A DNA stretch of 64,000 nt from Comamonas antarctica (GTDB lineage: Bacteria > Pseudomonadota > Gammaproteobacteria > Burkholderiales > Burkholderiaceae_C): positions 1,192,001 to 1,256,000 of the forward strand of contig NZ_CP054840.1 in assembly GCF_013363755.1 (NCBI RefSeq). The letters run 5' to 3'. Positions within the stretch are counted from its first letter, which is position 1, and each line of letters opens with the position of its first letter. Below, piece after piece: positions 1-64,000 of the stretch. The position numbers were made by a program, and so were the translations under genes. The notes beneath the pieces are model-generated. The model had not been told where the DNA came from. It saw nothing but the letters and a program-made list of their open reading frames with translations, and did no database searches.

Positions 1-675
1 AAGCTGATCAATCCCGCGCTGCAGTTCGACGGCCTGCGCGACCTCAGGCCCGTGGCCTTCGTCGGTACCGGACCGATGGTGCTGGTCGGCAAGAAGGCCC
101 TGCCGCCCAACACCGCGAGCGAACTCGCGGCCTATGCCAAGGACCCCAAGCACCTGCTGAACTACGCTTCCGCCGGCAATGGCACGCCCATGCATGTCGC
201 GGGCGAGCTGTTCAACCTCAAGGCGCAGACGCGGATCTCGCACGTGCCGTACCGCGGCGCCTCGCCGGCGCTGGTCGATGTGATGGGCGGACAGATCGAG
301 CTGGGCATTGCCACGCTCACCGCCGCGCAGTCCTTCATCAAGGCCGGAAAGATCAAGGCCTATGGCGTGCTGAGCCGCGAGAAGTCGCCGCTCGCGCCCG
401 ATCTTGCCGCCATTGGCCAGACTCCCGGCCTCGAAGCCGTGGACCTGGGCGTGTGGTTCGGCCTGTTTGCGCCCGCCAAGACACCGAATGACGTGACGGC
501 CCGGCTGGAAACCGCGGCGCGCGCCGTGCTGGCCAATCCAGAGATCGTGAGGAAGCTTGCCGAGCAGGGCGTGGCCGCCTCTGGCGCTTCGGCCGGCGAG
601 CTCAAGGCCTTCATGGCCCAGGAAGTCGAGAAATACCGTGCCGTGGTCAAGGCCGCGGACATCAAGCCCCAGTAA
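1..675 (+). CDS. Bug/TctC-family periplasmic solute receptor, 5' truncated by window edge
   Basis: The frame is open from base 1, so the gene begins outside the window; 224 residues are visible of a family that is usually about 320. Bug receptors are periplasmic binding proteins for carboxylates and similar small molecules, often without a cognate TctAB permease. Family signatures are YASAGNGTPMHVAGEL at visible residues 55-70 and PYRGASPAL near 83, followed by a typical end in which a receptor lobe closes with a long helix. The signal peptide would lie upstream. It is followed 26 bases later by the AA_synth-family gene and probably shares its transcript. The ligand cannot be told from the sequence. 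Confidence 0.93.
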   Translation, partial: KLINPALQFDGLRDLRPVAFVGTGPMVLVGKKALPPNTASELAAYAKDPKHLLNYASAGNGTPMHVAGELFNLKAQTRISHVPYRGASPALVDVMGGQIELGIATLTAAQSFIKAGKIKAYGVLSREKSPLAPDLAAIGQTPGLEAVDLGVWFGLFAPAKTPNDVTARLETAARAVLANPEIVRKLAEQGVAASGASAGELKAFMAQEVEKYRAVVKAADIKPQ

Positions 676-701
676 TCCAAAGCAACGAAGAGAGAAGAAC
701 C

Positions 702-1304
702 ATGACGGACCTGCAAGAGATTGGCGTGCGCAAGATCGTGGCCTATACCGAGGAAAGCCTGATCGAGGGCGGCAAGGCCGCGGCCACGCCTTTGAGGATG
801 TTCGGTGTCGCCGCCGTGCTGCGCAACCCCTGGGCCAGCCAGGCGTTCGAGGACAACCTCAAGCCCGAGATCCTGCGCATCGCGCCGGTGCTGGGCAAGG
901 CACTGACCGACCGCATCGTGGCGCTGGCCGGCGATGCGGCCGTGATCGAGGCCTATGGCAAGGCCGCGGTGGTGGGCATCGACGGCGAGATCGAGCATGC
1001 CTCGGCGCTGATCCACACCCTGCACTTCGGCAATTTCTACCGCAAGGCCGTGGGCGCCAAGAGCTATCTGAGCTTCACCAATGTGCGCGGCGGCCCGAAC
1101 TGCTCGATTGCGATTCCGATGATGCACAAGGACGACGAGGGCAAGCGCTCGCACTACCTGACGCTGCAGTTCGCGATCAACGATGCGCCCGGCCCGAATG
1201 AAATCGTGGTCGCCCTGGGCGCCTCGATCGGCGGGCGCCCGCACCACCGCATTGGCGACCGTTACCAGGATCTGGCCGCGCTGGGCTCCAATGAAACTGT
1301 CTAA
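702..1304 (+). CDS. Amino acid synthesis family protein (DUF1185, AA_synth)
   Basis: A 200-residue soluble protein with no signal peptide or membrane segment. I recognise it as the AA_synth family (PF06684) from its overall pattern, including the NPWA stretch near residue 42, the GKAAVVGIDGEIEHASA stretch near 84-100 and the glycine/histidine-rich C-terminus. The family name comes from reported suppression of amino acid auxotrophy, but no reaction is established. AAGAGAGAAG just before the ATG is a good ribosome-binding site. The gene sits between a Bug receptor and an alpha/beta hydrolase that overlaps its end, so a role in catabolism of the imported compound is likely, as an inference. Confidence 0.85.
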   Translation: MTDLQEIGVRKIVAYTEESLIEGGKAAATPLRMFGVAAVLRNPWASQAFEDNLKPEILRIAPVLGKALTDRIVALAGDAAVIEAYGKAAVVGIDGEIEHASALIHTLHFGNFYRKAVGAKSYLSFTNVRGGPNCSIAIPMMHKDDEGKRSHYLTLQFAINDAPGPNEIVVALGASIGGRPHHRIGDRYQDLAALGSNETV

Positions 1305-2109
1305 GCCCATGGAAAGCCGCCACTTCGAGGGCACGGCCTTCCAGGTGCATGGCGCGGGAGAGGGCGCACAGATACCCATCGTGCTCATCCATGGCGTGGG
1401 CATGGACCAGCGCGCCTGGCAGCCGCAGATCGCCGCGCTCGCGCAGCACCACCGCGTCGTGACCTACGACATGCTGGGCCACGGCGAAAGCCGGCTGCCC
1501 GACGAGGGCGTGGCGCTGGCGGACTTTGCCGCGCAGCTGCTGCAACTGCTCGACCATCTGCAGATCGCCCAGGCCCACGTCGTCGGCCATTCGATGGGCG
1601 CGCTCGTGGCGCTCGAGTTCGCGCTGCGCCATCCCGAACGCTGCGCGCGGCTGCTGGCGCTGAATGCGGTGTTCCAGCGCTCGCCGGCGCAGCGCGCCGC
1701 CGTGCAGGAGCGCGCGCGCCTGCTGCAAAGCGCGGGCGTGGCGGCCACCGTGGACTCGACCATCGAGCGCTGGTTCGGCGCGCCCGTGCCGGCGCCGCTG
1801 CGCGAGATAGCGGCGCTGACCATGGACATCCTGGCGGATGTGAATGCACAGGGCTATGCGCGCGCCTACCGCCTGTTTGCGACTTGCGACGCGGTGCATG
1901 CGAGCCGGCTGCCCCAGCTGGCCATGCCGGCGCTGTTCATGACCGGGGAAGGCGATCCGAACTCCAGCCCGGCGATGTCCGAGGCCCTGGCGGCACTCGC
2001 GCCGCAGGGGCAGGCGCAGACCGTGCCCGGCGCGCGCCACATGATGAACCTGACCAATGCGCAAGAGGTCAATGCGCGCCTGTTGCGATTCATTGCCCTG
2101 CCGGCCTGA
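1291..2109 (+). CDS. Alpha/beta hydrolase
   Basis: A 272-residue alpha/beta hydrolase fold protein. Visible are the HG oxyanion segment at 34-35 (LIHGVGMD), the nucleophile elbow GHSMG with Ser101, an acid candidate in GEGDPNSSP near 222 and the terminal His in GARHMM near 250. The family cleaves esters, lactones or C-C bonds; the substrate here is unknown. I chose ATG 1291, which overlaps the end of the preceding gene by 14 bases; ATG 1309 is possible. The frame stays open upstream to 1183 but that part is only antisense/overlap space. A strong terminator follows at 2124-2158, so this is the last gene of the first transcript. Confidence 0.88.
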   Translation: MKLSKPMESRHFEGTAFQVHGAGEGAQIPIVLIHGVGMDQRAWQPQIAALAQHHRVVTYDMLGHGESRLPDEGVALADFAAQLLQLLDHLQIAQAHVVGHSMGALVALEFALRHPERCARLLALNAVFQRSPAQRAAVQERARLLQSAGVAATVDSTIERWFGAPVPAPLREIAALTMDILADVNAQGYARAYRLFATCDAVHASRLPQLAMPALFMTGEGDPNSSPAMSEALAALAPQGQAQTVPGARHMMNLTNAQEVNARLLRFIALPA

Positions 2110-2123
2110 GCCCCCGTGCCTGG

Positions 2124-2158
2124 CCTGGCCCGCTGCCTTGGCGGGCCAGGTTTTTTTT
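2124..2158 (+). terminator. Rho-independent terminator
   Basis: A perfect 10-bp stem, CCTGGCCCGC (2124-2133) with GCGGGCCAGG (2141-2150), loop of 7, followed by eight T. It separates the Bug/AA_synth/hydrolase transcript from the aldehyde dehydrogenase gene. Confidence 0.93.
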
Positions 2159-2199
2159 CGCCTGCCATCCCAGGCCGACCGCCATTCATTCTTCACCCC

Positions 2200-3648
2200 A
2201 TGACGCACTTGACCCGCCAGGAACTTCAGCAGACCCACTGCTTCATCAATGGCGCCTGGATGGGCGCCGGGCAGCAGCTGCCAGTCCACAACCCCGCCAC
2301 CGGGCAACTGATCGCCCGGGTGCCGCGCTGCGATGGCACGCAGGCGCGCACCGCCATCGAGGCCGCACATGCCGCGGGCACGGGCTGGGCCGCAACGCCT
2401 GCCGGCCAGCGCGCGCGCCTGCTGCGCCGCTGGTTCGAGCTGATCGTCGCCCACACCGAGGAACTGGCACAGATCCTCACCGAGGAAATGGGCAAGCCCT
2501 TGGCCGAAGCGCGCGCCGAGATCGGCTATGGCGCGGCCTATGTCGAGTGGTTTGCCGAGGAGGCGCGGCGCATCCACGGCGACGTGATCGAAAGCGGCCG
2601 CCCTGGCAGCACCTTTGTCGTGGTGAAACGGCCGGTGGGCGTGGTCGCGGCCATCACGCCCTGGAATTTCCCCTGTGCGATGCTCGCGCGCAAGCTTGCG
2701 CCGGCGCTGGCTGCGGGCTGCACCGTGGTGGCGAAGCCCGCCGAGCAGACGCCGCTGTCGGCGCTGGCACTGGCGCGGCTTGCCGAGCTGGCGGGTGTTC
2801 CTGCGGGCGTGATCAACGTCGTGACCGGCGATCCGGTGGCCATCGGCGCGCAGCTGTGCGCCAATCCACTGGTGCGCAAGATCAGCTTCACGGGCTCGAC
2901 CCATGTCGGCAAGCTGCTGATCCGCCAATCCGCGGATACCGTCAAGCGCCTGAGCATGGAGCTGGGCGGCAATGCGCCGTTCATCGTGTTCGACGATGCC
3001 GATCTCGATCTGGCCGTCACCGGCGCGATGCATTCCAAGTTCCGCAACGCGGGGCAGACCTGCGTCTGTGCCAACCGCATCTACGTGCAGGCCGGCGTTT
3101 ACGACCGCTTCCTGGAAAAGTTCGTGGCGCGCGTGCGTGCGCTTACGGTGGGCAACGGCCTTGAGGCCGTCGATATCGGGCCGCTGATCGATGCGCGCGC
3201 CGTGGCCAAAGCGGCCTTGCACGTGCGCGATGCGGTGGACCAGGGCGCGCGCGTGCTGGTGGGCGGCGGCGCACATGCGCTGGGCGGCAATTTCTTCGCG
3301 CCCACGGTGCTTGCCGATGTGCGTGCGGACATGCTGATCACGCGCGAGGAAACCTTTGGCCCGGTCGCGCCGGTGATCCGTTTCGAGAGCGAAAGCGAGG
3401 TGCTGGCGCAGTCCAACGACAGCGACTTCGGCCTCGCCGGCTATTTCTATTCGGCCGATCCTGCGCGCGTGGCGCGCGTGGCCCAGGCACTAGAATGCGG
3501 CATGGTTGGCATCAACACCGGGCTCATTTCCTCCGAAGTGGCGCCTTTCGGTGGCATCAAGCAGTCGGGGTACGGGCGCGAAGGATCGCATTACGGAATC
3601 GATGACTACTTGAGCATCAAATCCCTGTGCCACGGCGATCTGAACTAG
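2200..3648 (+). CDS. NAD(P)-dependent aldehyde dehydrogenase, succinate-semialdehyde dehydrogenase type
   Basis: A 482-residue aldehyde dehydrogenase, the normal length. It oxidises an aldehyde to the acid with NAD(P). The oxyanion Asn lies in ITPWNFP near 152-158, the general base is Glu254 in MELGGN and the catalytic nucleophile is Cys288 in AGQTCVC; the cofactor-binding FTGST is at 230-234. Overall pattern (ITPWNFPCAMLARK, FRNAGQTCVCANR, the PFGGIKQSGYGREG end) is closest to GabD-type succinate-semialdehyde dehydrogenases, but related hydroxy-acid semialdehydes are equally possible. ATG 2200 is the start that matches the family; the frame continues upstream to 2116 through the terminator. 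The GntR gene follows at once. Confidence 0.92.
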   Translation: MTHLTRQELQQTHCFINGAWMGAGQQLPVHNPATGQLIARVPRCDGTQARTAIEAAHAAGTGWAATPAGQRARLLRRWFELIVAHTEELAQILTEEMGKPLAEARAEIGYGAAYVEWFAEEARRIHGDVIESGRPGSTFVVVKRPVGVVAAITPWNFPCAMLARKLAPALAAGCTVVAKPAEQTPLSALALARLAELAGVPAGVINVVTGDPVAIGAQLCANPLVRKISFTGSTHVGKLLIRQSADTVKRLSMELGGNAPFIVFDDADLDLAVTGAMHSKFRNAGQTCVCANRIYVQAGVYDRFLEKFVARVRALTVGNGLEAVDIGPLIDARAVAKAALHVRDAVDQGARVLVGGGAHALGGNFFAPTVLADVRADMLITREETFGPVAPVIRFESESEVLAQSNDSDFGLAGYFYSADPARVARVAQALECGMVGINTGLISSEVAPFGGIKQSGYGREGSHYGIDDYLSIKSLCHGDLN

Positions 3649-3659
3649 GACCTCTTTCT

Positions 3660-4337
3660 GTGCTTGACTCTCCCACGCCTTCGCTCAAGGTAGACCGCTC
3701 GGCCAAGACTTTGCGTGAACTGACGCTGGAGAAGATGCACGAGGCCATCTTCAGCGGCTACTTCGCGCCGGGCGAGCGCCTGGTGGAGCGCAAGCTCTGC
3801 GACCTGCTGGGCGTGAGCCGCTCGGTGATCCGCGAGGTGCTGCGCCAGCTCGAGTCCGAGGGCCTGGTCGAGACCATTGCCCAGGGGCCGATGGTGGCAC
3901 GCATCGATGCCGGCCGCGCCGCGCAGATCTACGACCTGCGTGCGCTGCTCGAAGGCGAGGCGGCACGCGTGTGCGCCGAGAAGGCTTCGGATGAAACGCT
4001 GGCGGAACTCGCCGCGCTGAACCAGCATATCCAGCAGGCCTTTGAGCGCAACGAGTTCACGCTGGTCATGGCGCGCACCACGGCGTTCTACGAGCGCATG
4101 TTCCTCGGCAGCGGCCTCGATGTGGCCTGGGAGATGGTGCAATCGCTCAATGCGCGCATCAACCGGCTGCGCGCCATGACCATCAGCTCGGCCGGACGCA
4201 AGGCCGATACGGCGCGGGAAATGGCGGCGCTGGTCGATGCGCTGCTGCGCCGCGATGGCGCCGCGGCCGAACAGGCCTCGCGCGCGCACATCCAGAAAGC
4301 CGCCCAGATCGCCATTTCGCGGCTCTCCGGAAACTAA
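3660..4337 (+). CDS. GntR/FadR-family (FCD) transcriptional regulator
   Basis: A 225-residue regulator. The winged helix-turn-helix spans about 20-85 (GERLVERKLCDLLGVSRSVIREVLRQLE) and the all-helical FCD ligand domain follows. Proteins of this type usually repress neighbouring catabolic genes until a carboxylate binds. GTG 3660 is chosen because AGGA lies 8-10 bases upstream; a GTG at 3627 would overlap the dehydrogenase. In the FCD domain the usual metal ligands Asp and first His (D-x-x-F-H) appear as T-x-x-F-Y, so metal binding may be lost. It lies 11 bases after the dehydrogenase and converges with the TRAP operon; either could be a target. Confidence 0.92.
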   Translation: MLDSPTPSLKVDRSAKTLRELTLEKMHEAIFSGYFAPGERLVERKLCDLLGVSRSVIREVLRQLESEGLVETIAQGPMVARIDAGRAAQIYDLRALLEGEAARVCAEKASDETLAELAALNQHIQQAFERNEFTLVMARTTAFYERMFLGSGLDVAWEMVQSLNARINRLRAMTISSAGRKADTAREMAALVDALLRRDGAAAEQASRAHIQKAAQIAISRLSGN

Positions 4338-4366
4338 AAGCCCCTGCGGGCGAACCGGCAGGGGCT
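4333..4366 (-). terminator. Terminator of the TRAP operon
   Basis: A 9-bp stem, AGCCCCTGC (4339-4347) with GCAGGGGCT (4358-4366). On the reverse strand it is followed by TTTTAGTTT, so it ends the dctM transcript; the T tract overlaps the stop codon of the convergent GntR gene. Confidence 0.85.
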
Positions 4367-4386
4367 GAAGAAAGGGCAGGGCCCGG

Positions 4387-6183
4387 TCAGGGTTTGGCCG
4401 CGTCGCGCTGCAGCGATTCCTGCATGGCCTTGAGCGGATCGTCTTCACCAGCCGGCGCCGCGCCCTCAGGTGCAGCATCGGGGGAGGCGGCCTCGCCCGG
4501 TGCGCCAAAGGTGGGATCGTTGAAGTCCATGGCCGGCGGCATGCTGGCTTCCATTTCCAGGCGGATCTTGTCGAGGTCGTAATCGACCTTTTCATCGAGG
4601 CCGCTGGAGACGATGCCCGGGAACGCGATGATCAGGCTCACCATGACCAGCTGGATGACCAGGAAAGGTACCGCGCCGGCGTAGATCTGCATGGTGGTCA
4701 CGGGCTCGATGATCTTCTTCGTGACCTTGTCGACATAGGCCTTCGCCGGCGCGACGCTGCGCAGGAAGAACAGCGCGAAGCCGAACGGCGGGTGCATGAA
4801 CGAGGTCTGCATGTTCACCGCCAGCAGCACGCCGAACCACACCAGGTCGATGCCCAGCTTCTCGGCCACGGGCGCCAGCAGCGGCACGATGATGAACGAG
4901 AGTTCGAAGAAGTCCAGGAAGAACGCCAGGAAGAACACCATCACGTTGACGACGATCAGGAAGCCGAGCTGGCCGCCGGGCAGACCTGCGAGCAGATGCT
5001 CGACCCACAGCGGACCGTCGACGCCCTGGAAGGTCAGGCCGAACATGGTCGCGCCGATCAGGATGAACAGCACGAAGCACGACAGCTTGGTGGTGGACAT
5101 CAGCGCCTGGCGCAGCAGCGCCATGTCGAGGCGCCGGCGTGCCATCGCCATGATCATCGCGCCCAGCGCGCCCATCGCTCCGCCTTCGGTGGGCGTCGCG
5201 ACGCCCAGGAAGATGGTGCCCAGCACCAGGAAGATCAGCAGCAGCGGCGGGATCAGCACGAAGGTCACACGCTCGGCGACCTTGGACAGCAGGTTCAGGT
5301 GGGTGAGTCGGTTGATCGACGCGGCGACGAAGGCCAGCGCCACGCCGAAGCACATCGCGACCACGATGGTTTCATCGAGCGCCACGCGTTCCACCGCTTC
5401 ACCGGTCCACCAGGTATGCAGCTCGGCCATGTGCTTGCCGACGAAGATCGATGCGCCCACGCACAGCACCGTGAGCACCAGCAGCGACGGCATGCCCGAT
5501 TTGCCATCAGCTTCACGCAGCGTGCGTGCTTCGGGCGGCAGCGCCGGCACCATGTGCGGCTTGAAGATCGCCAGCGCGATGATGAACAGCGCGTAGAAGC
5601 CGGTCAGCATCAGGCCGGGCAGGAACGCGCCCTTGTACATGTCGCCAACGCTGCGGCCCAGCTGGTCGGCCAGGATGATCAGCACCAGCGAGGGCGGAAT
5701 GATCTGCGCCAGCGTGCCCGACGCCGCGATCACGCCCGAGGCAATGCGCCGGTCGTAGCCGTAGCGCATCATGATAGGCAGCGAGATCAGGCCCATGGAG
5801 ATCACCGAGGCGGCCACCACACCCGTAGTGGCTGCCAGCAGCGCGCCGACGAAGATCACCGCCAGCGCGACGCCGCCGCGCACCGGGCCGAACAGCTGGC
5901 CCACGGTGTCGAGCAGGTCCTCGGCCATGCCGCTGCGTTCGAGAATCAGCCCCATCAGCGTGAAGAACGGTATCGCCAGCAGCGTGTCGTTCTGCATGAT
6001 GCCGTAGATGCGCAGCGGCAGCGCCTGCAGCAGCGCTTCGGGCAGCACGCCCAGCTCGATGCCGATGAACGCGAAGAAGAGTCCGCAGGCGCCCAGGCTG
6101 AAGGCCACGGGAAAGCCCAGCAGCAGGAAAAGAATCAGGCCCGCGAACATGATCGGGGCCAGGTTATGGGTCAAAAATTCCAT
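4387..6183 (-). CDS. dctM: TRAP transporter large permease subunit (DctM)
   Basis: A 598-residue polytopic inner-membrane protein with more than ten hydrophobic segments. It is the ion-coupled translocating subunit of a TRAP transporter, which imports carboxylates with DctQ and a DctP receptor. Typical DctM segments are present near the N-terminus (FAGLILFLLLGFPVAFSLG) and in the middle (GVATPTEGGAMGALGA near 330). Length exceeds the usual ~430 because of an extra membrane/loop section around 200-300 and an acidic proline/alanine-rich tail from about 535; such long forms are a known subgroup. It starts 15 bases after dctQ. No DctP gene lies nearby. Confidence 0.93.
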   Translation of the reverse strand: MEFLTHNLAPIMFAGLILFLLLGFPVAFSLGACGLFFAFIGIELGVLPEALLQALPLRIYGIMQNDTLLAIPFFTLMGLILERSGMAEDLLDTVGQLFGPVRGGVALAVIFVGALLAATTGVVAASVISMGLISLPIMMRYGYDRRIASGVIAASGTLAQIIPPSLVLIILADQLGRSVGDMYKGAFLPGLMLTGFYALFIIALAIFKPHMVPALPPEARTLREADGKSGMPSLLVLTVLCVGASIFVGKHMAELHTWWTGEAVERVALDETIVVAMCFGVALAFVAASINRLTHLNLLSKVAERVTFVLIPPLLLIFLVLGTIFLGVATPTEGGAMGALGAMIMAMARRRLDMALLRQALMSTTKLSCFVLFILIGATMFGLTFQGVDGPLWVEHLLAGLPGGQLGFLIVVNVMVFFLAFFLDFFELSFIIVPLLAPVAEKLGIDLVWFGVLLAVNMQTSFMHPPFGFALFFLRSVAPAKAYVDKVTKKIIEPVTTMQIYAGAVPFLVIQLVMVSLIIAFPGIVSSGLDEKVDYDLDKIRLEMEASMPPAMDFNDPTFGAPGEAASPDAAPEGAAPAGEDDPLKAMQESLQRDAAKP

Positions 6184-6198
6184 GGATGTCTCCCGCGC

Positions 6199-6801
6199 TC
6201 AGGCGTCTTTCTTCTTGCCATGGCCTGCGAGATTGCGGATGGCTTCGGCGAGGTCTTCCTCGGCCGACTTTTCCGTCCTCTTCGCGGTCGGGTCGTCGAT
6301 CAGGCCTTGCAGGAAAGCAATGCGCTTGATCAGCTCGGACCAGCCCTGCAGCAGCAGCAGCGCAAAGCCCAGCGGCAGCATCAGATAGACGGGCCAGCGG
6401 ATCAGGCCGCCCGCGTTGCTCGACATCTCGCCAGTCTGGAAGGCCTGCCAGAAAAATGGAATGCCGAACCACAGCACGGCAAGCGTCACAGGCGTGAGAA
6501 AGCAGACAAAGCCGAAGACGTCGATCCAGATCTGCTTGCGCTTGGACAGGCGGCTTGCGACCACGTCGACCTTCACATGCTCGCCCTGCAGCAGCGTGTA
6601 GCCCGCCGCCAGCAGGAAGGATGCGGCAAACAAGTACCACTGCACTTCGAGGAAGGCGTTGGAGCTGGTGTTGAACACCTTGCGCACCACCGCGTTCACG
6701 CCGCTGATGACGGTGGAGGCCAGAATGAGCCAGATGACGTATTTGCCGACCTGGGTGTTAAGCCAGTCGACGCCTCGCGAAAACTTGAGTAGAGCCTGCA
6801 T
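6199..6801 (-). CDS. dctQ: TRAP transporter small permease subunit (DctQ)
   Basis: A 200-residue membrane protein with four predicted hydrophobic segments (about 22-42, 52-72, 95-115 and 135-158) and a charged lysine-rich C-terminal tail. DctQ proteins partner DctM in TRAP transporters. The core EVQWYLFAASFLLAAGYTLL with the following GEHVKVDV is typical of the family. It is the first gene of the dctQM transcript, and its promoter region at 6906-6998 carries nested inverted repeats. In most TRAP operons a dctP receptor gene precedes dctQ; here there is none. Confidence 0.92.
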   Translation of the reverse strand: MQALLKFSRGVDWLNTQVGKYVIWLILASTVISGVNAVVRKVFNTSSNAFLEVQWYLFAASFLLAAGYTLLQGEHVKVDVVASRLSKRKQIWIDVFGFVCFLTPVTLAVLWFGIPFFWQAFQTGEMSSNAGGLIRWPVYLMLPLGFALLLLQGWSELIKRIAFLQGLIDDPTAKRTEKSAEEDLAEAIRNLAGHGKKKDA

Positions 6802-6905
6802 GGTGTCTCCAATGGAAAGGCCGTTTGTGTTGCCGGGCCGGCCGCGGGTAGCAGGCTTGCCGTAATTTTTTGCAACGACCGATTCTAAGGAGCATCTGTC
6901 AGCTA

Positions 6906-6960
6906 AGTAGCACTAAAAATATAGGAGTTTTACTATATTTTCAGCGGTTACAGTGCTACT
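6906..6960. promoter_or_regulatory. Nested inverted repeats in the dctQM leader (operator or RNA hairpin)
   Basis: AGTAGCACT (6906-6914) pairs exactly with AGTGCTACT (6952-6960). Inside it AAAATATAG (6916-6924) pairs exactly with CTATATTTT (6933-6941). The stretch is very AT-rich against its surroundings and lies just downstream of the predicted dctQ promoter. It could be a double operator for a GntR- or TetR-like protein, or a structured leader. Confidence 0.6.
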
Positions 6961-6969
6961 GTTTTGGTA

Positions 6970-6998
6970 GCAATAGGGGTTTACCTTTAGCGGGTCAA
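6970..6998 (-). promoter_or_regulatory. Predicted sigma-70 promoter for dctQM
   Basis: On the reverse strand TTGACC (6998-6993) is followed after 17 bases by TATTGC (6975-6970). The start point would be near 6963, about 160 bases before the dctQ ATG and directly next to the nested inverted repeats. Confidence 0.55.
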
Positions 6999-7029
6999 TT
7001 GTCGTTTTTTGGTTGCTTTTCCAGCAGTC

Positions 7030-7389
7030 TCAATCCAGCGCGTAGCTGGCTCTCAAGGCGTCGCTGAAGGCCGCGCTGGCGCTGAGCGTGAGTCCCAGCG
7101 TGATGCGCTGGCCGGCCGGCGCGGTCAGCTGCAGGCCGCTGCGCTCGTCGAAACCGATGGCCAGCGGCTGGCCGTTCTCGAGTTGCGCATGCAGGTTGTA
7201 GTCCCAGTCGCCGCCTTCCTCGACGGGCCCGCGCCGGCCCGCGAACGCCTGATGCGCCCAGCGCAGCAGTTGCTCGACTTCGGCCACCAGCGCCGGCAGG
7301 CGCTGTGCCGTGACGCTGGCCAGCGCATCCCAGGTGCCCGTGCCTTCATCGTCTTCGCTGTAATCAAAATCGAGATAGTCCAGTGCCAT
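7030..7389 (-). CDS. Conserved hypothetical protein, 119 aa
   Basis: I do not recognise a named family. The 119-residue product is soluble, acidic at its N-terminus (DYLDFDYSEDDEG at 4-16) and has no signal peptide or membrane segment. The middle contains a helical, tryptophan-containing part (VEQLLRWAHQAFAGRR) and the C-terminal half looks like beta structure. It lies 40 bases after the LytTR response regulator on the same strand, so it may be the last gene of that operon, but no functional link is shown. The long forward-strand frame across it has no recognisable content. Confidence 0.7.
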   Translation of the reverse strand: MALDYLDFDYSEDDEGTGTWDALASVTAQRLPALVAEVEQLLRWAHQAFAGRRGPVEEGGDWDYNLHAQLENGQPLAIGFDERSGLQLTAPAGQRITLGLTLSASAAFSDALRASYALD

Positions 7390-7429
7390 GGCCGCCTCCG
7401 CGCAAAACCGCCATTGTGGCCCGCGCGCG

Positions 7430-8248
7430 CTACATGGCCTTGAAGCGATGGGCGTAGAGGCGGCTCACGGCCAGCGTTTCGGCCCGGCCGCGCAACTGCA
7501 GGTGCAGCCGCCCGGCCTCGTCGCGGCGCGCGGCGGCAATGGCCGTGGCGCGCACCAGCGTGCCGCGGTGGACCTGCCAGAACTGCGCCGGGTCGAGCCG
7601 CGCGCCCAGTTCCTTGAGCGGCATGCGGATCAGATACTCGTGCTGCTGCGTGAGCACGCGCACGTATTTGTCGGCCGCCTCGAAATACAGCACCTCGTCG
7701 ACCGGCACCAGCTGGATCTGCGCGCCGGCACCGGCCTGGATCACGGTCAGCGGCGGCTCTGGCCGCGACATGGGAAGCTGCGCTGCGCCGGGCAGCAACC
7801 GGCGCAGTTGCGCCATGACGCTGTCCAGGTCGCGCGGCGTGCCGCCGGCCGGAGCGTGTGGCGCGAGCCGGCGCTGAAGCCGCTCCACGGTCTGCTGCAG
7901 GCGCGCCGGCTGCACCGGCTTGAGCAGATAGTCGATGGCCTGGGCCTCGAAGGCCTGCAGCGCGTACTGGTCGTAAGCGGTCACCAGCACCAGGGCCGGA
8001 AACGGCATGCCCGCGGGCCAGGCATCGGCCAGTTCGGCCGCGGCTTCGAGTCCGCCCAGGCCCGGCATGCGGATGTCGAAGAACAGCACATCGGGCCTGA
8101 GCGCCAGCGCTTCGCGCACCGCGCTCAGGCCGTCGCCGACACTGGCGACGATTTCCAGTGCTGGCCAGGCATGCGCCAGCGCCTGCCCCAGCGCCTGGCG
8201 CAGCAGCGGCTCGTCTTCGGCAATGAGTGCGCGCGCCTGCATGTTCAC
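7430..8248 (-). CDS. LytTR-family response regulator
   Basis: A 272-residue two-component response regulator. The receiver domain has the acidic pair Glu11/Asp12 and the phosphorylation site Asp58 in LFFDIRMPG. A linker of about 45 residues is followed by a LytTR DNA-binding domain from about 165 (TVIQAGAGAQIQLVPVDEVLYFEAADKYV is split here only for description: LYFEAADKYVRV near 187 is the core). Such regulators (AlgR/LytR type) bind direct repeats as beta-sheet DNA binders. Its ATG overlaps the stop of the histidine kinase gene by 4 bases, so the pair is translationally coupled. Confidence 0.94.
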   Translation of the reverse strand: MNMQARALIAEDEPLLRQALGQALAHAWPALEIVASVGDGLSAVREALALRPDVLFFDIRMPGLGGLEAAAELADAWPAGMPFPALVLVTAYDQYALQAFEAQAIDYLLKPVQPARLQQTVERLQRRLAPHAPAGGTPRDLDSVMAQLRRLLPGAAQLPMSRPEPPLTVIQAGAGAQIQLVPVDEVLYFEAADKYVRVLTQQHEYLIRMPLKELGARLDPAQFWQVHRGTLVRATAIAAARRDEAGRLHLQLRGRAETLAVSRLYAHRFKAM

Positions 8249-9321
8249 GGCGTTTCCAGCGGCAAGTGGATGCGCGCGCGCGTTCCGCCCTCCGGGCGCG
8301 CCTCGAGCGCCAGCGCAGCGCGATTGCCATGCAGCGTCAGCAGGCGCTCACGCACCTGGGCCAGGCCGAAGTGCCGGCCCTGCGGCGGCTGCGCGGGCGC
8401 TGCGGCCAGGCCTGCGCCGTCGTCGTCGACTTCGAGCACCAATCCTTGGCCGTCTTGTGAAGTGCGCGCCCGCACCACGATCTCGCCGCCCGTGATCTGC
8501 GGCTCGAGGCCGTGGCCGATGGCGTTCTCCACCAGCGGCTGCAGCAGCAGCGCCGGCACCGGCGCGCAGGCCAGTTCCGGCGGCAACTCCAGCCGGTAAC
8601 GCAGGCGCGGGCCCATGCGCACCGCCATCAGCGCGAGGTAGTCGCGCAGCCGCGCGTATTCCACCTCCAGCGCGTGCTGCGGCGTGCGCGCGCCATCGAG
8701 CGTGGCGCGCAGATACGCAATGAAGTGGTCCAGCATGGCTTCGGCGCGCGCGCTGTCGCTGGCGATCAGTACCCGCAGGTTGGCCAGCGTATTGAACACC
8801 ATGTGCGGCTCGAGCTGCGCTTCGAGCAGCTTGAGCCGGGCTTCGGCGCTGTCGCGCTGGCTCTGCACGACGACGCGCTCGAGTTCCTGCGCCTTGCCGC
8901 GGTGGTAGAACACCAGGCACATCACGGTGCTGATCGCTGCCGTGAGCGCCAGCGTGGTCAGGCCCGTCGCGCTGGTCAGGGACTCGCCCGGTGAAAACGC
9001 TGCGCCGTCGCCGCGCAGCCGGCGGCCAATGCCACCGCCCAGCAGCGCACCCGCCGCAATGCCGGCCGCAACCAGCGCCGGCCCGCGCCAGCCTGCGGGC
9101 CAGGGAATGGGCTGATGGCGCGTGAGCAGCAGCCGGCCCAGGTCGATGACCAGCCAGCTGATCCCGCCCACGCACAGCGACATCATCAGTTGCGCCTGCC
9201 AGCGGCCCAGGCCCGCGGCCTGCAGCGCCAGCGCGGTGAGGCAGCACAGCACCGCCGTCCACAGGCCATGGAGGGCAAAGGTGCGCGCGTTGAAATGGGG
9301 CAGCAGCATGATCGCAGGCAT
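8245..9321 (-). CDS. LytS-type sensor histidine kinase
   Basis: A 358-residue inner-membrane kinase. Several hydrophobic segments occupy the first 130 residues, followed by a His_kinase domain with the phosphoacceptor His173 in QLEPHMVFNTLAN (the usual second position Phe is Met) and an ATPase domain with the N-box LQPLVENAIGHGLE and the G-box DDDGAGLA. It should phosphorylate the adjacent LytTR regulator. I chose ATG 9321, 16 bases after the stop of the 2TM gene; ATG 9309 is possible. Neither has a clear Shine-Dalgarno sequence, which fits coupling to the upstream gene. Confidence 0.92.
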   Translation of the reverse strand: MPAIMLLPHFNARTFALHGLWTAVLCCLTALALQAAGLGRWQAQLMMSLCVGGISWLVIDLGRLLLTRHQPIPWPAGWRGPALVAAGIAAGALLGGGIGRRLRGDGAAFSPGESLTSATGLTTLALTAAISTVMCLVFYHRGKAQELERVVVQSQRDSAEARLKLLEAQLEPHMVFNTLANLRVLIASDSARAEAMLDHFIAYLRATLDGARTPQHALEVEYARLRDYLALMAVRMGPRLRYRLELPPELACAPVPALLLQPLVENAIGHGLEPQITGGEIVVRARTSQDGQGLVLEVDDDGAGLAAAPAQPPQGRHFGLAQVRERLLTLHGNRAALALEARPEGGTRARIHLPLETP

Positions 9322-9337
9322 TGTCGCGTATTGCTGT

Positions 9338-9634
9338 TCACTCCCGGCCGGCTTGCAGCCGCTGGCGTTCGCGTGCCAGCAGGCGCGCCTGGAGTCCGCC
9401 GCCGGGCAATGCCAGCCAGACGGCCGCGCCATGCAGCAGCAACCCCAGGCCCCAACCCAGCGCCGGGTAGATGGCCCAGTGGCGGCCCTGCTGCGCCGCG
9501 AGCGCTGCCAGCAGCAGGTTCACCAGCACATAGGCCGCGGCGTGGATCGCCCAGCCCAGCTTGGCGCCGGCACGCCGGCGCGCCAGCTGCTCCAGCGCGT
9601 CGTCGTTCGATCCGCAAGTATCGGGAAATGCCAT
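9338..9634 (-). CDS. 2TM domain protein
   Basis: A 98-residue protein with two hydrophobic segments (about 27-47 and 54-74) after a short polar N-terminus and before a basic C-terminus, the pattern of the 2TM domain family (PF13239). These often precede LytS/LytTR pairs and are sometimes fused to the kinase, so it is probably an accessory membrane part of this two-component system. ATG 9634 is chosen because AGGAGAC lies 8 bases upstream; the frame continues to 9703 without support. Confidence 0.82.
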   Translation of the reverse strand: MAFPDTCGSNDDALEQLARRRAGAKLGWAIHAAAYVLVNLLLAALAAQQGRHWAIYPALGWGLGLLLHGAAVWLALPGGGLQARLLARERQRLQAGRE

Positions 9635-9845
9635 GGCGGGTCTCCTTTCAGTCAAAGCAATGGCTTGACTGTGCGCCGCGCGCCGCGCGGTTGCCAGCGC
9701 CATGCGACGGATGGCCGGGGCGCGGCGCGAACTGCTGCCTGCAGGGCGCGGGCCGGCGGCGCACCGGCGAAGCCAGTGCCTGCTCCGGGCTATTGCGCCG
9801 CGCGTAGATAATCATTGGCTTTCAACCGCCAAACAGGACTATTCC

Positions 9846-10673
9846 GTGGATATCGTTTTGCTGGTCAAGGCCGCCGTCATGGGCGTGGTCGAGGGCCTGA
9901 CCGAGTTCTTGCCCATCTCATCGACGGGCCATCTGATCCTGGCGGGCGCACTGCTCGGCTTCGAAGGCGAAAAAGCCAAGGTGTTCGACATCGCCATCCA
10001 GACCGGCGCGATCTTTGCCGTGATCCTGGTCTACTGGCAGAAGATCCGCAGCACCCTGGTCGAACTGCCCACGAGCCGGCAGGCGCAACGCTTTGCACTG
10101 AACGTGTTCATCGGTTTCCTGCCGGCGGTGGTGCTGGCGCTGGCCTTTGGCAAGCTGATCCAGGCGCATCTGTTCACGCCCATCGTGGTGGCAACCACCT
10201 TCATCCTGGGCGGCTTCGTGATCCTCTGGGCCGAACGCCGGCCGGCCACCAGCGTGCGCGTGCATTCGGTCGACGACATGACCCCGATGGATGCGCTCAA
10301 GGTCGGCCTGGCGCAGTGCCTGGCCATGGTGCCTGGCACGAGCCGCAGCGGCGCGACCATCATCGGCGGCATGCTGCTGGGACTGTCGCGCAAGGCGGCC
10401 ACCGATTTCTCGTTCTTCCTGGCCATGCCCACGCTGATCGGCGCCGGGGTCTACAGCCTCTACAAGCAGCGCGCGCTGCTGAGCGCTGCCGATATTCCGA
10501 TGTTTGCGGTCGGGCTGCTGTTCTCGTTCATCAGTGCCTGGCTGTGCGTTCGCTGGCTGCTGCGCTACATCTCCAGCAACAGCTTCGTGCCGTTTGCCTG
10601 GTACCGCATCGTGTTCGGCATCGTGGTGCTGGTCACGGCCTGGACCGGCGTGATTGCCTGGCACGGGGAGTGA
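9846..10673 (+). CDS. uppP: Undecaprenyl-diphosphatase UppP (BacA)
   Basis: A 275-residue polytopic membrane phosphatase that recycles undecaprenyl diphosphate to the monophosphate for peptidoglycan and other envelope polymers. Both signature motifs are intact: [14 protein letters not shown] near 16-29 and [15 protein letters not shown] near 162-176, and about eight hydrophobic segments. The start is GTG 9846, with AGGA 8 bases upstream; the frame extends back to 9702 but without a ribosome-binding site. It gives the usual BacA length. The next gene overlaps its stop as TGATG. Confidence 0.96.
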
Positions 10674-10972
10674 TGCGGGCGCGCGACTTCGACGCATTGG
10701 CAAGCGGCGCCGCGGCGGACGTCGCGGCGTTTGCGCGCTTCATCGAGCAGGGGGAAGCGCTGCTTGCCGAGGCAGCGGACGCCGGCGCCCGCGAAAGCTA
10801 TGCCAGCGTCTGGTTCGACGCCGAAATCCTCAATGCGCTGGCGCTGGAGCGCTGGGAATCCGAGGGACGGCCCACCGACTGGCAGGCACCCTGGCGCGCC
10901 GATTTTCAGCACGACGCGGCGCAGGCCGTGGCGGCGCTGCGCGAAGCGGCTGCCGCGCTACGTCAGGCGTGA
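10673..10972 (+). CDS. Conserved small protein, 99 aa, coupled to uppP
   Basis: Unrecognised family. The 99-residue product is acidic and alanine-rich, mostly helical, with no membrane segment; the core FDAEILNALALERWESEGRPTD is described here only by its ends (FDAEIL at 47-52 and EGRPTD near 63-68). Its ATG overlaps the uppP stop (TGATG) and GGGGAG lies in front, so it is translated from the uppP message. Its 3' end overlaps the convergent AraC gene by 15 bases. No function can be inferred beyond the coupling. Confidence 0.72.
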   Translation: MRARDFDALASGAAADVAAFARFIEQGEALLAEAADAGARESYASVWFDAEILNALALERWESEGRPTDWQAPWRADFQHDAAQAVAALREAAAALRQA

Positions 10973-11737
10973 GAAGTAGCGCCCCGGCGGCTGTCCCAGC
11001 GCCTTCTTGAACATGGTGATGAACGCCGTCACGGAGTCGTAGCCCAGATTGCCGGCCACCTGCTGCACGGTGGCGCCTTCGGACAGCTGGCGCAATGCCA
11101 CGAGCAGGTGCAGCTGCTGGCGCCAGCGGCCGAAGCTGAGCCCGGTTTCCTGCGCCACCAGCCGCGCCAGCGTGCGCTCGCTCATGGCCAGGCGCGCGGC
11201 CCACTCGGCCAGCGGGGTGCGGTCCGACGGGTCCTTGCCGAGCGCGCGCGCCATGCGGCGGATCTTGGGGTGGTTCGACATCGGCAGGTGCAGCTGCTGC
11301 ACCGGCGCCTCCACCAGCAGTTCCAGCAACAGCTCGGTCACGCGCGCTGCGCTGCGCGCCGGCTGCGCGGCCAGATGCTGGATCAATTCGCGCACCAGCG
11401 GACTGATGGCCAGCGTGCAGCACTGCTGCGGCATGCGCGCGGCATCGGGTTCGATGAACAGGAAACAGATGCGCGCATTGTCGGTGGCGCGGTTGCTGTG
11501 CGGCATGCCGCCGGGAATCCACACCGCATGCTGCGGCGGCACCATCCACAGCGCCTGCGGCACCTCGCAGGTCACGCTGCCATGCAGGGCCAGCACCAGC
11601 TGGCCCTTGCGGTGGCGGTGCACGGGCTGCTCCACGTCGTTCTGCGCGATCTCGACATTGAGCGCCACGGCGGCACAGTGGTCGCCATCGGTGTCGTGGC
11701 GGCAAAGGAGGTCGGAGAGGGCGGAAGGGGTTGTCAT
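10958..11737 (-). CDS. AraC-family transcriptional regulator with N-terminal cupin
   Basis: A 259-residue regulator. The N-terminal part (about 20-110) reads as an AraC-type cupin sensor (HRHRKGQLVLALHG, then VPPQHAVWIPGGMPH), and the C-terminal 90 residues hold two helix-turn-helix motifs, including LAEWAARLAMSERTLARL and the conserved FITMFKKALGQPPGRYF end. Divergent transcription from the MFS carrier gene, with 84 bases between starts, suggests it controls that carrier. The effector is not known. Confidence 0.92.
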   Translation of the reverse strand: MTTPSALSDLLCRHDTDGDHCAAVALNVEIAQNDVEQPVHRHRKGQLVLALHGSVTCEVPQALWMVPPQHAVWIPGGMPHSNRATDNARICFLFIEPDAARMPQQCCTLAISPLVRELIQHLAAQPARSAARVTELLLELLVEAPVQQLHLPMSNHPKIRRMARALGKDPSDRTPLAEWAARLAMSERTLARLVAQETGLSFGRWRQQLHLLVALRQLSEGATVQQVAGNLGYDSVTAFITMFKKALGQPPGRYFSRLT

Positions 11738-11821
11738 CTTTTAGCGATCATCTGTCTTTTCTTCGATATTCAACCACGCCCGGGGTTTGTAGAGTGGAGG
11801 TCCGTCCTTCGAGCCGTACCG

Positions 11822-12997
11822 ATGACCGCACTGACCCATCCACCGCGTGCGCGCAATGCGCTTCTTCTTGCCGCCATCCTGCTGGCTGCAGCCAACCTGC
11901 GCGTGCCCGCGACCGGGCTGCCGCCACTGCTGGGACAGATCAGTGCGCACTTCCAGCTGAGCACGGCGGCCGCAGGCGCCCTCACGGCCCTGCCGCTGCT
12001 GGCCTTTGCGCTGCTGTCGCCCTTTGCCGCGGGACTGGCGCGGCGCTGGGGCCTGGAGCGGACACTGCTGGGCGCGATGGCGGCTGTCGCGCTGGGCATT
12101 GCCGTGCGCTCCAGCGGCCTGGAATGGGCGCTTTATCTGGGCACCTGCGTGCTGGGCATGGGCATCGCGGTGGGCAATGTGCTGCTGCCCAGCCTGGTCA
12201 AGCGCGACTTCCCGGGCAGCGTGACCGCGGTGACCAGCGCCTACGCGCTGTCGATGGGCATCGTCGCGGCGCTGGGCTCGGCCGCGGCCGTGCCGCTGGC
12301 CGATGCCATCGGCTGGCAAGCGGCGCTGGCGTGCTTCATCGCGGTGCCGCTGGCCGCCATCGCGGCCTGGGCCCTGCTGCCCGGCGGCAGGGCCGTGCCC
12401 GAGGCCGCCGCTGGCGCGGCACCGGTGTCGCTGTGGCGCTCGGCGCTGGCGTGGCAGGTCACGCTCTACCTGGGCCTGAACTCGACGGTCTATTACGTGG
12501 CGATTGCCTGGCTGCCGGCGATGCTGGCCGAGGCCGGCACTTCGGCGCAGCAGGCCGGCACGCTGCATGGCGTGCTGCAACTGGCCACGGCGATTCCCGG
12601 CCTGCTGCTCGCGCCCCTGGTGCGCCGCATGCCCGACCAGCGCCTGGCGGCGGCACTTGCCGCCGTGCTGTCGACGCTGGCGCTGCTGGGCTTGTGGCTG
12701 CTGCCGGCGCTGGCTTGGCTGTGGGCGGTGCTGCTGGGCATGGGCACGGGCGCGACCTTCATCCTGGGCCTGACGTTTGTCGCGCTGCGCACGCGCGACG
12801 TGCCGCAGTCGACGGCACTGTCGGGCATGTCGCAATGCGTGGGCTATCTGCTGGCCGCGGCCGGGCCCGTGCTCATGGGCCAGCTGCACGACCTGCTCGG
12901 CGGCTGGCAGATGCCGCTGCTGCTGTGCGCGATGCTGGCCGCGGGCGCCATCGCGATGGGGGCGCTGGCCGGGCGCAATCTGCGCATTGGCGGCTGA
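11822..12997 (+). CDS. MFS transporter, CynX/NimT-like
   Basis: A 391-residue permease with about twelve hydrophobic segments. The N-terminus (ANLRVPATGLPPLLGQI near 20-36) and the loop ARRWGLERTLLG near 77-88 are those of the cyanate/nitroimidazole-type major facilitator group (CynX/NimT), which are often exporters. ATG 11822 gives the first membrane helix directly; a much longer upstream frame is antisense to the AraC gene and is discarded. It is divergent from that regulator, and a likely target of it. The transported compound is unknown. Confidence 0.9.
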   Translation: MTALTHPPRARNALLLAAILLAAANLRVPATGLPPLLGQISAHFQLSTAAAGALTALPLLAFALLSPFAAGLARRWGLERTLLGAMAAVALGIAVRSSGLEWALYLGTCVLGMGIAVGNVLLPSLVKRDFPGSVTAVTSAYALSMGIVAALGSAAAVPLADAIGWQAALACFIAVPLAAIAAWALLPGGRAVPEAAAGAAPVSLWRSALAWQVTLYLGLNSTVYYVAIAWLPAMLAEAGTSAQQAGTLHGVLQLATAIPGLLLAPLVRRMPDQRLAAALAAVLSTLALLGLWLLPALAWLWAVLLGMGTGATFILGLTFVALRTRDVPQSTALSGMSQCVGYLLAAAGPVLMGQLHDLLGGWQMPLLLCAMLAAGAIAMGALAGRNLRIGG

Positions 12998-13085
12998 AGC
13001 CTTGCCTATGATGCGCAATCCGCCAAGCCTGCTGCGCCCCGCAGCGCGCCGGCCTGGATTTGCATATCACTGAGAGGAGATTTTC

Positions 13086-13790
13086 ATGACGCAGGAAAAA
13101 GTGGCACTCATCACCGCAGGCGGCTCGGGCATGGGCGCCGCGGCAGCGAAGAAGCTGGCGCAGGACGGCTATCAGGTGGCGATTCTGTCGTCTTCAGGCA
13201 AGGGCGAGGCCCTGGCGCAGGAGCTCGGCGGCGTCGGCGTCACGGGGTCGAACCAGTCCACCGACGACCTGCAGCGCCTGGTCGATCTGGCCATGCAGCG
13301 CTGGGGACGCATCGACGCGCTCGTGAACTCGGCCGGCCACGGCCCGCGCGCGCCCATCCTGGACATCACCGATGAAGACTGGCACAAGGGCATGGAGGTC
13401 TACTTCCTCAACGCCGTGCGGCCCGCGCGCCTGGTGGTGCCGATCATGGAAAAGCAGGGCGGCGGCGCGATCGTCAACATCTCGACGGCCTGGGCCTTCG
13501 AGCCGGTCGACACCTTCCCCACCTCGGCCGTGTTCCGCGCCGGGCTGGCCAGCTTCACCAAGATCTTTTCGGACCGCTACGCGGCCAGGAACATCCGCAT
13601 GAACAATGTACTGCCGGGCTGGATCGACAGCCTGCCGCAGACCGACGCGCGCCGCGAGACCGTGCCCATGGCGCGCTACGGCAAGGCCGAGGAAATCGCC
13701 GCGACCGTGGCCTTCCTGCTGTCGGAAGGCGCGGGCTACATCACGGGCCAGAACATCCGCGTCGATGGCGGCCTGTCGCGCTCAATTTAA
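13086..13790 (+). CDS. Short-chain dehydrogenase/reductase family protein, catalytic Tyr/Lys not evident
   Basis: A 234-residue Rossmann-fold protein. The nucleotide-binding glycine motif TAGGSGMG is at 10-17, NSAG follows near 81, the Ser region IVNISTAWAF is near 132-141 and the end YITGQNIRVDGGLS is typical of SDRs. In the position of the catalytic YxxxK, however, the sequence reads TSAVFRAGLASF, so Tyr and Lys appear replaced by Ser and Arg. It may still bind nucleotide but work differently, or act non-enzymatically. Start supported by GAGAGGAG upstream. It is a single gene converging on a repeat element. Confidence 0.88.
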   Translation: MTQEKVALITAGGSGMGAAAAKKLAQDGYQVAILSSSGKGEALAQELGGVGVTGSNQSTDDLQRLVDLAMQRWGRIDALVNSAGHGPRAPILDITDEDWHKGMEVYFLNAVRPARLVVPIMEKQGGGAIVNISTAWAFEPVDTFPTSAVFRAGLASFTKIFSDRYAARNIRMNNVLPGWIDSLPQTDARRETVPMARYGKAEEIAATVAFLLSEGAGYITGQNIRVDGGLSRSI

Positions 13791-13791
13791 A

Positions 13792-13886
13792 GCACCCCCT
13801 GAGCGACTTCGTCGCTTCCCCCTCTCAACCTTCGGTGGAGGGGGACGGCACCCTCGCTGCGGGGCGGCCCTTGCTCGGTGCCCCTG
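13792..13886. repeat. Structured intergenic repeat of Comamonadaceae type
   Basis: Outer ends GCACC (13792-13796) and GGTGC (13877-13881) pair and enclose two perfect hairpins: AGCGAC/GTCGCT (13802-13816) and CCCCCTC/GAGGGGG (13818-13844). A second GGCACC near 13847 can also pair with GGTGCC at 13877. From memory, near-identical elements are dispersed between genes in Comamonas/Acidovorax-like genomes. Here it lies between two convergent genes. Confidence 0.7.
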
Positions 13887-13929
13887 AGCTGGTACGCGCC
13901 AGAGCAAAGGATGTGGGTAATGCGAGCTT

Positions 13930-14763
13930 TTATCTATTGAGCCGGTGTTCACCTGCAATCACCGACAGCAGATTGAGCAGCGAGGCCTCGATGGCCGCGG
14001 CCGTGGCTTCGGGGCGCTCCATCGGGAACAGGTGGCTGCCGTCGAGAATCATGCTGCGGCCCTGGGTGATGCGCAGCGTCATGTCCATGCCCACCTGCTT
14101 CATTTCCTGCGAGCCGCGCCCGCCGATGAAAGCCGCGGGGCAGCGCAGCGGGTGGCGGCGCAGCAGCGTGTCGAGGTGGTGCGGCAGCGTGTTGTAGATC
14201 GCGGTTTCGACCTCTCGGTCAAAGCCCAGCACGCGCTGGCCGTCGTGGTCCGCGAGGCCATGCTCGACATAGTCCTGCAGCATCGCGGGATGCCACTGCG
14301 CGAACGCCTTTTTCGCGCGGAAATAGTCCAGCGCCTCGTCATTGCTGGCCCATTGGTGGCGCCGGCGCCGGCTGATCTTGCCCGGCGATACCGAGCCCAC
14401 GAGCTGCGTGCGCTTGGCCATGCCCAGCGCGTTGGCGCGCCAGCCGCTGATCAGCGGGGAATCGATGAGCAACACGCCGCGCGCGAGTTCCGGGTGCAGC
14501 GCCGCGGCCATCACGCTCAGGAAACCGCCCAGCGAATGGCCGACCAGAAACACCGGCTCGCCCAGGCGCTCGACCTCGGCGCGCGTGAAGTCGGCCAGCT
14601 GCTGCACCAGATGCGGCCAGTTGTCGGTGACCGGATAGGCCGGGTCGTGGCCGAAACGCTCGACCGCGCGGACCTCGCAGCCGCGCTCGCGCAGCAGCGC
14701 GAACAGCAGCCGGTAGGTGGCCGCAGGAAAGCTGTTGGCGTGGGAGAAGACCAGCGGCAGCAT
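13930..14763 (-). CDS. Alpha/beta hydrolase
   Basis: A 277-residue alpha/beta hydrolase. The oxyanion region FSHANSFP at 6-13, the nucleophile Ser77 in GHSLGG and a C-terminal DGSHLFPMERP with the catalytic His near 245 are visible. The SHANSFPA start and length resemble a proteobacterial group of uncharacterised hydrolases. It is 14 bases after the Anbu gene on the same strand, so it is the last gene of a mutS-anbu-hydrolase operon. The substrate is unknown; no signal peptide is present. Confidence 0.9.
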   Translation of the reverse strand: MLPLVFSHANSFPAATYRLLFALLRERGCEVRAVERFGHDPAYPVTDNWPHLVQQLADFTRAEVERLGEPVFLVGHSLGGFLSVMAAALHPELARGVLLIDSPLISGWRANALGMAKRTQLVGSVSPGKISRRRRHQWASNDEALDYFRAKKAFAQWHPAMLQDYVEHGLADHDGQRVLGFDREVETAIYNTLPHHLDTLLRRHPLRCPAAFIGGRGSQEMKQVGMDMTLRITQGRSMILDGSHLFPMERPEATAAAIEASLLNLLSVIAGEHRLNR

Positions 14764-14777
14764 GGCAGGCCGCAGGC

Positions 14778-15779
14778 TCAGCGTTCGGGGTGATCGTCGT
14801 TATCGGGCGCGCCGTCATCTGCGGCGTCGGCTTCTCCCGCCATCAAATGGTCCGGATGCACGGGCGCGATCGGCAGGTGCGCGGGCGGGCGCAGCGCGGC
14901 GCCGGCCGAATAGACGCCGGGCTGGCCCAGGCCGGTCGGCACCGACAGCGCGGGCTGGGCGGCCACCGTGGCGGGCGTGATCTTGGCCAGCGGGTGGCAG
15001 CGGCGGCTCGTGACGCGGATCGGCGCATTGGTGGCGCCGCCATCCCAGGCCGGGTCCTCGATGCTGTCGAACACATGGCGCAGGCGTTCGCCCCAGTTGT
15101 CGTGCAGCAGCCGGTAATAGGGGTTGCTCTCGTCGATGCAGACGATCTTGTCGCTCGCGAACTGGTCGGCTTCATAGACGATCAGGTCCAGCGGCAGGCC
15201 GACCGAGAGGTTCGACTTGATGGTGCTGTCCATGGAGACCAGCGCGCATTTGGCGGCTTCGTCGAGCGGCGTCTGCGGCGTGATCACGCGGTCCAGAACC
15301 GGCTTGCCGTATTTGGACTCGCCGACCTGGAAGTAGGGCGTCTCGTTCGTGGCTTCAATGAAGTTGCCGGCCGAATAGACCTGGAACAGGCGCATGTTCT
15401 CGCCGCGGATCTGACCGCCCAGAACCAGCGAGACATTGAAGTCCAGGCCGGCGCGCTTGAGCGCCACGCCGTCGCGGTCATAGATATGGCGCACCGCCGC
15501 GCCCAGGATGCGCGCGGCATCGAACATGCTGCGCGCATTCCAGATGGTGAGCATTTCTCCGGTGTGCTCGTCGCGCAGCTGCTGCTGCTGCAGGATCTCG
15601 CGCACCGATTGGGAAATCGACAGGTTGCCTGCCGACAACAGCACCATGAAGCGGTCGCCCGGCGACTCGTAGACCATCATCTTGCGGAAGGAGCTGATGT
15701 GGTCGAGGCCGGCGTTGGTGCGCGAGTCGGCCAGGAACACCAGCCCCGCGTCGAGTTTGATGGCTACACAGTAGGTCAT
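14778..15779 (-). CDS. Anbu-type proteasome-like peptidase with C-terminal extension
   Basis: A 333-residue protein of the N-terminal nucleophile family. The first residues [20 protein letters not shown] match Anbu, the ancestral-beta-subunit relative of HslV and the 20S proteasome; Thr2 would become the catalytic N-terminus after methionine removal, and [11 protein letters not shown] near 48-58 is typical. Usual Anbu length is about 240-250; here a Pro/Ala-rich extension of roughly 80 residues follows, ending in an acidic tail. Anbu is commonly found with transglutaminase, alpha-E and ATP-grasp genes, which are absent here. Its ATG overlaps the mutS stop by 4 bases. Confidence 0.9.
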
Positions 15780-18433
15780 GGCTTCTTGGCAAGTCCTTGA
15801 AGAGCGTACAAATGATCAAGCGCCTCGCGCGGGCTCAGCGTGTCGAGTTCGAGGTCCAGCAGGCGTTGCTGCAACAGGCTCGCTTCGGCGCGCGGCTCGG
15901 GCGTCTGGGGCGCGGCAAACAGGTCCACCTGGCGCCGGTCCTCGCCGGCACGCTCCTCGAGCGCTGCCAGCGTATGCCTAGCATGGTAGAGCACTGCGGT
16001 AGGCATTCCGGCAAGTTTAGCCACCTGAATGCCATAGCTTCTACTGGCAGGCCCGGGCTGTATTTCATGTAGAAACACAATGTCACTTCCTGATTCAGTG
16101 GCGCCGACATGGACATTGACGGCCTGGCGCGCCTTGGCGGGCAGGTCGGTGAGCTCGAAATAATGCGTCGCGAACAGCGTGAACGCGCGCGTCTTGTCAT
16201 GCAGGTGGCTGGCAATGCCGCTGGCCAGCGCCAGGCCGTCGAAGGTGCTGGTGCCGCGGCCGATCTCGTCCATCAGCACCAGGCTGTGCGGCGTGGCGGC
16301 ATGCAGGATCTGCGCGGCCTCGGTCATCTCCAGCATGAAGGTCGATTGCGCATTGGCCAGGTCGTCGGCTGCGCCGATGCGCGTGTGGATCGCGTCGATG
16401 GGCCCCAGCCGGCAGGCCGTGGCCGGCACATGGCTGCCCATGCTGGCCAGCAGCACGATCAGCGCCACCTGGCGCATATACGTCGATTTGCCGCCCATGT
16501 TCGGGCCGGTGATGATCTGCATGCGCGCATTGGCATTCATGCGCGTGTGGTTGGCAATGAAGGCGCCGCTCGAGGTTTCCGCCAGGCGCGCCTCGACCAC
16601 CGGATGGCGGCCGGCCTCGATCTCGATGCAGGGCTGGTTGACGAACTCGGGCGCGCACCATTGCAGCGTCAGCGAGCGTTCGGCGAAGGTGCACAGCAAA
16701 TCGAGCGTGGCCAGCGCGCCCGCGACGCGCGTGAGCCCGGGCACGTGCGGCTGCAACTGGTCGAGGATCTGCTCGTAGAGCCACTTCTCGCGCGCCAGCG
16801 CGCGCTCGTTGGCCGACAGCGCCTTGTCCTCGAAGTTCTTCAGTTCGGGCGTGATGAAGCGTTCGGCGTTCTTCAGTGTCTGGCGGCGGCGATAGTCGTC
16901 GGGCACGCGGTCGAGATAGCTGCCCGTGACCTCGATGTAGAAGCCGTGCACCTTGTTGAACTGCACGCGCAGATTGGGAATGCCGGTGCGCGCCTTCTCG
17001 CGCGTTTCCAGGTCGAGCAGGAAGCTGTCGCAGTTGGTCTGGATGGCGCGCAACTCGTCCAACTCGGCATCGAAGCCGTCCGCGATCACGCCGCCGTCGC
17101 GCACCAGCGCCGCGGGTTCCTCGAGCAGCGCGGCCTGCAGCAGCGCCGCGCAACCATCGGGCGGCAGGGTATCGGCGAAGACCTGGTTCAGATAGGCCGA
17201 GGGCGAGGCGCCGGTGCCGGCCAGCAGCTGGGCCTTGGCCAGCGTCTTGCCCAGCGCCACCAGTTCGCGCGGGCGCACCTGGCGCAGCGCGATGCGCGCC
17301 GTGATGCGCTCGACATCGCTCACGCCCTTGAGTTCGGCGCGCAGCAGCTGCCACGGCGCCGCGCCCGCGGCCTGGCTGCCGCGCAGCACTTCGGTGGCCT
17401 CGAGGCGCTCGCGCGCCGCGCTGCGGTCGCGCCGCGGCTCGAGCATCCAGCTCTTGAGCAGGCGGCTGCCCATGCCGGTCTGGCAGGTATCGAGCAGCGA
17501 GAACAGCGTCGGGCTGTCCTCGCCGCGCAGGGTCCTGAGCAGTTCCAGGTTGCGGCGCGTGGCCGGCGGCAGGTCGATGAGCTCATCGTTGCGCTGCACC
17601 TGCACGCTGTGCAGATGGCTCAGCGCGCGGCCCTGCGTGTGTTCGGCGTACGACAGCAGCGCGGCCGAGGCTGCATGCGCCAGGCCCAGGCCTTCGGCAT
17701 TCCAGGCCTGCAGACTGGCCGCGCCGAGCTGCTCGAGCAGCTTGCGCTCGCCCAGCGCCTGGTCGAACTGCCAGTCGGGCCGCGGGCACAGCGGGCATGC
17801 CAGGCTGCCGCCCTGGCGCAGGCCCTGCAGCTGCTTCTCGAAGCGCTCGGTCACGCCGGCGCTGTAGATCACTTCGCTGGGCGCGACGCGCACCAGCCAG
17901 TCGCCCAGTTCCTCGGGCGCGCATTCGGCCAAATGCACGCGGCCCTGCGTCACGCTGAGCCAGGCCAGGCCGCAGCGGTTGCGCGCGCCCGCATGCACGG
18001 CCAGCAGCAGCGCCTCGCTCTTGTCCGACAGCAGCGCCGCATCGGTCAGCGTGCCGGGCGTGACGACGCGCACCACCTTGCGCTCGACCGGTCCCTTGTT
18101 CGCGCCGACTTCGCCGACCTGCTCGCAGATCGCCACCGATTCGCCCATCTTGATGAGCCGCGCGAGGTAGTTCTCGAGCGCGTGGAAGGGCACGCCGCAC
18201 ATCGGGATCGGCTGCCCGCCCGACTGGCCGCGCTGCGTGAGCGTGATGTCGAGCAGCCGCGTGGCCTTCTCGGCATCGGCATAGAAAAGCTCGTAGAAAT
18301 CGCCCATGCGGTAGAACACCAGCGTGTCCGGGTACCCGGCCTTGAGGCCCAGATATTGCTGCATCATGGGAGTGTGGCTGGAAAGCGGCGTGCCGCCCGG
18401 CCCTTGAACGGCTTCGGTATTCTCGATATTCAC
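15776..18433 (-). CDS. mutS: DNA mismatch repair protein MutS
   Basis: An 885-residue MutS, full length. The N-terminal mismatch-reading FxE is Phe46-Tyr-Glu48 in MGDFYELF, followed by connector, lever and clamp domains; the ATPase has Walker [10 protein letters not shown] near 642-650 and the [12 protein letters not shown] signature near 720. The short C-terminal tail should carry tetramerisation. The start is GTG 18433 (MNIENTEAV); internal ATGs at residues 23-24 would still keep the FxE motif. It is followed, with a 4-base overlap, by the Anbu gene, an unusual partner. The 1230-codon forward frame opposite is an antisense shadow. Confidence 0.98.
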
Positions 18434-18769
18434 TTTTGGATCAATAGCTTAGTGGTTCGCCCGGGCGCGGTATCGGGCAGTTCGGGGCATCCCGGGCGGG
18501 GCTGCGCATGGTCAGCGTTGCGGCAAGGGCCGGCGCCCGGGCCGGCAGGGCGGGCGGGGCGGCGCGCCGGATCCGGGAGCCTGGGCCAAAGGAATACATT
18601 ATTGACGATAGGGCGCCGCGCCCGCGCGCTGCAGGGGCACCGCCATCTCCAGGCGCGGGGAAAGCGCGCTTGGATATGCCGATTTCATGCCACCTGCGCA
18701 ACGCAAGTGCGCCAGAATCGGCAGGTCGCCCCGGTGGCGGCGCATGGCCCGTTCACTCCGAATCCGCAG
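18434..18769. other. Intergenic region between divergent mutS and aldo/keto reductase
   Basis: 336 bases without a supportable gene. It must hold the promoters of both neighbours, but no convincing -35/-10 pair was found; an AT-richer patch lies at about 18590-18610 (ATACATTATTGACGATA) and another directly before mutS. Open frames crossing it have no recognisable content. Confidence 0.5.
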
Positions 18770-19801
18770 ATGACTATCAACACCTATCGCAACCTCGGCC
18801 GCAGCGGCATCAAGATCTCTCCCCTGACGCTGGGCACCATGATGTTTGGCGGCGAGACCGACCACGCGACCGCGCAGCGCATCACCGAACGCGCTTTCGA
18901 GCAAGGCGTCAACTTCATCGACACGGCCAACAACTACAACCGCGGCGAGTCCGAGGTGGTCGTGGGCGAACTGATCGCGCCGCGCCGCGGCGAATGGGTG
19001 CTGGCAAGCAAGTTCGGCAACCAGAACCCGGGCACGTCCGGGCCGAACGACCGCGGCGCGGCGCGCATCAATCTGATCCGTTCGGTCGAAGCCAGCCTGA
19101 AGCGGCTGCGCACCGATTATCTCGACGTGCTGTACCTGCACCGCGAGGACGGCAGCACGCAGATCGAGGAAACCGTGCGCGCGCTGGGCGACCTGATTCG
19201 CGCCGGAAAGCTGCGCAGCTACGGCCTCTCCAACCATCGCGCCTACAAGCTCGCGGAGTTCGTGCACACGGCCGATGCGCTGGGCGTGGACCGTCCCGCG
19301 GTGACGCAGCCGCTGTACAACCTCGCCAACCGCCAGATCGAAGTCGAGCATCTGCCCGCGGCCGAACGCTATGGCCTGGCCGTCGTGCCCTACAGCCCGC
19401 TGGCGCGCGGCGTGCTCACGGCCAAGTACACGCCTGGCGAAGCGCCCGCGGCCGAAACCCGCGCGGGCCGCGACGACCCGCGCCTGCAGCAGACCGAGTG
19501 GCGCGCCGAGTCGCTGCATATCGCGCAGCAGATCCGCGCGCATGTCGCCGGCCGCGGCATCACGCCCGGCCAGTTCGCGCTGGCCTGGGTGCTGCACAAC
19601 CGGCTCGTGACGTCGGCGATCGCCGGGCCGCGCACGCTCGCGCAGTGGGAAGACTATCTGCCGGCGCTGCAATACCGCTTCACCGAAGAGGACGAGGCCC
19701 TGGTCGATCGCCTCGTGCCCACGGGCCATGCGTCGGCGCCGGGCTTCAACGATCCGGCCCATCCATTCTTCGGCCGCCAGCCGCGCCACCGCGCGCCCTG
19801 A
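18770..19801 (+). CDS. Aldo/keto reductase
   Basis: A 343-residue NADPH-dependent aldo/keto reductase of the voltage-gated-potassium-channel-beta/YajO-like group. The full catalytic tetrad is visible: Asp51, Tyr56 (DTANNYNRGE), Lys81 (LASKFG) and His124 (LYLHRED). The later PYSPLARGVL near 205-214 is typical. ATG 18770 fits the family N-terminus (MTINTYRNLGRSGIKIS); the longer frame upstream runs antisense through mutS and is rejected. The substrate is probably a carbonyl compound but cannot be specified. It stands alone, with a gene remnant behind it. Confidence 0.94.
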   Translation: MTINTYRNLGRSGIKISPLTLGTMMFGGETDHATAQRITERAFEQGVNFIDTANNYNRGESEVVVGELIAPRRGEWVLASKFGNQNPGTSGPNDRGAARINLIRSVEASLKRLRTDYLDVLYLHREDGSTQIEETVRALGDLIRAGKLRSYGLSNHRAYKLAEFVHTADALGVDRPAVTQPLYNLANRQIEVEHLPAAERYGLAVVPYSPLARGVLTAKYTPGEAPAAETRAGRDDPRLQQTEWRAESLHIAQQIRAHVAGRGITPGQFALAWVLHNRLVTSAIAGPRTLAQWEDYLPALQYRFTEEDEALVDRLVPTGHASAPGFNDPAHPFFGRQPRHRAP

Positions 19802-19817
19802 GCGCGCGGCCGGCCGC

Positions 19818-19946
19818 TCAGACCGCGAAAGCGGCCCGGGCCGGGCGCGCGTGCGGCGCGCGCGGCGCCGCGAGCACCTGCTGCACGCTGCCCGACTCGA
19901 CGATCTCGCCGTCCTTCATCACCATCACCTGGTGCGCCATCGCGCG
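19818..19946 (-). pseudogene. C-terminal remnant of an ABC transporter ATP-binding protein
   Basis: Read on the reverse strand, the last ~42 codons of an ABC ATPase are recognisable: AMAHQVMVMKDGEIVESG, then VQQVLAAP and a short tail to TGA. This is the end found in dipeptide/oligopeptide-type ATPases after the H-loop. Upstream of about 19946 the similarity stops and the frame runs into a stop within nine codons, so the rest of the gene has been deleted. The forward-strand sequence that now abuts it (19947-20027) ends in LLPLLRGLDQADRAA, possibly a tail of a different gene in opposite orientation. Confidence 0.7.
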
Positions 19947-20063
19947 CGCACGGCATCGCGACGCCTGCCATCACGTGCTGCTGCCCTTGCTGCGCGGGCT
20001 GGACCAGGCCGACCGCGCCGCGCAATGAGCATGGCATCGCACCAGTACCTGAGAGGATATTTG

Positions 20064-20091
20064 AATGAGAACCAATCTCAGTTGATATACT
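20064..20091 (+). promoter_or_regulatory. Fur box with -10 element upstream of the DUF2325 gene
   Basis: AATGAGAACCAATCTCAGT (20064-20082) matches the 19-bp palindromic Fur consensus of the AATGAGAATnATTCTCATT type at about 15 of 18 positions. TATACT at 20086-20091 is a good -10, and TTGAAT at 20061 could serve as -35 (spacing 19). Fur bound here would block transcription, so the downstream gene is predicted to be induced by iron limitation. Confidence 0.65.
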
Positions 20092-20134
20092 GCGCGACAG
20101 AGCCCGGGCGGCGTCCTCGACAGAGGGGCGGCAG

Positions 20135-20179
20135 GGCTCGCGAGCCGCAGCGCGGCCCGGCATACGGGCCAGGCTGCGG
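20135..20179 (+). other. Structured 5' leader of the DUF2325 gene
   Basis: A perfect palindrome GGCTCGCGAGCC (20135-20146) overlaps a stem-loop in which CCGCAG (20145-20150) pairs with CTGCGG (20174-20179) around GGCCCG/CGGGCC (20154-20170). The leader from the predicted promoter to the ATG is about 130 bases. Role unknown. Confidence 0.4.
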
Positions 20180-20230
20180 CCCTTCTTCTTACCGCGGCCT
20201 GCGCGTCGCGACTGCACGCCAAGGCCCACC

Positions 20231-20779
20231 ATGACACTTGCCGCACCCCCCTATCAGCAACTGACAGGCGAATACCAGGTGCTGATGCGCCACTACGGCC
20301 AGACCCAGATGCGCTGCGATGCCCTGGTGCGCGCCCAGGCCGCCGAGATCGAGCGCCTGCAAGGCATGGCCATGCGGCTGCGTGCGGCGGTGATCGTGCG
20401 CGACACGGCGCTGGCCTGGGAGCGCGCGCAGCGCTCGCAGGCGGTGCTGACCTGCATGCAGAACCTCGCGCGCGAGCGCCTGCCGTGGCAGTGGGCGCAG
20501 TTGCGTGCCGCGGCGCAAGGCGGGCCGGGCGAGGGCGGTGGCGCCGATGGCGCCGGCGCGCTGGCCGCGAGCGCCGAAGCCGCGGATCTGGTGGTCTGCC
20601 AGACCGGCTGCCTGAGCCATGGCGACTATTGGCGCGTGCAGGACCAGTGCCGGCGCACGGGCCAGACCTGCGTGCTGGTGGAGCAATCCGCCGCCGCGTC
20701 CATCGATGGTTTCGGGGCTGACGCGCCGGCGCAGCGCCTGGTCGAATGGCTGCCCGCGCCCGAGAACACCGCATCCTGA
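20231..20779 (+). CDS. DUF2325 domain protein, predicted Fur-regulated
   Basis: A 182-residue soluble protein. The N-terminal 90 residues are helical with many aromatic/arginine positions (GEYQVLMRHYGQTQMRCDAL near 13-32). The C-terminal part carries the DUF2325 pattern: VVCQTGCLSHGDYWRVQDQC near 122-141 and RTGQTCVLVE near 143-152, with conserved cysteines that could bind metal. The Gly/Ala-rich stretch at about 97-115 is a linker. Function is unknown. A Fur box lies 150 bases upstream, which points to a role in iron or metal homeostasis. A weak terminator follows. Confidence 0.82.
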   Translation: MTLAAPPYQQLTGEYQVLMRHYGQTQMRCDALVRAQAAEIERLQGMAMRLRAAVIVRDTALAWERAQRSQAVLTCMQNLARERLPWQWAQLRAAAQGGPGEGGGADGAGALAASAEAADLVVCQTGCLSHGDYWRVQDQCRRTGQTCVLVEQSAAASIDGFGADAPAQRLVEWLPAPENTAS

Positions 20780-20790
20780 AGTTGCTGCAG

Positions 20791-20810
20791 CCGCAGCTTT
20801 TGCGGTTTTT
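20791..20810 (+). terminator. Weak rho-independent terminator
   Basis: CCGCA and TGCGG (5 bp) with a GCTTT loop, followed by TTTTT, 12 bases after the DUF2325 stop codon. Confidence 0.5.
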
Positions 20811-20952
20811 GCGCCGCATCCCGCCCTGGGGTTGTTAGTATCTGCCAGCGGATCGCCGGGGCACGCGCCCCTGCCGGTCCGTGCATAACAACGACATGGT
20901 GGGTTGCGACGGCCACGAGCCGCCCGCTGCGCACGGAGGCACGAGGGCAGGC

Positions 20953-22410
20953 ATGCAGGATCAGAGAGAACGTTTGCGCGCGTTGGCGACGTGGCGCCAG
21001 GGGCTTCATGCCATGGCGGGATGGCTGCCCGGCGGACCTGCGCCGCGCCACCCGGGCTCCCCGGTGCGCGATCTGCTGGGTCTGGTGCTGGCGTCGGTCG
21101 TCGGCGCGCTGCTGGCCGTGCAGGCAGTGACGCTGTGGCGCCTGGACGTGCGCGCGCAGGAGCGCGAGCGCATTCTCGATGACACCCAGCAGGCGCTGCT
21201 GGCGCAGACGCTGCGCAGTCCCATGCTGTCCGGTGCCATTGCCGTGGGATTGACCGACCCGGCATTCAAGGACCTGGCACGCGGGCTCGATGTGGAGCCG
21301 GACGTGGTGCAGATGCATTTCGCGCAGCTGCGCATGCGCCTGCCGGTGCTGAGCGTGCATGTGCTGGACCGCGAAGGCCACACCATGGCCCAGGACGACA
21401 GTGAGCGCTTCTCGCCGGCCCGCCTGCGCGCGTTCGGGCCCTATTTCCGCCAGGCCATGCAGGGCCAGGCCAGCGTGTTTGCGGCACTGGAGCCCGGCAA
21501 TCTCACGCGCAACCTGTTTTTCGTGGCGCCGGTGCGTGCCACCGGGCATGCCGATGCGCCGGTGCTGGGCGTGGTGGTGCTCAAGACCGATGCCGCCGCG
21601 CTCGATGCCGTGATCAACCGCAACGGCCTCACGACCTTGCTGCTGGACCCGCATGGCGTGGCATTCTCCGCCACCCGGCCCGACTGGCGCTATGCGATGA
21701 CCGCGCCGCTGACGCAGCAGCGCATCGATGCCGCGCGCCAGAGCGGGCTGTTCGGCGGCTATTTCGCCAACGGCGTCGCCTCGGCGCTGCCGTTTGCCGA
21801 CGACAGCGTGGAGGTGCGCGTCGACGGCGCGCGCCAGGTGGTGGATAGGCGCGCGCTGGACTGGAGCGATCCCGAAGGCCACTGGCAGCTCGTGGCGCTC
21901 GACAACGTGAGCGCGCTGATGCCCTGGCACGATCGCTGGTGGGTGGCCTCGGTGGCGTTCGTTCTGTTGCTGCTGCTGGGCGCGGTGGTGCTGCGCCAGC
22001 GCGCGCTGGGCGACCGACTGGGCACGCTGCGCCAGCGCCAGGATGTGCTGCGCGCGGCGCTGAGCGCGAGCCCCATGGCCGTGGTGCTGACCGATGCCGA
22101 CGGCCGCATCTTCTGGGCCAACCCGCGCTACGAGGAGGAAAGCGGCTTTGCGCTGGCGACGCTGCGCGGCCAGAAGCCCTCGGTGGTGGCCAGCGGACAC
22201 ATGCATCCCGACACCTACCGCGACCTGTGGTCGAAGCTGATGGCCGGCCTGTGCTGGGAAGGGCTTCTGCTGAGCCGCGACAGCGCCGGCCGGCTGCATG
22301 AGGAATGGGTGAAGATCATGCCGGTGTTCGATGCCCGGGGCCGGCGCATCGCGTTGGTCGCCTGGCACCAGCGCCAGCCCGGCGCCGCGCCGAGCGCGCA
22401 ACCGCACTGA
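20953..22410 (+). CDS. Membrane sensor with extracytoplasmic Cache-like domain and PAS domain, no output domain
   Basis: A 485-residue protein. A membrane helix at about 45-65 and a second at about 330-352 flank a periplasmic region of roughly 265 residues that reads like a double Cache sensor (VLSVHVLDREGHTMAQDD; VLGVVVLKTDAA; LLDPHGVAFSATRPDW). A cytoplasmic PAS domain follows (VVLTDADGRIFWANPRYEE). The chain ends there, so the kinase, cyclase or methyl-accepting module usually attached to this architecture is missing. I chose ATG 20953 with GAGGGCAGG in front; a GTG at 20881 would add 24 polar residues. It stands alone before a bidirectional terminator. Confidence 0.78.
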   Translation: MQDQRERLRALATWRQGLHAMAGWLPGGPAPRHPGSPVRDLLGLVLASVVGALLAVQAVTLWRLDVRAQERERILDDTQQALLAQTLRSPMLSGAIAVGLTDPAFKDLARGLDVEPDVVQMHFAQLRMRLPVLSVHVLDREGHTMAQDDSERFSPARLRAFGPYFRQAMQGQASVFAALEPGNLTRNLFFVAPVRATGHADAPVLGVVVLKTDAAALDAVINRNGLTTLLLDPHGVAFSATRPDWRYAMTAPLTQQRIDAARQSGLFGGYFANGVASALPFADDSVEVRVDGARQVVDRRALDWSDPEGHWQLVALDNVSALMPWHDRWWVASVAFVLLLLLGAVVLRQRALGDRLGTLRQRQDVLRAALSASPMAVVLTDADGRIFWANPRYEEESGFALATLRGQKPSVVASGHMHPDTYRDLWSKLMAGLCWEGLLLSRDSAGRLHEEWVKIMPVFDARGRRIALVAWHQRQPGAAPSAQPH

Positions 22411-22421
22411 GCCGGGCGCAA

Positions 22422-22449
22422 AAAAAACCGCCTCGCAAGGCGGTTTTTT
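22422..22449. terminator. Bidirectional terminator
   Basis: AAAAAACCGCCT (22422-22433) and AGGCGGTTTTTT (22438-22449) pair perfectly around CGCA. A-rich and T-rich ends serve both the PAS-sensor gene and the convergent phosphatase gene. Confidence 0.92.
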
Positions 22450-22465
22450 CCTTCGCGCAGGAAGC

Positions 22466-23374
22466 TCAGGCCTGTTCGTCGCTGGCCGGCGCCGTTGGCT
22501 CGGCCGGTGCTTCTTCGCCGCCGTCCTCGGCCAGGGCCTGGCGCACACCGGCCTTTTCGCCCGCGCCGGCAAACTTGCTGTACTTGCCCAGCACCGTGAC
22601 CAGGTTGCCATAGACGCGCGGGTTGCCGGCCATGCACTCGCGCTGCTCGAGGAAGTCGGCTTCGCCAGTGAAGTTGCCCACCAGGCCGCCGGCTTCGGTG
22701 ATCAGCAGCGAGCCCGCCGCCACGTCCCAGATGCTCAGGCCGGTGTGGAAGAAGCCGTCGCTGAAGCCGGCCGCGACGTAGGCCAGGTCCAGCGCCGCCG
22801 AACCCGACTGGCGCACGCCGGCCACGCGTGGCATGACATCGGTCACCATGGCCATGTGGGCCTTGAAGTTGTCGCCCTGGCGGAACGGGAAGCCGGTGAT
22901 GACCAGGCAGTCACGCATCTGCGCGCGCTTGCTCACGCGGATGCGGCGGTCGTTCAGGAAGGCGCCGCGGCCGCGCGTGGCGGTGAACAGGTTGTTGCGC
23001 GAGGGGTCGTACACCACGGCGTGTTCGATCTTGCCCTTGACGGCCAGCGCGATGCTGACGCAGTACACGGGCATGCCGTGGATGAAGTTGGTGGTGCCGT
23101 CCAGCGGATCGATGATCCAGACGAAATCCGAGTCCTTGGCGCCGAACTGCTGGCCGGTTTCCTCGGCCAGGATGCCGTGGCCGGGGTAGGCGCTCAGCAG
23201 CGTGTCGATGATGGTCTTCTCGGCCGCCTGGTCGACCTCGGTCACAAAGTCGTTGACCTGCTTCTGTGCAATGCGCACGGATTCCACGTCGAGGGCCGCG
23301 CGGTTGATGAGGGCGCCGGCGGCGCGTGCGGCTTTGATAGCCACGTTGAGCATGGGATGCAGGGTAGACGACAT
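22466..23374 (-). CDS. suhB: Inositol monophosphatase family protein (SuhB)
   Basis: A 302-residue Mg-dependent phosphatase. Metal ligands are visible as Glu71 (AEETG), Asp89 and Asp92 in [12 protein letters not shown], and the WDVAAG motif near 217. In proteobacteria SuhB dephosphorylates inositol phosphates and in E. coli also joins ribosomal antitermination complexes. The core ends near 265 and is followed by an acidic Ala/Glu/Pro tail of about 35 residues not needed for activity. ATG 23374 gives the normal N-terminus; the frame extends further to 23497 without support. It is divergent from trmJ with about 200 bases between. Confidence 0.93.
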
Positions 23375-23572
23375 AGATTGTGGGCGTTGGCGCCGCGCTG
23401 CAAAAAGGCAGCGCAACACGCGGGTAAGAACAGGGTTAGGCCGGCTCCGGCGATGCGGGCGGCGACAATGGCTGGCGATTTTACCTGTCCTGTCCAATTC
23501 CTGCTGCGCTTAGTGCGGCAATCCGTAGGGCCGGCGGCTTTTGCCGCGGCCCGCCAACGCTTTTTGAATGCC

Positions 23573-24346
23573 ATGAAGACCCGATTCGTCCTGATCCAGA
23601 CCAGCCATGCCGGCAATGTGGGTGCCGCCGCGCGCGCCATGAAGACCATGGGCTTCGACGACCTGGTGCTGGTGGCGCCGCGCTGGGCCAACGTGCTGCG
23701 GCGCGAGGAAACCATCCAGCGCGCGAGCGGCGCGCTCGATGTGCTGGCCCGGGCGCGCATCGTGGAGACGCTGGACGAAGCGCTCGACGGCATGAGCCAC
23801 CTCTGCGCCACGGCCATGACGCCGCGCGACTTCGGCCCGCCCACGCGCACGCCGCGCGCGCACCTGGAGATGCTGGTCAAGGGCGAGTTGCAAGCCGCGC
23901 CGGTGGCCGGCGATGGCGCAACGCCTGCCGAAACCGGCGTCGCCTTCCTGTTTGGCTGCGAACGCTTCGGCATGGCCAACGAGGATGTCTACCGCTGCGA
24001 CGTGGCGCTGTCGATTCCCTCGAATCCGCAGTTCGGCTCGCTCAACCTGGGCGCCGCCATCCAGCTGATTGCCTATGAATGGCGCCAGGCGCTGGGCGGT
24101 TTTGCCGTGGAGAACGCCGCGCCGGCGCAACTGCCGGACCGCGCCGACGCGGCCCAGGTCGCGGGCATGCTGGGCCACTGGGAGCAGGCGCTCACGCATC
24201 TGGGCTTTCTCGACCCGGCCGCGCCCAAGAAGCTCATGCCGCGCCTCAACCAGCTTTTCAACCGCGCGCAACTGAGCCCCGAGGAAATCCACATCCTGCG
24301 CGGTGTCGCCAAGACCATGCTGCAAAGCACTGCGCCAAACCGCTAG
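23573..24346 (+). CDS. trmJ: tRNA (cytidine/uridine-2'-O-)-methyltransferase TrmJ
   Basis: A 257-residue SPOUT methyltransferase that methylates the ribose at position 32 of tRNA in E. coli. The N-terminal part matches the family ([20 protein letters not shown] at 5-24; the knot region [15 protein letters not shown] near 124-138 and [19 protein letters not shown] near 149-167, with the conserved Asn/Ser-rich loop). The C-terminal 80 residues form the helical extension typical of TrmJ. ATG 23573 is preceded by a weak ribosome-binding site. cysE follows 34 bases later, a common neighbour arrangement. Confidence 0.95.
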
Positions 24347-24380
24347 ACTTGTTGATTCCCCATTCCAACTCCCCTTTGCG

Positions 24381-25172
24381 ATGCTCGCACGCCTGCGTTC
24401 CGATATCCAGTGCATTCTCGACCGTGATCCCGCGGCCCGCAGTACCTGGGAAGTGGTGACCTGTTATCCCGGCCTGCACGCGATCTGGCTGCAGCGGCCC
24501 GCGCACTGGTGCTGGAACCATGGCCTGCAATGGCTTGGCCGCTTCATCTCGCACGTCGCGCGCTGGCTCACGGGCATTGAAATCCACCCCGGCGCGGTCA
24601 TCGGCGAGCGGGTGTTCATCGACCACGGCATGGGCGTCGTCATCGGCGAGACCGCGGTGGTCGGCGACGGCTGCACCATCTACCACGGCGTGACGCTGGG
24701 CGGCACGTCGCTCTACAAGGGCGTGAAGCGCCATCCCACGCTGGGCCGCGATGTCGTGGTGAGCGCGGGCGCGAAGGTGCTGGGCGGCTTCGAGGTCGGC
24801 GACGGCGCGAAGATCGGCAGCAACGCGGTGGTCATCAAGCCCGTGCCCGCGGGCGCCACGGCGGTGGGCATTCCCGCGCGCATCCTGCCGTCGAAGGCCG
24901 GGCAGAGCGCCGATGTCACCGACCATGACGCGCCCGCCGCCGCGCCGCGCGCCTTCACCGCCTATGGCGTGACGCAGGAGGACGATCCGATCTCGCAGGC
25001 CATGCGCGGCCTGAGCGAAGGCGCGGCCGGCCATGAGCAGCAGATCGCGCTGCTGTGGGAGGCCATCGAGAAGCTCTCGGCGCGCACCAAGGCCGGCGAC
25101 TGCGTGCCCTGCGAGTCCGAGCGGCCGCAGAAGTTCGAGAAGGACAAGATCGATCAGCTGATGGGCAAATAG
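24381..25172 (+). CDS. cysE: Serine O-acetyltransferase CysE
   Basis: A 263-residue acetyl-CoA:serine O-acetyltransferase, the first step of cysteine synthesis. It starts with the short N-terminal helices ([17 protein letters not shown]) and then the left-handed beta-helix built of hexapeptide repeats from about 68 ([20 protein letters not shown] is the first part); catalytic His lies in [12 protein letters not shown] and IYHGVTLGG. The C-terminal 80 residues are longer than the minimal enzyme and end in a charged tail with a CxxC-like CVPCE near 243. ATG 24381 is the family start. Confidence 0.95.
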
Positions 25173-25176
25173 CCGC

Positions 25177-25878
25177 TCACAGGAAATCCACCTGGCCGGT
25201 GTCGAGGTCGTAGTACGCCGCCACCACGCGCAGCTCGCCCGCGGCCACGGCTTGCGCCATCGCTGCGCTGCGCGTGGCGATCGCGTGCGCCGTGCGGCGC
25301 GCATTCTCGCGCACCGCGTTGTCGACGAAATCGCCTGGCTGATCGATCACCGCACGCGCCGCGGGCACGATCGCATCGACCAAAGGGCCGATGAACCCGG
25401 GAAAGCGCGCGTTGTCCTGCACCACGGCGCAGGCCGCCGCGACCGCGCCGCAGCGCTCGTGCCCCAGCACCACGATCAGCGGCACGCCCAGTACCGAGCA
25501 GCCGTACTCAAGCGAGCCGAGCGTGGCCGCATCGGGCAGATGGCCCGCATTGCGCACGACGAACAGCTGGCCCAGGCCCAGGCCGCCAAACAGCAGCTCG
25601 GGCGGCACGCGGCTGTCGGCGCAGGCGACGATCGACGCCCAGGGGGCCTGGTGCATGGCCAGCCGCGCGCGTTGCTCGCCCAGTTGCGCTGCGCACAGCG
25701 CGGGCGCAGCCACGAACGCCGCGTTGCCGGCTTGCAGCCGCGCCAGCGCGGCATCCGGGCCGGCGCCGGCCTGCGCCGCCGGCTCTGCGGCCGGCGTGCG
25801 CGCGCTGAACAGGCCTACTGCGGCCAGCGCCAGAAAAGCGCGCCGGCCTTGGCCGGACGCAGTGCAGACTTCACACAT
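25177..25878 (-). CDS. Beta-class carbonic anhydrase with predicted Tat signal
   Basis: A 233-residue beta-carbonic anhydrase, converting CO2 and bicarbonate with a zinc ion. Zinc ligands are Cys and Asp in CADSRVPPE near 89, and His and Cys in GHERCGA near 143-149. The N-terminus GRRAFLALAAVGLF at 11-24 followed by ARTPAAEPAA has the twin-arginine RRxFL pattern and a hydrophobic core, so export to the periplasm by Tat is predicted; MCEVC at the very start is odd. AGGAGGT directly before ATG 25878 fixes the start. It is divergent from the nitroreductase gene, with 97 bases between. Confidence 0.93.
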   Translation of the reverse strand: MCEVCTASGQGRRAFLALAAVGLFSARTPAAEPAAQAGAGPDAALARLQAGNAAFVAAPALCAAQLGEQRARLAMHQAPWASIVACADSRVPPELLFGGLGLGQLFVVRNAGHLPDAATLGSLEYGCSVLGVPLIVVLGHERCGAVAAACAVVQDNARFPGFIGPLVDAIVPAARAVIDQPGDFVDNAVRENARRTAHAIATRSAAMAQAVAAGELRVVAAYYDLDTGQVDFL

Positions 25879-25975
25879 GGGGTACCTCCTGGAGAAGGTC
25901 AGTGGCAGCCAACGTCCATTGTGTTCCGCGGTGGCGGCTAGACTCATCCGGTTGTTGCTCCAAGGATCCAATGCC

Positions 25976-26635
25976 ATGAATGTGAAAGAGGCCCTGCATG
26001 CGCGCCGCTCGGTACGCGCTTTCCTGCCCCGCGTGCCCGAGGCCGCGGTGGTGCGCTCCATGCTGCACTCGGCCGCGCGTGCGGCATCGGGCGGCAACCT
26101 GCAGCCCTGGCGCGTGACGGCGCTGACCGGCACGCCGCTGGCGCACCTGCTGGCGGCCGTGGCCGAAGCCGAGCCGCAGGACGGGCCGACCGGCACCTCC
26201 TATCCCCCCAGTCTCTGGGAGCCCTACCGCAGCCGGCGCTTCGAGAACGGCGAGGACCTGTACCGCACGCTGGGCATCGCACGCGAGGACAAGCCCGCGC
26301 GGCTGGCGCAGCTGGGCCGCAATGGCGAATTCTTCGGCGCGCCCGTGGGCATCTTCGTGAGCGTCGACACGCGCATGGGACTGGCCCAGTGGACCGACCT
26401 GGGCATCTATCTGCAGTCGCTGATGCTGCTGGCCGTGGAGCAGGGCCTGGCCACCTGCGCCCAGGGATACTGGCGCCGCTTTGGCGACACCGTGGCCACG
26501 CAACTCGCGCTGCCTGAAGGCTATGCGGTGGCGTTTGGCGTGGCGCTGGGCTGGGAGGACACCAGCGCGCCCATCAACCAGCTGCGCGCCACGCGTGCCG
26601 ACCCCGGCGAATGGCTGGATCTGCAGGGTTTCTGA
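25976..26635 (+). CDS. Nitroreductase family flavoprotein
   Basis: A 219-residue FMN-binding oxidoreductase. FMN contacts are seen in RRSVRAFLP near 10-18 and ASGGNLQPWRV near 38-48, and the C-terminal part has the typical ALGWEDTSAPINQLR near 196-210. Family members reduce nitroaromatics, quinones or enals with NAD(P)H; the natural substrate is unknown. ATG 25976 is chosen over the out-of-frame ATG at 25971. It is divergent from the exported carbonic anhydrase and is followed by the TPP riboswitch of thiC. Confidence 0.92.
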   Translation: MNVKEALHARRSVRAFLPRVPEAAVVRSMLHSAARAASGGNLQPWRVTALTGTPLAHLLAAVAEAEPQDGPTGTSYPPSLWEPYRSRRFENGEDLYRTLGIAREDKPARLAQLGRNGEFFGAPVGIFVSVDTRMGLAQWTDLGIYLQSLMLLAVEQGLATCAQGYWRRFGDTVATQLALPEGYAVAFGVALGWEDTSAPINQLRATRADPGEWLDLQGF

Positions 26636-26713
26636 GAGCGCGGCCTGCATCTCGCGAGCGCGTGGCACGACCAATGACCTTGCGCTCGCAAGTGGTCGCT
26701 ATACTTGGCCCCA

Positions 26714-26817
26714 GCTCCGGGGTGTGCTTATGCGCTGAGATGCCAGACGGTCTGTGTGAACAGGCCGGCTGGCGAACCCGACGAACTTGATCCGGTTCAT
26801 ACCGGCGGAAGAAGAGC
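26714..26817 (+). promoter_or_regulatory. TPP riboswitch (THI element)
   Basis: The conserved THI-box elements are present in order: CTCCGGGGTGTGC (26715-26727), the invariant CTGAGA (26735-26740), a variable arm to 26773, CGAACCCGACGAACTTGATC (26773-26792) and the closing CGGTTCATACCGGCGGAAGA (26793-26812). It lies about 240 bases before thiC, the standard place. Binding of thiamine pyrophosphate is expected to lower thiC expression. The stretch 26818-27058 is the expression platform: it contains a GC-rich hairpin near 26856-26873 but no T-rich terminator, so translational or Rho-linked control is more likely. Confidence 0.95.
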
Positions 26818-26827
26818 GAGACCCTGA

Positions 26828-28957
<2,130 letters not shown>

Positions 28958-29018
28958 TGCCTATGCGCGCCTTGCGCGAGCCCAGCGCGAACAATCGAGT
29001 TGGCAGCTGCCCGCGAAA

Positions 29019-29047
29019 CCGTTTGTCCTGAGCCTGCCAAAGGATGG
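29019..29047. repeat. Single copy of the CCGTTCGT-type hairpin repeat
   Basis: CCGTTTGTCCTGAGCCTGCC followed by AAAGGATGG resembles the units of the array at 38871-39042 and one half of the element at 61386-61470. It lies between the convergent thiC and chemoreceptor genes. Confidence 0.55.
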
Positions 29048-29095
29048 AGGGCCTGAGCGCAAGATGCGAGGCCAGGCCTATCGCCGGCGCGTGTC

Positions 29096-30733
29096 TCAAC
29101 CCGGCAGCGCAAACCGGGTCGCAATCCTCGACAAGGCTGCCGCCTGGTCCTGCAGGCTCAGCGCGGCCGCGGCCGACTCCTGCACCAGCGCGGCATTGTG
29201 CTGCGCATGGTCGCTGAGCGCATGCACGGCCGCATGCAGCGCGCTGATGTCTTGTTGCTGGCCGTGCGCCTGGCGGGTGATGTCGGCCATGCTCAGCGTG
29301 GCCTGCGCGATGGCCTGCAGCATCTGCGCGGTGCGGGCGCGCGCTTCGGTCGCCAGGCGGCTGCTTTTCTCGACCTGCGCGCCCGAAGCCTGCACCAGTT
29401 GCTTGATCTCCTTGGCCGCGTCGGCGCTGCGGTTGGCCAGCGCGCGCACCTCGGCCGCGACCACGCTGAAGCCGCGGCCGTGCTCGCCCGCACGCGCGGC
29501 CTCGACCGCGGCGTTCAATGCCAGCAGGTTGGTCTGGAAGGCCAGCGTGTCGATCACGCCGGTGATGTCGGCAATGCGCTGCGCGCTGCCCGCCATGTGG
29601 TGGATGGTGCCGGCCAGCGCCTCGATCGATTCGCCGCTGGCCTGCGCGCTTTGGCTGGCTTGCTGCGCCACCTGCTGGCCGCGGTCGGCGGCGCTGGCGG
29701 CCAGCGTCGTGGTTTCGGACAGCATGGCCAGATGCTCGCTCGCGGCTTGCAACTGCAGCGCGCCATGCTCGGTGCGCTGCGACAGGTCGTGGTTGCCGCG
29801 CGCGATCTCCTGCGATGCCTCGGCCACATGGCGCGTCGCGCCCTGCAGCTGGCCGACGAGCTCGCGCAGGCTGGCCTGCATGCGCGCCATCGCGCCCAGC
29901 ATCTGCCCGGCTTCGTCCTGGCCGCGGCTGTGCAGGTCGGTGCGCAGATCGAGCGCGGCCACGCGCTGCGCGGCGCCATGCGCCAGTGCCAGCGGCTGCA
30001 CGATCCAGCGGCGCAGCGCCCAGCCGAGCCACAGGCCCAGCAGCACCGAAGCCGCGCACAGCGCCAGCAGGAAGCCGCGCGCCGTGGCCGCGCTTTGCGC
30101 GGCCTGGCCCGCGGCTTCGTCCATGGCCTGGCGCTGGTGGCTCGACAGCGCCTGCAGCTGCTGCGTGAACGCCTGCGCCGCGGGCAGGAACTGCTGGTCC
30201 ACGGTCTCGCGGATGCGCTGCGTGAGGCCGCTGTCGCGCGCCGCCACCAGCGCCGCGCTGGCGGCAAGAAACGCCGCATGGCGTTCGTCGAGCGCCTGCC
30301 ACAGCGCTTGCTCGTTCGCGCCATGACCCGCGCCGTCCACCGCCTGGCGCAGTCTGGCGTAGGCCGCTTCGTCGGTTGCCACCTCCGCACCCAGCACGTC
30401 GCCGACCTCGGGTTCGGAACTCAAGGCCATGGCCTTGAGGCGCTCGATGTTGCGCGACTGCAGCCAGAACGCATCGGCCACCTGGCGCTCCGCCGCGCTG
30501 CGTTCGGCGATCACGCGCTGGAGCGCATCCTGGCTGCGGTCGAGCGCCCAGAGTCCCACGCCGGCCGAGCCCCAGCCCAGCGCCAGCGCCAGCGCGAAGA
30601 TCAGCTGCAGGCGCGCGCCCAGCGAGCGGCGCCATGCCACGGGGGTGGACGCCGCGGGGGCATTGCGGGAGGGGACGGAGGCGGCCGGGGACGGGAAGAT
30701 CCGCGGCAGGTGAAGGGCAATGGAAGAAGACAT
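29096..30733 (-). CDS. Methyl-accepting chemotaxis protein
   Basis: A 545-residue transmembrane chemoreceptor. A first membrane helix at about 38-58, a periplasmic four-helix type sensor of about 150 residues, a second helix at about 208-230, a HAMP domain ([17 protein letters not shown]) and a long coiled-coil signalling domain follow. The hairpin tip that contacts CheA/CheW is conserved ([20 protein letters not shown] is the hallmark, near 410-429). ATG 30733 is preferred; a GTG at 30769 would add 12 residues. The ligand is unknown. No other chemotaxis gene is nearby, so this is an orphan receptor. Confidence 0.95.
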
Positions 30734-30878
30734 GGACACGCGCGTGAGGAAGGAGCCTGCCCGGCGCACGGCGCGCGGGCGATGCGTCGCATGCTAGTCA
30801 CCGACTGTGTAATGACTGTGACATGGAGGCGGGCTGCATCACCTGGCGCGGGCGTGCGCTCGCCGCCGCGGCCGCAAA

Positions 30879-30910
30879 GCACAACGGCCAGGTGAACCTG
30901 GCCGTTGTGC
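30879..30910 (-). terminator. Perfect 14-bp hairpin after mog
   Basis: GCACAACGGCCAGG (30879-30892) pairs fully with CCTGGCCGTTGTGC (30897-30910) around TGAA. It lies 27 bases after the mog stop on the reverse strand and is followed there by a short TTT, so it probably terminates darP-mog. Confidence 0.7.
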
Positions 30911-30936
30911 TCGGGAAAGGCGCAGCTCGTGCAGGC

Positions 30937-31524
30937 TCAGCCGGCCGCCGGGCGCTGCGCGTTCTTCGGCCGGAACGCGGCGCAGACTTCGCTGCGCGTC
31001 TCGAGGTACGGACCGCCCAGCAGGTCGATGCAGTAGGGCACGGCCGCGAAGATGCCGGGCACCAGGCTCTGGCCGTCGGCATCCCTGAGGCCTTCGAGCG
31101 TCTGCGCAATGGCCTTGGGCTGGCCCGGCAGATTGATGATCAGGCTCTGGCCGCGGATCACCGCGACCTGGCGCGACAGGATGGCCGTGGGCACGAAGCG
31201 CAGGCTGATCTGGCGCATCTGCTCGCCGAAGCCCGGCATTTCCTTGTCGGCAATGGCCAGCGTGGCTTCGGGTGTGACATCGCGCAGCGCCGGGCCGGTG
31301 CCGCCCGTGGTCAGCACCAGGCTGCAGCCCGCGTCGACCAGCTCGACCAGCGTCGCGCTGATCAGATCCTGCTCGTCGGGAATCAGCCGCGCGTCGAACG
31401 TGACCGGGTTGTGCAGCGCACGGCCCAGCCAGTCCTGCAACGCTGGCAGGCCCTGGTCGACGTAGGCGCCGCTGCTGGCGCGGTCGCTGATCGACACGAT
31501 GCCGATGCGCACCGCGTCATGCAT
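30937..31524 (-). CDS. mog: Molybdopterin adenylyltransferase (MogA/MoaB family)
   Basis: A 195-residue enzyme of molybdenum cofactor synthesis that adenylates molybdopterin before metal insertion. The family signature VLTTGGTGPALRDVTPEA near 69-86 includes the substrate-binding glycine loop, and the N-terminus (VRIGIVSISDRASSGAYVDQ) is that of MogA. Its start overlaps the end of darP by 8 bases, so both are cotranscribed and probably coupled. A strong hairpin follows. No further moa/moe gene is in the window. Confidence 0.95.
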   Translation of the reverse strand: MHDAVRIGIVSISDRASSGAYVDQGLPALQDWLGRALHNPVTFDARLIPDEQDLISATLVELVDAGCSLVLTTGGTGPALRDVTPEATLAIADKEMPGFGEQMRQISLRFVPTAILSRQVAVIRGQSLIINLPGQPKAIAQTLEGLRDADGQSLVPGIFAAVPYCIDLLGGPYLETRSEVCAAFRPKNAQRPAAG

Positions 31525-32203
31525 CTTCTTCGTCCTCGTCCTCGTCGGCGGCGTCGGCGCCGGGCTGGGCGCTGTTGCCCGAGATCTGCGCGCGCAGCAG
31601 CGCGAAAAGTTCGCGGTAGGCGCGGCTGGCCTTGCGCGGCGCGGGCATTTCGCCCTCGGGCACGGCCGGGGCAGCGGCGGCTGCGGCCTGGCTGTCCTTG
31701 CGCGCCTGGCGGATCAGTGCGCGGATCTGCTGCGAGTCGGTGTCGGGGAAGCTGTCGAGCCATTCGGCCAGTGCGCCGTCCTCGGCCAGCAGGCGCTCGC
31801 GCCATTGCTCGGCCTGCAATACGCTGAGTTTTTCCGTGGGCGAGCCATTGCGCTGCTCGTCCATGGCGGCATGAATGGCCGCGACCTGCGATTCCTCGAG
31901 CTTGCGCATGATCTTGCCGATGTACTGCATCTGGCGGCGCTTGCCTTCGAAGTTGGTGATGCGGCGCGCTTCGGCCAGCGCATCGAGCAGCTTGTCGGAC
32001 AGTTGCAGGCGCGCCAGCAGGTCGCTGCGCAGGCCGAGCAGGTCTTCGCCGAGCTTTTGCAGCGCATCGCTTTCGCGCTTCATATCGGTACGGCTGGAGT
32101 CCCAGGTACCTTTGAGTTCGGCCTTGAGTTCGAGGTCGAGTTCGCTGCCTTCGGCAACGAAGTGGCCTTTCACGAAGTAGCCTTTTTTGGGTTTGCGTGA
32201 CAT
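31517..32203 (-). CDS. darP: Ribosome-associated protein DarP (YjgA, DUF615)
   Basis: A 228-residue DUF615 protein. In E. coli YjgA/DarP binds late 50S ribosomal precursors and promotes peptidyl-transferase-centre maturation. The helical core SDALQKLGEDLLGLRSD near 45-61, ITNFEGKRRQMQYIGKIMR near 81-99 and the RALIRQARKD segment near 161-170 are typical. The C-terminus ends in an Asp/Glu tail (DEDEDEEDA) after an Ala/Pro-rich linker. ATG 32203 marks the natural N-terminus MSRKPKKGYF; the frame further upstream is antisense to pmbA. It is divergent from pmbA. Confidence 0.94.
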   Translation of the reverse strand: MSRKPKKGYFVKGHFVAEGSELDLELKAELKGTWDSSRTDMKRESDALQKLGEDLLGLRSDLLARLQLSDKLLDALAEARRITNFEGKRRQMQYIGKIMRKLEESQVAAIHAAMDEQRNGSPTEKLSVLQAEQWRERLLAEDGALAEWLDSFPDTDSQQIRALIRQARKDSQAAAAAAPAVPEGEMPAPRKASRAYRELFALLRAQISGNSAQPGADAADEDEDEEDA

Positions 32204-32266
32204 GGTAGGGGGCAATAGGGAGGCAACGCAGAGCGCGTCGCAGTGGCAAGTATCATAGCTGTCGCT

Positions 32267-33676
32267 ATGAAAAAACCCCGCCCCCGCTCCGTAAGCACCG
32301 CCGCCGCGCAGGCCGATTCCGGCTTCAGCTACAGCCGTCCCTTCTTTGAAGACCTCGTGGACCGTGCCCTGGCGCATGCCAGGAAGCTTGGCGCCACCGA
32401 TGCCGGCGCCGAAGCCTCCGAAGGCTGCGGCCTGTCGGTGAGCGTGCGCAAGGGCGCGCTGGAGACCGTGGAGCGCAACCGCGACAAGTCGCTGGGCGTG
32501 ACCGTCTACCTGGGCAACCGGCGCGGCAATGCCAGCACCTCCGACTTCTCCGAAGCGGCCGTGGCGCAGACCGTGCAGGCCGCGTATGACATCGCGCGCT
32601 TCACGGCCGAGGATCCGACCGGCGGCCTGCCCGATCCCGCCGACATCGCCGAACCCGGCACCCATCGCGATCTGGACCTGTTCCATCCCTGGGACATCAC
32701 CAGCGAGGACGCGGCGGCCCTGGCCATGGAATGCGAAGCCGCGGCGCTCAAGACGCACAAGCGCATCACCAACAGCGAAGGCGCGGGCGTCTCCGTGCAG
32801 CAAAGCCATTTCTTCAGCGCCCATTCGAATGGTTTTCGCGGCGGCTATGCCAGCTCGCGCCACAGCCTGTCGGTCGCGCCCATCGCCTCGCTGCCGGGCC
32901 GCAATGCCGAGATGCAGCGCGACGCCTGGTACAGCTCGATGCGCGCCGCCTCCGAGCTGGCCTCGCCTGCCGAGGTCGGCCGCTACGCCGCGCAGCGCGC
33001 GCTGAGCCGCCTGGGCAGCCGCAAGATCCCAACCACCGAATGCCCGGTGCTGTTCGAGTCGACGCTGGCCGCGGGCCTGCTCGGCAGCTTCGTGCATGCG
33101 GTCAGCGGCGGCGCGCTCTACCGCAAGACCAGCTTCCTGGTGGACTCGCTGGGCAAGCCGGTATTCCCCAAGCACATCGACGTGCTGGAAGACCCGTTCA
33201 TCCTGCGCGGCAAGGGCAGCTCGCCGTTCGACGAGGAAGGCGTGCGCGTGCAGCCGCGCAAGGTCATCGACGCGGGCCGCGTGCAGGGCTACTTCCTGTC
33301 GAGCTACTCGGCGCGCAAGCTGGGCATGAAGACCACCGGCAATTCGGGCGGCTCGCACAACCTGGTCATGAGCTCGCGCCTCACGCGCGCCGGCGACGAC
33401 CTCGATGCGATGCTCAAGAAGCTCGGCACCGGCCTGTTCGTGATCGAACTCATGGGCCAGGGCGTCAATTACGTGACCGGCGACTATTCGCGCGGCGCGA
33501 GCGGCTTCTGGGTGGAGAACGGCGAGATTGCGTTTCCGGTGCACGAGATCACCATCGCCGGCAACCTCAAGACGATGTTCAAGGGCATCGAAGCCATTGG
33601 CGCCGATACCTACAACTACGGTGCCAAGACCGTGGGTTCGGTGCTGATCAACCGCATGAAGGTCGCGGGCAGCTGA
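32267..33676 (+). CDS. pmbA: Metalloprotease PmbA (TldE)
   Basis: A 469-residue member of the TldD/PmbA family. With TldD it forms a heterodimeric zinc protease that degrades unfolded peptides and matures some ribosomal peptides and CcdA; PmbA itself lacks the metal site. Typical are the N-terminal EASEGCGLSVSVRKG near 53-67, the VLFESTLAAGLLG stretch near 259 and the GQGVNYVTGDYSRGASGFWV motif near 396-415. The start is ATG 32267 (MKKPRPRS), 24 bases inside a GTG frame. tldD is not in the window. The unknown island begins right after its stop. Confidence 0.95.
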   Translation: MKKPRPRSVSTAAAQADSGFSYSRPFFEDLVDRALAHARKLGATDAGAEASEGCGLSVSVRKGALETVERNRDKSLGVTVYLGNRRGNASTSDFSEAAVAQTVQAAYDIARFTAEDPTGGLPDPADIAEPGTHRDLDLFHPWDITSEDAAALAMECEAAALKTHKRITNSEGAGVSVQQSHFFSAHSNGFRGGYASSRHSLSVAPIASLPGRNAEMQRDAWYSSMRAASELASPAEVGRYAAQRALSRLGSRKIPTTECPVLFESTLAAGLLGSFVHAVSGGALYRKTSFLVDSLGKPVFPKHIDVLEDPFILRGKGSSPFDEEGVRVQPRKVIDAGRVQGYFLSSYSARKLGMKTTGNSGGSHNLVMSSRLTRAGDDLDAMLKKLGTGLFVIELMGQGVNYVTGDYSRGASGFWVENGEIAFPVHEITIAGNLKTMFKGIEAIGADTYNYGAKTVGSVLINRMKVAGS

Positions 33677-33694
33677 AGCGCAGGCTGGCTCCCC

Positions 33695-34027
33695 TCATTG
33701 GATGTCCAGCGGAACGTAGCTGCCCAGACCTGCGTAGAAGCAGGCGAAGACCACCAGCAGCTGGCCGGTGACAGCCAAAAGCAGGTCAGGCGAACACCGG
33801 CCCATGTCGTGTGGCAGGGGTGGATCGCCGGCATCGCCCGCGGGCTCCGCCGGGTCGGCCCAGGCTTGCCACCCCGCGCCGTCTTCACCCGCGGGGTAGC
33901 CCAGGGTTTCATAGGAAGGCGGGGGCGACGTCTCGAAACCCCAGTCGAAGTCGAGGTCAACAGGATAGGGCGGCGCCCGGTCGGCGTAGCTGAGGACCGG
34001 GCCACTGGCGGTCGAGTTGTTCGGCAT
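33695..34027 (-). CDS. Small tail-anchored protein of unknown family (cassette copy 2, B gene)
   Basis: I do not recognise this 110-residue protein. It begins MPNNSTASG, has a Pro/Tyr/Asp-rich acidic central part with two proline-tyrosine motifs (APPYP near 18-22 and PPPSYETLGYP near 34-44), and ends in one hydrophobic segment at about 81-103 with a short polar tail, so it should sit in the membrane by its C-terminus. No signal peptide. AGGAGAC just before ATG 34027 is a strong ribosome-binding site. It follows the A-type gene by 57 bases and ends next to convergent pmbA. It is lower in GC than its neighbours. Possibly secreted, immunity-like or regulatory; nothing decides this. Confidence 0.6.
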   Translation of the reverse strand: MPNNSTASGPVLSYADRAPPYPVDLDFDWGFETSPPPSYETLGYPAGEDGAGWQAWADPAEPAGDAGDPPLPHDMGRCSPDLLLAVTGQLLVVFACFYAGLGSYVPLDIQ

Positions 34028-34084
34028 CCTGTCTCCTTGGGTAATTGAAAATCGGACGGTGTGGGTGCCCCTGGGCAGCGCTTG

Positions 34085-34531
34085 TCACATGGTGAACGGG
34101 TGGGTGTCCGCTGCCGCGTGGAATGCGAACAGCCCTGGAGCGCCGATGAGGCCGCTGCAGTTGAGCGATGCGATGGACTCCGGCGGCGACACAGTGCGGC
34201 CGGGCGATGCCTGAGCTGCGGCGCTTTCATCGCTGTCGTCCAGGGTGTAGACCAGATCCTGCGGGTCTTCCTGTGCCCCGAGCAGGGCTTTGGGCCTGTC
34301 GAGATGGAAGAAATCAAATACATCGGACCGGTGGTTGCTGCAGCCGCGCTCATGGTCGATGTAGTAGATGACCGGCAGCAGTCCGGGTATCTTGCCAATG
34401 CTCAACGAGGCGATTTTCGCGGGCCCGCCGCGGTGCTCGATATATTCGAGAATGATCTGGAGATTGAACTCGCTGAGTGCATCGACGGCGGGGGCATGGG
34501 GGTTTGCAGGGTTTTTGGCATTTCCAGGCAT
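34085..34531 (-). CDS. Unknown protein, paralogue of the 246-aa island protein (cassette copy 2, A gene)
   Basis: A 148-residue soluble protein with no recognised family. Its first 80 residues align with those of the 246-residue protein encoded at 35021-35761: KNPANPHAPAVD at 6-17 against KNPSNPYADAVD, and GLLPVIYYIDHERG near 50-63 against GLLDVYNYIQHERQ, followed by a conserved aspartate and an aromatic pair (FDFF/QDYF). After that the two differ: this one has an acidic stretch (LDDSDESAAAQ) and a Gly/Ala-rich end. ATG 34531 is chosen because it aligns with the paralogue; longer upstream starts exist. The agreement with the paralogue argues that this strand is coding. Confidence 0.62.
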   Translation of the reverse strand: MPGNAKNPANPHAPAVDALSEFNLQIILEYIEHRGGPAKIASLSIGKIPGLLPVIYYIDHERGCSNHRSDVFDFFHLDRPKALLGAQEDPQDLVYTLDDSDESAAAQASPGRTVSPPESIASLNCSGLIGAPGLFAFHAAADTHPFTM

Positions 34532-34739
34532 GGTGGTTGTCCGAAATGGTGAAGCAACGCTGGCAGCGCAAGGCCATGTGTGCATCGTCGCCATGCGTCG
34601 GTCCACGGGGTTCAAACGGTCTGCGCACACCCGCATCAATCTATCCCCCGGAAAACTGGTAGTCGGTAGGTGCAAGTCCGCTGTTTATCCCAGTAGGAGC
34701 TGCATGCCTGGCCTGCCATTGGCTGGCATGCAATACCGG

Positions 34740-34997
34740 TCAGCCCAGTGCTTCGTGAAGCAGCACGCCAATGCCAATGAGAATGCCGACGCCTGCGGTC
34801 ACCGCGGCTGCGAGGCTGGCGTCCCACACGGCCGGGCTGCCGTCAACGACCCACTGGAATTCGGCGGGAGGCGCCATGTCACAGATGACGATGTCCGGTA
34901 TTCCAGCGGGCGCAGACAACGTCGGATCGTTCAGATCTGGATGATTGCTTGCGTCCTGCAGATCCAGGGCGTGGAACTCGAGGGTATTGCGGGGCAT
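34740..34997 (-). CDS. Small tail-anchored protein of unknown family (cassette copy 1, B gene)
   Basis: An 85-residue protein without a recognised family. It starts MPRNTLEFHALDL, has an acidic central part with AGIPDIVICDMAPPAEFQW near 35-53 and ends in a hydrophobic, glycine-containing segment at about 62-82 (AAAVTAGVGILIGIGVLL), which should anchor it in the membrane. It lies 23 bases behind the A-type gene on the same strand, mirroring the arrangement in the second cassette. The 208 bases between it and the next gene hold an inverted repeat, GCATGCC/GGCATGC (34702-34731), but no classical terminator. Confidence 0.58.
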   Translation of the reverse strand: MPRNTLEFHALDLQDASNHPDLNDPTLSAPAGIPDIVICDMAPPAEFQWVVDGSPAVWDASLAAAVTAGVGILIGIGVLLHEALG

Positions 34998-35020
34998 GGC
35001 TGGTCTCGCGGGCAATGGCT

Positions 35021-35761
35021 TCAAAGATAGTACCCGCTCGAGAGCTCGGTCCAGAGTTGGAACGAGGAGGATGCGGCCTCCCATGCATCGTCGCCCCAGT
35101 GATCCTCAGCGTCCACGGCCACCACTTGATCCATCGCATCGGCATTGAGGTAGCGGTGTCCGTCCCAGAGGTAGCGCTCACCGAGGTAGATATCCTGCGC
35201 ACCTGGGTTGACATGCGCGTGAACCCCGGGTTGTTGCGCATGGCTTGGAGACGCCACGTTGATGACCACGGACGCGTGCGGCCCGGTGTTGAAGCTCAGG
35301 GTGACGGTGGGCGACGGCGCAGGTGGGGGCGTGGTATTTGCATCGGGTCCGGCGGCGTCGCTTGCATGGGGCGCCCAGTCCGAATAGATCGTGTCATTGA
35401 ACGAGTCCGAGTACGCGCTCAGCACCGAGAAGCTGCCTTGGTCGAAGGAAACGGACACCACTTGCTGCATCGAGAATTGATTGCTGCCATCTGTATCCCG
35501 GGCCGTGCTAGCGGGCGGAACAATGTTGAAGTAATCCTGCAGGTTGTCCGACGCGGGACTGATCTGCCTTTCATGCTGAATGTAGTTGTATACATCGAGC
35601 AAGCCATGTCGGATCGTCATGGAAAGAAGGCTGGTGAACTCCCCATCATTCTCATTGATATGCTCTTGAAGCTGGTTCAGCAGGAAGTGAAGATGCTGTG
35701 CGTCGATTTTGTCGACTGCATCAGCATAGGGGTTGCTTGGGTTTTTCGAAGGCTTCTTCAT
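35021..35761 (-). CDS. Unknown protein, 246 aa (cassette copy 1, A gene)
   Basis: Unrecognised. The 246-residue product starts MKKPSKNPSNPYADAVD and has a helical N-terminal domain to about 80 that it shares with the 148-residue protein at 34085-34531 (GLLDVYNYIQHERQ near 53-66). A beta-rich part follows (SMQQVVSVSFDQGSFSVLSAY near 97-117, TVTLSFNTGPHASVVINVAS near 151-170) separated by a Pro-rich linker (TTPPPAPSPT), and the end is rich in Asp, Trp and Tyr. No signal peptide or membrane segment. It is the first gene of the island transcript. GC is clearly below the window average, suggesting acquisition. The 303-codon frame on the other strand has no recognisable content. Confidence 0.62.
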   Translation of the reverse strand: MKKPSKNPSNPYADAVDKIDAQHLHFLLNQLQEHINENDGEFTSLLSMTIRHGLLDVYNYIQHERQISPASDNLQDYFNIVPPASTARDTDGSNQFSMQQVVSVSFDQGSFSVLSAYSDSFNDTIYSDWAPHASDAAGPDANTTPPPAPSPTVTLSFNTGPHASVVINVASPSHAQQPGVHAHVNPGAQDIYLGERYLWDGHRYLNADAMDQVVAVDAEDHWGDDAWEAASSSFQLWTELSSGYYL

Positions 35762-36022
35762 GAGGGCTTGTCGGCTTTACAGAAAAGGGAGGGCTCGTCC
35801 TGGCAATGGCTTTGTGCGTTGAATGCACACCATCAGATCCGTTGCGCTTGCTTCCCGTGATCGGATGGCAGGCGCTGGTAGATCCAGTGGAGACAGCCCA
35901 TGGCGTGTCAATTTGATAGTTTAATACTATTTGATTTGTTTGTCATTTAGTTTTTAACTAAGAGTTCTGTCTATGGTGCGAAACACAGGCAGCGCCAGGC
36001 CCCGCGCTGGACGGTAGAGGCA
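35762..36022. promoter_or_regulatory. AT-rich upstream region of the unknown island
   Basis: 261 bases without a gene. The section 35905-35965 is strikingly AT-rich and holds two perfect inverted repeats, ATAGT-TTAAT-ACTAT (35916-35930) and TTAGTT-TTT-AACTAA (35947-35961). Promoter activity toward the island is expected here, though no classical -35/-10 pair with correct spacing was found (a TTGACA lies at 35911-35906 on the reverse strand without a good -10). Confidence 0.45.
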
Positions 36023-36049
36023 TAAAAAAAGGAGCGCCATGCGCTCCTT
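36023..36049 (-). terminator. Terminator of rpsU-yqeY
   Basis: AAGGAGCGC (36029-36037) and GCGCTCCTT (36041-36049) pair around CAT; on the reverse strand seven T follow. It ends yqeY transcription before the unknown island. Confidence 0.93.
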
Positions 36050-36071
36050 GTGGTTGCTGCCGGGGCGGCGA

Positions 36072-36518
36072 TCAGCCAGCCAGCGCGGCCTTTACGGCAG
36101 CCGACACTTGGCCCATGTCGGCCTTGCCTGCAAGCTGGGTCTTGACCGCGCCCATGACCTTGCCCATGTCGCCCGGGCCCTTGGCGCCGAGTTCGGCGAC
36201 GATGGCCTGCACGGCGGCAGTGACTTCATCGGCCGTCATGCGCTGGGGCAGATAGACCTTGAGCACCTCGAGTTCGGCCTTTTCCTTGTCCACCAGGTCC
36301 TGGCGGTTCGCGGTCTCGAACGCGGCAATGCTGTCCTTGCGCTGCTTGATCAGCTTGTCGACGATGGCAATGATGGCCACGTCGTCCAGCACCACGCGCT
36401 CATCGACTTCCTTTTGTTTCATGGCCGCCAGCAGCATGCGGATGGTGCCCAGGCGCTCGCTGTCCTTGGCGCGCATGGCGGTCTTCATGTCGTCGGTGAT
36501 CTGGTCTTTGAGGCTCAT
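36072..36518 (-). CDS. yqeY: GatB/YqeY domain protein
   Basis: A 148-residue protein matching the YqeY family, which is related to the tail of the GatB amidotransferase subunit and may bind tRNA; its cellular role is unsettled. Typical segments are MSLKDQITDDMKTAMRAKD at 1-19, RLGTIRMLLAAMKQKE near 21-36 and the C-terminal MGKVMGAVKTQLAGKADMGQ near 119-138. It follows rpsU, the conserved order in many proteobacteria (rpsU-yqeY-dnaG-rpoD), but dnaG is missing here and a terminator follows. Confidence 0.95.
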   Translation of the reverse strand: MSLKDQITDDMKTAMRAKDSERLGTIRMLLAAMKQKEVDERVVLDDVAIIAIVDKLIKQRKDSIAAFETANRQDLVDKEKAELEVLKVYLPQRMTADEVTAAVQAIVAELGAKGPGDMGKVMGAVKTQLAGKADMGQVSAAVKAALAG

Positions 36519-36562
36519 TGCAAGCTCCTGAAAGTGGAAATCGGAAATCGTAATTCGGAAAA

Positions 36563-36598
36563 CAAAAAACCCGCGCCTGGCGTCCCGAGCGCGGGTTT
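36563..36598 (-). terminator. Terminator after rpsU
   Basis: AAACCCGCGC (36567-36576) pairs with GCGCGGGTTT (36589-36598); on the reverse strand a T-rich tract follows. It lies between rpsU and yqeY and may let only part of the transcripts reach yqeY. Confidence 0.88.
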
Positions 36599-36624
36599 GC
36601 GGCTTTTGAGGGCCGGCCTGAAGC

Positions 36625-36837
36625 TTAGTACAGCTTCTTGGGCAGTTGCATGCTGCGAACGCGCTTGTAATGACGCTTCACGGCAGCCGCCTTCTTGCGC
36701 TTGCGCTCGGAAGTGGGCTTCTCGTAGAACTCGCGTGCGCGCAGGTCGGTCAGCAGGCCGAGCTTTTCGATCGTGCGCTTGAAGCGACGCAGAGCGACGT
36801 CATAGGGTTCGTTTTCTTTTACGCGGATGGTGGTCAT
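36625..36837 (-). CDS. rpsU: 30S ribosomal protein S21
   Basis: A 70-residue basic protein, the normal length of bacterial S21, which helps the 30S subunit recognise messenger RNA. It starts [20 protein letters not shown] and has the family's lysine/arginine-rich end ([17 protein letters not shown] near 46-62). The stop is followed after 26 bases by a terminator and then by yqeY. A promoter with a perfect TATAAT lies about 130 bases upstream inside the 3' end of the flavoprotein gene. Confidence 0.98.
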
Positions 36838-36916
36838 TAGCTAATGTTTCCAAATATTTGTTGCCGTCAGCGGGTACGCAGGAGATCGGGCCTGGGCACC
36901 ATGTACGGCGGTTGTT

Positions 36917-36996
36917 CCCCGTCTATAACTAGTATTGGCCGACGGGGCATTGCCAGCAAAGCCAAGGATTATAGACCAGTTGCGGCCGGCTGCAAG
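36917..36996 (-). promoter_or_regulatory. rpsU promoter and leader hairpin
   Basis: On the reverse strand TTGCAG (36995-36990) and a perfect TATAAT (36973-36968) lie 16 bases apart. The transcript leader of about 120 bases would form a stem CCCCGTC/GACGGGG (36917-36947). The promoter overlaps the end of the convergently read flavoprotein gene. Confidence 0.55.
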
Positions 36997-38198
36997 GAAT
37001 GCGCGCAGGCATGTGCGCTGGCCCAGGCCCACTGGAAGTTGTAGCCACCGAGCCAACCGGTGATGTCAACCACTTCGCCGATGCAAAACAGCCCCGGCTG
37101 GGTCTTGCATTCCATGCTTTGCTGCGACAGCACGCGCGTGTCGACTCCGCCTAGCGTGACCTCGGCCTTCTTGTAGCCTTCCGAGCCGTTGGGCGTGATT
37201 TCCCAACGGCTCAGGCGCTCGGCGAGGCGGTTCAGGGCCTTGTCCGAAGCCTCGGCAATGGGCCGCTGCCATTCGCTGTCTTGCGCCACCCAGGCATCGG
37301 CCAGGCGGCTCGGCAGCCAGGCCGTAAGCTCGTTGGCGATCAGCTTGCGCGAGCGCAGCTTTGCCTGGGCCAGCGCCGCGGCCAAGTCCACGTTTGGAGC
37401 AAGGTTGATGGACAGCGGCGTGCCGGGCTGCCAGTAGCTCGAGATCTGCAACACCGCTGGACCCGACAAGCCGCGGTGGGTGAACAGCAGGTCTTCATGG
37501 AAGCTGATGCGCTCCTTCTTGCTGCCGGTGCTGATCTCCACGGGCAGCGCCAGGCCCGAGAGCTGCGCATAGGGCGCCCAAGCCTCGCCGTCAAAGGTCA
37601 GGGGCACCAGGCCCGGCGTGCGTTCGATCAGCGGCAGGCCGAACTGCTGTGCCAGGCGGTAGCCGAAGTCGGTGGCGCCGATCTTGGGAATCGACAGGCC
37701 GCCGGTCGCGATCACCAGATTGGCCGCGCGCACCGGGCCGCGGTCGGTGGCCAGCTGGTAGCCCTGCGCGCCATGGGCCACGCTGCCCACCTTGCACGGC
37801 TGCCAGCGCTCGACCCCGCCAGCCGCGCATTCGGCCAGCAGCATGGCAATGATGTCTTCGGCCGAGCGGTCGGCAAACAGCTGGCCCTTGTGCTTTTCAT
37901 GGTGGGCAATGCCATGGCGGTCCATCAGTGCGATGAAATCGGCCGGGGTGAAGCGCGACAGCGCCGAGCGGCAGAACTGCGGATTGCGGCCGACGAAATG
38001 CTTGTGCGGCTGGCGCACGTCGAGCTCGCGGTTGGTGAAGTTGCAGCGCCCGCCGCCCGAGATGCGGATCTTCTCGGCGACCTTGGCGGCATGGTCGATC
38101 AGCAGCACCCTGAGGCCGCGCTGGCCGGCCTGGGCCGCGCAGAAAAGGCCGGCAGCGCCGGCGCCGATGATGATGGCGTCGTAGGAAGGAATGGTCAC
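36969..38198 (-). CDS. NAD(P)/FAD-dependent oxidoreductase (HI0933/BaiN family)
   Basis: A 409-residue flavoprotein. The N-terminal FAD-binding Rossmann motif is GAGAAGLFCA near 12-21, followed by KIRISGGGRCNFTN near 44-57, a hallmark of the HI0933-like family, and ends with the second FAD contact IGEVVDITGWLGGYNFQWAW near 376-395. The family's reactions are mostly unknown; BaiN from clostridia is a dehydroxylating bile-acid enzyme. I take GTG 38198 as start (VTIPSYDAIIIGAGAAG); the frame extends to 38450 but overlaps the divergent thioesterase's promoter. The rpsU promoter lies within its end. Confidence 0.9.
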   Translation of the reverse strand: MTIPSYDAIIIGAGAAGLFCAAQAGQRGLRVLLIDHAAKVAEKIRISGGGRCNFTNRELDVRQPHKHFVGRNPQFCRSALSRFTPADFIALMDRHGIAHHEKHKGQLFADRSAEDIIAMLLAECAAGGVERWQPCKVGSVAHGAQGYQLATDRGPVRAANLVIATGGLSIPKIGATDFGYRLAQQFGLPLIERTPGLVPLTFDGEAWAPYAQLSGLALPVEISTGSKKERISFHEDLLFTHRGLSGPAVLQISSYWQPGTPLSINLAPNVDLAAALAQAKLRSRKLIANELTAWLPSRLADAWVAQDSEWQRPIAEASDKALNRLAERLSRWEITPNGSEGYKKAEVTLGGVDTRVLSQQSMECKTQPGLFCIGEVVDITGWLGGYNFQWAWASAHACAHSLQPAATGL

Positions 38199-38355
38199 GG
38201 GCAAGGGCACAAGTAGCGGGCGCAGCGGCGCGGATGCGCGCAGTGCAGGGTCCGCGCGCCAGGCCGCATTGTCCCCGAGTGGCAGCGGCATGCGCCGCCC
38301 GCCGCCAATAGCCCGTGGTCCGCCTCTGGTACGGCATGTTTCTACAATCGCCGCC

Positions 38356-38853
38356 ATGAACCTACCTGCACACCAGCTCAGCATGACCGTGCTGATGTCG
38401 CCCGACATGGCCAACTTCTCCGGCAACGTGCATGGCGGCGCGATCCTCAAGCAGCTCGACCAGGTGGCCTACGCCTGCGCCAGCCGCTATGCGGGCCGCT
38501 ATGTCGTGACGCTGAGCGTGGACCAGGTGATGTTCCTGCAGCCCATCCATGTGGGCGAGCTGGTGACCTTTCTGGCCAGTGTCAACCATACCGGCACCTC
38601 GTCGATGGAAGTCGGCATCAAGGTGATTGCCGAGGACATCCGCAACCAGAGCGTGCGCCACGTCAACAGCTGCTTCTTCACCATGGTCGCCGTGGACGAT
38701 GACCGCAAGACCGTTCCGGTTCCTCCGCTCAAGCCCGCCAATTACGACGAACGCCGCCGCTGGGGCGCGGCCGTGCTGCGCAAGCAGATCCGCAAGGAGC
38801 AGGCCGAGCGCTTCGAACAGGTGCGCCAGGCAGCGGCGGCCGAGACCGTCTGA
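38356..38853 (+). CDS. Acyl-CoA thioesterase, hotdog fold (YciA/BACH-like)
   Basis: A 165-residue hotdog-fold thioesterase that hydrolyses acyl-CoA to free CoA and acid. The conserved segments are MANFSGNVHGGAILKQLDQV near 19-38 (Asn/His-Gly-Gly as in BACH and YciA), YVVTLSVDQVMFLQPIHVGE and the VNSCFFTMVAVD strand near 104-115. The chain is of single-domain length, and the C-terminal helix is basic and charged. ATG 38356 is the family start. It converges on cobA with the 43-bp repeat array between. Confidence 0.92.
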   Translation: MNLPAHQLSMTVLMSPDMANFSGNVHGGAILKQLDQVAYACASRYAGRYVVTLSVDQVMFLQPIHVGELVTFLASVNHTGTSSMEVGIKVIAEDIRNQSVRHVNSCFFTMVAVDDDRKTVPVPPLKPANYDERRRWGAAVLRKQIRKEQAERFEQVRQAAAAETV

Positions 38854-38870
38854 CACCGCCTCGCCCTTTG

Positions 38871-39042
38871 AATCCGTTCGTGCTGAGCCTATCGAAGCAC
38901 GGACGGCTCTCCCAATCCGTTCGTGCTGGGCCTGTCGAAGCACGGACGGCTCTCCGAATCCGTTCGTGCTGGGCCTGTCGAAGCCTGGACGGCCTCTCGA
39001 ATCCGTTCGTGCTGAGCCTGTCGAAGCATGGACGGGCTCCCA
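38871..39042. repeat. Tandem array of four 43-bp hairpin repeats
   Basis: Four units of exactly 43 bp start at 38871, 38914, 38957 and 39000, each beginning AATCCGTTCGTGCT. Within a unit CCGTTCGTGCT can pair with AGCACGGACGG (10 of 11), loop about 11, so each can form a hairpin. Units differ at a few positions. The array lies between the convergent thioesterase and cobA genes. Related single units occur at 29019 and 61386. Confidence 0.92.
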
Positions 39043-39047
39043 GGGCT

Positions 39048-39839
39048 TCACGCCGCGTGCTGCGCCGGCGCCGGTGCGGCCGCCCAGGCCGCGACACCCT
39101 GCACCACATCGCCGACCACGATCACGCTCGGGCTGGCAAGCTTCTCGGCTTCGATCGTCGCCTGCAGCGCGGCCAGCGTGGTCACCGCATGGCGCTGCTT
39201 TTCCAGGCTTGCATTCTGAATCACGGCCACCGGCGTCTGCGGCGCCAGGCCTTGCAGCAGCCCCTGCTGGATATGCGCCGCGCCGCGCATGCCCATGTAG
39301 ATCACCAGCGTGAGGCGCAGCGCGTTGGCCGTGGCGGCCAGCTGCGCCCAGTCGGTGTCGTCGGCGCCAGGCTTGGCATGGCCGGTGATGAACACCACGC
39401 CGCGCGCATGGGCGCGGTGCGTCAGCGGCGCGCCCAGCGAGCTCAGCCCCGCAAGGCCTGCGGTGATGCCGTTGACCACTTCCACTTCAATGCCCGCAGC
39501 GCGCAGGTGCTCGACCTCCTCGCCGCCGCGGCCGAAGATGAACGGGTCGCCACCCTTGAGCCGCACCACGTTCTCGCCATCCTGCACGGCCTGCAGCATC
39601 AGCTTTTCAATGAAGGCCTGCGGCGTGCTCTTGCAGCCGCCGCGCTTGCCGACGTAGACGATGCGCGCCGTGGGCGCCGCATGGGCGACGATGGCGTCGC
39701 TCACCAGGTCGTCGACCAGCAGCACGCTGGCCGCCTGAATGGCCTTCAAGGCCTTGAGGGTCAGCAGATCCGGGTCGCCCGGGCCCGCGCCCACGAGTGT
39801 GCAACGGCCCATGGGCAGGGAAGGAGAGATGTGGTTCAT
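39048..39839 (-). CDS. cobA: Uroporphyrinogen-III C-methyltransferase (SUMT)
   Basis: A 263-residue SAM-dependent methyltransferase making precorrin-2, the entry to siroheme and B12. Hallmarks are LVGAGPGDPDLLTLKA near 15-30, DDLVSDAI near 43, RLKGGDPFIFGRGGEE near 91-106 and the ITAGLAGLSSLGAPLTHR loop near 124-141. It is a free-standing SUMT without the CysG dehydrogenase part. ATG 39839 is 14 bases after the YbiB gene, so both are cotranscribed, probably for siroheme in sulfite/nitrite reduction. The tandem repeat array starts 6 bases after its stop. Confidence 0.95.
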   Translation of the reverse strand: MNHISPSLPMGRCTLVGAGPGDPDLLTLKALKAIQAASVLLVDDLVSDAIVAHAAPTARIVYVGKRGGCKSTPQAFIEKLMLQAVQDGENVVRLKGGDPFIFGRGGEEVEHLRAAGIEVEVVNGITAGLAGLSSLGAPLTHRAHARGVVFITGHAKPGADDTDWAQLAATANALRLTLVIYMGMRGAAHIQQGLLQGLAPQTPVAVIQNASLEKQRHAVTTLAALQATIEAEKLASPSVIVVGDVVQGVAAWAAAPAPAQHAA

Positions 39840-39852
39840 GGAATGAACTCCG

Positions 39853-40818
39853 TCAGGCGCTGCGCGCCAGGAGGGTCTGGGCAGGCGCGGCTTCAAGCGC
39901 CTGCACGATTTGCAGAATGAAGGCCACCTGCTGGGCAATGGCTGGCGGCACAGGCAGCTCGCCTGCGAGCACGCGGCGCGTGTAATCGGCGGTGGTGGCG
40001 ATATCGATGGCTTCGGGCAGGCCCTCGACACTGCTGGCCGTGCCCGCCTGCTGCTCCTGCAGCACGCGGTGCGCGCCGTGCACGAAACCATCGTAGCGCG
40101 GCATGCGGCGCGGGTCGGCAGCGACCTCGCCTTCCAGCCCGCGCGACAGCAGCGCGCTGGCGCCCCGGCCCTGCAAACACTCCTGCAGCATGCCGGCGTA
40201 CTCGGGATGGGTATAGCTCGTGACCAGCACGCAGGGGCCGGCGCAGGGCGCATACAGTTTGGCCACGCTGTGGCCCGGATTGCGCAGCCCGATCACTTCG
40301 CGCGCCGCCAGCAGCCGCGCCAGCCCGGGCTGCAGTTCGCCCGTGGCGATATGCGCCACGCTGCCGGGCGCAATCGCGGGCAGTTCGGCCGATGGATCCG
40401 CCGGCGCATGCGTGGCCGCAATGCCCAGCGCTTCGAGCACGTCGCTGGCCAGCACCCGCCGCGCCTCGGTGCGCATGCCATGCAACAGCACCGGCAGCCC
40501 TTCGCGCGCCAGCAGCAAGGCCAGCAATGGGGTCAGGACCGGCAGCCGGCGTGCGCCGTTGTAGCTGGGCAGCACCACCGTCGGGCGGCTGCCCGCAGCA
40601 AACTTGCGCGTGCGCGCATGCAGCGCGTCGAGAAAGCCGCCCATCTCATCGGCCGACTCGCCCTTGATGCGCATGGCAATGCAGAACGCGCCAATCTCCA
40701 GGTCGGTGACCTGGCCGTCGAGGACCTGCCCCAGCAGATCCTGCGCCTGCTCCCGCGTGACCGCACGCGCCCCGCGCGCGCCGCGGCCGATGTCTTTGAT
40801 GTAGTGGCTGATGCCCAT
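39853..40818 (-). CDS. ybiB: DNA-binding protein YbiB (TrpD2 family)
   Basis: A 321-residue protein with the fold of anthranilate phosphoribosyltransferase but without its active site. E. coli YbiB (TrpD2) binds DNA nonspecifically as a homodimer. Family traits are the N-terminal ISHYIKDIGRGARGARAVTR, the helical part with EIGAFCIAMRIKGES near 41-55 and the YNGARRLPVL near 86-95, where the enzyme has its phosphate loop. It starts the ybiB-cobA transcript. Its cellular role is not known. Confidence 0.93.
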   Translation of the reverse strand: MGISHYIKDIGRGARGARAVTREQAQDLLGQVLDGQVTDLEIGAFCIAMRIKGESADEMGGFLDALHARTRKFAAGSRPTVVLPSYNGARRLPVLTPLLALLLAREGLPVLLHGMRTEARRVLASDVLEALGIAATHAPADPSAELPAIAPGSVAHIATGELQPGLARLLAAREVIGLRNPGHSVAKLYAPCAGPCVLVTSYTHPEYAGMLQECLQGRGASALLSRGLEGEVAADPRRMPRYDGFVHGAHRVLQEQQAGTASSVEGLPEAIDIATTADYTRRVLAGELPVPPAIAQQVAFILQIVQALEAAPAQTLLARSA

Positions 40819-41123
40819 GGATGCGCCATCGTGGTTGGTTTAGGGCGTTATTTTCGGGCATTTCAAAGAACTATTGGTTATAAGCTGGATCGGTGGATGG
40901 GCAAGCTGCAATGCGGCTTTTGCGGGCTGTGCCGAAAGTCGGGCTGGCTGAGATCCTTGCAGTTGCAGGCCTTCAGCGGGATGGGTCATTGGCTGGCAGC
41001 TGGGGGCGCAGGCGCTTGTGTACCGTCAAAGCGCTGAACGCCGGCAAATCAGCGGCCGGCTGATCGTGCCGACGACACTTTTTCTCGACAGTGGCGCCGC
41101 GCAGCGGCGCAAGGAGTTCCACC
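40819..41123. other. Intergenic region between divergent ybiB and the YidB-family gene
   Basis: 305 bases without a gene. AT-rich ATTGGTTATAAGC near 40872 lies in the ybiB promoter zone and resembles sites of LysR-type sulfur regulators only loosely. ATCAGC-GGCCG-GCTGAT (41048-41064) is a perfect inverted repeat in front of the YidB-family gene. No promoter can be named with confidence. Confidence 0.4.
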
Positions 41124-41774
41124 ATGAATGCTTCGACTTCCCTGACCAACGACCTGCTGGGCCAGCTGCAGGGCGCTCCCATGCAAAGCATGGCGCAGCA
41201 ACTGGGCATGGGCAGCGCCGAAACCGAACGCGCCGTGGGCACGGCGCTGCCGATGCTGCTGGGCGCGCTGGGCAACAATGCCTCGCAGCCGCAGGGTGCG
41301 CTGGATCTGTTTGGCGCGCTGCAGCGCGACCACCTGGGCCAGGCCGGGGCAGGCGGCGGCCTGGGCGGCATGCTGGGCAATGTGCTTGGGGGACTGCTGG
41401 GCGGCGGCGCCGCTGCCAGCCCGGTGCCACAGGCTGCGGATAGCGCTTCGATCCTGGGACATATCTTTGGCGGCAAGCGCCAGCAGGCCGAGACCGGCTT
41501 GGCCCAGGCCACGGGGCTGGGCGCCAATGCCGGCCAGCTGCTGCAGCTGCTCGCGCCCATCGTCATGGCCTATCTCGCGCAGCGCGTGCAGTCCGGCGGC
41601 CTCGATGCCGGCGGCCTGGGCCAGGAACTGGGCCGCGAAAAAGCCCAGGTGCAGCAGCAGGGCGGCGCCGCGGGCGGGCTGTTGTCGGGCCTGCTGGACC
41701 AGAACGGCGATGGCAAGCTCGACATGGGCGACCTGTTCAAGCTGGGCGCGGGATTCCTGGGCGGCCGGCGCTGA
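41124..41774 (+). CDS. YidB family protein (DUF937)
   Basis: A 216-residue protein of the DUF937/YidB family, glycine- and glutamine-rich, with the two family repeats (LLGQLQGAPMQSMAQQLGM near 11-29 and the later ALPMLLGALGNNAS). A Gly-rich linker (GGGLGGMLGNVLGGLLGGG near 77-95) and a terminal EF-hand-like DQNGDGKLDMGD near 191-202 are present, the latter suggesting calcium binding. AAGGAG lies before ATG 41124. Function is unknown; no signal peptide. A CBS domain gene follows on the same strand, 87 bases later. Confidence 0.88.
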   Translation: MNASTSLTNDLLGQLQGAPMQSMAQQLGMGSAETERAVGTALPMLLGALGNNASQPQGALDLFGALQRDHLGQAGAGGGLGGMLGNVLGGLLGGGAAASPVPQAADSASILGHIFGGKRQQAETGLAQATGLGANAGQLLQLLAPIVMAYLAQRVQSGGLDAGGLGQELGREKAQVQQQGGAAGGLLSGLLDQNGDGKLDMGDLFKLGAGFLGGRR

Positions 41775-41861
41775 GCGCGCCTCGCCGGCCGCCAGCGGGT
41801 ATTGCATTGCCGCGCGGCTGCGCCGACACTGGACGGGCTTGTTCGACTTCAGGAGCCAGAT

Positions 41862-42314
41862 ATGACGACTGTTGCAGACATCCTGCGGGGCAAGGGCAGT
41901 GCCGAGGTGTATTCCGTGCGGCCCGAGGATTCCATGCTCGAGGCATTGCAGCGCATGGCCGAGTACCGCGTCGGCGCGCTGATGGTGCTCGATGGCGGGC
42001 AGGCACGGCATATCGCCGGTATCGTCACCGAGCGCGATTACGCGCGCAAGATCGTGCTGCAGGGCCGCAATTCGGCGACCACGCCGGTGCGCGAGGTCAT
42101 GACGGCGGCCGTGCATTGCGTCGACATGGCGCAGACCTGCGAGGAATGCATGGCGCTGATGACGCGCCAGCGCATCCGCCATCTGCCGGTGCTCGACGCG
42201 CAGCAGCAGCTCGCCGGCCTGGTGTCGATCGGCGATCTGGTCAAGGCCATCATCTCCGAGCAGCAGTTCACCATCGACCAGCTCGAGCACTACATCTCCG
42301 GCCAGCGCGGTTGA
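41862..42314 (+). CDS. CBS domain-pair protein
   Basis: A 150-residue protein made of two CBS domains ([20 protein letters not shown] near 19-38 and [21 protein letters not shown] near 99-119), which bind adenosyl nucleotides and serve as sensors of energy state. No other domain is present, so it must act on a partner. AGGAG sits before ATG 41862. It is followed after 55 bases by tsaD, but a functional relation is not shown. Confidence 0.95.
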
Positions 42315-42369
42315 GGCCTTTTGCGCGCGCCGCCGCGCCGCCGCGTCCAGGAGTTCTACACTCCAGCCC

Positions 42370-43407
42370 ATGAGCTTGATCCTGGGAATTGAATCTTCGT
42401 GCGATGAAACCGGTGTGGCGCTGGTGCGCCTGCCCGAAGGCGGCGCCATGCCCACGCTGCTGTCGCACGCGTTGCACAGCCAGATTGAAATGCACCAGGC
42501 CTATGGCGGCGTGGTGCCCGAACTCGCCAGCCGCGACCATATCCGCCGCGTGCTGCCACTGACCGAAGCGGTGCTCACGGAGTCGGGCCTGGCCTTGGCG
42601 GATATCGACGTGGTGGCCTTCACACGCGGCCCGGGCCTGGCCGGCGCGCTGCTGGTGGGTGCGGGCGTGGCCTGCGCGCTGGGGGCGGCGCTGGACAAGC
42701 CGGTGCTGGGCGTGCATCACCTCGAAGGCCATCTGCTGTCGCCCTTCCTCAGCCAGGATCCGCCGCAGTTCCCGTTTGTCGCACTGCTGGTGTCGGGCGG
42801 GCACACGCAGCTGATGCAGGTCAATGGCGTGGGCGACTATGCCATCCTGGGAGAAACCATCGACGATGCGGCGGGCGAAGCCTTCGACAAGTCAGCCAAG
42901 CTGATGGGCCTGGGCTACCCGGGCGGACCTGCGCTGTCGAAGCTCGCGCAGGAGGGCGATCCGCTGGCGTTCAAGCTGCCGCGCCCGCTGCTGCACAGCG
43001 GCGATCTCGATTTCTCGTTTGCCGGGCTCAAGACCGCGGTGCTGACCCAGGCCAAGAAGCTGGGCGACGACCTGCCCGCGCGCAAGGCCGACCTGGCGGC
43101 CAGCACCGAGGCGGCGATCGTCGATGTGCTGGTCAAGAAGACGCTGGCCGCGCTCAAGCAGACCGGCATGCAGCGCGTGGTGGTCGCGGGCGGCGTGGGC
43201 GCCAACCGGCTGCTGCGCGCGCAACTCAATGCCGCCTGCGCGAAGATGAAGGTGCGCGTGCATTATCCCGAGCTGCATCTGTGCACCGACAACGGCGCGA
43301 TGATCGCCATGGCTGCGGCGATGCGCATTCAGTCGGGGCGCGAGCAGCCCGCGGCCGAGTATGCGTTCGACGTGAAGCCGCGCTGGCCGCTGGATTCACT
43401 GGCCTGA
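42370..43407 (+). CDS. tsaD: tRNA threonylcarbamoyltransferase subunit TsaD
   Basis: A 345-residue metalloprotein that, with TsaB and TsaE, transfers threonylcarbamoyl to A37 of ANN-reading tRNAs. The metal ligand pair HHLEGH (His117 and His121) and the ATP-binding elements [10 protein letters not shown] at 6-15 and the CTDNGAMIA stretch near 305 are intact. It is full length. In many proteobacteria tsaD lies divergent to rpsU; here 5.5 kb of other genes separate them. Confidence 0.98.
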
Positions 43408-43582
43408 ACGCGGCGCGCACGGCGCCGGATTTCCTCTCCTGTCCACACGCAGCCTGGCCCGGCGGCGTTGCGGCGTGTGCTGCGACGTCAATTTATTTGA
43501 TGCTCGGGTGAAGAATATTTCGTTTTATTGATGCGTGTCAAAAACATAGACTGGTCTCGCCGACAAGAAGGAGACAAGCGCT

Positions 43583-44698
43583 ATGAACGAGATACACGCC
43601 GCCCCATCCGCCTGGTATGCCCAGGATGTGCGCGATGACCCGAGCTGGGTGCAGCGCCTGAGCGCCGAGGAAATCGACGGTTTCGACCAAGCCCTGGCGC
43701 ATGCCAGAAGCCATTCCAAACCACTGCTTGCCATGCAGCAGCAGGATTTCCCGCTGCCTGAAGCCGCACGCAAGGCGCTGCAGCGCGCGCTGGCAACGAC
43801 CCAGGGCCGCTGGGGCATGTGCCTGCTCAAGGGCTTTCCCGTGCACCGCTGGAGCGAGGCCGACTGCCGGCTGGCCTACTGGGGCATGGGGCTGTACATG
43901 GGCGTGGGTCGCACGCAGAACAAGGCCAGCGAGATCATCAACGATGTGCGCGATGCGGGCGGCGACTACAAGTCCAAGGGCGGGCGCGGCTACAACACCA
44001 ATGCACAGCTGGATTTCCACCAGGACTCCTGCGATGTGGTCGCACTGCTGTGCCGGCGCACGGCCAAGTCCGGCGGCACCAGCAAGGTCATCAGCTCGAT
44101 GGCGCTGCGCGAGCAGGTGCTGGCGCGCCGGCCCGACCTGATTCCCGTGCTCGAAGCCGATTTCCACCACAGCTACCAGGGCACGCAGGACCCGTCGCAG
44201 GCGCCGTTCTACCGCTGCCCGATTTTCAGCCGCCCGGGCGAGGTGTTCACCGCGCGCACCAACCGCAAGAACACCGTGGCCGCGCAGCGCGACTTCGACG
44301 AGGTGCCACGCCTCACGCCGGCGCAGACCGAGGCGCTGGACCTGCTGGACGAACTCATGCCCAGCGAACAGCTGTGCTACTCGATGGAGCTGGAGCAGGG
44401 CGACCTGCAGCTGCTCAACAACTATGTGACGCTGCACTCGCGCACGCACTTCGAGGACCACGAGCACCCCGACGACAAGCGCCATCTGTTCCGGCTGTGG
44501 CTGGCGGTGCCCGGCTCGCAGCCGCTGCCAGCGGCGTTCGAGGAGTACTTCTACGACATCCGCCCGGGCTCGGTGCGTGGCGGCGTGCGCGGCAGCGCGA
44601 TCACCGACGAGTTCCTGGCCTATGAGCGCCGCCAGGCCGACGCGCTGGGCATGGTCTGCAAGCCCTGGGTGGCGGTGCGCGAGACGGCCGCCGCCTAG
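43583..44698 (+). CDS. TauD/TfdA-family 2-oxoglutarate-dependent dioxygenase
   Basis: A 371-residue Fe(II)/2-oxoglutarate dioxygenase. The facial triad appears as His146 and Asp148 in LDFHQDSCD and His285 in YVTLHSRTH, and Arg304 in HLFRLWL is the usual 2-oxoglutarate contact. The family hydroxylates sulfonates, aryloxy acids and many other small molecules, so the substrate is open. It is followed after about 90 bases by a Bug receptor gene, which suggests it acts on the compound that receptor captures. AAGGAG is the ribosome-binding site. Confidence 0.92.
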   Translation: MNEIHAAPSAWYAQDVRDDPSWVQRLSAEEIDGFDQALAHARSHSKPLLAMQQQDFPLPEAARKALQRALATTQGRWGMCLLKGFPVHRWSEADCRLAYWGMGLYMGVGRTQNKASEIINDVRDAGGDYKSKGGRGYNTNAQLDFHQDSCDVVALLCRRTAKSGGTSKVISSMALREQVLARRPDLIPVLEADFHHSYQGTQDPSQAPFYRCPIFSRPGEVFTARTNRKNTVAAQRDFDEVPRLTPAQTEALDLLDELMPSEQLCYSMELEQGDLQLLNNYVTLHSRTHFEDHEHPDDKRHLFRLWLAVPGSQPLPAAFEEYFYDIRPGSVRGGVRGSAITDEFLAYERRQADALGMVCKPWVAVRETAAA

Positions 44699-44787
44699 CC
44701 TCCGTTGCCATGCCGGGTGGCGCCGCGCATGCGGCGCGCGCGGCCTATGTGCCTTTCAACGCCAGATCATAAAAAAGAGAGACAACG

Positions 44788-45747
44788 ATGAAACGTCGCG
44801 CCTTGTTGCAACATGCCGGTCTTGCCGCGCTGGGCCTGTCCCTGCCGGCCTGGGCCCAGACCGCGGGTGCCACCCGCATTCTCGTCGGTGCGCCTCCGGG
44901 CGGCGGCACCGACATCCTCGGGCGCGCGCTGGCGCTGGAGATGGGCAAGCAGCTGTCGCGCAGCGTGATTGTCGAGAACCGCCCGGGCGCGGGCGGCAAC
45001 ATCGCCGCGCTGGGCGTGTCCAAGGCCGCGGCCGATGGCGGCACGCTGCTGCTGAGCTACACCAGCCATGTGATCAATCCAGCGCTGTACCGCAAGCTGC
45101 CGTTCGATCCCGTGGCCGACTTCACGCCCATCGTGCCGATTGCCACCGCGCCCAGCATCCTGGTGGTGCCGGCCAGGTGCCCGGCCAACAACCTCAAGGA
45201 GCTGGTGGCGATGGCCAGCGACAAGCCCGGCACCATGAACGTGGCCATTGCCGGCCTGGGCGGCGCCAACCACCTGGCCGGCGAGATGCTGCGCAAGATG
45301 GCCCAGATCGATGTGCTGGGCATTCCCTACAAGGGTACCTCGGGCGCGCTCACCGACCTGATGGCGGGGCAGGTGGACATCGTGTTCTCGGGCTATGGCG
45401 CGGCTGGCGGGTTGATCAAGGCGGGCCGCGTCAAGGCGCTGGCCGTGACCAGTGCCGCGCGCATGGCGGCGCTGCCCCAGGTGCCGCCCGTGGCCGATCT
45501 GCTGCCGGGCTTCGATTACAGCGCCTGGTACGGGCTGTTCGGCCCCGCGGGCATGGCAGCGAAGGAGGTCGAGGCCCTGCGCGCCGCGGCGCATGCGGCG
45601 CAGAAGACGCCCGGCCTGCGCGAGCAGCTCGAGCGCGAAGGCATGGAACTGCTGCAGATGGACACGCCCGCGTTCCGCAGCTTCCTGGCGGCCGAACTCG
45701 ACCGCTGGAAGCTGGCCGTGAAGGCTTCGGGCGTGGAGCTGATGTAG
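44788..45747 (+). CDS. Bug/TctC-family periplasmic solute receptor
   Basis: A complete 319-residue Bug receptor. A signal peptide MKRRALLQHAGLAALGLSLP ending at AWAQ near 24 is followed by ILVGAPPGGGTDILGRALA near 31-49, the family's anion-binding entry, and NRPGAGGNIAALGVSKAAADG near 65-85 (ends quoted only). A second signature is IPYKGTSGALTDLM near 178-191. No tctAB genes are nearby. It follows the TauD-type dioxygenase and converges on the LysR gene 4 bases away, so all three may form one catabolic unit. Confidence 0.94.
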   Translation: MKRRALLQHAGLAALGLSLPAWAQTAGATRILVGAPPGGGTDILGRALALEMGKQLSRSVIVENRPGAGGNIAALGVSKAAADGGTLLLSYTSHVINPALYRKLPFDPVADFTPIVPIATAPSILVVPARCPANNLKELVAMASDKPGTMNVAIAGLGGANHLAGEMLRKMAQIDVLGIPYKGTSGALTDLMAGQVDIVFSGYGAAGGLIKAGRVKALAVTSAARMAALPQVPPVADLLPGFDYSAWYGLFGPAGMAAKEVEALRAAAHAAQKTPGLREQLEREGMELLQMDTPAFRSFLAAELDRWKLAVKASGVELM

Positions 45748-45751
45748 GCCG

Positions 45752-46633
45752 TCAGCCGATCTCCCTGGCCACATCGCCCAGCACCTGCACCAGTGCCTGG
45801 ACATTGCGCTTGTCCTGATCGGCCTGGCGCATGAGCAACGCATACTGCATGCGCGGCGCGTCGGCGGGCAGGGCAACGACCTGCACCTCGTCGGCCTGCA
45901 GCAGACGCGGATCGGCAATCTGCAGCAGGGCCACGCCCATGCCCAGCCCGACCATGGAAACGATGGCCGGGATGCTGTCGAACTCCATGTCCAGCGTGCG
46001 CACGCCGTATTTCTCGGCCAGGTAGCGGCTGGCCAGTTGGCCGGTGACGGTGCTGCGGTCGTAGCCGATCAGCCGCTGCGCCGCCAGCAGCGCCTCGGGC
46101 GTCTGCTGCGTGCTGGCGCGCGGCGCAAGCAACACGAAATCGCGCTGCAGCAGCGGCTGCCACACCAGGCCGCGCGCGGTCTGCGGCTCCTGCGGCGGCA
46201 GCGCCAGCAAGGCCAGGTCCACCTCGGCCGAACGGATGCGCTGCATCAGTGCGCGGCTCTTGCCGCGGTCCACACCCACGCGCAGCAGTGGGTGGCGCTG
46301 CTGCAGCGCCGACAGCGTGCGCGGCAGCAGCAGCGGCAGCAGGGTGTCGACGATGCCCAGGCGCACCGTGCCCTGCACGCGCGTGTCGGGGCGCTCGCGC
46401 AGCGCCTCGACGCGGGCCAGCGCCTCTTCCATGATGCCGGCGATTTCATGCGCCAGCGGCACCGCGCGGATGGTCTGCCCGGAACGGTCGAACAGCGCCG
46501 TGCCCATGTAATCCTCGAGCTGCTTCATCTGCATGCTGACGGCGCTGGGCGTGAGGTTCAGCGCCTGCGCGGCCTTGGCCAGCGAGCCGGTCACGATGAC
46601 GGTGTGCAGGGTATGGAAGGCGGCAATCTTCAA
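45752..46633 (-). CDS. LysR-family transcriptional regulator
   Basis: A 293-residue LysR regulator. The winged helix-turn-helix is at 1-65 (FHTLHTVIVTGSLAKAAQALNLTPSAVSMQMKQLE in the usual position), and the C-terminal effector domain has the expected length. It lies 122 bases from the divergent efflux operon and converges on the Bug receptor gene, so it could control either. The effector is unknown. Confidence 0.94.
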   Translation of the reverse strand: MKIAAFHTLHTVIVTGSLAKAAQALNLTPSAVSMQMKQLEDYMGTALFDRSGQTIRAVPLAHEIAGIMEEALARVEALRERPDTRVQGTVRLGIVDTLLPLLLPRTLSALQQRHPLLRVGVDRGKSRALMQRIRSAEVDLALLALPPQEPQTARGLVWQPLLQRDFVLLAPRASTQQTPEALLAAQRLIGYDRSTVTGQLASRYLAEKYGVRTLDMEFDSIPAIVSMVGLGMGVALLQIADPRLLQADEVQVVALPADAPRMQYALLMRQADQDKRNVQALVQVLGDVAREIG

Positions 46634-46713
46634 GGCAGTCCTTTGCTGGCGAACCCGGATGGGCAGGCCTGCGCATTATCCGCACATCGCTTCGAGGCCA
46701 GGGTTTACACAAT

Positions 46714-46729
46714 CTTCACGCGCGTGAAG
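46714..46729. promoter_or_regulatory. Perfect 16-bp palindrome upstream of the efflux operon
   Basis: CTTCACGCGCGTGAAG is fully palindromic and lies 27 bases before the first ATG of the efflux operon, in the gap to the divergent LysR gene. It looks like an operator for a dimeric repressor. Confidence 0.5.
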
Positions 46730-46755
46730 CCGACCTGACAAAGCCCGGCGGCACA

Positions 46756-48231
46756 ATGGTTGCCATGCCTACCCTGTCACTAGAAACCCATCATTGCGCT
46801 GCGCGCCGGCCCGCCATGGCCCTGGCGGCGGCGCTGGTCGCACTGGCGCTGGCCGGCTGTGCGACGACGCAGCGCCCGGATGCGGCCCTGCCGGCAATGG
46901 CCGTGCCTGCGGCTTGGTCGCCCGACCATCTGGTCTACACCCCCGACGCCGATCCGCAATCGCTTGCCACCTGGTGGCAGCGGCTGGGCGATCCGCAATT
47001 GAGCACGCTGGTCGAGCAGGCGCTGCAGGCCAATCCCTCGCTCGCGTCGAGCCAGGCGGCGCTGCGCCAGGCGCGCGCGCAGCGCGATGCCACGGCCGCA
47101 GGCCTTTCGCCCTCGCTTGACGGGTCGGGCTCGGCGCAGCGCTCGCGTTCGGGCAATTCCACCGGCAACAGCTTCTCGCTGGGACTCGATGCCAGCTGGG
47201 AGCTCGATGTGTTCGGCCGGCTGGCCAGCGGCGTTGCGGCCAGCGACGCCGATGTGCGCACCGCGCAGGCGACGCTCGAAGGCGCGCGCGTGTCGCTGGC
47301 GGCCGAGGTGGCTCTGAGCTATATCGAGCTGCGCAGCCTGCAGCAGCGCCTGGCGATTGCGCGCAGCAATCTGGCGAGCCAGCAGGAGACGCTGCAGATC
47401 ACCGACTGGCGCATGCAGGCCGGACTGACCACTTCTCTCGCCACCGAGCAGGCGCGTGCCCAGGTCGCGCAGACCGCGGCCCAGGTCCCGGCGCTCGAGT
47501 CCAGCCTGGCGCAGACGCGCCACGCACTGGCCGTGCTGACCGGCCAGAACCCGGCGGCGCTCGACACCCAGCTGGCGTCCGTGGTCCGCGTGCCGCAGGC
47601 GCCCGATGCGCTCGCGCTGCAGATTCCCGCCGAAACACTGCGCCAGCGCCCCGATGTGATTGCCGCCGAGGCGCGGATTGCCGCGGCGCTGGCGCGCGTG
47701 GCGCAAGCCGATGCCGCGCGCTATCCGAGCTTTCGCCTGGGCGGCTCGCTGGGCTTGCGCGCGCTGACCATCGGCGCGTTGACGCAGGGCAGCTCGGTGG
47801 CCAGCGCGCTGCTGGGCAGCATTTCGGTGCCGCTGCTCGATGGCGGCGCGGCGCGCGCGCAGGTGCGCGTGCAGGAGGCCAGCCTGGAGCAGGCGCGTCT
47901 GAACTATGCCGGCACGGTGCTCACGGCCCTGCAGGAAGTCGAGGATGCGCTGGCCGCGCTGCAAGGCGACGGCGCACGCATCGCACAGCTGCGCGTGGCT
48001 TCCGAAGCCGCGGCCATGGCGGCGCTGCTGGCGCAGCAGCGCTACAACAGCGGGCTGGTGGATTTCCAGACCGTGCTGGAGACGCAGCGCACGCAGCTCG
48101 CGGCGCAGGACAGCCTGGCCAACGCCGAAGCCTCGCTGGCCTCCGACCATGTGCGCCTGTACAAGGCGCTGGGCGGCGGCTGGACGCCCGCGGCGCTGCA
48201 AAGCCCAGCGGCCGTGGCCGCAACGAATTGA
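46756..48231 (+). CDS. RND/MacAB-type efflux outer membrane lipoprotein (NodT family)
   Basis: A 491-residue outer-membrane channel of the OprM/NodT type, which forms the exit duct of tripartite pumps. A lipoprotein signal ends at Cys35 (LALAGC). Two homologous halves each carry the beta-barrel and long coiled-coil helices; the repeat marks are WWQRLGDPQLSTLVEQAL near 73-90 and the IELRSLQQRL section. ATG 46756 or, nine bases later, 46765 could be the start; both keep the signal. The adaptor gene starts 20 bases after its end. Confidence 0.93.
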   Translation: MVAMPTLSLETHHCAARRPAMALAAALVALALAGCATTQRPDAALPAMAVPAAWSPDHLVYTPDADPQSLATWWQRLGDPQLSTLVEQALQANPSLASSQAALRQARAQRDATAAGLSPSLDGSGSAQRSRSGNSTGNSFSLGLDASWELDVFGRLASGVAASDADVRTAQATLEGARVSLAAEVALSYIELRSLQQRLAIARSNLASQQETLQITDWRMQAGLTTSLATEQARAQVAQTAAQVPALESSLAQTRHALAVLTGQNPAALDTQLASVVRVPQAPDALALQIPAETLRQRPDVIAAEARIAAALARVAQADAARYPSFRLGGSLGLRALTIGALTQGSSVASALLGSISVPLLDGGAARAQVRVQEASLEQARLNYAGTVLTALQEVEDALAALQGDGARIAQLRVASEAAAMAALLAQQRYNSGLVDFQTVLETQRTQLAAQDSLANAEASLASDHVRLYKALGGGWTPAALQSPAAVAATN

Positions 48232-48251
48232 ACGACACCTGGATTGCGCAA

Positions 48252-49582
48252 ATGAACAAACAACAAGAACCCCAAGCCGCCACCAGCAAGCAGGCGCTGC
48301 TCGGCACCACCGTCTCGCGCCCCTGGTGGCGCCGCAGCTCGGTGTGGGTCGGCGTGGCCGTGCTGGTCGCGGCCGGCGCCGGCATTGCCTACTGGCAGTC
48401 CGTCAAGGCCGCGCGCGCGCTGCCGCAGTATGTGAGCCAGGAAGTCAAGCGCGGCAACCTGCGCCTCACCGTGGCCGCCAACGGCACGCTGGTGCCCACG
48501 CGCCAGGTGAACATCGGCAGCGAACTGTCGGGCACGGTGCGCAATGTGCGCGTCGACGTGAACGACCAGGTGAACAAGGGCCAGGTGCTGGTCGAACTCG
48601 ACACCGCCAAGCTGAGCGCGCAGGTCGAGCGCTCCAGCGCGTCGCTGGCATCGGCGCAGGCCCGCCTGGCACAGGCCCAGGCCACCACCAAGGAGGCGCG
48701 CGCCAATCTGGGCCGGCTCGAGGAAGTCGCGCGGCTGTCGGGCGGCAAGGTGCCGTCGGCCTCCGAACTCGACACCGGGCGCGCGACGCTGGAGCGCGCC
48801 ATTGCCGACGAAAAGGCCGCGGCGGCCTCGGTGCAGGATGCGCGCGCGGCGCTGTCGACCGACCAGACCAACGTGTCCAAGGCCTCGATCGTGTCGCCCA
48901 TCGATGGCGTGGTGCTGACCCGCGCGGTCGATCCCGGCAATGCGGTGGCGGCCTCGCTGCAGGCCGTGACGCTGTTCACGCTGGCCGAGGACCTCAGGCG
49001 CCTCAAGCTTGAAGTCAGCGTCGACGAGGCCGATGTCGGCACGGTGCAGCCCGAGCAGAAGGCGACGTTCACCGTGAGCGCCTACCCCACGCGCACCTAT
49101 CCGGCACGCGTCACGCGCGTGGCCTATGGCTCGACCAAGACCGACAACGTCGTGACCTATGTCGCCACGCTCGAAGTCGCCAACGAAGACCTGAGCCTGC
49201 GTCCCGGCATGACGGCCGCGGCGACCATCACCTCGACCGAGCGCCAGGACGTGCTGCTGGTGCCGAATGCGGCGCTGCGCTTCACGCCCACGGTGCCGGG
49301 CGCGGCCGCGCCCGCGGCGCGCGACAGCGGCGGCGGCATCATGGGCCAGCTGATGCCGCGCGGCCCGCGGCCCGGCGGCGGTGGCCAGCGCCGCCAGGGC
49401 GGTGCCGGCCCCAAGGCCGACGGCGCCGAGGTGCAGCGCGAAGTCTGGGTGCTGGAAAACGGCAAGGCCGTGGCCGTGAAGGTCATGACCGGCATCAGCG
49501 ACGGCCGCATGACCGAGGTGCGCAGCGACACGCTGCAGCCCGGCATGGCGGTGATCACCGACCAGCGCTCCGGGAGCGCCAA

Positions 49583-49586
<4 letters not shown>
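48252..49586 (+). CDS. MacA-like periplasmic adaptor protein (membrane fusion protein)
   Basis: A 444-residue adaptor anchored by one membrane helix at about 35-53. Lipoyl halves (VNIGSELSGTVRNVRVDVND near 85-104; IVSPIDGVVLTRAVDPG near 214-230) flank a coiled-coil hairpin with SLASAQARLAQAQATTKEAR, and beta-barrel and membrane-proximal domains follow. It would connect the ATPase/permease to the outer-membrane channel. A Gly/Arg/Pro-rich insert at about 360-390 (MPRGPRPGGGGQRRQGG) is not usual in MacA. The start is ATG 48252, and its stop overlaps the next ATG by 4 bases. Confidence 0.93.
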
Positions 49587-50340
<754 letters not shown>

Positions 50341-50341
<1 letters not shown>

Positions 50342-51543
50342 TGCTGTTGAGCTCCATCCTGCTGGCGCTGCGCTCGATCCGGCGCAACCTGCTGCGCTCC
50401 TTCCTGACCATCCTCGGCATCGTGATCGGCGTGAGCGCGGTGATCACCATGGTGACGCTGGGCAACGGCGCGACCCTGGCGGTGCAGAACCAGATCTCCG
50501 GCCTGGGCACCAACCTGCTGCAGATCCGGCCCGGCCAGCGCATGGGCCCGGGCAGCGGCGGCGCGCCGACCTTCAAGGACACCTACGTCGATGCGATCGC
50601 GCAGCAGATCGGCGGCATCTACGCGGTGGCCGCCGAGGGCCGCGCCACCGCCACCGTGGTCGCGGGCGGGCGCAACTGGTCGAGCAGCGTCATCGGCAGC
50701 ACCAATGAGTGGCTCAAGACCGGCAACTGGCAGCTGGCCACGGGCCGCGAGTTCACGGCCGAGGAAATCCGCGCGGGTTCGGCGGTCTGCATCATCGGCT
50801 CGACCGTGAAGCGCGAACTGTTCGGCAACGCCGATCCCATGGGCCAGCTGATGCGCGTGCGCGAGTTCTCCTGCGAGATCGTCGGCGTGCTGGCTTCGAA
50901 GGGCCAGGGCGCGTTCGGCAACGACCAGGACGACATGGTGCTGGTGCCGCTGAACACGCTGCAGCGGCGCATCACCGGCTCCAAGCGCATCAACACGCTG
51001 CTGGTGTCGATGGCCGAGGGCAGCGAGCCCGAGCGCGTCAAGGCCAGCCTGCGCCAGTTGCTGCGCGAATTGCGCAAGCTGGCCGACAGCGACGAAGACA
51101 ACTTCAACATCCTCGACACCAAGCAGCTGGCCGACACGCTGTCGGGCACGACCCAGGTGCTGACCATGCTGCTGGGCGCGGTCGCGGGCGTGAGCCTGCT
51201 GGTCGGCGGCATCGGCATCATGAACATCATGCTGGTGAGCGTGACCGAGCGCACGCGCGAGATCGGCCTGCGCCTGGCGATCGGCGCACTGGAGCGCGAG
51301 GTGCTGCTGCAGTTCCTGATCGAGGCCGTGGTGCTGGCGGCGCTGGGCGGGCTGATCGGCATTGCGCTGGCCACGCTGGCTTCGGTGATCCTGGCCGGCG
51401 TGATGGATGTGCCCTATGTGTTCAATGTCAGCGTGAACGTGCTGTCGTTCGTGTTCTCGGCCGGCATCGGCGTGGTCTTCGGCTACTTCCCGGCACGCCG
51501 CGCGGCGCGGCTCGATCCCATCGAGGCGCTGCGCCACGAGTGA
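50341..51543 (+). CDS. MacB-type ABC transporter permease (FtsX fold)
   Basis: A 400-residue permease with one N-terminal membrane helix (about 18-40, LLRSFLTILGIVIGVSAVITM), a periplasmic domain of about 230 residues and three C-terminal helices, the MacB/FtsX layout. The mechanotransmission loop ERTREIGLRLAIGALEREVL near 302-321 is typical. The start is ATG 50341, overlapping the ATPase stop. A bidirectional terminator follows. Together with the three preceding genes it forms a complete tripartite pump. Confidence 0.95.
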
Positions 51544-51564
51544 ATCCGGCCGGCGGCCGGACGC

Positions 51565-51595
51565 AAAAAAACCCGGCCAGATCGGCCGGGTTTTT
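51565..51595. terminator. Bidirectional terminator
   Basis: AAACCCGGCC (51569-51578) pairs with GGCCGGGTTT (51584-51593) around AGATC, with A-rich and T-rich flanks. It serves the efflux operon and the convergent heat-shock gene. Confidence 0.92.
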
Positions 51596-51627
51596 CATTG
51601 CCGCGCGAGCGGCGCGATGCAAGGCGC

Positions 51628-52020
51628 TTACTCGATGTTCAGCGTCACGGTCTTGTCGACGGGAGCCAGCTTGGCCAGGCGCAGCGTCAGCACGCCGTTC
51701 TCGAGCTTGGCGCTGCTCGCGGCCACGTCGATCTCATGACCCAGTTCCCAGGAGCGCTGCACCTTGCGCGGCGCGCCTTCGACGCTGGTCAGATGAACCT
51801 GCGCGCCTTCGAGGCGCAGCTGCAGCTGCTCGCGCGCCAGGCCGGGCACATCGAGCTGCAGCGTCGTGGACTGTTCATCCTGGGTCGCGGTGAAGGCGGC
51901 GCTCATCGAGGCAGAGGCTTCGGAAAGACGGCTCAGGGGGCTGGTCAGCGTGGACTGCAGGAAGCGCTGCAGTGCCTGGTCATGGCTGGAACGGCGGAGA
52001 ACGGGGGCGGTGAAAATCAT
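51628..52020 (-). CDS. Small heat-shock protein (Hsp20/alpha-crystallin family)
   Basis: A 130-residue Hsp20 chaperone that holds unfolded proteins for refolding. The alpha-crystallin domain runs from about 44 to the end (TTLQLDVPGLAREQLQLRLEG; VTSVEG; and the closing ENGVLTLRLAKL near 108-119), with a short C-terminus lacking a clear IxI motif. ATG 52020 is preferred over the TTG just before it. A heat-shock promoter lies 60-85 bases upstream (52078-52103). The gene is single, between the efflux operon and the MoxR operon. Confidence 0.93.
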   Translation of the reverse strand: MIFTAPVLRRSSHDQALQRFLQSTLTSPLSRLSEASASMSAAFTATQDEQSTTLQLDVPGLAREQLQLRLEGAQVHLTSVEGAPRKVQRSWELGHEIDVAASSAKLENGVLTLRLAKLAPVDKTVTLNIE

Positions 52021-52077
52021 CAAATGAGCTCCAGAGTGGCTGCGCGGCGCTCGGTATGGTTGCCGCTTGGAACGAAC

Positions 52078-52103
52078 ATTTAGGCAGCAAGAATGATTTC
52101 AAG
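52078..52103 (-). promoter_or_regulatory. Predicted sigma-32 promoter of the heat-shock gene
   Basis: On the reverse strand CTTGAAA (52103-52097) is followed after 12 bases by CCTAAAT (52084-52078), close to the sigma-32 consensus CTTGAAA and CCCATnT. The start point near 52070 gives a 50-base leader. Confidence 0.6.
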
Positions 52104-52182
52104 AGAAAAAAACGCGGATTTTTGTGCTAGGCAAGGGCCTTGAAAAATGCGCGTTTGGCGCAATGCGCGCGCTGCCGGCAGC

Positions 52183-53253
52183 TCACGGCCGCGCCTCGCG
52201 CGCCATGCGCACCTCCTCGCCCAGCTCGATCACCGACAGCGCGTAGTAGCTCGACCAGTTGTAACGCGTGATCGCATAGAAGTTCTCGGTGCCGGCGATG
52301 TACAGCGGCGCGTCGGCGCCATTGCGCAACTCCACCAGGGCCAGCGGGCCGGCATGCGCCGCGCCTGAACCATGCACGCGCGCGCCCAGCTCGAGCATGC
52401 GGGCCGGCGTGAACGTGGGCAGGATGTCGGGGCCCAGCAGCGTGGCCATCTGCTCGGGCGCGGCGTTCAGCGACACCGGGTAGTGCGTCGGCATGCCGGG
52501 CTTCCAGCCGTGGCCGATGAAGTAGTTGGCCACCGAGCCGATCGCATCGACCGGGCTGGCGAACAGGTCGATGCGCTGGTCGCCATCGAAGTCCACGGCC
52601 CATTTGGCCCAGCTCGACGGCATGAACTGGCCCAGGCCCATCGCGCCCGCATAGCTGCCGCGCAGCGCGAACGGGTCGATGCCGCCGCGGTAGGTGAAGT
52701 CCAGGAACTGCTCGAGTTCGCCGCGGAAGTATTCGGTGCGCGCGGCGGCACGCGGATGCGCCTCGGGGAAGTCGAAGGCCAGCGTGGCGAGCGCGTCGAT
52801 CACGCGGAAGTTGCCCATTTGCTGGCCGTAGACGGTTTCCACGCCGATGATGCCGACGATGATTTCCGCGGGCACGCCGTACTCGCGCTCGGCGCGCGCC
52901 AGTGCCGCTTCATGGGTGTTCCAGAAACGCACGCCGGCGCGGATGCGCACCGGGTCGATGAAGCGGCCGCGGTAGTTGTTCCAGTTCCTGGCCGAGACCT
53001 GGGTCGAGGGCGTCATCAGCCGCGGCACCTGGGGCAGGAAGCGCGCCTGGCCCAGCGTCGCCTCGACCCATGCCGGCGGCAGGCCGCGGCGCGCCGCGAT
53101 GTCGGCCGCCATCTGCAGCGCCTCGCCGCGTTCGGCATAGGCGGTGGTGCCCTGCACCGCGGAGCGCTGCTTCGGCTGGGCAAGAACGGGTGGGGCGACC
53201 GTGGCGGTGGCGGCGGCGAGGCAGACGAGGGCAGTGGAAAGCAGTCGTTTCAT
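52183..53253 (-). CDS. mltB: Lytic murein transglycosylase B
   Basis: A 356-residue exported peptidoglycan lytic transglycosylase of the MltB (SLT_2) type. A signal peptide occupies 1-25 (ALVCLAAATATVAPPVLAQ), the catalytic Glu139 is in IIVGIIGVETVYG, and GAMGLGQFMPSSW near 205-217 and the FIGHGWKPGMP end of the core are characteristic. No lipobox is present, so it should be soluble in the periplasm. Its start overlaps the stop of the transglutaminase gene by 4 bases, which ties it to the MoxR operon. Confidence 0.95.
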   Translation of the reverse strand: MKRLLSTALVCLAAATATVAPPVLAQPKQRSAVQGTTAYAERGEALQMAADIAARRGLPPAWVEATLGQARFLPQVPRLMTPSTQVSARNWNNYRGRFIDPVRIRAGVRFWNTHEAALARAEREYGVPAEIIVGIIGVETVYGQQMGNFRVIDALATLAFDFPEAHPRAAARTEYFRGELEQFLDFTYRGGIDPFALRGSYAGAMGLGQFMPSSWAKWAVDFDGDQRIDLFASPVDAIGSVANYFIGHGWKPGMPTHYPVSLNAAPEQMATLLGPDILPTFTPARMLELGARVHGSGAAHAGPLALVELRNGADAPLYIAGTENFYAITRYNWSSYYALSVIELGEEVRMAREARP

Positions 53254-55286
53254 GGAGCTTGGGTGGGCGCCGGCCGGGGCCAGCGCAGGGACTTGAAATC
53301 GCGCCGCAGCCGGGACAGTTGCTGGGCAGCGGGGTGATCGGAGGAGGCGGGGGCGTAGCGCTGGTGTTCGAGGCGCAGCAGCCAGGCGGCAATGTCGGCG
53401 GCCTCGCCGCCCCAGCGGGCGCGCGCCAGATCGGCCATCGTGCGCGGGGGCGCATTCGTGGGCAATTCCAAACCCGCCTGCTGCAGCCGCGTGCAGGCCT
53501 GGCGCCGCAGGCGCTGCCAGCCGCCTTCGGGCACGTGGCGTTCGCGCCAGAGCCAGGCGCCGACCGCCAGCGCCGCGAGCGCGGCCAGGCCCGCAAGCCA
53601 CTGCGCGAGCGTCTGCCATTGCGGCGTGCCCAGGGACGACAGTCCGAGCTGGCGCAGCAGATCCGCCTGGCGGCTTTGCGTGTAGTTCAGCACCCACTGG
53701 TTCCAGCCGTTGTTCACGGCTTCCCAGGCGGCACGCAGCTGCTGCACCAGGCCCGGGGCGATGACGCTGTCCATGGCCTGGCCGAAGGCGCCGCGCGGGG
53801 CGGCCAGGCGCTGGAGTTCGCTGGTGCGGCCTGGAGCGACCGCCGTGGTCGGGTCGACGCGGACCCAGCCCTGGCCTGCAAGCCAGACTTCGGCCCAGGC
53901 GTGGGCGTCGCTGTTGCGCACCGTCCAGTATCCGTCGACGGGATTGCGTTCGCCGCCCTGGAAACCGGTGACGATGCGCGCCGGAATGTCGAGTGCGCGC
54001 ATCAGCACCACGAAGGCCGAGGCAATGTGCTCGCAAAAGCCCTGCTTGCTGCCGAACCAGAAGTCGTCGGCGGTGTTGGCGGCAACCACGCCGGGCTCCA
54101 GCGTGTAGCGGTAGCCGCCGGTGCGCAGGCGCGCCAGCGCGGCTTCGACCAGTGCGGCCGGTCTGGCGCCCACGTCCGCGCGCATCTGCGTGGCCAGCGC
54201 GAGGGTGCGCGGGTCGCTGCCCTCGGGCAGCGCGGTGTAGACCGCGAGCTGCGGCACGCGCTGCAGCGGGCCGTGCTGGAAATCGACATGGCTTTGCGCG
54301 CGGTAGCGCAGCACATCGGTGATCGGCCGCTGGGCCAGCCATTGCAGCTGCGGCGTCATGCGCGCACGCTGGCCGGACAACTCGGGCGCCGTGGCCGCGG
54401 CATCGAGCGTGAGCAGCCAGCGGCGGCGGCTCGGCTCGAGCGTGATCTCATAGGGCACGGCCGGGCCGCGCACCTGCAGTTGCGCGGGCAGCGAGCCTTC
54501 CCACGACTCGCGCCACTGGCGGCCGTCGAACTCCGACAGCACGGGCCCGCGGAAGTACAGTGTGGAGCGCGGCGGCGGCTCGCCCTGCGGGCTGTCGAAG
54601 CGCACGCGCAGCGCGACGCTGTCGTCGAGCGCCAGCCGCGCGACTTCGCCCACGGTCATCTCCGGCGACAGTCCGCTGCGCCCGGCCAGCTCGTCGCCGG
54701 GCATGCCCCACAGCGGCGCCATGCGCGGAAACAGCAGGAACAGCACCAGCATGACCGGCGTGCCCCACAGCGTGAGCCGGGCGGCAATGCGCAGCGAATC
54801 GGCCAGCGGCGGCCGGCCCACGGGCAGGTGGGCGTTGACCACGGCCGTGAGCAGGCCCACCAGCGCGATCAGCTGCGCCGCTGCAATCGCCAGCGACTGC
54901 GAATAGAAGAAGTGGCTCAGCAGCGTGAAGAACGCCAGGAAGAACACCACCAGCGCATCGCGGCGCGCGCGCAGCTCCAGTGTCTTGAGCGCCAGCAGCA
55001 GCACGATCAGCGTCACGCCGGGATCGCGGCCCACCAGGCTGCGGTGCGTGAGCCAGGTCGCGCCCACGGCCAGCAGCAGCAGCGCGCCCATGACCCAGCG
55101 CCCGGGCAGCGGCCGCGCGCGCCAGGCCAGCAGTCCGCGCCAGGCCAGCAGGCACAGCGCCAGGCCGAGCGTCCACCAGGGCAGATGGCTGGCATGCGGC
55201 GCGATCACCCACGCCACGACCGCCAGCACGAACAAGGTATCGCGCATGTCGCGCGGCATCGCGTCGAGGCGGGCGCGCAGGGTCAT
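53250..55286 (-). CDS. DUF3488/transglutaminase-like membrane protein (TgpA type)
   Basis: A 678-residue inner-membrane protein. About six hydrophobic segments in the first 200 residues are followed by a periplasmic transglutaminase-like domain whose Cys418 (KQGFCEH), His and Asp (NSDAHAWAEVWL and the following VDPTTAV) form the expected triad, and a final membrane helix plus cytoplasmic tail. Pseudomonas TgpA is essential for viability, but the substrate is unknown. The gene overlaps its neighbours by 4 bases on both sides, within a MoxR-DUF58-TgpA-MltB operon. Confidence 0.94.
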   Translation of the reverse strand: MTLRARLDAMPRDMRDTLFVLAVVAWVIAPHASHLPWWTLGLALCLLAWRGLLAWRARPLPGRWVMGALLLLAVGATWLTHRSLVGRDPGVTLIVLLLALKTLELRARRDALVVFFLAFFTLLSHFFYSQSLAIAAAQLIALVGLLTAVVNAHLPVGRPPLADSLRIAARLTLWGTPVMLVLFLLFPRMAPLWGMPGDELAGRSGLSPEMTVGEVARLALDDSVALRVRFDSPQGEPPPRSTLYFRGPVLSEFDGRQWRESWEGSLPAQLQVRGPAVPYEITLEPSRRRWLLTLDAAATAPELSGQRARMTPQLQWLAQRPITDVLRYRAQSHVDFQHGPLQRVPQLAVYTALPEGSDPRTLALATQMRADVGARPAALVEAALARLRTGGYRYTLEPGVVAANTADDFWFGSKQGFCEHIASAFVVLMRALDIPARIVTGFQGGERNPVDGYWTVRNSDAHAWAEVWLAGQGWVRVDPTTAVAPGRTSELQRLAAPRGAFGQAMDSVIAPGLVQQLRAAWEAVNNGWNQWVLNYTQSRQADLLRQLGLSSLGTPQWQTLAQWLAGLAALAALAVGAWLWRERHVPEGGWQRLRRQACTRLQQAGLELPTNAPPRTMADLARARWGGEAADIAAWLLRLEHQRYAPASSDHPAAQQLSRLRRDFKSLRWPRPAPTQAP

Positions 55287-56338
55287 GGCGCGGCTGCCGC
55301 GGGCGCCGCATGCAGCGCCAGTGCTTCCAGGCTGCGCTGGCGGTGGGCCGCGCCGCTGTCGGGCGCAAGGCGCACGCCCCCGGGCAGCTCCAGTCCCCAT
55401 TCCAGGCCTTGCGCGTCTGCGGCCAGCACCCAGGCCGTGAGGCGTGCGATGCTGGCTTCGGTGTCGACCAGGCCGGTGGCGGCGCGGTCGAGCCAGAGCC
55501 GGCCCGGCCGGGCCTGCGGCCGGTCGCGGCTGACCAGGCCGCTGCCCGTGGCCCAGGCCTGCGCGGCCTTTTTCCAGACCACCTGCTTGAGCGGGTCGCC
55601 ATGGCGGTAGGCGCGCACGCCGTCGAAGTCGTCGGCGCCATCGGCGCGCGTGCCGGCGCGGCCCGTGCCCTGGGGGCGCGCGGCCGGCAGCGGCGGCGGC
55701 GCGGCCTCGGGCTGCGGATACACCAGCAGCTGCGCCGCCGGGCGCCACGGGCTCCAGGCGCGAAAGCTGCCCAGCGGAAAACGGGTTTCGGCGGTGACGC
55801 GCGGCAGCGCCTGCCAGCCCCGTTGCTGTGGCACGAACGCCAGTTCGATGACGCTGCTGGCCTGCGCCGGCACATCGGCCCAGGCCCATTGCGGCGGGCC
55901 GTCGAGGGCTTCGGTGACGGCCAGTCCGATGCCATGGCGCGCGCGCCGGCCCGGGTTGTCGAGGACGATGCGCAGCGCGCAGCGCTGGCCTGCAAACACC
56001 GGCGCGGGCGGCTGCAGGTGCAGCACCAGGCCGCGCAGGTTGGCGTGGCCCGCCAGCATGCCCGCGGCCGCGCTGCCCGCGAGCAGGAAGGTCAGCAGGT
56101 AGCCCAGATTGAGCTGGTAGTTGATGCTGGCCACCAGCAGCACGGCCAGCGTGAGCGCGAGCATCCAGCCGGCGCCCGTGGGCAGGATGTAGACATTGCG
56201 CTGGGTCAGCGCCAGCTGGTCCTTGCGCGGCAGCCGCGCGAGCCAGCGCCGCTGCAGCTGCTGGCGCAGCGCATGCTGGCGCAGCGGGCGCCACGGGTGC
56301 GGGAAGCTGCCGGCACGGGCCGGGCGCGCGCCGTTCAT
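55283..56338 (-). CDS. DUF58 domain protein
   Basis: A 351-residue protein. Two membrane segments near 55-95 (GWMLALTLAVLLVASINY and LLTFLLAGSAAAGMLAG) are followed by the DUF58 domain, whose hallmark is the GTRADGADDFDGVRAYRHGDPLKQVVWK region near 230-257 (only ends compared). DUF58 proteins accompany MoxR ATPases and resemble von Willebrand A folds. It starts 4 bases inside the MoxR gene end and overlaps the transglutaminase gene by 4 bases. Confidence 0.93.
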   Translation of the reverse strand: MNGARPARAGSFPHPWRPLRQHALRQQLQRRWLARLPRKDQLALTQRNVYILPTGAGWMLALTLAVLLVASINYQLNLGYLLTFLLAGSAAAGMLAGHANLRGLVLHLQPPAPVFAGQRCALRIVLDNPGRRARHGIGLAVTEALDGPPQWAWADVPAQASSVIELAFVPQQRGWQALPRVTAETRFPLGSFRAWSPWRPAAQLLVYPQPEAAPPPLPAARPQGTGRAGTRADGADDFDGVRAYRHGDPLKQVVWKKAAQAWATGSGLVSRDRPQARPGRLWLDRAATGLVDTEASIARLTAWVLAADAQGLEWGLELPGGVRLAPDSGAAHRQRSLEALALHAAPAAAAP

Positions 56339-57255
56339 GCGAGCGGGGTGGCGTCCAGCATGGCACGCACCTGTTCGAGCGCGCCGCGCCCTGCATGAAC
56401 CGCCGGCACCAGCCGGTGGGCCACGGTCTGCGCCAGGATGGCCTGCACGTCGTCCGGGGCGACATAGTCGCGTCCGCTGATCAGCGCCTGGGCCTTGGCG
56501 GCGCGCAGCAGTCCGATGCCGGCGCGCGGCGACAGGCCCTGCACGAACCAGCGCCCCGAGCGCGTGGCCTCGATCAGGTCCTGCACATAGTTCAGCAGCG
56601 CATCCGACGCATGCACGGCCAGCACCTGGGCCTGCAGCGCGGCGAGCTGCGCCGTGTCGATCAGCGGCTGCAGCGATTCAAGCCGGTCGCGCCGGCCGTT
56701 GCCGCGCAGCAGTTCGCGCTCGGCCTCGCGGTCGGGGTAGCCCAGCGAGATGCGCATCAGGAAGCGGTCGAGCTGGCTTTCGGGCAGCGCATAGGTGCCC
56801 AGCTGCTCCAGCGGGTTCTGCGTGGCGATCACGAAGAACGGCTGCGGCAGGTGGTGGCTGCGGCCTTCGATCGACACCTGCTTTTCCTCCATGGCTTCGA
56901 GCAGCGCGCTTTGCGTCTTGGGACTGGCGCGGTTGATTTCATCGGCCAGCAGCAACTGGGTGAACACCGGGCCCCGGTGGAAGACGAAATTTTCCTGGCC
57001 CCGGTCATAGACCGACACGCCGGTGAGATCGCTGGGCATCAGGTCGGCGGTGAACTGCACGCGCGCGAACTGCAGGCCGAAGGTATGCGCCAGCGCATGC
57101 GCGAGCGTGGTCTTGCCCACGCCGGGAACGTCCTCGATCAGCAGGTGGCCGCCGGCCAGCAGGCAGGCTACGCAGTCCTGGACCTGGGCCGTCTTGCCCA
57201 CGATCACCGTGTTAAGCTGGTTCAGGATCGACTGGATGTGGGGCAGTGCTTGCAT
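56335..57255 (-). CDS. MoxR-family AAA+ ATPase
   Basis: A 306-residue AAA+ ATPase. Walker A is VPGVGKTT at 43-50, Walker B near 107 in LLLADEINRASP, sensor 1 in VIATQNPLEQLGTYALPESQLDRF, and the arginine finger region LSPRAGIGLLRAAKA near 245-259. MoxR proteins act as chaperones for assembly of partners; here they are DUF58 and transglutaminase genes in the same operon. It is the first gene of the operon, and the HDAC-like gene is divergent, 36 bases away. Confidence 0.95.
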   Translation of the reverse strand: MQALPHIQSILNQLNTVIVGKTAQVQDCVACLLAGGHLLIEDVPGVGKTTLAHALAHTFGLQFARVQFTADLMPSDLTGVSVYDRGQENFVFHRGPVFTQLLLADEINRASPKTQSALLEAMEEKQVSIEGRSHHLPQPFFVIATQNPLEQLGTYALPESQLDRFLMRISLGYPDREAERELLRGNGRRDRLESLQPLIDTAQLAALQAQVLAVHASDALLNYVQDLIEATRSGRWFVQGLSPRAGIGLLRAAKAQALISGRDYVAPDDVQAILAQTVAHRLVPAVHAGRGALEQVRAMLDATPLA

Positions 57256-57291
57256 GGTCCCCACGTTATCCGAAAAACTGACTGCGGAGGC

Positions 57292-58251
57292 ATGACAGTG
57301 GGCAAGACGGGTTATTTTTCCCATCGCGAGTGCTGGAAGCACGAGATGGGCCCTGGGCATCCCGAATGTCCGCAGCGGCTCGATGCGATCGAGGACCGGC
57401 TGCTGATCAGCGGGGTGTCCGATGCGCTTGACCGGCGCGAGGCCCCGGTGGCGCCGCTGGCCGATGTCGTGCTGGCCCATGATGCCGCTTATCTGCAGGG
57501 GCTCAGGGAGCGCTGCGAGCAACTCGAGCAGGCACGGCTGATTGGCGGCGCGCCCTATGCGCAGATCGATCCCGATACCGCGATCAATGCCTGCACCTGG
57601 AGCGCCGCGCTGCATGCGGCGGGCGCGGGCATCGCGGCCACTGATGCGGTGCTGGCCGGCGAGCTGGAAAACGCGTTCTGTTCGGTGCGCCCGCCCGGCC
57701 ACCACGCGACACGCAGCCAGGCCATGGGCTTTTGCTTCTTCAACAACGTGGCCATCGCGGCGCTGCATGCGCTCGAGCACCATGGACTGGAGCGCGTGGC
57801 CATTGTCGACTTTGACGTACACCACGGCAACGGCACGGAGGATATCCTGGCCGGCGACCCCCGTGTGCTGATGGTCAGCGTGTTCCAGCACCCGTTCTTT
57901 CCTTTTTCCGGCGACCAGGACCCGGCCGACAACATGGTCAACGTACCCTTGCCGGCCTATACCAAGGGCATGGACATCCGCGAGATCGTCGAGATGATGT
58001 GGATTCCGCGGCTCGAGGCCTTCAAGCCGCAGATGATCTTCATCAGCGCCGGCTTCGATGGCCACCGCGAAGACGACATGGGCCAGTGGGCCATGAACGA
58101 GCAGGACTACGCCTGGATCACCAGCCGCATCAAGGATGTCGCGCGGCGCTTTTCCAAGGGCCGCATCGTGTCGTGCCTCGAAGGCGGCTATGCGATGAGC
58201 GCCCTGGGGCGCAGCGTCGAGGCGCATCTGCGCGTGCTGGCCGATCTGTGA
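57292..58251 (+). CDS. Histone deacetylase-like amidohydrolase
   Basis: A 319-residue zinc-dependent deacetylase of the HDAC/acetoin-utilisation family, acting on acetylated amines or polyamines in bacteria. The catalytic histidine pair is in RPPGHHATRSQAMGFCFFNN near 130-149, zinc ligands Asp/His lie in VDFDVHHGNGTE near 171-182, and GGY occurs near the end. ATG 57292 is preceded by GGAGG. It is divergent from the MoxR gene and followed by the ECHDC3-like gene. Confidence 0.93.
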   Translation: MTVGKTGYFSHRECWKHEMGPGHPECPQRLDAIEDRLLISGVSDALDRREAPVAPLADVVLAHDAAYLQGLRERCEQLEQARLIGGAPYAQIDPDTAINACTWSAALHAAGAGIAATDAVLAGELENAFCSVRPPGHHATRSQAMGFCFFNNVAIAALHALEHHGLERVAIVDFDVHHGNGTEDILAGDPRVLMVSVFQHPFFPFSGDQDPADNMVNVPLPAYTKGMDIREIVEMMWIPRLEAFKPQMIFISAGFDGHREDDMGQWAMNEQDYAWITSRIKDVARRFSKGRIVSCLEGGYAMSALGRSVEAHLRVLADL

Positions 58252-58299
58252 GCGCGCGGGGCGCTGCGAGCCCCCATTTTTCCAAGGATTTTTTCGTAC

Positions 58300-59124
58300 A
58301 TGCATGACGCTTCTTCCACTGCCCGCGCCGACCAGTCCAACGCCGGCGCGCTGGTGCAGCTGCAGCGCGATGCGCGCGGTGTTTTCACCCTGAACCTCAA
58401 CGATCCCGCGCGCTTCAATGCGCTGGGCAGCAGCATGCTGGCGGCGCTGCAGGCGGCCATCGACACCGTCGCTGCCGACGCCACGGCGCGCGTGCTGGTG
58501 CTGGCCGCGCAAGGCCGGGCCTTCTGCGCGGGACATGATCTCAAGGAGATGGCGGCCGACGGCAGCCTGGCCAGCCACCAGGCGCTGTTCGCGCGCTGCA
58601 GCCGCATGATGCTGAGCCTGCAGAAGCTGCCGGTGCCGGTCATCGCGCAGGTGCAGGGCATGGCGACGGCCGCGGGCTGCCAGCTGGTCGCGCAGTGCGA
58701 CCTGGCCGTGGCCAGCGAGGCCGCTAGCTTTGCCACGAGCGGCATCCGCTATGGCCTGTTTTGCGCCACGCCCAGCGTGCCGCTGGTGCGCAACGTGCCG
58801 ATCAAGAAGGCGATGGAGATGCTGCTCACCGGCGATTTCATCGATGCCGCCACCGCGCTCGACCAAGGCCTGGTCAACCGCGTTGTCGCGCCCGAGGCGC
58901 TGGCCGATGCGGTCGAAGCGCTGGTGCTGTCCATTCTCGACAAGCCGCGCACGGCCGTGGCCATGGGCAAGGCGCTGGTCTACCAGCAGCGCGAACTCGG
59001 CATCGAGGCCGCCTACCAGTTGGCCGGCCAGACCATGGCCGTGAACATGCAAGACGCCGATGCGCGCGAGGGCGTGGACGCCTTCGTGCAAAAACGCCAG
59101 CCCGGCTGGAGGGCAGGCGCATGA
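58300..59124 (+). CDS. Enoyl-CoA hydratase/isomerase family protein, ECHDC3-like
   Basis: A 274-residue crotonase-fold protein. The oxyanion hole is built by RAFCAGHDLKEM near 69-80 and GMATAAGCQL near 120-129, and SGIRYGLFCATPSVPLVR near 147-164 is the signature of the ECHDC3 subgroup. Typical hydratase glutamates are not obvious, so the reaction is uncertain; it may be a non-standard acyl-CoA enzyme. ATG 58300 gives the normal start. The following mscS-like gene overlaps its stop by 4 bases (ATGA). Confidence 0.9.
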   Translation: MHDASSTARADQSNAGALVQLQRDARGVFTLNLNDPARFNALGSSMLAALQAAIDTVAADATARVLVLAAQGRAFCAGHDLKEMAADGSLASHQALFARCSRMMLSLQKLPVPVIAQVQGMATAAGCQLVAQCDLAVASEAASFATSGIRYGLFCATPSVPLVRNVPIKKAMEMLLTGDFIDAATALDQGLVNRVVAPEALADAVEALVLSILDKPRTAVAMGKALVYQQRELGIEAAYQLAGQTMAVNMQDADAREGVDAFVQKRQPGWRAGA

Positions 59125-60470
59125 ATACCAATGGAGCCGAAGCCCTCGAGCGGCTGATCGATGACTTCCAGCGCTCGAGCAGCTGGACCGAGTTCGGGCT
59201 GATCGCGCTGTGCCTGGCGCTGGCCTTCTTCATCACGCGCGGGCTGCGCAACCAGTACGGCAGCACGACCTCGGTGTGGCTCGGGCCGACCACGCTGGGC
59301 GGCGCGATGTTCCCGCTGCTGTGCCTGGTGCTGGTCGCCTGCGCACAGGGCCTGCTGGCCAATTTCCAGCCGGTGTTCTGGCTGCGCGTGGCCACCTCCA
59401 TCCTGCTGTCGCTGGCGGTGATCCGCTTTGTCGTGCGCGTGCTGGCCAAGACCTTCCCGGCCTCGACCGCGGCGCGGCTGTTCGAGCGCATCTTCTCGTG
59501 GCTGGCCTGGGCCGTGGCGGTGCTGGCCAGCCTGGGCTTGCTGCCCAGCGTCATGGCCGACCTCGACGGCGTGCACATCCCGCTGGGCAAGACCTCGGTG
59601 AGCCTGCTGACGCTGTTCGAAGGCGTGATCTCGGCCGGCCTGATGATGGTGGCCGTGCTCTGGGCCGCGGCGCTGTTCGAGCAGCGCGTGCTCAACCAGG
59701 TGGTGCACGACCTGTCCATGCGCAAGGTGGCGATGAACCTGATGCGCACGGTGCTGATCACCATCGGCCTGCTGATCTCGCTGTCCATCGTCGGTGTGGA
59801 CCTCACGGCGCTGTCGGTGATGGGGGGCGCGCTGGGCGTGGGCCTGGGCTTCGGCATGCAGAAGATCGCCTCGAACTATGTCAGCGGCTTTCTGGTGCTG
59901 ATCGAGCGCGCGCTGCGCATCGGCGACAACGTGCGCGTTGACGGCTTCGAGGGCCAGATCACCGACATCCGTACCCGCTACACCGTCATCCGCGCCTCCA
60001 ATGGCCGCGAATCCATCGTGCCCAACGAGTCGCTGATCACCCAGCGCGTCGAGAACCTGACCGACTTCGACCAGCGTTTCTCGCTCAGCACGACCATCAC
60101 CGTCGAACTCGACAGCAGCGTGGAGCAGGTGTCGCAACTGATGCTGGCCGCGGCGCGGGCCCAGCCGCGCGTGCTGGAAAAGCCGGCACCTTTCGTGCAG
60201 CTGGTCGACATCCTGCCGCACGGGCTGCAGTTCACGCTGACCTACTACATCAACGATCCGATCAACGGCCAGGGCAATGTGCGCTCGGCCGTCAATATCG
60301 CGGTGCTGGCCGGGTTGCGCTCCGCCGAAGTGGCGCTGGCCGTGCCGCAGCAGCGCCTGGTGGCCTGGCCCATCGACCCGGAAGCCCAGGACATGTCGCG
60401 CGGCGATGCGCGCGCGCCCTCTGCGGCGGCGTCTTCCAAAAGTGATACGGCGCCGGCCGATCGCGCCTAG
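59121..60470 (+). CDS. Mechanosensitive ion channel, MscS family
   Basis: A 449-residue membrane channel that opens under tension to relieve osmotic stress. Several N-terminal helices, larger than in the minimal MscS, precede the pore helix and beta domain, with the hallmark GGALGVGLGFGMQKIASNYV near 234-253 and the linker ALRIGDNVRVDGFEG near 264-278. The C-terminal domain ends in a short Ser/Ala-rich tail. It overlaps the ECH gene; etfBA follow in the same direction after an operator region. Confidence 0.94.
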   Translation: MNTNGAEALERLIDDFQRSSSWTEFGLIALCLALAFFITRGLRNQYGSTTSVWLGPTTLGGAMFPLLCLVLVACAQGLLANFQPVFWLRVATSILLSLAVIRFVVRVLAKTFPASTAARLFERIFSWLAWAVAVLASLGLLPSVMADLDGVHIPLGKTSVSLLTLFEGVISAGLMMVAVLWAAALFEQRVLNQVVHDLSMRKVAMNLMRTVLITIGLLISLSIVGVDLTALSVMGGALGVGLGFGMQKIASNYVSGFLVLIERALRIGDNVRVDGFEGQITDIRTRYTVIRASNGRESIVPNESLITQRVENLTDFDQRFSLSTTITVELDSSVEQVSQLMLAAARAQPRVLEKPAPFVQLVDILPHGLQFTLTYYINDPINGQGNVRSAVNIAVLAGLRSAEVALAVPQQRLVAWPIDPEAQDMSRGDARAPSAAASSKSDTAPADRA

Positions 60471-60473
60471 AAT

Positions 60474-60487
60474 AGAACGATCGTTCT
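60474..60487. promoter_or_regulatory. Perfect 14-bp palindrome upstream of etfBA
   Basis: AGAACGATCGTTCT is fully palindromic, 119 bases before etfB, directly after the mscS stop. It has the look of a TetR-family operator. There is no loop, so it is not a terminator. Confidence 0.5.
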
Positions 60488-60560
60488 TTTTGGCGCCTGC
60501 CCCTGGTGCCCGCATTGATCCGCGCCGGCTGCGCGGCTTTGCCGCATAGAATGTTTCGAG

Positions 60561-60576
60561 TTTACGTATACGTCAA
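60561..60576. promoter_or_regulatory. Near-perfect palindrome in the etfBA promoter region
   Basis: TTTACGTATACGTCAA (14 of 16 symmetrical, ACGTATACGT core) lies 30 bases before etfB. It resembles operators attributed to LiuR/FadP-type acyl-CoA catabolism regulators of beta-proteobacteria; this assignment is from memory. Confidence 0.5.
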
Positions 60577-60605
60577 TTCCATTCATAAATCGAGGAGCCG
60601 AAGCA

Positions 60606-61355
60606 ATGAAGGTACTGGTCCCAGTCAAACGCGTGGTGGACTACAACGTCAAGGTGCGCGTCAAATCCGATGGCAGCGGCGTCGATATCGCCAATGTCAA
60701 GATGAGCATGAACCCGTTTGACGAGATTGCCGTCGAGGAAGCCGTGCGCCTGAAGGAAAAGGGCGCGGCCACCGAGGTCATCGCCGTGTCCTGCGGCGTG
60801 GCCCAGTGCCAGGAAACCCTGCGCACCGCGATGGCGATCGGCGCCGACCGCGCGATCCTGGTGCAGACCGATGCGGAACTGCAGCCGCTGGCCGTGGCCA
60901 AGCTGCTCAAGGCCCTGGTCGACAAGGAGCAGCCCGGCCTGATCATCCTGGGCAAGCAGGCCATCGATGACGACGCCAACCAGACCGGCCAGATGCTCGC
61001 GGCCTTGGCCGATCTGCCGCAGGCGACGTTTGCCTCGAAGGTGGAAGTGTCGGGCGATGTGGTTCAGGTCACACGCGAAGTCGACGGCGGCCTCGAGACC
61101 CTGTCGCTGAACACGCCGGCCGTGATCACCACCGACCTGCGCCTCAACGAGCCGCGCTATGTGACGCTGCCCAACATCATGAAGGCCAAGAAAAAGCAGC
61201 TCGACACCGTGACGCCCGAGGACCTGGGTGTCGACGTGGCGCCGCGCCTCAAGACCCTCAAGGTGTCCGAGCCCGCCAAGCGCGGCGCGGGTGTGAAGGT
61301 GGCCGATGTGGCGGCGCTGGTGGACAAATTGAAGAACGAAGCGAAGGTGATTTAA
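60606..61355 (+). CDS. etfB: Electron transfer flavoprotein subunit beta
   Basis: A 249-residue ETF beta chain, the AMP-binding partner of EtfA. It accepts electrons from acyl-CoA and other dehydrogenases for ETF-quinone oxidoreductase. The family signature [20 protein letters not shown] is at about 117-136, and [18 protein letters not shown] opens the chain. GAGGAG precedes ATG 60606. An acyl-CoA dehydrogenase gene lies 2 kb downstream. A repeat element separates it from etfA. Confidence 0.98.
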
Positions 61356-61385
61356 ACCCTTTGCGGGGACTTCCCTGAGGACAGG

Positions 61386-61470
61386 CCCTTCATCCTTCGA
61401 CAAGCTCAGGACGAACGGTTTTCCCGCTCACCCCTCGGCGGGCCCCCTGAGCCTATCGAAGTGTGTCCTA
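61386..61470. repeat. Inverted repeat pair between etfB and etfA
   Basis: TTCGACAAGCTCAGG (61396-61410) pairs with CCTGAGCCTATCGAA (61446-61460) at 13 of 15 positions. Both arms are related to the units of the array at 38871-39042. It can form a long stem in the etfBA transcript. Confidence 0.72.
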
Positions 61471-61485
61471 ATCGAAAGAAATTCC

Positions 61486-62418
61486 ATGACTTCCCTTGTA
61501 ATTGCAGAACACGACAACGCCTCGATCAAGCCCGCGACCCTGAACACCGTCACGGCTGCCGCCGCCTGCGGTGGCGAGGTGCATGTGCTGGTGGCCGGTG
61601 AGGGCGCTGCCGCTGCCGCGCAAGCCGCGTCCCAGATTGCCGGCGTCTCCAAGGTGATCCTCGCCGATGGCGCCGCGCTGAAGAACAGCCTGGCCGAGAA
61701 TATCGCCGCCCAGGTGCTGGCGCTCGCTGGCAACTACAGCCATATCCTGTTTCCCGCCACCGCCTCGGGCAAGAACGTCGCGCCGCGCGTGGCCGCCACG
61801 CTCGACGTCGCGCAGATCAGCGACATCACCAAGGTCGTGAGCCCCGACACCTTCGAGCGCCCGATCTACGCCGGCAACGCGATTGCCACCGTGCAGAGCA
61901 GCGATGCGACCAAGGTGATCACCGTGCGCACCACGGGCTTCGACGCGGCTGCGGCCACGGGCGGCAGCGCCGGCGTGGAAAACGTGACGGCTGCCGCCGA
62001 TGCCGGCAAGAGCCGCTTCGTCGGCAGCGAGATCGCCGCCAGCGACCGCCCCGAACTCACCGCCGCGAAGATCATCGTGTCGGGCGGCCGTGCGCTGGGC
62101 TCGGCCGAGAAGTTCAACGAAGTGATCACGCCGCTGGCCGACAAGCTCGGCGCCGCGATCGGCGCCTCGCGCGCCGCCGTGGACGCGGGCTACGCCGCCA
62201 ACGACCTGCAGGTCGGCCAGACCGGCAAGATCGTCGCGCCGCAGCTGTACGTTGCCGTGGGCATCTCGGGCGCGATCCAGCATCTGGCCGGCATGAAGGA
62301 CTCCAAGGTGATCGTGGCGATCAACAAGGACGCCGAAGCGCCGATCTTCAGCGTCGCCGACTACGGCCTCGAAGCCGACCTGTTCACGGCCGTGCCGGAG
62401 CTGGTCAACGCGCTCTGA
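61486..62418 (+). CDS. etfA: Electron transfer flavoprotein subunit alpha
   Basis: A 310-residue ETF alpha chain. The C-terminal FAD domain carries [17 protein letters not shown] near 249-265 and [20 protein letters not shown] near 284-303, and the N-terminal domain pairs with EtfB. It lies 130 bases after etfB, separated by the inverted repeat, unlike the tight spacing usual for this pair. It works with EtfB and, by position, probably with the acyl-CoA dehydrogenase at the window end. Confidence 0.98.
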
Positions 62419-62453
62419 GCGCCACATTGGCAAGCCGAGGGGCCAGCCCCTCC

Positions 62454-62502
62454 GGGCCTGCCCTGCGCGGTCCGCCCCGTCGGGCCGCGCCGCGGCAGGC
62501 CC
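62454..62502 (+). other. Long GC-rich hairpin after etfA
   Basis: GGGCCTGCC (62454-62462) pairs with GGCAGGCCC (62494-62502), and GCGCGG (62465-62470) with CCGCGC (62485-62490). There is no T tract. TATAAGAATAT follows at 62508, a possible -10 for the receptor gene. It may weaken read-through from etfBA. Confidence 0.45.
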
Positions 62503-62554
62503 TCCCTATAAGAATATGCAGCGCCCAGCGCGCGTGACAGAGGGAGACAACCGC

Positions 62555-63694
62555 ATGGATTCAATGATGGCCGCCGGCCGCCGGGCCGCTGTTGCGCTGG
62601 CGTGTACCCTGGCCTGCATGGGTGTGCAAGCCCAATGGGTGGTTGGGCAAGTCGCGCCGTTGACCGGCAAGGGCGGCACCCAGGGCCGCGCCTATGCGCA
62701 AGGCATGCGCCTGCATTTCGATCAGGTCAACAAGGCCGGCGGTATCCAGGGCCAGCCGGTGCAGCTGGTGGTCGTGGACGATGGCGGGCATCCCGAGAAC
62801 ACCGTCGCGCGCACGCGTGAACTGCTGGCCAAGTCCAAGCCGGTGGTGCTTGCCGGTTTCATGGGCAACGGCAATCTCGCCGCGCTGCTGGGCAGCGGCC
62901 TGCTGGAGCAGGAGCGCATCAGCCTGGTGGGCTACCAGGGCAATGACACCGAGGTCGCGCGCGCGCCGCAGGTCTTCAGCACCCGCGCGGGCCTGCAAGA
63001 CGAGATGGCCAAGATCGCAAGCCATCTGGCCATGGTCGGCATCACGCGCCTGGCGCTGGTGATCGAGCAGCGTGCGGACAGCGATGCCGTGCTGCAGCTG
63101 GCCCAGACCACGGCGACGCCGGCGGGGGCCAAGCTGGTGGCGCAACTCACGCTCAGGAACGGGCGCAGCCAGGTGCTCGAAGTGGTCGAGCAACTGCGCA
63201 AGACCGACCCCGCGCCCCAGGCCATCCTGCTGGTGGCTTCGAGCCCCGCCACCGCGGCCTTTGTCGAAGCCTACCGCATGGAATCGGGCACGGCGCAGAT
63301 CTATGCCACGTCCGATTCCGACATCGAGCAGCTGGCCACGCGCCTGCCGACCGAGCTGATGAGCGGCCTGTCGATCGCGCAGGTGGTGCCCAGCCCCTAC
63401 CGCGTATCGATGCGCCTGAACAAGGAATTTCGCGACGCGCTCGCGGCCCAGCCCAAATCCGCGGAGATGACTGCCAGCTACGCGATGATGGAAGGCTACG
63501 TCAATGCCAAGGTGGTGGCCGAGGCGCTGCGCCGGGCCCAGCCCGTGAACCGCGAGAAGATCGCCGCCAGCCTGCGCAATTTCAATGCCCAGGACCTGGG
63601 CGGCTACTGGGTCACGTTCAAGCCCGGGTCGCAGTTCGGCTCGCGTTTCGTCGACCTGTCCATCGTCAGCGCCTCGGGGCGCATCAGCTATTAG
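62555..63694 (+). CDS. ABC transporter substrate-binding protein, branched-chain amino acid (LivK) type
   Basis: A 379-residue periplasmic binding protein with signal peptide at 1-28 (AVALACTLACMGVQA, then Q). The type 1 fold is recognised by GQVAPLTGKGGTQGRAYAQG near 32-51 and VNKAGGIQGQPVQLVVVDDG near 59-78. No permease or ATPase is nearby. ATG 62555 has AGGGAGA upstream; the frame extends to 62516 without support. It lies between etfBA and the acyl-CoA dehydrogenase, which suggests a fatty or aromatic acid ligand, by context only. Confidence 0.92.
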   Translation: MDSMMAAGRRAAVALACTLACMGVQAQWVVGQVAPLTGKGGTQGRAYAQGMRLHFDQVNKAGGIQGQPVQLVVVDDGGHPENTVARTRELLAKSKPVVLAGFMGNGNLAALLGSGLLEQERISLVGYQGNDTEVARAPQVFSTRAGLQDEMAKIASHLAMVGITRLALVIEQRADSDAVLQLAQTTATPAGAKLVAQLTLRNGRSQVLEVVEQLRKTDPAPQAILLVASSPATAAFVEAYRMESGTAQIYATSDSDIEQLATRLPTELMSGLSIAQVVPSPYRVSMRLNKEFRDALAAQPKSAEMTASYAMMEGYVNAKVVAEALRRAQPVNREKIAASLRNFNAQDLGGYWVTFKPGSQFGSRFVDLSIVSASGRISY

Positions 63695-63720
63695 GCGCCG
63701 CGCCATTCAAAGGAAATTCC

Positions 63721-64000
63721 ATGAGCTATGTAGCACCTCTCCAAGACATGTTGTTCAACATGGAGCACCTGGCCGGGCTTGACCAGGTCGCGCAATTGCC
63801 GGGTTTCGAGGAGGCCGGACTCGACACTGCGCAGGCCGTGCTCGAGGAATGCGCGCGCTTCACGCAGGGCGTGGTGGCGCCACTGAACCGCCCCGCCGAC
63901 ATTGCGCCATCAAGCTGGAAAGACGGTGTCGTCACCACCAGCGACGGCTTCAAGCAGGCATTCCGCCAGTACGCCGAAGGCGGCTGGCAGGGCCTGCAGC
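63721..64000 (+). CDS. Acyl-CoA dehydrogenase, N-terminal part (cut by window edge)
   Basis: The last 280 bases are open from ATG 63721 and encode 93 residues. MSYVAPLQDMLFNMEHLAGL at the start is typical of a group of acyl-CoA dehydrogenases with an extra N-terminal segment, and DTAQAVLEECARFTQGVVAP near 35-54 is the start of the first helical domain. GGAAATTCC lies just before the ATG. The gene continues beyond the window. By position it would pass electrons to EtfBA. Confidence 0.88.
   Translation, partial: MSYVAPLQDMLFNMEHLAGLDQVAQLPGFEEAGLDTAQAVLEECARFTQGVVAPLNRPADIAPSSWKDGVVTTSDGFKQAFRQYAEGGWQGLQ

Follow-up and report, generated by a model that had tools for sequence, protein, structure and literature searches.

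The four small reverse-strand genes between pmbA and yqeY of Comamonas antarctica raise the question of whether they are two copies of one unit, each made of a soluble protein (A, A') and a small membrane protein (B, B'), as the original prediction had it, or whether this regular layout deceives. We analysed them in a window of 64 kb, which is the whole stretch of DNA under study (1192001-1256000 of contig C1, 4.2 Mb, in a genome of 5.03 Mb), and delineated the following features.

33677..36020, no strand: island of low GC, inserted between pmbA and the terminator of yqeY, delimited by similarity breaks, by GC content and by the gap of about 85 bp in congener G009
35021..35761, reverse strand: A, 246 aa, with a helical N-terminal module (about residues 1-84) and then a low-confidence acidic tail
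34740..34997, reverse strand: B, 85 aa, pI 4.1, with a hydrophobic C-terminal segment at residues 62-80
34085..34531, reverse strand: A', 148 aa, with the same N-terminal module as A
33695..34027, reverse strand: B', 110 aa, pI 4.1, with a hydrophobic C-terminal segment at residues 83-101
32243..33676, forward strand: pmbA (TldE), conserved left flank (Pfam PF19289/PF19290/PF01523)
36072..36518, reverse strand: yqeY, conserved right flank (Pfam PF09424)
36029..36049, reverse strand: terminator-like hairpin of yqeY, bounding the island on its upstream side (such sites number 4 in the region, with 2.7 expected by chance)
35913..35946, reverse strand: AT-rich element with inverted ATAGT/ACTAT, a candidate operator upstream of A

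The four consecutive reverse-strand ORFs are present with the predicted lengths of 246, 85, 148 and 110 aa, and their coordinates leave intergenic gaps of 23 bp (A-B), 208 bp (B-A') and 57 bp (A'-B'); among them, B' alone has a ribosome-binding sequence obvious by eye. With a codon model built on the window, the summed scores are positive for all four (A 45.7, B 27.0, A' 33.3 and B' 14.4) and negative for the four antisense ORFs compared. These scores provide mild coding support, since the training set took in A, B and A', B' falls just under the gene cut-off of 15, and some 150-nt stretches score about equally well in a forward frame. A better coding argument for A and A' is their homology, with 36% identity over residues 5-85 of A (E 6.2e-6 in a search of one genome) and an alignment score that is reached in none of 1000 shuffles, which bears out the predicted sharing of the first ~80 residues. 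The composition also agrees with what had been predicted and supports a low-GC insertion: GC content is 0.599 in the island versus 0.684 in the rest of the window, every equally GC-poor 2344-bp segment of the 64 kb overlaps the island, and third-position GC of the four genes is 0.70-0.79 compared with 0.82-0.93 for most of the genes listed in the window.

We then compared the site with that of related genomes. DNA similarity between the window and the congeners G009, G026 and G038, the three among 29 other yqeY loci compared in which pmbA lies within the flank (the contig piece of G005 being too short to judge), ends at the end of pmbA and restarts at the yqeY terminator. The distance between the two flanking genes is about 85 bp in G009, ~620 bp in G026 and ~750 bp in G038, and in the latter two it contains a DUF305 (PF03713) gene, which occupies the same gap as the four-gene island but lies on the opposite strand and belongs to a different protein family. 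The island is an insertion, and its genes are found here in one bacterium, with the readable relatives having nothing or another gene at the site. Across these four genomes the pmbA-yqeY gap behaves as a small insertion hot spot, being nearly empty, occupied by a DUF305 gene or occupied by the four genes. A repeat search found no repeat at the island edges; the single direct-repeat pair with one copy in each flanking gene, 14 nt at 93% and located inside pmbA and yqeY, is taken as chance. None of the four proteins matches a mobile-element family in Pfam, NCBIfam or PHROGs, neither viral contigs nor plasmids contain a match for A, A' or B, phages contain none for A', and the island DNA has no match among plasmids and phages. 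We therefore rejected a phage- or plasmid-borne module on the basis of these searched sets. In the search for known RNA elements, the single match was a sub-threshold Leu_leader outside the island.

Next, we examined the family to which A and A' belong. Among 5.8 billion proteins, A' has 11 matches, namely one 99% near-copy and ten outside proteins with 56-66% local identity across 72-97% of its length; A matches itself alone. The ten outside relatives, from public assemblies, probably come from metagenomes, judging by their short contigs (the longest is 41 kb). Because A' is closer to these proteins than to A (36%), the split between A and A' looks older than that between A' and its outside relatives. 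A profile of the A' family finds A at E 4.2e-11 in its own genome, and at E <= 10 there is no third copy. In the 11-protein alignment, 43 of the 44 invariant columns lie in the first 80 residues of A', and the tails diverge in both length and sequence, with the middle of A' being shorter than in five relatives of 194-230 aa and the five others measuring 140-145 aa. The N-termini are rich in S/T/N/P, a weak signal at the 75th to 100th percentile of 57 predicted genes. In predicted structures the N-terminal modules model fairly well and the tails poorly (mean pLDDT 62.6 for A' and 50.0 for A), and at E <= 0.001 there was no fold match for A' in the PDB or for A in a viral library, a second look at A giving no chain; the best PDB sequence match (E 1.1) is not significant. 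As originally stated, none of the four proteins falls into a recognised family, with sub-threshold matches alone in Pfam, NCBIfam and PHROGs and none in PADLOC, and chaperone and effector families of Pfam and NCBIfam gave no match. We did not use the sub-threshold matches of A' to BilQ (E 0.27) and phrog_9576 (E 0.25), that of A to phrog_7361 (E 0.63), or that of the outside relative P0009 to T3SS_HrpK1 (E 0.16, 12.0 bits versus a cut-off of 30.9).

The module is also rare among related genomes. Searching with the A' profile returned the own genome alone at E <= 0.001, both in 399 genomes of the family (141 genera) and in 399 genomes of the order (158 genera), two partly overlapping draws with at most 8 candidates scored in the listed genomes. 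Pattern-based scans, in which near records may be missing, confirmed no relative in 84,980 species genomes and no A-module relative in viral contigs. A relaxed search of the genus (53 genomes) yielded one further A-type gene, in G038 (E 0.0102), encoding a protein of 328 aa with the N-terminus MPRNTNPHAKNPSNPYA. Over its own residues 9-77, this protein is 36% identical to A (pair E 5e-5, 0 of 1000 shuffles), and convincing similarity is confined to the N-terminal module; the weak matches of its C-terminal part to A (p 0.036) and of B to it (p 0.054) were not used. Its gene, with a third-position GC of 0.73, has an M20-peptidase gene on one side and a malic-enzyme gene on the other, and no B-like match was found beside it. 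Thus the A-type genes of the two genomes occupy unrelated sites, both of low third-position GC. A profile that included the G038 gene brought no credible addition, with 12 of the 53 genomes at E <= 10 and ten of these at E 0.35-1.63.

The second protein of each supposed unit behaves differently from the first. B and B' do have the predicted hydrophobic C-terminal stretches (19-residue hydropathy of 2.43 and 2.04, respectively). Their comparison by BLASTP gives 16.5 bits and E 0.042 in a single comparison, and 1000 shuffles place it at a marginal p of 0.049; on this alignment their kinship is not secure, and B and B' are not demonstrably related. Among 5.8 billion proteins, the sole match of B' is itself. 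For B, 30 of the 53 congeneric genomes, the own one included, contain matches at E <= 1, the best of which outside the own genome (E 0.028) is at chance level. Matches of B at E 0.004 and 0.007 in two loci were set aside as circular, since they come from a small database built from loci that had been fetched by the B search itself, and the sub-threshold library matches of B to FtsJ (E 0.042) and KWL1 (E 0.21) were likewise not used. The locus contains no direct repeat longer than 22 nt. Together with the marginal score of B and B', and with A' being nearer to outside proteins than to A, this speaks against a tandem duplication of an A-B unit, and we rejected the duplicated two-gene cassette: A and A' are homologous, and the homology of B and B' is not secure. 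Nor was the predicted pairing supported, as the A-type gene of G038, the one relative with a readable context, has no B-like match nearby, and B' has no detected relative though A' has ten.

Upstream of A, we identified an AT-rich palindromic element as a candidate operator from its sequence. It is common to the 250-bp stretches that precede A and the G038 gene, in opposite orientation, with an alignment score that none of 300 shuffles reaches, 42 comparisons having been made. Exact copies occur at just these two places among 119 sequences (1.28 Mb, own loci repeated), from which two places the motif had itself been derived. A search of 97 sequences with up to 4 mismatches also places it directly ahead of a BspR-type gene, at the type III secretion system (T3SS) locus of the own genome, and a single time in an Alcaligenes locus. 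The element overlaps the only sigma-70-like promoter site that the region contains, where chance alone would give 1.1. A GC-rich match upstream of A and A' (1 of 300 shuffles, among the 42 comparisons) was taken as chance. A and A' are probably under functional constraint, as ten outside proteins conserve the module strongly and the upstream element reappears with it in G038.

A possible exporter of such proteins is encoded in the same genome. The T3SS secretin profile is over its cut-off there and in none of 14 control genomes, and a Bordetella-type T3SS gene cluster lies at C1 3549.7-3571.4 kb, ~2.3 Mb from the island in contig coordinates, with SctV, SctN, SctC, SctJ, SctR and SctB over NCBIfam cut-offs within 60 kb around the secretin. 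Together with an ECF sigma factor, this region encodes an anti-sigma factor of the BspR type. Ten cluster proteins were scanned, of which two had no match at all, one of them seemingly Bsp22-like and the other translocator-like; by eye, we take two adjacent genes of the cluster to be Bsp22-like. The first Bsp22-like protein matches Bordetella and Achromobacter loci at 41-45%. The BspR-type anti-sigma factor is the first of two BspR-type proteins encoded there (L043:4801-5400 and L043:6050-6574, or C1 about 3572.8-3574.6 kb); it is over the NCBIfam cut-off for T3SS anti-sigma factors, the second shares 53% identity with it, and both genes have a perfect GGAACC-N14-GTTACT box upstream.

This box is carried by T3SS promoters of such loci, and with at most 1 mismatch it is found in 17 of 20 related loci (L060-L079), the three box-less loci belonging to Cohnella and Paenibacillus. 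The 64-kb window contains no GGAACC-N13-16-GTTACT with 2 or fewer mismatches, and the L054 stretch none with a spacer of 14-15 at the same tolerance; A and the G038 gene are both without it upstream. If A and A' are T3SS substrates, this sigma factor thus does not control them through this box. Genome-wide, there are 7 exact box sites and equally 7 of a reversed control pattern, which leaves the box alone at chance level. One of the exact sites, which may be chance, is on the second contig at C2:21184-21209.

Within the genus, the secretin matches at E <= 0.001 in all 53 congeners, and it exceeds the cut-off in five (G000, G005, G009, G026 and G038), with the other 48 under it. Both module-bearing species, the own one and G038, are among these five T3SS-positive genomes, and the other three show no module, one of which (G005) is 85% complete. 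With the own genome given, the chance of the second carrier falling among the other four T3SS genomes is 4 in 52. YqeY identity to the own genome is 94-97% in these four and at most 86% in the rest, and the co-occurrence of module and T3SS may only reflect kinship, since the five genomes are close relatives by this measure.

As the leading explanation, we tentatively read the island as an insertion with two members, A and A', of a small exported-protein family and two separate membrane-seeking proteins, B and B', a possibility that falls well short of being probable. A and A' belong to a very rare family whose members may leave the cell: the helical N-terminal module of ~80 residues would be the export and docking part, the fast-changing acidic tail would carry the variable function, and the Bordetella-type T3SS elsewhere on the same contig would be the likeliest exporter. 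B and B' would be separate proteins that insert by their tails, either delivered with A and A' or at work in the bacterial envelope. The closest known systems are the type III secretion substrates of the Bordetella bsc system, among them BteA with its N-terminal targeting domain (PMC7498569). The likeness lies in the presence of a bsc-type cluster in the same genome, in a helical N-terminal part joined to a variable remainder and in the distance from the secretion locus, which is 2.5 Mb for bteA in Bordetella (PMC7498569). The N-terminal domain of BteA has ~130 residues, compared with about 80 for the module, and in Bordetella bteA and part of the bsc locus are under the BtrS sigma factor (PMC7498569); unlike bsc effectors, A and A' have neither an effector-family match nor a BtrS-type box upstream. 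Exported proteins fit better than a fixed two-gene system because a constrained N-terminal module is joined to free-running tails, A-type genes lie at scattered low-GC sites, and within the genus they are confined to injectisome-bearing relatives. The missing sigma-factor box, the three T3SS-positive relatives without the module and the kinship of the carriers appear as the weak points. The ~2.3 Mb between island and T3SS locus and the lack of chaperone, effector and significant fold matches also count against this reading. Of the functions originally listed, that of an effector gains some support from the T3SS in the same genome, and no support was found for toxin-immunity.

Other readings draw on much of the same evidence. 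Lineage-restricted accessory genes, that is, young or fast-evolving cytoplasmic proteins that came with low-GC DNA and have no shared function and no export, would account for the near-absence of relatives, the low GC and low third-position GC, the large low-confidence parts of the predicted structures and the use of the insertion site by another gene (DUF305); we consider this only slightly less likely than export, with the conservation of the module in ten outside proteins and the recurrence of the upstream element in G038 arguing against it. The palindrome common to A and the G038 gene, the tight spacing of 23 bp between A and B and the hydrophobic C-termini of B and B' would instead suit regulatory or sensor pairs, in which A binds a partner via its helical module, B anchors the complex at the membrane and the palindrome controls expression. 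Such pairs seem distinctly unlikely given a G038 relative without a B-like neighbour, the insecure homology of B and B' and the isolation of B' as opposed to A'. Toxin-immunity or toxin-antitoxin pairs, with A as toxin and B as membrane immunity protein, match the layout and small size of the genes only, and are highly improbable: no toxin was matched in PADLOC, Pfam, NCBIfam or PHROGs, the single relative whose context is readable has its A-type gene without B, B' has no detected relatives, and the part common to A and A' is the N-terminus and not a C-terminal toxin domain.

The export reading has a more specific form, which we regard as speculative and rather improbable: the KNPxNPYA-type module would be a new export and docking domain of an undescribed family of bsc-type T3SS effectors in Acidovorax-related bacteria, outside the BtrS-type regulon and under its own palindromic operator, with B and B' as companion membrane-inserting effectors. 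A limited title-level literature search on bsc-type T3SS in Acidovorax and relatives found nothing on point among the titles listed, and to our knowledge substrates of this T3SS class outside Bordetella are hardly described. If the module is an export domain, it would offer a sequence handle for finding effectors of this class; otherwise the locus cleanly illustrates how an orphan island can present a deceptive pairing of genes.

Elsewhere in the window, at 38820-39034, we observed tandem units with 43-bp spacing and the sequence TTCGTGCTGAGCCTGTCGAAGC, which we presume to be REP-like.
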